IMG/VR virus record: IMGVR_UViG_3300046011_012195
Location: 1-21,716 of that record
Strand: one strand, 5' to 3'
Source of the DNA: a virus
Length of the DNA stretch: 21,716 nucleotides
The position numbers were made by a program, and so were the translations under genes. Position 1 is the first letter of the stretch. The number at the start of each line of letters is the position of its first letter. The notes below the pieces were generated by a model that was given only the letters and a program-made list of their open reading frames with translations, searched no databases and was not told the origin of the DNA. This document shows positions 1 through 21,716 of this stretch, one piece after another.

Positions 1-1
1 A

Positions 2-1066
2 GGTAATAATTTTGATGGTTCACAGTATTTTAAATATATTTATGAAAGTCAATCCTTAGAACAAGGAGCAAATATTGCCGCTTCAGGTTTTTATTCACAC
101 GCTGAAGGACAAACTACTCAAGCAATAGGAAATTTCTCACACGCTGAAGGAGAAGGTACTCAAGCAATAGGATACGCTTCACATGCTGAAGGATTTGACA
201 CAATATCATCAGGCTCACATTCGCATGCTGAAGGAAATAGTTCTGAAGCAATAGGAGAATATTCACACGCTGAAGGATTTACTACTCAAGCATCAGGATA
301 TGCTTCACATGCCGAAGGTAATCAAACAGTAGCAATAGGGCAATTTTCACATGCTGAAGGTTTTCAAACTCAAGTAATAGGAAATGGTTCACATGCTGAA
401 GGAAGAGAAACAATAGCTGTTAGTTTATATTCACACGCTGAAGGCTACCTTACATCAGCCTCAGCACTTTATTCACACGCTGAAGGATTTCAAACTAAAG
501 CAATAGGAGAAGCTTCACATACTGAAGGATCTAGTTCATTAGCATCAGGTATTGCTTCACATGCTGAAGGAGATAGAACATGGGCATTAGGAAATTACTC
601 ACATGCTGAAGGAAGTGTCACAACTGCATCAGGAGACTATTCACATGCTGAAGGAATTCTTACCTACGCATCCGGAGCATATTCACATGCTGAAGGCTAT
701 GGCACAATAGCCTCAGGTTCATTTTCTCATGCTGAAGGACTTTCAACTATAGCTTTAGGAAATTGGTCACATGCTGGAGGATGGTATACTATAGCATCAG
801 CTAATGTTCAAACAGTATTTGGTTCATATAACCTTAATAACAATACCAATTCTAAGTTCGTTATTGGTATTGGAGATGATGAAAATACTCGCAAAGACGG
901 ATTCACAGTAGATGCTGATACTTCTTTACGAGGTTCTGTTATGATCCCAACTAATACTACAAATCCAGATAGTCCAAAAACTGGATCTATGTATTTTAAT
1001 CCTACTACAAATGTGTTATCTATTTATAATGGTATAGCTTGGAAAACGTTTTCTCCAACTAACTAA
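2..1066 (+). CDS. SHAEG-repeat (YadA-head-like) fibre protein, 5'-truncated
   Basis: An open frame runs from the window edge to a TAA at 1064-1066, so the start codon lies outside the window. About 17 copies of a 14-residue unit ending in SHAEG (variants SHTEG and SHAGG) occupy bases 95-781. This is the pattern of the YadA/Hep_Hag trimeric adhesin head, a left-handed beta-roll. The last unit is the degenerate SHAGG. It is followed by a 94-residue tail domain with the landmarks KFVIGIGDD, DGFTVDAD, MIPTNT, KTGSMYFNP and IYNG. The same tail domain ends the 16100-17545 protein, so the two are paralogues. Residues before the array (LEQG, then ASGFYSHAEG) match the pre-array segment of the other two SHAEG proteins. 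A virion fibre or host-binding role is inferred from the domain type and the neighbouring tail genes. A strong terminator follows directly. Confidence 0.85.
   Translation, partial: GNNFDGSQYFKYIYESQSLEQGANIAASGFYSHAEGQTTQAIGNFSHAEGEGTQAIGYASHAEGFDTISSGSHSHAEGNSSEAIGEYSHAEGFTTQASGYASHAEGNQTVAIGQFSHAEGFQTQVIGNGSHAEGRETIAVSLYSHAEGYLTSASALYSHAEGFQTKAIGEASHTEGSSSLASGIASHAEGDRTWALGNYSHAEGSVTTASGDYSHAEGILTYASGAYSHAEGYGTIASGSFSHAEGLSTIALGNWSHAGGWYTIASANVQTVFGSYNLNNNTNSKFVIGIGDDENTRKDGFTVDADTSLRGSVMIPTNTTNPDSPKTGSMYFNPTTNVLSIYNGIAWKTFSPTN
95..781 (+). repeat. 42-bp in-frame SHAEG repeat array 1 (about 17 units)
   Basis: Tandem 42-nt units each carry a near-constant core TCACAYGCTGAAGG, which encodes SHAEG. 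Between cores are 9-residue spacers such as QTTQAIGNF or FDTISSGSH, with a few spacers longer. Synonymous T/C changes in the core show the units have diverged but remain in frame. Confidence 0.9.
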
Positions 1067-1092
1067 TCCTTCAAAAACTAAATACTTTAATT

Positions 1093-1120
1093 GGGTTTGC
1101 CATTCGGCAAACCCTTTTTT
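1093..1120 (+). terminator. Rho-independent terminator after the first fibre gene
   Basis: A perfect 9-bp stem has arms GGGTTTGCC (1093-1101) and GGCAAACCC (1106-1114) around an ATTC loop. A run of six T follows at 1115-1120. It begins 27 nt after the fibre stop codon and separates that gene from the next transcription unit. Confidence 0.92.
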
Positions 1121-1157
1121 ATATTAACATAATTTGGGATATTTCCAAAGTTTTTAT

Positions 1158-1167
1158 ATATTTATAA
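1158..1167 (+). promoter_or_regulatory. ATATTTATAA late-gene motif, copy 1
   Basis: Exact ATATTTATAA, followed by CATATGG. It lies between the terminator at 1093-1120 and the 107-residue gene and ends only 3 nt before that gene's ATG. This is too close for a normal leader if the motif acts like a -10 element. The copy is therefore a test case for what the motif does. The reverse complement contains TATAAATA. Confidence 0.55.
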
Positions 1168-1170
1168 CAT

Positions 1171-1494
1171 ATGGTAACTAGAGTTCCCTTTAGATGGGGA
1201 AGTGCGAATTTTGCTTGGAATACAAACCCATTTCCAAACCAAAGTAAAAATCCGTTTACTTGGAATGATGTTGCCTTATTAATTGAAATAATATCTGGTG
1301 GAATAAATGGTGGAGCAACCGAAGTTCTAAAAGATAAAAAAAAGAAAAAACAGTTTATTACTCTTTGGTGTAAAGTAAATGGATACGATGAAACGAAACA
1401 AACTAAAGAAGTAAAAGATATGAAAATAACTGCTCAAGATGTTGAAATGGTAATTAAAGAAGTACTAGGAATAAATGTTAAAATTGATCTATAA
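1171..1494 (+). CDS. Small phage protein of unknown function (107 aa)
   Basis: I do not recognise a named family. The N-terminal part is aromatic and Asn/Pro-rich (FRWGSANFAWN, then NPFTWNDV). A hydrophobic/Gly segment (LLIEIISGGING) follows, then a lysine run KDKKKKK at about residues 54-60. The last 40 residues look helical and are rich in Lys, Val and Ile (TKEVKDMKITAQDVEMVIKE). There is no signal peptide or membrane segment. The ATG at 1171 is the only credible start: an in-frame TAA lies 6 nt upstream (1165-1167) and the next in-frame ATG is deep inside. The TAA stop at 1492-1494 overlaps the ATG of the next gene (TAATG), so the two are probably translationally coupled. Position among virion genes suggests a structural or assembly role, but this is inference only. 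Confidence 0.75.
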   Translation: MVTRVPFRWGSANFAWNTNPFPNQSKNPFTWNDVALLIEIISGGINGGATEVLKDKKKKKQFITLWCKVNGYDETKQTKEVKDMKITAQDVEMVIKEVLGINVKIDL

Positions 1495-2102
1495 TGTATA
1501 AATTATATACGGATAAAACCGAAATATTTGAATGTAAAGTCAAAATTGATGGCGCTTCACTTTCAAATTCTAAAGCCCGTTTAATCATAGAATCGGAAGA
1601 TTTAAATTTACTATTTAATGGTAGAATTGATGAACATGGTAATTGTAAAATCCCAATCAAACGTCTAAAAGGTATTTTACCTGAAAGCATGAAGGGAGAA
1701 ATCAAATTAGAAGTTATAGCAGACGACACATATTTCATTCCTTGGAAATCAGAATTTTCAGTAGATGCATCTAAAAAAGTAGTTGTTGAAGTAAAATCAC
1801 AGGACGCAGATTTGATTATAGAAAGCGCTCCTAAAGTATCCGTGACGGATGTGAAAAACACAGAATCCATTGTTACAACCGTTGCTCCAACTGAATCTAC
1901 GCCCGATATTAGCAAGGTCATTAAAGAACACGTTGTTAATTTAATGAGATTATTATTAAGAGAAGACATAAGCATAGATAACATTGTATTTAAGAAAACC
2001 AAAGCAAATTCAATCATTTCAACATATCTTAATTCACAAAAAGTTGAATTAACAGAATCTACTAAAAACCAGATTGTTGAAGGTTTGTTAAATAAACTTT
2101 GA
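1494..2102 (+). CDS. Phage protein of unknown function with beta-rich N-terminus (202 aa)
   Basis: No named family is recognised. Residues 1-95 read as alternating beta strands (YTDKTEIFECKVKI, ARLIIE, GNCKIPIKRLKG, IKLEVIADDTYFIPW), consistent with a small beta-sandwich. Residues 96-145 are a low-complexity Ser/Thr/Val/Asp linker. The C-terminal 55 residues look helical (VVNLMRLLLRE, then KNQIVEGLLNKL). The start overlaps the preceding stop codon. The next start lies 34 nt downstream, across a short gap holding the diverged sequence TATATTATAG at 2121-2130. It forms a pair with the 107-residue gene, placed directly upstream of a long fibre cluster. A structural or fibre-assembly role is possible but not shown. 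The antisense frame over this region is only a shadow. Confidence 0.75.
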   Translation: MYKLYTDKTEIFECKVKIDGASLSNSKARLIIESEDLNLLFNGRIDEHGNCKIPIKRLKGILPESMKGEIKLEVIADDTYFIPWKSEFSVDASKKVVVEVKSQDADLIIESAPKVSVTDVKNTESIVTTVAPTESTPDISKVIKEHVVNLMRLLLREDISIDNIVFKKTKANSIISTYLNSQKVELTESTKNQIVEGLLNKL

Positions 2103-2135
2103 TTTTAGTAAAATCTTTGTTATATTATAGCTGTT

Positions 2136-3695
2136 ATGTCAGGACCATTAGATTTTACAAACGAAAATATTGAAAACACGTATCAGCGAGTCTTACAAAC
2201 CGATGGTACAGATATATATGATGGAACAGGTTCACTGTTTACAGTTACAGCAGTAGCTGCTCCTGCTGGTCCCGATCAATCAGTTCAATTTAGAGATGGT
2301 ACTGCTACTAGTGGTAGCGGTACTTTTACATTTGATAAAGGTACTAGTACTATCAATATTAGTGGATCATTGGTTTCCACAGGAAGTATTTTATTTCCAT
2401 CAATTACAACAGCAAATCAATTAAATGTTCTAACAATTGACACAGCTAGTGGTCAATTATACTATACTGCATCCTCTGCATTTGGTGGAGGAACTACAAT
2501 AGACACTAGTTCATTTGTAACTACATCCTCATTTAATACATTTACCAGCTCATATAATTCAGGTAGTTTTACGGGTTCATTTACTGGTAGTTTTTATGGT
2601 ACTGCTTCTTGGGCTTACTCATCATCACAAGCAATTTCATCTTCATACGCTACAAGTGCAAGTTATGCTTTTAGTTCATCTTATGCTTTAAGTGCTTCTT
2701 ATTCATTAAGTAGTTCTCATGCTGAATCAAGTTCATATGCCCTATCATCATCTTACAGTTTATCAAGTAGTTATGCACTAAGTTCATCTCATGCAGATAG
2801 CTCTTCATATAGTCTAAGTAGTTCATATGCACTATCATCAAGTTATGCTTTAAGTAGTTCATATTCAACTACAGCTTCATATGCTTTAAATGGTGGAGTA
2901 ACTCAAATAAAAGCAGGTAGTGGGATTGATGTTGATCAAGAAACAGGAGTTGTAACAATTACGAATACTGGTGGTGGTGGAACATACAATACAGCTACTG
3001 GTTCATATGGTAGTTTTTATCATACAGGTTCCCAAACCGCAGTATCAGCTACTACTATATACTCAATGTCTTTGAGTACAACAGATATCTCAAATGGTGT
3101 TTATGTTAGTGGTTCAAGCAGAACACGAGTATATGTTACTAATGCTGGAGTATACGATTTTCAATTTTCAGCTCAGTTTAGAAATACTGATACCAGCGAT
3201 GAACAGCATGTGGCTGTTTGGATAAGAAAAAATAATATTTCTTCTGCTAATGATATAGTTGATTCTAACAGTTTTATATCTGTTCCAAAAGCTAAAGGAG
3301 GAAATCCTGGAGAAACTATAGCAGCTTGGAATTTTTTTCTACAATTAGCAGCTGAAGATTTTATTGAATTACTATGGCATGCTGAAACGGGTGGTGTAAT
3401 TACATTAGAAACAATAGCAGCAGGTACAAATCCAGTACATCCAAGAACCCCATCGTTAATTCTAACAGCAAATAGAATAGATACATTCCTTTCAAACACT
3501 GGATCATTTAGCGGCTCATTTACAGGAAATTTAATTGGTACTGCTTCTTGGGCAAATAATACTTTAACAGCATCTTTTGTAACAGCATCAAATGTTTATG
3601 GACCATATGGTTCAAGTAGTATATTAAGTGCAAGTTATGCTTTAAGTTCATCTTATGCTTTAACTGCATCTTACATTGATGGAGGTTTTTATTAA
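2136..3695 (+). CDS. Tail fibre with Ser/Tyr repeats and a jelly-roll-like domain (519 aa)
   Basis: Probable trimeric fibre or receptor-binding protein of the virion. Residues 1-85 (starting MSGPLDFTNENI) are a non-repetitive N-terminus that may be an attachment domain. Residues 155-250 are a low-complexity tract built from SSSYALSSSYA-type units, opened by GTASWAYSSSQAISSSYA. A nearly identical opening occurs in the 1279-residue fibre. Residues about 283-448 form a globular domain with beta-strand periodicity (AGVYDFQFSAQFRN, HVAVWIRKN, FIELLWHAE, SLILTANRID). This pattern resembles the C1q/TNF-like jelly rolls found at phage fibre tips. A short tail repeats GSFSGSFTGN and further SSSYAL units. 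No Shine-Dalgarno is visible. It heads the 2136-9678 fibre cluster. Confidence 0.8.
   Translation: MSGPLDFTNENIENTYQRVLQTDGTDIYDGTGSLFTVTAVAAPAGPDQSVQFRDGTATSGSGTFTFDKGTSTINISGSLVSTGSILFPSITTANQLNVLTIDTASGQLYYTASSAFGGGTTIDTSSFVTTSSFNTFTSSYNSGSFTGSFTGSFYGTASWAYSSSQAISSSYATSASYAFSSSYALSASYSLSSSHAESSSYALSSSYSLSSSYALSSSHADSSSYSLSSSYALSSSYALSSSYSTTASYALNGGVTQIKAGSGIDVDQETGVVTITNTGGGGTYNTATGSYGSFYHTGSQTAVSATTIYSMSLSTTDISNGVYVSGSSRTRVYVTNAGVYDFQFSAQFRNTDTSDEQHVAVWIRKNNISSANDIVDSNSFISVPKAKGGNPGETIAAWNFFLQLAAEDFIELLWHAETGGVITLETIAAGTNPVHPRTPSLILTANRIDTFLSNTGSFSGSFTGNLIGTASWANNTLTASFVTASNVYGPYGSSSILSASYALSSSYALTASYIDGGFY
2598..2889 (+). repeat. SSSYALSS low-complexity tract in the first fibre
   Basis: An in-frame run of Ser, Tyr, Ala, Leu and His codons repeats AGTTCATATGCA-like 18-24 nt modules. 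Tyrosine or histidine recurs about every six residues with small hydrophobics between, as in a slender beta or coiled fibre shaft. The same module occurs at 13159-13320 in another fibre gene. Confidence 0.8.
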
Positions 3696-3704
3696 TATTT
3701 GTAA
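3695..3704 (+). promoter_or_regulatory. Near-match of the late-gene motif (ATATTTGTAA)
   Basis: This is one mismatch (A to G) from ATATTTATAA. It starts on the last base of the preceding TAA stop, exactly as the copy at 12227 does. It ends 16 nt before the ATG at 3721. It is a weaker candidate than the exact copies. Confidence 0.35.
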
Positions 3705-3720
3705 ATATAAGATTTAAAAA

Positions 3721-4572
3721 ATGGGATTAAGATTAACAAATAATGCTGGTGGTAATGGACGAGTTAGATTAACAAATAGTTTAGGTACTAATGGACGAGT
3801 TAGAATATGGTTAAGCCAACCCAGTTCAAATGATCCTGATGCCCAAGCATTCATAACAGCAGCAGGTATAACAGATCCTACCCAACAATCCGCAATAAAT
3901 ACTTTAGTTTTAGATTTAAAATCAAATAACATATGGACAAAGATGAATGCTATTTACCCTTTTGTTGGAGGTACTGCAACTACGCATAAATTCAACCTAA
4001 AAAATCCTGCTGATACTGATGCAGCATTTAGGCTAAGTTTTGTTGGTGGATGGACACATTCAGCAAATGGAGCTTTGCCTAATGGAACTAATGCTTATGC
4101 GGAAACCTTTTGCCTTCACACGCAACTTAATTCAGCAAGTATATCATTTTATTCTCGAACAAATTCAACAGGGTTATTTAATGATATAGGAAATGCAACT
4201 AACACAACTCCAAACTCAATTATATTTGCAAGATACCTTGACAGGTTTTATGGTCATCTAAATCAAACTGCTGATGCATCTACTGCAAATCTAAATTCTT
4301 TGGGTTATTATTTAGTTTCAAGAACAGCAAACAACATAAACAAACTTTATAAAAACTCATCATTGGTATTAAATAGTGGAATATTAAGCACATCAATACC
4401 AACAAATACTATTACAATTGGAGCATGGAAACAAAGTGCTGTGCTTATAAGTAGATATTCTAATAGACAATGCGCCTTCGCAACCATTGGAACTGGCTTG
4501 ACTGATGGCGAAGCAGCAGCACTCTACACGGCAGTTCAAGCATTTCAAACAACTTTAGGTAGACAAGTATGA
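3721..4572 (+). CDS. LamG/concanavalin-A-like tail protein (283 aa)
   Basis: Probable host-binding or tail-decorating protein. The N-terminus carries an internal duplication (RLTNNAGGNGRVRLTN, then SLGTNGRVRIW). Next is a segment typical of metagenomic phage LamG-like proteins (DPDAQAFITAAGITD, INTLVLDLKSNNIWTKM, YPFVGGTATTHKFNLK, FVGGWTHSANGALPNGTN). The rest is beta-rich with strands such as SISFYSRTN, NSIIFARY, ITIGAWKQ and CAFATIGTGLTDGEA, ending in a short helix. This pattern suggests a concanavalin-A-like carbohydrate-binding sandwich. The call rests on pattern memory only, without a profile search. No catalytic motif is seen. Its stop overlaps the next start (ATGA), tying it to a 72-residue partner. 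Confidence 0.72.
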   Translation: MGLRLTNNAGGNGRVRLTNSLGTNGRVRIWLSQPSSNDPDAQAFITAAGITDPTQQSAINTLVLDLKSNNIWTKMNAIYPFVGGTATTHKFNLKNPADTDAAFRLSFVGGWTHSANGALPNGTNAYAETFCLHTQLNSASISFYSRTNSTGLFNDIGNATNTTPNSIIFARYLDRFYGHLNQTADASTANLNSLGYYLVSRTANNINKLYKNSSLVLNSGILSTSIPTNTITIGAWKQSAVLISRYSNRQCAFATIGTGLTDGEAAALYTAVQAFQTTLGRQV

Positions 4573-4787
4573 TACAAGTAGGACTTTTAACAGAACAACA
4601 AAAAAACGAATTAGTAGGCCAACAATACACTACTGATTCATATTTTAACCCAATACAAGATTTTCAAGATAATTGGGTTATCTCAATTGAAGAAATTATA
4701 TTGTGTGATAATCCACAGTTTTTATGGGTTAAAGATTTACCATTAATAGAATATCAACCAAAACCATCACCATTCTCAATAATATAA
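4569..4787 (+). CDS. Small protein coupled to the LamG-like gene (72 aa)
   Basis: Function not recognised. It starts inside the preceding stop (ATGA at 4569-4572) and its own stop is directly followed by the next ATG at 4788. This spacing indicates translational coupling and real coding. The protein is acidic to neutral, soluble-looking and lacks a signal peptide. Landmarks are LLTEQQKNELVGQQY, YFNPIQDFQDNWVIS and IEYQPKPSPFSII. Small genes set behind fibre genes are often fibre-assembly chaperones or tip accessory proteins. That is a hypothesis from position, not from a recognised domain. A second small gene occupies the same position after the next fibre gene. Confidence 0.7.
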   Translation: MIQVGLLTEQQKNELVGQQYTTDSYFNPIQDFQDNWVISIEEIILCDNPQFLWVKDLPLIEYQPKPSPFSII

Positions 4788-5621
4788 ATGTCAAATAAAA
4801 TTATACATTTACGTAGTAATACTACTGGTAGTATTCCAACTACATCTTCTTTGGGTGTAGGTGAAATTGCTATAAATGTACCTGATGGAAAAATGTATAT
4901 TCAAAAATCAGGTAGTGCAGGACAAAGTATCGAAACTGTAATAGTATCTAATTCTACCTCATCGATTGGTACACTAACACTAATATCAAGCTCATTAATA
5001 ATATCTGGTTCCCCTAGTGTTAATTCAGGATCAGTGCTTGATTTAAGTGGAACAACTGTAGATTTTGATTTTGATACATTATCATTTTCAGGAAGTTTTG
5101 AATCTATTGGAATTAGTAAATTCACAGGCTCAGTATTCATAACTGGTTCAACTCAAGGAGGAGGCTCAGGCCATATTCTAACATATAATACATCCTCAGG
5201 TGAAATATTTTTTACAGCATCTTCAGCAATTGGAGGTGGTGGAAGTCCAACAGATGTTTCTAATTTAAAAAGTGGAAGCTTTGGAGTTACCATTGATGGA
5301 AATGGTGGTGTAATAACTGTAGGTCAAAAAGGCTATATTACAGTCCCATACAACGGAACTATTACAGATTGGGAAATAATGGCTGATCAAGCAGGAGCAT
5401 GTAATATAGATGTAAGAAAATCAACATTTGCTACATTCCCAACTCAATTATCAATCACAGGCTCAGCTCCAATTACTATGTCTGCTGCCCAAAAAGCATC
5501 TTCATCTATTTTAACAGGATGGACATCTTCAATTTCAGCAGGTGATGTATATGGATTCACTTTAAATAGTGCAACTACAATAACAAGATTAAATTTAATT
5601 ATAAATACAATTAAGTCATGA
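4788..5621 (+). CDS. Tail fibre with GEIAIN-type N-terminal domain (277 aa)
   Basis: Probable receptor-binding fibre. The N-terminus (LRSNTTGSIPTT, then LGVGEIAINVPDGKMYI) matches the short anchoring segment common to many phage fibres, in which GE(I/L)AIN is followed by a DGK(M/L)YI turn. Residues 50-160 are a Ser/Gly/Thr-rich shaft (GSVFITGSTQGGGSG, then YNTSSGEIFFTASS). Residues about 165-277 are a compact beta-rich tip (ITVGQKGYITVPYNGTI, DWEIMADQAG, NIDVRKSTF, ILTGWTSSISAGDVYGF). Tip domains of this pattern recur at the ends of unrelated tail proteins. It is a plausible host-range determinant. The final TGA overlaps the start of an 80-residue partner gene. No reverse transcriptase or template repeat was seen nearby. 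Confidence 0.8.
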   Translation: MSNKIIHLRSNTTGSIPTTSSLGVGEIAINVPDGKMYIQKSGSAGQSIETVIVSNSTSSIGTLTLISSSLIISGSPSVNSGSVLDLSGTTVDFDFDTLSFSGSFESIGISKFTGSVFITGSTQGGGSGHILTYNTSSGEIFFTASSAIGGGGSPTDVSNLKSGSFGVTIDGNGGVITVGQKGYITVPYNGTITDWEIMADQAGACNIDVRKSTFATFPTQLSITGSAPITMSAAQKASSSILTGWTSSISAGDVYGFTLNSATTITRLNLIINTIKS

Positions 5622-5860
5622 CATATAAGATACTTTCTACAAGACAAATTGATGAAACACTATTTACCACTGTTGAATATAACTTTGATGGTACTATTGT
5701 TACCACTGAAGTGGCTCACTTTATGCCTAAGACAGAAGAAGAAATAACTCAAAATATTATTAATAGAGCATCTTCTGAAGTAGCTAGGATAGAAGCAGCT
5801 ACAACTATTGCTACATTGGTTGAAACTATTGTTATTGGAGAAGAAAAGCCTATTGAATAA
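5618..5860 (+). CDS. Small protein coupled to the GEIAIN fibre gene (80 aa)
   Basis: No family is named with confidence. It is linked by overlap on both sides: ATGA with the upstream fibre at 5618-5621 and TAATG with the downstream beta-solenoid gene at 5858-5862. Residues 1-35 look beta-rich (YKILSTRQIDETLFTTVEYNF, DGTIVTTEVAHFMPK). Residues 36-75 look helical and are acidic (TEEEITQNIINRASSEVARIEA). This resembles small accessory proteins encoded beside phage fibres, so a chaperone or adaptor role for a neighbouring fibre is plausible but unproven. Its placement mirrors that of the 72-residue gene after the LamG-like protein. Confidence 0.7.
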   Translation: MTYKILSTRQIDETLFTTVEYNFDGTIVTTEVAHFMPKTEEEITQNIINRASSEVARIEAATTIATLVETIVIGEEKPIE

Positions 5861-7887
5861 TGGCTACAGTTACTGTATCTGCATTAGGGGGAAATTGGAG
5901 TAGTATTACTACTTGGGTAGGTGCTGCATTACCTGCCGTTGGTGATGACATTGTAGCAAATGCCACATCTGGTCCATTAACTGTAGATAGTAATAGAACA
6001 TGCTTAACTATAAATTTTACAGGGTATACAAATACATTCACAATTAATAATGGAGTAACATTAAGTGTTACAGGAACTGCAATTACTTTAGGTTCTGGGA
6101 TGACATATAATCAAACCACTACTGGTATAATAAGTATTAGTGGAAACGTAGCTACCACTACAATAACATTTGCAGGAATAACAATACCAAATTTAACTAT
6201 TGCTAGACCATTTAATAGTACAAATGTCGCTATAAGTGGTGCAACACCTACAGTTAAAAATTTATTAATTTCAGGTGTTGGAATACCAAATTTAACAGGA
6301 ACATCATTAGTTATAACAACTTCTATTATTGTAAATCAGAGATTAGATGGAATTGTCCCTATGACATTTACAGGTACAGTAACATTATCAGGTACAAATA
6401 CTTTAAGGACAGGTTTTACTGTTCCAACTGGAAGTACTTTAATAATAGGTAGTAATATATCAATTAGCGGAATTATAACATTTGCCTCAGGTTCATTTTT
6501 AACACCAAATTTATATCTTGTTACAATAGAGTTATCTAGCACTTTAGATTCAAGTGCTGTTACTTGGTATAATATACTTATATCTAATGCTAGTAGTGTT
6601 ACTGTTACACTTATATCTAATTGGAATATTAGTAATAATTTATCTTATTTTAATGGATCTGGTAGTAGTTTTATAACATCTACTACAGTTAAAACTGTAA
6701 CAGTTCAAGGTAGTTTTATTGCTACAAATACAGTATTTCAATCATTATTTTTAAATAATATTATATTAAATTTAACAGGTCAAGGAACTTTTGCTCCTAG
6801 ATCAATAAGAGGAAATGCTGCAACTCCTTGTGTTGTAAATATAAATACATCTAATCCAACAGGATATGTAATTGGTTCAGCTTTAATTTCAGGTGCATTC
6901 CATATAGTATTAGGAAATTCATTAACTTTTAATTTAGTTGGAACTTCTGTTGCATCTGCTTATGTTGGAACTACATTAAGTTTAAGTAATGGTCCAACTA
7001 TAGATACTAATAGATCGTCAATAGGAGGAAGTAATCCACAATATAGTGCTATTATAATAACTGATAGTGCTACTATTAATTCAGAAACAACGTGTTTAGG
7101 TAATCTTTCTTTTGCAGCAGCTTTTAGTTCCTTATCAACTGTTAATGGGTCAAAAATATTATTTGAAGGTAATTTATCAACAGCTGTAGGTATTACTCCA
7201 ACTGGAACAAGTACTCTTGAATTTTCAGGCAGTAGTGCTGCTACTTGGGGAGCTGGAGCATATAGAAATAATATCAATGTAAATAAATCTAGTGGAGCTA
7301 TTGTAACAGCAGCAGCAGCTATAACATATGGAGTTGCTAATGCAGTATTAAATTTAAATACTATAGTTAATTTTTCTGCTAATTCAAATACATTTACTTT
7401 AAGTGGTACTCCACTAACTATTAATAATTCTAGTGTTAGTCAGTTTTTTAACATGACTGTTTCAAATGGTGTAACATTAAATATAAATAATAATACTACA
7501 CCTATACTAGGAACATTATCATTATTAGGAAATGCTACATTCGCAGGAACTCATGGATGGACTTGTAGTACACTTACTTGCTCTATATCAAATACAACAA
7601 TTACATTAGCCAATAGTTCATCGGGTGCTTCATATAGAACAACATCTACTGCAAGTTTATTAGGTACAAATGCTCAACGAATTACAATGATTTCAAATAA
7701 TGCAACTACTCAATCAATTTGGACATTAGATAATGGAGCACAACAATCATTAGTTTATGTAAATGGAACTCGTATTGATAGTTCTCAAGGAGCAACAATT
7801 TGGTCATTTGGAGGAACATTAACTGGAACAACTAACTGGGGTACAGGTAGTGCCCCTGCAACTACTGCCTATACATACGTTTGTTAA
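5860..7887 (+). CDS. Beta-solenoid tail protein A (675 aa)
   Basis: Probable fibre or tailspike-type virion protein. Almost the whole chain is short beta strands of Thr, Ser, Asn, Ile and Val with regular turns, as in a right-handed beta-helix. Cysteines are few and no helices or signal peptide are visible. The N-terminal module (GGNWSSITTWVGAALPAVGDD, then NRTCLTINFTGYTNTFTI) recurs at residues 81-135 of the next gene. The C-terminal module (LVYVNGTRIDSSQGATIW, FGGTLTGTTNWG, AYTYVC) also recurs there. The two genes are therefore tandem paralogues. I see no obvious catalytic triad for polysaccharide cleavage, so enzymatic activity is not claimed. The start overlaps the upstream stop and the next gene begins 3 nt after its own. 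Confidence 0.78.
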   Translation: MATVTVSALGGNWSSITTWVGAALPAVGDDIVANATSGPLTVDSNRTCLTINFTGYTNTFTINNGVTLSVTGTAITLGSGMTYNQTTTGIISISGNVATTTITFAGITIPNLTIARPFNSTNVAISGATPTVKNLLISGVGIPNLTGTSLVITTSIIVNQRLDGIVPMTFTGTVTLSGTNTLRTGFTVPTGSTLIIGSNISISGIITFASGSFLTPNLYLVTIELSSTLDSSAVTWYNILISNASSVTVTLISNWNISNNLSYFNGSGSSFITSTTVKTVTVQGSFIATNTVFQSLFLNNIILNLTGQGTFAPRSIRGNAATPCVVNINTSNPTGYVIGSALISGAFHIVLGNSLTFNLVGTSVASAYVGTTLSLSNGPTIDTNRSSIGGSNPQYSAIIITDSATINSETTCLGNLSFAAAFSSLSTVNGSKILFEGNLSTAVGITPTGTSTLEFSGSSAATWGAGAYRNNINVNKSSGAIVTAAAAITYGVANAVLNLNTIVNFSANSNTFTLSGTPLTINNSSVSQFFNMTVSNGVTLNINNNTTPILGTLSLLGNATFAGTHGWTCSTLTCSISNTTITLANSSSGASYRTTSTASLLGTNAQRITMISNNATTQSIWTLDNGAQQSLVYVNGTRIDSSQGATIWSFGGTLTGTTNWGTGSAPATTAYTYVC

Positions 7888-7890
7888 GAT

Positions 7891-9678
7891 ATGGCAGCTA
7901 GAACTTGGAGAGGTAACACTTATAGATTCACAGTAACCGCCGCTACTGCCGCAGCCGGAGATACCTATACTAACAATGGTCAAACATTCACTGTCACCGA
8001 TGCTATCGCAGGAGGAACAGTTTTATATTGTTTTGGAACTGGCGCGCCATCTGCATCTGGTAATTTAGTTAGGACTTCAGGAGCAGGAACAGATCCTATT
8101 GTTTTTAGTGCAGTTACTGCTCCTAATGCAAATTGGGGAACCACAACTAATTGGCTAGAAAACGCAGTTCCATTAGTTGCAGATGATGTTACATTTGATG
8201 CAAACTCAAGAGATTGTACAGTCAATACTTCAAATAGAGTATGCAAATCAATAGACTTTACAAACTATGCAAACACAATTACCTTCACATTTAATGTTTC
8301 TGTAGCAGGTAACGTTACATTAGGAGCTAGTATGGGCATTGCGGGCGCTGGTGCTTTAAATATAACAGCAGCATCCACACTTACACCAAATAGTAAGATT
8401 TGGACTGGGAATTTTAGTGTTACACCATCAAATATTGGTGTTCAATTTACAGTCACACTAGCTGCTGCATTTACTGTAGAAGGAACATTTACCCATGGTA
8501 CTGGGTCAGGAGCAACAGTAACATTTAATGGATTTACTCTAACATTAAAGGGAAATTTACAATTTTCAACATCAGGTATAATAGGGACATCAGATGTAAT
8601 AATAGCACCACCAATTGGAACAACTAAAACTGCTAATTCTGGAGTTAATATATCTAGCAATTCATTAGAATTTAATGGAGCAGGTACTTTTAATATGCTT
8701 GGTAATTTTACTTTTGGTGGAGCTACACTAAAATATACAAATGGAGCGTTTAATCATCTTGCAGGGGTATTTAATATATCTAGATTAGCAGTATCATTAG
8801 ATGTTCCTGGTATGTCATTTAATTCAATGTCAGTATTAAGTAATAGTATGGTCATCACATTGCTTTCGGATATAAATTGCAGAGGTGAATTTTATGTTCA
8901 ATCTGCAACATTCTCAGGAGCATTTAATGTAAATGTTGGTAATATAAGAGCCGCTTCCGCTGGATGTCAAGGAGGAAATATTTTTATTAGGAGCGGGACT
9001 ACTCACTTGGGAGTTACATATAGTGCAGGAACTTGGAATGATAGTGTAACTAACTATAATTGTAATATCACAATAGTAGGAAATCCAACAATTACTAATA
9101 CTGGTATGAACGGTGGCTCTCTTACATATACTTCAGGCATACCAAATTTTAATGGCACCTTCCGAATAGCAAGGACAATGACACTAAGTCTTTCAGGTAT
9201 GCCTGCATTTAATAATCTTACCGTAGATACAACCAGCGGTACCAACGCAGTTATAACCAATAATGCTGAATTCACAGTAAATGGAATAATGTTTAGTTTA
9301 CATAGTGTGTCGAGTCAAGTTATAAATTGGGTAGGATCCTCAGGATGGTCAACTAATTCTCTCGTAAATACATTTGCAGGAGGAACTTTATCATTAACAT
9401 CCGGAATTACATATACTGTAAGATCAGCTATTAATTTTACAGGAGGAACAGCAGCAGGTAGACCACTTATAAGAGCATCATTAGTAAATAGTACAAAGGC
9501 AATACTAACATTAAATCTAGGAGCAACACAAAATATGATATATGTTAGTGGTACTGATATAGATTCTTCACAAAATAATGGACAAACTATTTGGACATTT
9601 GGTGGAGTTCTAACTAGAACTTTAAATTGGAATATAGGAACAAGACCAGGAACATCAGCTTATACATTTGTGAATTAA
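7891..9678 (+). CDS. Beta-solenoid tail protein B (595 aa), paralogue of A
   Basis: It lies 3 nt after its paralogue and has the same architecture. Residues 1-75 are extra: a small beta domain (MAARTWRGNTYRFTVTAATA, then GQTFTVTDAIAGGTVLYCF) absent from protein A. Residues 81-135 hold the shared module (NWGTTTNWLENAVPLVADDV, RVCKSIDFTNYANTI). A long stretch of Thr/Asn/Ser-rich strands follows. The C-terminal module (MIYVSGTDIDSSQNNGQTIW, FGGVLTRTLNWN, AYTFVN) aligns with that of protein A. Inferred role: a second spike or fibre protein for surface binding. There is no recognisable lyase or hydrolase active site. It is the last gene of the upstream fibre cluster and is followed by an exact late-gene motif before gp13. 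Confidence 0.78.
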   Translation: MAARTWRGNTYRFTVTAATAAAGDTYTNNGQTFTVTDAIAGGTVLYCFGTGAPSASGNLVRTSGAGTDPIVFSAVTAPNANWGTTTNWLENAVPLVADDVTFDANSRDCTVNTSNRVCKSIDFTNYANTITFTFNVSVAGNVTLGASMGIAGAGALNITAASTLTPNSKIWTGNFSVTPSNIGVQFTVTLAAAFTVEGTFTHGTGSGATVTFNGFTLTLKGNLQFSTSGIIGTSDVIIAPPIGTTKTANSGVNISSNSLEFNGAGTFNMLGNFTFGGATLKYTNGAFNHLAGVFNISRLAVSLDVPGMSFNSMSVLSNSMVITLLSDINCRGEFYVQSATFSGAFNVNVGNIRAASAGCQGGNIFIRSGTTHLGVTYSAGTWNDSVTNYNCNITIVGNPTITNTGMNGGSLTYTSGIPNFNGTFRIARTMTLSLSGMPAFNNLTVDTTSGTNAVITNNAEFTVNGIMFSLHSVSSQVINWVGSSGWSTNSLVNTFAGGTLSLTSGITYTVRSAINFTGGTAAGRPLIRASLVNSTKAILTLNLGATQNMIYVSGTDIDSSQNNGQTIWTFGGVLTRTLNWNIGTRPGTSAYTFVN

Positions 9679-9691
9679 ATTAAAAAAGTCA

Positions 9692-9701
9692 ATATTTATA
9701 A
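9692..9701 (+). promoter_or_regulatory. ATATTTATAA late-gene motif, copy 2
   Basis: Exact ATATTTATAA, followed by TAAATTG. It sits in the 38-nt gap between the beta-solenoid gene and the gp13-like gene, 15 nt before the ATG at 9717. It probably drives or processes the neck cassette. Confidence 0.6.
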
Positions 9702-9716
9702 TAAATTGACTTTCCA

Positions 9717-10850
9717 ATGAATATTCCTATATACCCAGGTAGCTCATCATTTTTTCCAGGAGAAACTCCATTTGGATTTTATGATTTTGATCCGCAATTT
9801 CAAACGGATGCAGATAAAGTAACAACTTTTTGCGCTAGACGATTAGGATATCCAATTATGGATGTTGAATTGCAGGATTTAAATTTTTATGCGGCATTTG
9901 AAGAAGCCGTTACTACATACGGAAATGAATTATATGCTTTTCAATTAAGAGATAATTTATTAAATGTAATTGGTGCTTCTACTTCTTCAAACATGAACCA
10001 TGCTGTTGCTACGCCTTCAATGGCTGGAGTAATTAGACTATCTCAACAATATGGTTCTGAAGCAGGAGTAGGAGGAAATATTACTTGGTATAGTGGTTCA
10101 TTTAAAACTACAGCATCAGTCCAAGATTATGATTTTAATCTATGGGCTATAGAAAACAATGTAACTGGTGGAATGGAAATCAAAAGAATATTTTGGCAGC
10201 CACCTCCAGCAGTTAATCAAGTATATAATTTAAGTGTATTCTCAGGTTTAGGTGGAGTTCCAGCAGTTGGTGCTTATGGATTATTTGGATCAACAGGATT
10301 CTTAATGTATCCAACAAGTCTATTGTTGCAATCCGCTCAAGCAGTTGAAATGCAAAATGAAATTTCATTAGCAGGATATTCATTTGAATTAATAAACAAT
10401 AAGTTAAGAATATTTCCTATACCTGACCATAATGAAGACCATATTTGGTTCCAATATATTAGCATTGAGGAAAGAAACAATAGTGTTATTGGACAAACAC
10501 CAGGTCAAGTAACAAATGCATCAAATGCTAATTTCACTAATCCAATATATTCCCAAATTAATTCAATAGGAAGACAATGGATATTTGAATATACACTAGC
10601 TTTATGTAAAGAAATGTTAGGATATGTTCGTGGAAAATATACTCAGGTTCCTATTCCAAATAAAGAAATTACATTAAATCAAGCTGATTTATTAGCATCT
10701 GCTACTACAGATAAAACAGCATTACTTGATAGATTAAGAGTATATTTTGATGAAACATCCCGTCAAGCATTATTAGCAAGAAAACAAGCAGAAAGCGATT
10801 CAGCAATGAGCGAACTCTCAAAGTCACCAATGGTAATATTCATAGGATAA
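9717..10850 (+). CDS. 13: Neck protein, gp13-like (377 aa)
   Basis: In T4, gp13 and gp14 form the neck that closes the filled head and receives the tail. The N-terminal segment (FGFYDFDPQFQTDADKV, RRLGYPIMDVELQD, FYAAFEEAVTTYGNEL) and the later segment (RQWIFEYTLALCKEMLGYVR, KYTQVPIPNKEITLNQADLL) match the gp13-like neck proteins of T4-related marine phages as I know them. At 377 residues it is longer than T4 gp13 (about 309). The extra length may lie in the Gly-rich middle around residues 165-215. A C-terminal helix (residues 325-360) may be an interaction surface. The start follows an exact late-gene motif by 15 nt, with no Shine-Dalgarno. The next gene begins 1 nt after its stop, in T4 order 13-14-15. 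Confidence 0.85.
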   Translation: MNIPIYPGSSSFFPGETPFGFYDFDPQFQTDADKVTTFCARRLGYPIMDVELQDLNFYAAFEEAVTTYGNELYAFQLRDNLLNVIGASTSSNMNHAVATPSMAGVIRLSQQYGSEAGVGGNITWYSGSFKTTASVQDYDFNLWAIENNVTGGMEIKRIFWQPPPAVNQVYNLSVFSGLGGVPAVGAYGLFGSTGFLMYPTSLLLQSAQAVEMQNEISLAGYSFELINNKLRIFPIPDHNEDHIWFQYISIEERNNSVIGQTPGQVTNASNANFTNPIYSQINSIGRQWIFEYTLALCKEMLGYVRGKYTQVPIPNKEITLNQADLLASATTDKTALLDRLRVYFDETSRQALLARKQAESDSAMSELSKSPMVIFIG

Positions 10851-10851
10851 G

Positions 10852-11364
10852 ATGGCACTATTTGGATCTTCAAGAGATGTTTCATTCCTAAGAAGAATGA
10901 ATAGAGAGTTGATGGGGGATATAATAACCCAACAATGCGCCTTCTACAAATACAAGTTAAAAGAAACATCTATTAACATGTATGGTGAAGCATCTGGTGG
11001 TAAATTCTTTGATGGACCAGTTCTATTAAATGCATTAATTACTCTTGAATTTACTTCAAATCCTACAAGTGATTTAGGTGTAAATTTCGATTGGCCTATT
11101 TCATTTGCATTCTTAAGAGATGATTTAGTTGATGCAAATTTGGTTCCTGAAGTAGGAGATATTATATTATATCAAGAAAGTTACTGGGAAGTAGATAATG
11201 CAAGAGCAACACAATATTTTGTAGGTAAAGATCCTGATTATCCAAACTCTCCAAATCCACTAAACCCGGGATTAGAGAATTTTGGTTATAATGTTGGTGT
11301 ATCGTGTGATTGTCATTACGTGCCTGCCGATAGAGTTAACATACAAAGAACTAGACTTTTATAA
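10852..11364 (+). CDS. 14: Neck/head-completion protein, gp14-like (170 aa)
   Basis: It is assigned to the gp14 position by order, between gp13-like and gp15-like genes, and by a pattern seen in T4-related environmental phages: ITQQCAFYKYKLKETSINMY, GEASGGKFFDGP, FAFLRDDLVDANLVPEVGDI, YQESYWEVDNARATQYFVGK, then CHYVPADRVNIQRTR. It is clearly shorter than T4 gp14 (about 256 residues), so it may be a compact homologue or a functional analogue. It is a soluble beta-rich protein without membrane segments. Probable role: joining the portal side of the head to the tail terminator. The start is 1 nt after the gp13 stop and its own stop overlaps the next start (TAATG), which argues for coupled synthesis of neck components. 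Confidence 0.68.
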   Translation: MALFGSSRDVSFLRRMNRELMGDIITQQCAFYKYKLKETSINMYGEASGGKFFDGPVLLNALITLEFTSNPTSDLGVNFDWPISFAFLRDDLVDANLVPEVGDIILYQESYWEVDNARATQYFVGKDPDYPNSPNPLNPGLENFGYNVGVSCDCHYVPADRVNIQRTRLL

Positions 11365-12227
11365 TGGCTAAGAATAGTAGAACTCCAATCCCTAAAACAC
11401 AAAGAGAACTTAGTACCGAACAGCATAAAGCGTTCGATACTGAGATGGGAAATCCTAATAGCGCTAATGGTGTTAATAGAGGAAATCAAGTTTCTTTTAC
11501 AGGAGATTCTACAAAACCATTCTCAATTGGTATTCAAGATATTGATGAATCTATAATGTATTATTTTCAAAATGTAATTAAACCATTTGTAATACAAAAC
11601 GGAACAAGAATTGAAGTTCCAATAATTTATGGTTCACCAGAAAAATGGGCTTCATTTCAAAAATTTGGATACTTTAGAGACGCTCAAGGTAGAATTATGA
11701 TGCCAATCATCATGTTCAAAAGAGACAGTATTGATAAAGTAAGGACAATTGCTAATAAATTAGATGCAAACAATCCAAACAATGTTTCAATACAAGGAAA
11801 AAGTTATAGCCCTAAAAATGCATATGACAATTTTAATGCATTAAATAATGTTGTACCTCAAAAACAATACTACGCAGTTGTAGTTCCTGACTATATTACA
11901 GTAACTTATACATGTACCATCAATACTTATTACATGGATCAGCTCAATAAAATCATTGAAGCAATTGAATACGCTTCTGATTCATATTGGGGCGATCCCT
12001 CTCGTTTTCAGTTTAGAGCGATGATTGATTCGTTTAATATTAAAACAGAATTAGCAGATAAAGAAGAAAGAACAGTAAGTAGTACATTCAGTATTAAAAT
12101 GAATGGATATATTATCCCCGATATATTACAAAAAGATGTGACAGCATTGAAAAAATTACAAGATGTGGTTAAAATAAGGGTAAGTGAACAAGTGATAAAT
12201 AACATAAACGATATTAAAAATACTTAA
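11364..12227 (+). CDS. 15: Tail terminator/sheath stabiliser, gp15-like (287 aa)
   Basis: In T4, gp15 (about 272 residues) caps the tail tube and sheath and docks to the neck. Gene order 13-14-15, similar length and a shared pattern support the call. Landmarks are a helix-to-strand segment (SIMYYFQNVIKPF, GTRIEVPIIYGSPEKW), a central strand VVPDYITVTYTCTINTYYMD, a helix QLNKIIEAIEYASDSYW and a strand pair RFQFRAMIDSFNI, VSSTFSIKMNGYIIPD. The NGYIIPD ending resembles the NGW-x-P segment of T4 gp15. The first 55 residues are polar and probably flexible. The stop codon overlaps a late-gene motif by one base. The antisense frame near 12008-12205 is a shadow. Confidence 0.72.
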   Translation: MAKNSRTPIPKTQRELSTEQHKAFDTEMGNPNSANGVNRGNQVSFTGDSTKPFSIGIQDIDESIMYYFQNVIKPFVIQNGTRIEVPIIYGSPEKWASFQKFGYFRDAQGRIMMPIIMFKRDSIDKVRTIANKLDANNPNNVSIQGKSYSPKNAYDNFNALNNVVPQKQYYAVVVPDYITVTYTCTINTYYMDQLNKIIEAIEYASDSYWGDPSRFQFRAMIDSFNIKTELADKEERTVSSTFSIKMNGYIIPDILQKDVTALKKLQDVVKIRVSEQVINNINDIKNT

Positions 12228-12236
12228 TATTTATAA
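12227..12236 (+). promoter_or_regulatory. ATATTTATAA late-gene motif, copy 3
   Basis: Exact ATATTTATAA, followed by TAAAAA. Its first A is the last base of the gp15-like stop codon. It ends 6 nt before the ATG of the giant SHAEG fibre, leaving room for little or no leader if it acts as a -10 element. Confidence 0.58.
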
Positions 12237-12242
12237 TAAAAA

Positions 12243-15200
12243 ATGAGTACTATACCTTTTTTAAATGATCTAGACTCAGGCCTACAAGCCCGAGATATCA
12301 TAAATGCTATTAGAGGCCCAGTTAATTCTATATATGGGAGCGTTAGTGGTTCAGGAAATGGAGATACACAATTTACAGGTTCATTTAGTGGATCTTTAAA
12401 TGGAACAGCATCAACTGCTTCTTTTACTCCAAATGCTTTAATTACGGCATCAGTTAATTCAAATGAAATTACATTTACAAAAGGAAATGGAGACACATTC
12501 CTAATTACTGTTGATACTGGATCTGCACCACCAACTGGAAGTTTCCTTATAACAGCCTCAGTTAATTCAAATGAAATTACATTTACAAAAGGAGATGGAA
12601 CACAGTTTCCTATCTTAATTGATACAGGGTCAGGAGGATCAGGAATCCCAGGAGGAAATCCAGGTGAAATTCAATACAATAGTGCTAGTGCTTTTGAAGG
12701 AGTACCTCAATTAACATTTGATGGAACTAATCTAATGGCAACTGGATCTTTTTTAGGTAATCTAAATGGAACCGCTTCATATGTTACCTTAAATGGATTA
12801 GGAATAACAGTAAATGGAATGTCCTTAACTGCATCTGTTAGAACAGTAAATGGAAATTCCCCAGACGCAATTACGGGTAATATATCAACAGGACTATCCG
12901 CAACCGTAACTGGTACCTCAGCTTCATTAGTAATAAGTAGTTCAGGAGCAGTAACAGCTTCATTATCGGATGGTTTAGTATGGATTGTATCGGGTGATAG
13001 TACACCTGGAAATAATGGTGATACATTTATATGGAGCTCAGGATCTCAACAATGGTTTGAAATTACCCCATTAGATCAAACAGCAGCAGATGCTAGATAT
13101 CTTCAGTTGTCTGGAGGCTTAATGGTAGGTAATATAACTATGGATCCAGGTTTTACCTTAATAGGTACCTCTTCTTGGGCATATTCCTCATCACAAGCTA
13201 TAAGTGCATCTTATGTATTAAGTAGTTCATATGCATTAAGTAGTTCATACGCTACATCAGCAAGCTATGCTTTAAGTGCAAGCTATGCATTAAGTAGTTC
13301 ATTTGCTACTACTGCCTCTTATGTAAACATAAAAAAAGGCCCTAGAATTGAAGCTATAAACTACAATGGAAGTGAAATTTTTATTACTGGATCCATTGGG
13401 GGATCAGACACACACATTCAATTCAATAGTGGATCTGAATTTAGTGGATCTGAAAATTTTTCATACAAATATACAAATAATGGTTTTCAACAAGGAGAAA
13501 CAGTTTCAGCATCAGGTACATTTTCTCATGCTCAAGGAAAATTAACAACATCCTCTGGAAATTGGTCTCATGCTGAAGGAGATAGAACAATAGCATCCGG
13601 TTCATACTCACACGCTGAAGGAGATAGAACAAAAGCTGATGGTTTATATTCTCACGCTGAAGGATCTCAAACATGGGCAGTTGCTAATTATTCTCATGCT
13701 GAAGGATCTAGAGTAACAGCTTCAGGTATTGAGTCTCATGCAGAAGGAAGAAATACATTTACTTCAGGCAATTTTTCTCATGCTGAAGGATATGGAGCTA
13801 AAGCAATAGGAGATAATTCACACGCTGAAGGATATTTTACTATTACAGGTGACCCAACTCAACCTACTACATTTGGTGAATATTCACATGCTGAAGGACG
13901 ACAAACAACCGCCTCTGGAGAATCATCACATGCTGAAGGATTTCAAACTAAAGCATTAGGACAAAGATCACATGCTGAAGGTAGAAATTCAATAGCATTT
14001 GGTGAATATTCACATGCTGAAGGATGGTTTACTGTGTCATCAGGTTCTTCTACCCATGCTGAAGGATATCAAACAATAGCAAGAGGTGATTATACACATG
14101 CTGAAGGATATCAAACTCTTGCTAATGGTACTGGTTCACATGCTGAAGGATGGCTCACAACCTCTTCAGGTCTTTATTCTCATGCTGAAGGATATTTAAC
14201 ATTATCTTCTAATACCAGTTCACATGCTGAAGGAATATTCACAACTGCTTCAGGAGTTTATTCACATGCTGAAGGTAGAGAAACATTAGCAACAGGTTCA
14301 AACTCACATGCTGAAGGATATCTTACTATAGCATCAGGTTCCGAATCTCACGCTGAAGGTAGAGATACAAGAGCTACTAATACTGCGGCTCATGCTGAAG
14401 GATCTGGTTCATTAGCATCAGGTCCTGCCTCACATGCTGAAGGATATTTTACAACAGCTTCAAATCAATATTCACATGCTGAAGGATATCAAACTCTAGC
14501 TTCTGGACTCGCTTCACATGCTGAAGGTAGAGAAACAAGAGCTACTAATACTGCAGCTCATGCTGAAGGATATCGAACAACTGCTTCAGGTGTTTATTCC
14601 CATGCTGAAGGAAGATCAACACAAGCATCAGCTTCATATTCGCATGCTGAAGGCTACCAAACAAATACATCAGGAGCATATTCACACGCTGAAGGATATT
14701 TAACAACATCCTCAGGTGAGTATTCACATACTGAAGGTTATCAAACTCAAACAATAATAGGACAATATGGTCACGCTGAAGGATGGAGTACACTATCATC
14801 TGCAGATGCTTCTCATGCTGAAGGATTGCAAACAACAGCCTCTGGAAATTATTCACACGCAGAGGGAGTTGAAACAATAGCCTCTAACACTGGCTCACAT
14901 GCTGAAGGTGCAGGTACTTTAGCCTCAGGACGATATGCTCATACCGAAGGATATCTTACCACAGCTTCAGGCCAATTTACACACGCTGAAGGTAGATCTA
15001 CTCAAGCGATAGGAGAAGCTTCACATACTGAAGGATTAAATACTCAAGCATCAGGATCCTATTCACATGCTGAAGGATATCAAACAACAGCATCGGGGAA
15101 TTACTCTCATGCTGAAGGAGTTGAAACAGTAGCTACTAATAGTGGTTCACACGCTGAAGGAGTAGGTACTTTAGCCTCAGGACGATATGCTCATACCGAA

Positions 15201-16082
15201 GGATATCTTACCACAGCTTCAGGACAATATTCACATGCTGAAGGAGAAGCTACTCAAGCAATAGGAGAACGATCACATGCTGAAGGATATTTAACAACAG
15301 CTTCAGGTACTACTTCACATGCTGAAGGATGGAATACGGTAGCTTCTGGATCCTATCAACATGTACAAGGCCAATATAATATATCTAGCTCAGCCCAGTC
15401 TGCTTTTATACTTGGAAATGGAACTTCTCCATCAAATAGAAGTAACCTAATATTTGCATCAGGATCACAAGTACAAATAACAGGATCATTACAGGTAACT
15501 GGATCAGCTATTATATCAGGATCATTTAACGTACATAATACTTTTAATGGAGGATTTTATCCAACTTTTGAAAACCGAACTAATGGTTCTAATGCAGAAA
15601 CCGGTTTTGTGGTAGCTGGAGGTTCAGGTGTGTCTGGTTCTCTTGTATATATAGCAGCTGCTCCTAAAGGCTATACTGCAAATCCAACATATGCTGGAAG
15701 TAGCATATTCATAACGGCTCCTACTGATATTACAGGTGATGTAAATAGACCAGTAAAACAAATATTTGCTATATTAGGTACACCAGCGACTAATAATGCA
15801 TTTGAATGGTATTATAGTGGTTCTTATGTCTTAGGAGGACCCAATGCATTAAAAATGAAATTAAATGTTCCATCTGGTATTTTATCAAACTCAGGTAGTA
15901 TTGTAACATCAGGTAGTTTAACTATAGCATCAGGATCCGCAAATACGAATGGAGATGGTGCTTTATACTTTGGAGCTAGTGGTTCAAATGGCAGTTGGAG
16001 AATAGCACCTTCAGGTGCAAATTTAGTAATCCAAAAATGGAATGGGTCAATATATACTGGAGGAACAACAATAACACCATAA
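12243..16082 (+). CDS. Giant SHAEG-repeat fibre/adhesin (1279 aa)
   Basis: Probable trimeric virion fibre. Residues 1-60 are a non-repetitive N-terminus (MSTIPFLNDLDSGLQARDII) followed by GSFSGSLNGTAS shaft units. Residues about 66-125 hold a duplicated segment NSNEITFTKG. Residues 282-300 carry ADARYLQLSGG, like the ADARY segments of many tail fibres. Residues 306-360 form an SSSYALSS tract. Residues 427-1043 contain about 44 units of 14 residues centred on SHAEG, the YadA-head-like beta-roll. After the array, FILGNGTSPSNRSNLIFASG resembles the end of YadA-type heads. A non-repetitive C-terminal region follows (GFVVAGGSGVSG, FEWYYSGSYVLGG, GSWRIAPSGANLVIQKW) and may be the tip. It sits between gp15 and gp18, where T4 carries genes 16 and 17. 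In-frame repeats make length changes likely. Confidence 0.88.
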   Translation: MSTIPFLNDLDSGLQARDIINAIRGPVNSIYGSVSGSGNGDTQFTGSFSGSLNGTASTASFTPNALITASVNSNEITFTKGNGDTFLITVDTGSAPPTGSFLITASVNSNEITFTKGDGTQFPILIDTGSGGSGIPGGNPGEIQYNSASAFEGVPQLTFDGTNLMATGSFLGNLNGTASYVTLNGLGITVNGMSLTASVRTVNGNSPDAITGNISTGLSATVTGTSASLVISSSGAVTASLSDGLVWIVSGDSTPGNNGDTFIWSSGSQQWFEITPLDQTAADARYLQLSGGLMVGNITMDPGFTLIGTSSWAYSSSQAISASYVLSSSYALSSSYATSASYALSASYALSSSFATTASYVNIKKGPRIEAINYNGSEIFITGSIGGSDTHIQFNSGSEFSGSENFSYKYTNNGFQQGETVSASGTFSHAQGKLTTSSGNWSHAEGDRTIASGSYSHAEGDRTKADGLYSHAEGSQTWAVANYSHAEGSRVTASGIESHAEGRNTFTSGNFSHAEGYGAKAIGDNSHAEGYFTITGDPTQPTTFGEYSHAEGRQTTASGESSHAEGFQTKALGQRSHAEGRNSIAFGEYSHAEGWFTVSSGSSTHAEGYQTIARGDYTHAEGYQTLANGTGSHAEGWLTTSSGLYSHAEGYLTLSSNTSSHAEGIFTTASGVYSHAEGRETLATGSNSHAEGYLTIASGSESHAEGRDTRATNTAAHAEGSGSLASGPASHAEGYFTTASNQYSHAEGYQTLASGLASHAEGRETRATNTAAHAEGYRTTASGVYSHAEGRSTQASASYSHAEGYQTNTSGAYSHAEGYLTTSSGEYSHTEGYQTQTIIGQYGHAEGWSTLSSADASHAEGLQTTASGNYSHAEGVETIASNTGSHAEGAGTLASGRYAHTEGYLTTASGQFTHAEGRSTQAIGEASHTEGLNTQASGSYSHAEGYQTTASGNYSHAEGVETVATNSGSHAEGVGTLASGRYAHTEGYLTTASGQYSHAEGEATQAIGERSHAEGYLTTASGTTSHAEGWNTVASGSYQHVQGQYNISSSAQSAFILGNGTSPSNRSNLIFASGSQVQITGSLQVTGSAIISGSFNVHNTFNGGFYPTFENRTNGSNAETGFVVAGGSGVSGSLVYIAAAPKGYTANPTYAGSSIFITAPTDITGDVNRPVKQIFAILGTPATNNAFEWYYSGSYVLGGPNALKMKLNVPSGILSNSGSIVTSGSLTIASGSANTNGDGALYFGASGSNGSWRIAPSGANLVIQKWNGSIYTGGTTITP
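12450..12593 (+). repeat. 108-bp-offset duplication near the giant fibre N-terminus
   Basis: A 36-bp stretch is identical at 12450-12485 and 12558-12593, encoding SVNSNEITFTKG in both. Flanking codons also encode similar residues (LITA before, GDTF/GTQF after). This indicates an in-frame 36-codon duplication of a shaft module. Confidence 0.8.
13159..13320 (+). repeat. SSSYALSS low-complexity tract in the giant fibre
   Basis: The in-frame tract encodes GTSSWAYSSSQAISASY and then YALSSSYALSS-type units. It matches, at both protein and partly DNA level, the tract at 2598-2889 in the 519-residue fibre. This suggests exchange or duplication of shaft modules between fibre genes. Confidence 0.78.
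14353..14571 (+). repeat. 168-bp-offset (four-unit) duplication in array 2
   Basis: The 51-nt segments at 14353-14403 and 14521-14571 differ at only two positions and encode the unusual spacer ATNTAAHAEG. The offset of 168 nt equals four 42-nt units, as expected from unequal exchange in register. Confidence 0.8.
14912..15223 (+). repeat. 252-bp-offset (six-unit) duplication in array 2
   Basis: A 60-bp stretch is identical at 14912-14971 and 15164-15223, including rare synonymous choices such as CATACCGAAGG for HTEG. The offset of 252 nt is exactly six 42-nt units. Flanking units also correspond (VETIASNTGSHAEG with VETVATNSGSHAEG). This is a recent-looking block duplication. Confidence 0.88.
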
Positions 16083-16099
16083 TAAAAAACTAAAAAATA

Positions 16100-17545
16100 A
16101 TGGGATTAGTAACAGAAAATATAATAATTAGTGGAAGTGGAACATCTTCTTTATCATTAAGTAATTTACCATCAGCTCCTTTATTAACTAATATAGTAGT
16201 TTATGATTCTGCTTCAGGTTTAATTTCATACACCTCTTCAGCAGCTGTTGGAGGTGGTGGAGGCGGAACACCAGGAGGTTCGAATACACAAGTTCAGTAT
16301 AATGCAGGTGGTACATTTGCAGGTACTGCAAGTTTTGCTTTTATTTACCAAAGTCGATCATTACAACAAGGAGAACTAGTAACTGCATCTGGTTTATTTT
16401 CACACGCTGAAGGATCTAATACTCAAGCAATAGGACAGGCTTCACATGCTGAAGGTAATACTACCCAAGCAATAGGAGAAACTTCACATGCTGAAGGATC
16501 TGGTACTTATGCAATAGGACAATACTCTCATGCTGAAGGATCTGGAACTCAAACAGGAACACAAAACGCATATTATGCTGAACCAATAACATCAGGTATT
16601 ATTACATTATCTTCATCATACAGTGATGTTTCTTCAGAATTTGCTTCAGACGGCTTATTGTATTTATATGATAGACTTTTTGATAACAATTACAATAGAG
16701 CTACTTTCACCATTAGTCAATCATACTTTGATTCTACAAACACAATAGTAGAACTATATGATACTAGTGTAACAACTACAACAGCATATGTTGGAGATTT
16801 AACATATGGAATATCAAATTGGACAGGAAATCAAATAATTCCAGGAGAATATTCTCACACTGAAGGATCTAGTACTATAGCATTAGGAGAATATTCACAT
16901 GCTGAAGGCGCTAGTACTCAAGCATCAGGAGATTACTCACACGCTGAAGGAGAAACTACTCAAGCAATAGGAGGTGCATCACATGCTGAAGGATATCTAA
17001 CAATATCCTCAGGCCAATACTCACACGCTGAAGGATATAAGTCAATAGCATCAGGTTCAAATTCTCATGCTGAAGGAGGAATAGCAAGTACTAGTCGTGC
17101 AGGTGGATTTGCTTTAGGAGAAGGTTCACACGCTGAAGGACAACAAACTCAAGCAATAGGAAATGTTTCACATGCTGAAGGAAATAATACTAAAGCAATG
17201 GGAGAAGCTTCACATGCTGAAGGATCACTTACTGAAGCAATAGGATCATATTCACATGCTGGAGGATTTAGATCAATAGCATCTGGTTCTTATCAAACAG
17301 TAGTGGGTACTTATAATGCTCAAAACAACACAGGATCTAAATTTGTAGTTGGTATTGGGGATGCAACAATACGCAAAGATGGATTTACAGTAGATGCTGA
17401 TGCTAACTTATCAGGTTCTATTATGATTCCAACTAACACAGGAAATCCAACAACACCTAAAACAGGTTCAATGTATTTTAATCCTTCAACAAATCTTTTA
17501 TATATTTATAATGGAACAGCCTGGAGATCAGGTTCATTTGCTTAA
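16100..17545 (+). CDS. SHAEG-repeat fibre with inserted domain (481 aa)
   Basis: Probable trimeric virion fibre, paralogous to the truncated gene at the window start. Residues 1-85 are a short N-terminus and Gly-rich shaft (ISGSGTSSLSLSNLPSAP, GGGGGGTPGGSNTQVQYN). Residues about 100-147 hold four SHAEG units. Residues about 148-251 are a non-SHAEG island (SGIITLSSSYSDVSSEF, LLYLYDRLFDNNYN, STNTIVELYDTSV) where a normal spacer has 9 residues. Ten more units follow, ending in SHAGG at about 385-389. The C-terminal 92 residues (KFVVGIGDA, DGFTVDADANLSGS, KTGSMYFNPSTNLLYIYNG) match the end of the 2-1066 protein. It lies 17 nt after the giant fibre and 12 nt before a small coiled-coil gene, so the three probably share one transcript. 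The ATG at 16100 follows an A-rich leader without Shine-Dalgarno. Confidence 0.85.
   Translation: MGLVTENIIISGSGTSSLSLSNLPSAPLLTNIVVYDSASGLISYTSSAAVGGGGGGTPGGSNTQVQYNAGGTFAGTASFAFIYQSRSLQQGELVTASGLFSHAEGSNTQAIGQASHAEGNTTQAIGETSHAEGSGTYAIGQYSHAEGSGTQTGTQNAYYAEPITSGIITLSSSYSDVSSEFASDGLLYLYDRLFDNNYNRATFTISQSYFDSTNTIVELYDTSVTTTTAYVGDLTYGISNWTGNQIIPGEYSHTEGSSTIALGEYSHAEGASTQASGDYSHAEGETTQAIGGASHAEGYLTISSGQYSHAEGYKSIASGSNSHAEGGIASTSRAGGFALGEGSHAEGQQTQAIGNVSHAEGNNTKAMGEASHAEGSLTEAIGSYSHAGGFRSIASGSYQTVVGTYNAQNNTGSKFVVGIGDATIRKDGFTVDADANLSGSIMIPTNTGNPTTPKTGSMYFNPSTNLLYIYNGTAWRSGSFA
16397..17266 (+). repeat. 42-bp in-frame SHAEG repeat array 3 (about 14 units, interrupted)
   Basis: Four units, then a roughly 104-residue interruption between about 16542 and 16852, then ten units. 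One later spacer is enlarged (GIASTSRAGGFALGEG). The final unit is SHAGG, as in array 1. Confidence 0.88.
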
Positions 17546-17557
17546 TAAATCAAATTT

Positions 17558-17806
17558 ATGACAACAAAAGTTTTAACACCAGAAGAAATCCAATCATTAA
17601 AATTAATTCAAGACAAACGCATCCAACTAGTTGAACAGTTTGGAGTTTTAGAAATGAGACTTCAAGATCTTGAATTACAAAAAGAACAACTCAAGACCGA
17701 ACTAAAACAACTACGTCAAGAGGAAATTAAGGTAGGTGAAACCCTACAACAAAAATATGGTGACGGATCTATTAACCTTGAAAAGGGGGAATTTATAAGT
17801 AGCTAA
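17558..17806 (+). CDS. Small coiled-coil protein (82 aa)
   Basis: Function not recognised by name. Residues 7-65 are a strong coiled coil rich in Leu, Gln, Glu and Lys with heptad-like spacing (IQSLKLIQDKRIQLVEQF, LEMRLQDLELQKEQLKTELK, LRQEEIKVGETLQQKYG). A short tail follows (GSINLEKGEFIS). No membrane or signal segment is present. Coiled-coil proteins of this size and ending are common small genes near tail genes in T4-related environmental phages. It lies 12 nt behind the SHAEG fibre and before the sheath gene. Roles as fibre-trimerisation or assembly helper, or as a minor tail component, are all possible. The stop overlaps a one-mismatch version of the late-gene motif (ATATTTTTAA at 17806-17815). 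Confidence 0.78.
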   Translation: MTTKVLTPEEIQSLKLIQDKRIQLVEQFGVLEMRLQDLELQKEQLKTELKQLRQEEIKVGETLQQKYGDGSINLEKGEFISS

Positions 17807-17826
17807 TATTTTTAAAAGGTTTTGCC

Positions 17827-17836
17827 ATATTTATAA
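17827..17836 (+). promoter_or_regulatory. ATATTTATAA late-gene motif, copy 4
   Basis: Exact ATATTTATAA, followed by TAAATTAAAATAA. It lies 23 nt before the tail-sheath ATG, so a short A-rich leader is possible. A one-mismatch copy at 17806-17815 precedes it. Confidence 0.6.
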
Positions 17837-17859
17837 TAAATTAAAATAACTAAAAAACA

Positions 17860-19938
17860 ATGGCAGAAGTACTAATATCACCCGGTGTCTTAGCAAGAGA
17901 AAATGATTCTTCTTTTGTATCTAAAAGACCAGTTACTGTAGGAGCAGCGATCATTGGGCCAACCGTTAAAGGTCCAGTAGAAATTCCAACAGTAGTAACT
18001 ACATGGAATCAATTCCAAAACATTTTCGGTACTACTTTAACAAGTGGGAGTGTTAATGATAGTAAAAATTATACTTATTTTACCTCTATTACAGCATATA
18101 ATTATTTTGCTAATGGAGGTCAATCATTATTGGTAGCTAGAGTAGTATCAGGATCAGGAACTTCATATTCCCCAGCAACATCTTCTGGAGCACCCAATAA
18201 TATAACTCTCACAACTGCCTCTGCAAATGCTGATTTTGCTTATTTATATAATGAATCATCAACAGCCGGTTCTTCATCTTTAAGTGTAAGAGGTATTACT
18301 ATTCAAGTAACAGGAAGTACAGTTCCTGCAAATACTAGTAATATAATTTATGTAGCATCAGGTTCAACTGCAGCAAGTACAGCTACTGCAGTAGTAACAG
18401 CTTTTAATGCTAGTGCGTCTTTATATTCTGCTTTACAGTATATGACATCTAGTGTTCCATCAGCTGCAAATATTAAATTTGATTCTACTTTAGGATATCT
18501 AGGAAATTCATATACGTTCATTTCAGGAAGTACTACAGTAACACTTTCAGGAGGAACATCTGCTTCTCCATTTACTTTAGAAACATTTTCTGAAGGTATT
18601 ATCATGAATAGTACTAGTACTGAAACAGCAGGTGGAAATTTACCTAGTGGCTCAGCAGATAATGTTAGATGGCAGATTGTAAATGCTAGATCAGCTTCTG
18701 GAACATTTGATTTATTAATCAGAAGAGGTAATGATAATGCATTGCAACCAACAGTATTAGAAACTTGGACAAACTTAACATTAGATCCAAATTCACCAAA
18801 CTATATTGCTCGTGTAATTGGTGATTTTAAAGAAGTATTAGATACAACTTCTACACCAGCACAAATTTCATTTGAAGGTTCATTTGCTAATAGATCAAAT
18901 TATGTAAGAGTAAGTGCTGTAAATTACACAACACCTAACTTCTTCGATAATGCAGGAATTTTCAAACCACAATATACATCATCCATCCCGTTAAATACTT
19001 CAGGATCATTTGGTGGAGCAATTGGTAATATACCGGGTGGAGTTAATTTCTACAACAACATTAATAACACAAATACTCAAGGATTAAAAGGATCTGATTA
19101 TGATAATATGATTGATTTGTTTTCAAATTCTGATGATTACAAATTTAATATATTATTTACCCCAGGATTATATAATACAGACTATGCCGGCCCTATTGGT
19201 GATTTGATTCAAACTGCTCAAAACCGTGGTGATTTCATTTATGTGATTGATCCAGTAGCTTATGGTTCTACAGTTTCATTAGCATCATCTGCCGCAGGTA
19301 CTAGAGATACTTCATATGGAGCTATGTATTGGCCATGGGTACAAGTAGTTGAACCTTCAACAGGCGAATACGTTTGGGTACCAGCATCTACAGCAATCGC
19401 AGGTGTTTATGCTTACAACGATTCAGTAGCAGAACCTTGGTTCGCACCCGCAGGTATTAACAGAGGTGGATTGAGTACAGTAGTAAGAGCAGAGAAAAAA
19501 TTATCACAAGGTAATCGTAATGATTTGTATTCTGCTAAAGTAAATCCAATCGCAACATTTCCAGGACAAGGAGTAGTAGTATACGGTCAGAAAACACTTC
19601 AACTAAGAGCATCTGCTCTTGATCGTGTAAATGTTCGTCGTTTATTAATTGCTCTTAAATCGTACATTTCTCAAATTGCAAATACGTTAGTGTTTGAGCA
19701 AAATTCAATTACAACGAGAAATTCATTCTTAGGCCAAGTTAATCCTTACTTAACAAGCGTTCAACAACGCCAAGGATTATACGCGTTTAAAGTGATTATG
19801 GACGATTCAAACAATACTCCTGACGTAATCGACAGAAACGAGTTAGTTGGTCAAATATACTTACAACCAACTAAAACCGCTGAATTTATTTACTTAGATT
19901 TCAACGTTACTCCAACTGGCGCTTCATTCCCATCATAA
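17860..19938 (+). CDS. 18: Tail sheath protein, gp18-like (692 aa)
   Basis: It forms the contractile outer sheath around the tail tube. The N-terminal segment (EVLISPGVLARENDSSF, TVGAAIIGPTVKGPVEIP, WNQFQNIFGT, AYNYFANGGQSLLVARVV) and the C-terminal segment (RVNVRRLLIALKSYISQIAN, FEQNSITTRNSFLGQVNPYL, QQRQGLYAFKVIMDDSNNTP, VIDRNELVGQIYLQPTKTAE) match the conserved ends of T4-type sheath proteins. The final strand FIYLDFNVTPTGASF corresponds to the conserved C-terminal strand. Length 692 compares with 659 in T4. The variable middle (residues about 95-260) is Ser/Thr-rich and is expected to be surface-exposed and fast-evolving. The start follows motif copy 4 by 23 nt. The tube gene follows after 46 nt with its own motif. 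Confidence 0.96.
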   Translation: MAEVLISPGVLARENDSSFVSKRPVTVGAAIIGPTVKGPVEIPTVVTTWNQFQNIFGTTLTSGSVNDSKNYTYFTSITAYNYFANGGQSLLVARVVSGSGTSYSPATSSGAPNNITLTTASANADFAYLYNESSTAGSSSLSVRGITIQVTGSTVPANTSNIIYVASGSTAASTATAVVTAFNASASLYSALQYMTSSVPSAANIKFDSTLGYLGNSYTFISGSTTVTLSGGTSASPFTLETFSEGIIMNSTSTETAGGNLPSGSADNVRWQIVNARSASGTFDLLIRRGNDNALQPTVLETWTNLTLDPNSPNYIARVIGDFKEVLDTTSTPAQISFEGSFANRSNYVRVSAVNYTTPNFFDNAGIFKPQYTSSIPLNTSGSFGGAIGNIPGGVNFYNNINNTNTQGLKGSDYDNMIDLFSNSDDYKFNILFTPGLYNTDYAGPIGDLIQTAQNRGDFIYVIDPVAYGSTVSLASSAAGTRDTSYGAMYWPWVQVVEPSTGEYVWVPASTAIAGVYAYNDSVAEPWFAPAGINRGGLSTVVRAEKKLSQGNRNDLYSAKVNPIATFPGQGVVVYGQKTLQLRASALDRVNVRRLLIALKSYISQIANTLVFEQNSITTRNSFLGQVNPYLTSVQQRQGLYAFKVIMDDSNNTPDVIDRNELVGQIYLQPTKTAEFIYLDFNVTPTGASFPS

Positions 19939-19953
19939 AAATCAGACAGGTAT

Positions 19954-19963
19954 ATATTTATAA
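19954..19963 (+). promoter_or_regulatory. ATATTTATAA late-gene motif, copy 5
   Basis: Exact ATATTTATAA, followed by CAAATAAAAA. It lies in the 46-nt gap between sheath and tube genes, 21 nt before the tube ATG. A separate motif for the tube fits the need for abundant tube protein. Confidence 0.6.
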
Positions 19964-19984
19964 CAAATAAAAATATAAAAGAAA

Positions 19985-20473
19985 ATGGCAATTATATCAC
20001 CAAACGAAATATTTTTCACAGCATTTGAACCTAAGGTAAAGAATCGCTTTATCATGTATGTTGATGGAATTCCTTCATATACAATTAAAAAGATTGGTGC
20101 TGTAGGAGTAACAATGGATGAAATCAAATTAAACCATATTAATGTTTACCGCAAAATCAAAGGTAAAGCAGTATGGGATGATATCGAAATGACATTGTTT
20201 GATCCTATCACTCCTTCAGGCGCTCAGGCAGTAATGGAATGGGTACGTTTACATCATGAATCTGTTACTGGCCGCGATGGTTACTCAGATTTTTACAAGA
20301 AAGACGTAACTGTTAATGTTTTAGGACCTGTAGGCGATATCGTTTCAGAATGGATTATCAAAGGAGCATTTATTAAATCTGCTAAGTTTGGTGATTACAG
20401 TTGGGATGATGAAGCAGCAGCTCAAGAATTGACTGTTAACTTAGGAATGGATTATTGCATCCTCAATTTTTGA
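19985..20473 (+). CDS. 19: Tail tube protein, gp19-like (162 aa)
   Basis: It forms the inner tube through which DNA is delivered. Its length (162) is almost that of T4 gp19 (163). Landmarks of the family are ISPNEIFFTAFEPKVKNRFI, then MYVDGIPSYTIKKIG, NVYRKIKGKAVWDDIEMTLF, DPITPSGAQAVMEWVRLHHE, DFYKKDVTVNVLGPVGDIV, EWIIKGAFIKSAKFGDYSWD and the closing ELTVNLGMDYCILNF. It directly follows the sheath gene, the usual 18-19 pairing. The start is preceded by an A-rich leader downstream of motif copy 5. A strong terminator 33 nt after its stop ends the structural transcript, so tube mRNA can be made in excess. Confidence 0.96.
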   Translation: MAIISPNEIFFTAFEPKVKNRFIMYVDGIPSYTIKKIGAVGVTMDEIKLNHINVYRKIKGKAVWDDIEMTLFDPITPSGAQAVMEWVRLHHESVTGRDGYSDFYKKDVTVNVLGPVGDIVSEWIIKGAFIKSAKFGDYSWDDEAAAQELTVNLGMDYCILNF

Positions 20474-20505
20474 AAGTACTACCATCCACTCCGCGATTTT
20501 ACAAG

Positions 20506-20536
20506 AATGTCCGATATTTATTATCGGACATTTTTT
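20506..20536 (+). terminator. Rho-independent terminator after the tail tube gene
   Basis: A perfect stem has arms ATGTCCGATA (20507-20516) and TATCGGACAT (20522-20531), with one more A-T pair outside. The loop is 5 nt and a T run ends at 20536. It lies between the tube stop and the endonuclease start at 20547, so endonuclease expression needs readthrough or a separate start point. Confidence 0.92.
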
Positions 20537-20546
20537 ATCATATATT

Positions 20547-21305
20547 ATGACTAATGCGGAAAAATTAATTCAAGAAAAATACAATAATATTCATCCAATT
20601 TGTGGGTGTGGTTGTGGAGAAAAAACAGTTTATGATCATAATTCAAAAGATTTTGGAAAATTTAAACGTGGACATCAAACACGAGTAAACCCAAACTATT
20701 TTGGAGATCCTAAAAATCCAAAACGAGTAGAAAAAATTATATCAACCCGTAAACAAAAGTTTGTTTCGGGTGAATATGATCATGTTAAAGAAGCTATAAA
20801 GAAAAATAGAAAAGATCCTAAATTAGGAGAAAAAATATCTAAAGGTGCGAAGGGAATACCTAAACCTAAACCAGAAGGATTTGGAGTAGGTAGAAAACAC
20901 TCAAAAAAGACCAAAGAAAAAATGAGTGAATCAGCTATAGATAGAATATTGAAAACAGATCAAAACCACACTTCTAAACTAGAAAAAAAATTTTCAATTA
21001 TATTAGATAATCTAAAAATAAAATACATTCAGTGGTTTTATGCTAAAGAAATAAAAGCATTTTATGATTTTTACATCCCCGCAAAAAATATTATTATAGA
21101 GGTAGATGGAGATTTTTGGCATTGTAACCCAAATAGTAAATATATCCTACCAGAATATAAAACTCAAGAAAAAAATCTTAAACGTGACCAACAGAAAAAT
21201 CAATGGGCTAAAAACAATGGTTTTAAATTGCTTAGATTTTGGGAAACAGATATAAATAATAGCCCTCAATCAATTATAGAAATACTTAAACAAGAACTTA
21301 TCTAA
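20547..21305 (+). CDS. Free-standing homing endonuclease, Vsr-like/EDxHD type with NUMOD3 motif (252 aa)
   Basis: Probable site-specific DNA endonuclease that spreads its own gene. The N-terminus has a zinc-binding-like cluster (C19, C21, C23, with H43 in FKRGHQTR). Residues 115-130 match a NUMOD3-type DNA-binding motif (GRKHSKKTKEKMSESA). The catalytic region spans about 143-240: SKLEKKF (E146), FYDFYIP (D174), then IIIEVDGDFWHCNP (E185, D187, H192) and LLRFWETDI. This is the arrangement of the Vsr-like EDxHD homing endonucleases related to I-Bth0305I. It lies alone between tail tube and gp26-like genes, directly after a terminator, with no intron or intein visible in its neighbours. The lysine-rich composition differs from the flanking structural genes. 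It is flanked downstream by motif copy 6. Confidence 0.86.
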   Translation: MTNAEKLIQEKYNNIHPICGCGCGEKTVYDHNSKDFGKFKRGHQTRVNPNYFGDPKNPKRVEKIISTRKQKFVSGEYDHVKEAIKKNRKDPKLGEKISKGAKGIPKPKPEGFGVGRKHSKKTKEKMSESAIDRILKTDQNHTSKLEKKFSIILDNLKIKYIQWFYAKEIKAFYDFYIPAKNIIIEVDGDFWHCNPNSKYILPEYKTQEKNLKRDQQKNQWAKNNGFKLLRFWETDINNSPQSIIEILKQELI

Positions 21306-21331
21306 ACTTGGCGAGCTCCTTTATTTTCATT

Positions 21332-21341
21332 ATATTTATAA
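21332..21341 (+). promoter_or_regulatory. ATATTTATAA late-gene motif, copy 6
   Basis: Exact ATATTTATAA, followed by CAAAACAAG. It lies 27 nt before the ATG of the gp26-like gene and restores late expression after the endonuclease insertion. Confidence 0.6.
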
Positions 21342-21368
21342 CAAAACAAGTTACATTAAATAAAATTT

Positions 21369-21716
21369 ATGGAAAACAACATCCCAACAGAAGTTATTGA
21401 ATTACCTTCAAAAGGTTTAATTTATCCCGAAGACAATCCTCTATCAAGCGGAAAAATTGAAATGAAATACATGACGGCTAGAGAAGAAGACATTCTTACT
21501 AACCAATCATATATTCAAAACGGTACTGTTCTTGATAAGTTACTCCAGGCACTTATTATTTCTAAAATTAATTACAATGATTTAGTTGTAGGAGATAAAA
21601 ATGCAATTATGGTTGCGGCTCGTGTTTTAGGATATGGTAAAGATTATTCATTTGATTATGATGGAACTGAGTATAATGTAGATTTATCAGGTATTGACAA
21701 TAAACCATTTGAATCC
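21369..21716 (+). CDS. 26: Baseplate hub protein, gp26-like, 3'-truncated
   Basis: The frame is open from the ATG at 21369 to the window end (116 codons). Landmarks are VIELPSKGLIYPED, the acidic segment YMTAREEDILTNQSYI, VLDKLLQALIISKI, LVVGDKNAIMVAARVLGYGK and DYSFDYDGTEYNVDLSG. The LPSKG opening, the T-A-R-E-E-D-I-L segment and the GD-x-x-A segment followed by a YG turn are typical of the T4-type baseplate hub/chaperone family that includes gp26. That assignment rests on pattern recall without a profile search. In that family the product acts in building the baseplate hub. It is preceded by motif copy 6. In T4, gene 19 is followed by gene 20 (portal), so this arrangement is different. Confidence 0.65.
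   Translation, partial: MENNIPTEVIELPSKGLIYPEDNPLSSGKIEMKYMTAREEDILTNQSYIQNGTVLDKLLQALIISKINYNDLVVGDKNAIMVAARVLGYGKDYSFDYDGTEYNVDLSGIDNKPFES

Follow-up and report, generated by a model that had tools for sequence, protein, structure and literature searches.

The locus described here raises the question of what a long array of 14-residue SHAEG units, related to the YadA heads of bacterial trimeric autotransporter adhesins, is doing in a phage gene: whether it serves as a structural rod within a fibre, as a binding surface in its own right, or as a borrowed bacterial adhesin. The DNA analysed, referred to below as the window, comprises positions 1 to 21,716 of the IMG/VR virus record IMGVR_UViG_3300046011_012195 (21,716 nt). 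Related loci are designated by L numbers.

Genomic context of the array

Gene order and protein families mark the window phage as a contractile-tailed phage. A head-tail adaptor (9717-10850, phrog_211) is followed by the gene at the gp15 position (11364..12227, + strand), the 1279-residue fibre gene B that bears the array (ORF 12243..16082, +), a second fibre gene, C (16100..17545, +; 481 residues), an 82-residue coiled-coil-like ORF (17558..17806, +), the tail sheath (gp18; 17860..19938, +; phrog_23, E 8e-74; PF04984 and PF17482) and the tail tube (gp19-like; 19985..20473, +; phrog_4542, E 5e-21). A homing-endonuclease/Vsr-like gene (20547-21305) separates the tube gene from a baseplate-hub-like gene, only the start of which falls in the window; no match to this endonuclease gene was found in the initial array loci, including the close sister L044. 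A further fibre gene, A (2..1066, +), has its 5' end outside the window. An earlier note on this DNA had placed the array gene between gp15 and gp18. The gp18 neighbour is confirmed by the sheath families, whereas gp15 holds as a position only: the family profile search gave no significant match for ORF 11364-12227 (best E 0.05), and its naming as gp15 by family was dropped.

By sheath, the nearest cultured relatives are Flavobacterium phages classed as Immutovirus (51% across 82% of the sheath protein), from which we infer that a Bacteroidota host is likely. The 82-residue ORF, which has no PHROG match, immediately precedes the sheath in most of the relatives with both genes. Repeats of 18 bp at 2654-2889, 3624-3673 and 13212-13295 code for SSYALS-like hexapeptide runs, which are present in several fibre genes of the window phage and its relatives.

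The SHAEG arrays and the parts of fibre B

Counting with the motif [STAGQ]H[AVT][EQG]G yields exactly 44 units in fibre B, in agreement with the estimate of about 44 in the earlier note. The array is encoded at 13524..15371 (+), from the start of the first motif to the end of the last; 41 of its 43 spacings are 14 residues, the other two being 22 and 15, and His and Gly are found in 44/44 units and Glu in 42/44. Shuffled versions of the same protein (2000 shuffles) contain a mean of 0.2 motifs and a maximum of 2. The two further arrays that had been put at about 17 and 14 units have precisely these numbers, with 17 units in ORF 2-1066 (at 95-781) and 14 in ORF 16100-17545, where a spacing of 109 residues occurs inside the array. 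The relation to YadA heads, for which a profile search had been suggested, was recovered above the cut-off (25 bits) of the YadA_head family PF05658 in two of the three array proteins, at 42.6 bits in the 44-unit and 47.4 bits in the 17-unit protein, the 14-unit protein falling just under it at 21.7 bits. Fibre B also matches PHROG 25468 (E 3e-167) in 11 stretches across the array.

Two other expectations of the note did not hold, namely that bacterial heads have far fewer units and that 44 is a remarkable number. The C-terminal head of BpaC has 42 repeats (PMC9543794), 37 units follow one another in a locus of a Bacteroidia genome (L169), and the phage relatives reach 62 (L014), 51 (L010 and near-identical copies), 49 (L015), 48 (L036) and 46 (L016), so that a record array length is ruled out.

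Upstream of the array, the N-terminal 425 residues of fibre B (12243..13517, +) are 70-89% identical, over the aligned part, to those of L044, L072, L073 and L058, and the first ~95 residues are common to cassette fibres with differing tips. Downstream, the C-terminal 236 residues (15372..16079, +) consist of a cap, which makes up the first ~42 residues and is widespread, and a tip domain common to L044 and L058-L061. Sequence searches against solved structures returned nothing meaningful for the N-terminal and tip regions, and no PDB match for the tip. Within the array, a six-unit block of 252 bp is tandemly duplicated (14809..15330, +; TRF period 252, 83% match), and the 93-95% DNA identity of units 33/39 and 34/40 gives this duplication a recent-looking character.

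Predicted fold and length of the rod

The last 13 units and the tip (window 14847-16079) were modelled with AlphaFold2 as a single chain. The pLDDT was 91-96 over most of the modelled units and below about 60 in the tip; the model of the fibre B N-terminus was poor (mostly < 45). For the two-part model, Foldseek by itself returned no PDB entry with E < 0.001, with BoaA and BpaC low in the list, and these two ranked first after VIA re-alignment of the Foldseek candidates. The array model aligned with BpaC (7o23) at Z 17.9 over 199 residues with 30% identity and with BoaA (3s6l) at Z 14.8, the next match having a Z of 8.9. The rmsd was high (6-7.5 Å), which may arise from twist along a long rod. 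The left-handed parallel beta-roll proposed in the earlier note is thus the predicted fold, in agreement with the BpaC and BoaA heads, and the other kind of fold that would have spoken against the note was not obtained. With a rise per layer of 4.8 Å (PMC9543794), the 44 units correspond to a calculated length of ~21 nm, in line with the long rigid rod that had been envisaged.

A predicted His-Glu core

With the Gly taken as residue 8, positions 5 and 7 make up the core of beta-roll heads; these are Val and Ile in YadA, and Thr and Thr/Asn/Ser/Gly in BpaC, which has been called the sole head with hydrophilic residues at position 7 (PMC9543794). In SHAEG units, position 5 is His and position 7 is Glu. 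The fibre B array, with His in every unit and Glu in all but two, therefore falls outside the canonical YadA heads (NSVAIG subclass), in which both positions are hydrophobic and of the Val/Ile type; its alignment to BpaC pairs H with T, and E with N or S. Among interior units, to which the count was confined since end units may be mis-registered, His 5 and Glu 7 are both kept in 1114 of 1122 overall and in 251 of 252 from loci chosen solely by the gp15-position gene. As the 44 array loci picked by SHAEG peptides are biased to that type, frequencies were drawn from the gp15-selected set, in which 32 of 33 arrays are of the His/Glu type. Positions 2, 9, 10, 12 and 14 vary freely, and most surface positions show a variation of ~3 bits or more; the constancy of His and Glu therefore reflects more than recent copying. 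The solved structures retrieved by the SHAEG profile or by the array itself lack this pattern, the relevant matches being BpaC, CbpF, 9gh4, UspA1, the trimeric autotransporter adhesin 3wp8 and BoaA.

Judged from the alignment with these heads, His 5 and Glu 7 would face the axis of the SHAEG rod, and because they stand in place of the axis-facing Val and Ile of the YadA-type roll, a charge-balanced ladder of His and Glu is predicted for the core of this variant roll. We tentatively suggest, at slightly less than even odds, that SHAEG arrays form a class of beta-roll rod of their own, in which almost every trimer layer would place 3 His and 3 Glu at the axis. The resulting core, with 132 His and 126 Glu along 21 nm, would be charge-balanced and possibly ion- or pH-responsive, and phages would alter the length of the rod by layers. 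Charged residues are normally excluded from a beta-roll core, and their presence in nearly every layer would widen the rules by which fibrous proteins are built and makes pH or metal dependence a testable question.

Same ends, different arrays

Close relatives differ strongly in the array itself. In L044, whose gp15-position protein and sheath are 92% and 89% identical to those of the window, the orthologue of fibre B (74% identity in the N-terminal and 61% in the C-terminal part) has 8 SHAEG and about 6 degenerate units; it also has ~130 extra residues after the array, so that array length is not the sole difference, and the fibre C position is occupied by a 275-residue gene without SHAEG units. 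In L058 (gp15-position protein 94%, sheath 86%), the 355-residue orthologue keeps both ends of fibre B, and the array is absent. L073 combines the fibre B N-terminus with a different tip, which is 48% identical over 121 residues to that of window ORF 4788-5621.

The predicted proteins of close relatives thus show a strong difference in unit number, and with 0, about 14 or 44 units in orthologues whose ends are the same, the array behaves as an optional length module between fixed ends. Together with the 252-bp duplication, these orthologues suggest that arrays grow and shrink, duplication and recombination between DNA repeats being the most likely route. This graded series (0, about 14 and 44 units) also provides a natural experiment on the effect of fibre length on a phage.

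The fibre-gene cassette and its contents

A scan with the gp15-position gene returned 322 related loci, of which 80 were kept; 54 non-redundant contigs have the gp15-position gene, the 82-residue ORF and the sheath in that order. The 82-residue ORF, which in the window forms the right border of the interval as the gp15-position gene forms the left, was an inclusion criterion for this set, and its presence in 54/54 is no finding. Between the two borders, the interval is empty in 25/54 contigs (gap 24-145 bp), holds SHAEG fibres of 5-58 units in 17/54, and holds other genes, mostly fibre-like, in 12/54. In L094 and L103, the gp15-position DNA is 100% identical, and yet the interval measures 2041 bp in the former versus 72 bp in the latter. 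The cultured Microcystis phage Mel-JY01 has the site without a fibre gene, with just a 104-residue ORF. When the contigs are labelled as SHAEG or not on the gp15-position tree, the label changes 10 times, versus a mean of 14.5 after shuffling, which indicates that cassette content is partly inherited and not random.

As judged from gene content, the empty and filled intervals among relatives show the interval to be a cassette for optional fibre genes, with whole fibres gained, lost or swapped at one site, and they mark where this phage group trades optional host-contact genes. Fibre B has the features of a phage fibre, in that its gene lies among tail genes, its N-terminus is conserved and its tips are exchangeable.

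The open-access papers searched yielded no description of the cassette location, the change in unit number or the His/Glu core; the position of the SHAEG fibre gene between the gp15-position gene and the 82-residue ORF, the changing unit number between the same ends with the array as a length module, and the His/Glu core at positions 5 and 7 are regarded as new. Among the open papers listed for the SHAEG motif none was relevant, and earlier descriptions may exist outside that literature. SHAEG-type arrays are already catalogued in phages (PHROG 25468), and YadA homologues in phages have been noted earlier (PMC3728262).

Model for fibre B and alternative explanations

In the reading that we favour, with a probability of roughly 0.7, fibre B is a trimeric accessory fibre that its contractile-tailed phage can exchange, and a beta-roll rod with a His-Glu core would serve in it as a length-adjustable spacer for the tip. 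The N-terminus would anchor the fibre to the particle, a role that, given the poor pLDDT of this region, rests on conservation and gene position. The 44-unit array would form the ~21 nm rod and, as part of a trimer, set the stand-off distance of the C-terminal tip; the cap would close the roll and carry the tip, which probably binds a receptor or surface. Unit number would shift by duplication and recombination, and whole fibres come and go through the cassette.

It is possible that metal ions or protons bind in the His-Glu core, which would then act beyond packing as a chemical switch for stiffening, assembly or pH sensing, although we consider this unlikely. The near-invariance of both residues across highly diverged units would suit such a function, and other phage fibres bind metal at the threefold axis via His motifs. 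Yet a 1:1 His-Glu layer could neutralise itself, and the L044 array holds units that are not of the His/Glu type in the same run. About as doubtful is the proposal that the array itself is the binding surface, with exposed aromatics (Tyr 3, Tyr/Trp 9) binding host glycans and more units giving more avidity. Tyr is found at position 3 in about 40% and at position 9 in about 20% of units, both positions being variable, and YadA-type heads such as CbpF and YadA bind host ligands (PMC12012533, PMC8844515). L058, however, retains the conserved N- and C-termini and the tip though the array is absent.

A third alternative, which takes up the mimicry idea of the earlier note, is that the phage imitates the heads of bacterial trimeric autotransporter adhesins or has captured them directly. 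The predicted fold is the same, with the aforementioned identity to BpaC, NCBIfam adhesin models match the repeats weakly, and in one locus (L026) SHAEG units pass into YadA-like units in one register. Nevertheless, YadA_head was the one Pfam family recovered in the 1279 residues of fibre B, with neither a YadA membrane anchor nor a further adhesin domain among the matches. Bacterial heads also have different core residues: of the units in Bacteroidia arrays recovered by the SHAEG profile, just 7% combine His 5 with Glu 7, and position 7 is predominantly hydrophobic. The mimicry claim is therefore not upheld for these adhesins, and we regard it as very improbable. Fibre B as a trimeric autotransporter is ruled out by the missing C-terminal YadA anchor; by inspection, its N-terminus starts MSTIPFLNDLDSGLQARDIINAI, with no basic/hydrophobic leader.

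Relation to bacterial proteins and to other viruses

Phage and bacterial units were compared at positions 5 and 7, which are diagnostic, and not in a tree, for which 14-residue units were judged uninformative. The SHAEG profile matched 19 of 295 Bacteroidia genomes at E 1e-6, with few arrays of the His/Glu type. Exceptions among the bacterial loci are the secreted-looking proteins of L055/L056 and L163, which have His/Glu SHAEG arrays. Like fibre A, these Bacteroidota proteins possess a SHAEG array and the same cap (39% identity to fibre A over 269 residues); unlike the phage fibres, they have a signal-peptide-like start, a calcium-loop-like N-terminal motif and a coiled-coil-like end, and the L055/L056 gene has chromosomal neighbours, lying between what we take, from inspection of the sequence starts, to be leucyl-tRNA synthetase and aldehyde dehydrogenase genes. 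The shared array and cap point to limited, occasional exchange between phages and secreted Bacteroidota proteins, in one direction or the other. The gene flow suggested by the earlier note is thus not supported for autotransporter adhesins and is supported in a narrower form for these proteins in bacterial assemblies. The L055 contig (7713-8870) is labelled as a Euryarchaeota MAG but carries almost the same neighbouring genes as L056, a Crocinitomicaceae MAG, and its label is probably due to mis-binning.

Among described proteins, the BpaC head of Burkholderia pseudomallei shares with fibre B a 14-residue left-handed parallel beta-roll, a comparable number of repeats (42), a hydrophilic core and repeat expansion; it differs in its core residues (Thr 5, Thr/Asn/Ser/Gly 7) and in being part of an autotransporter. 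SHAEG arrays are likewise present in PHROG 25468, a phage family without assigned function, and in 'LbR_YadA-like' proteins of uncultured Caudovirales, the top BFVD structural match having 34% identity. The tail spike of Flavobacterium phage immuto (QQO91849.1), the nearest cultured relative by sheath, likewise combines a SHAEG array with the cap seen in fibre B (76% identity over 42 residues), but it carries 11-12 SHAEG units, and its gene lies ~33 kb from the gp15-position gene, outside the cassette.

Among viral proteins, the best structural matches of the array model (14847-16079) include proteins of Pithovirus and Mimivirus besides those of phages, and SHAEG units are also found in a Verrucomicrobia phage, a crAss-like phage and a Lachnospiraceae phage. 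In L026 (4326-6377), the passage from SHAEG to YadA-like units (SSAFG, SFSLG) takes place within a single continuous array, which, as read from its units, is a natural bridge between the two types. Finally, the array of the crAss-like phage cr131_1 (L186, 1418-3193) has in-frame stops at an amino-acid site (SHA*G), consistent with a stop codon being read as an amino acid.
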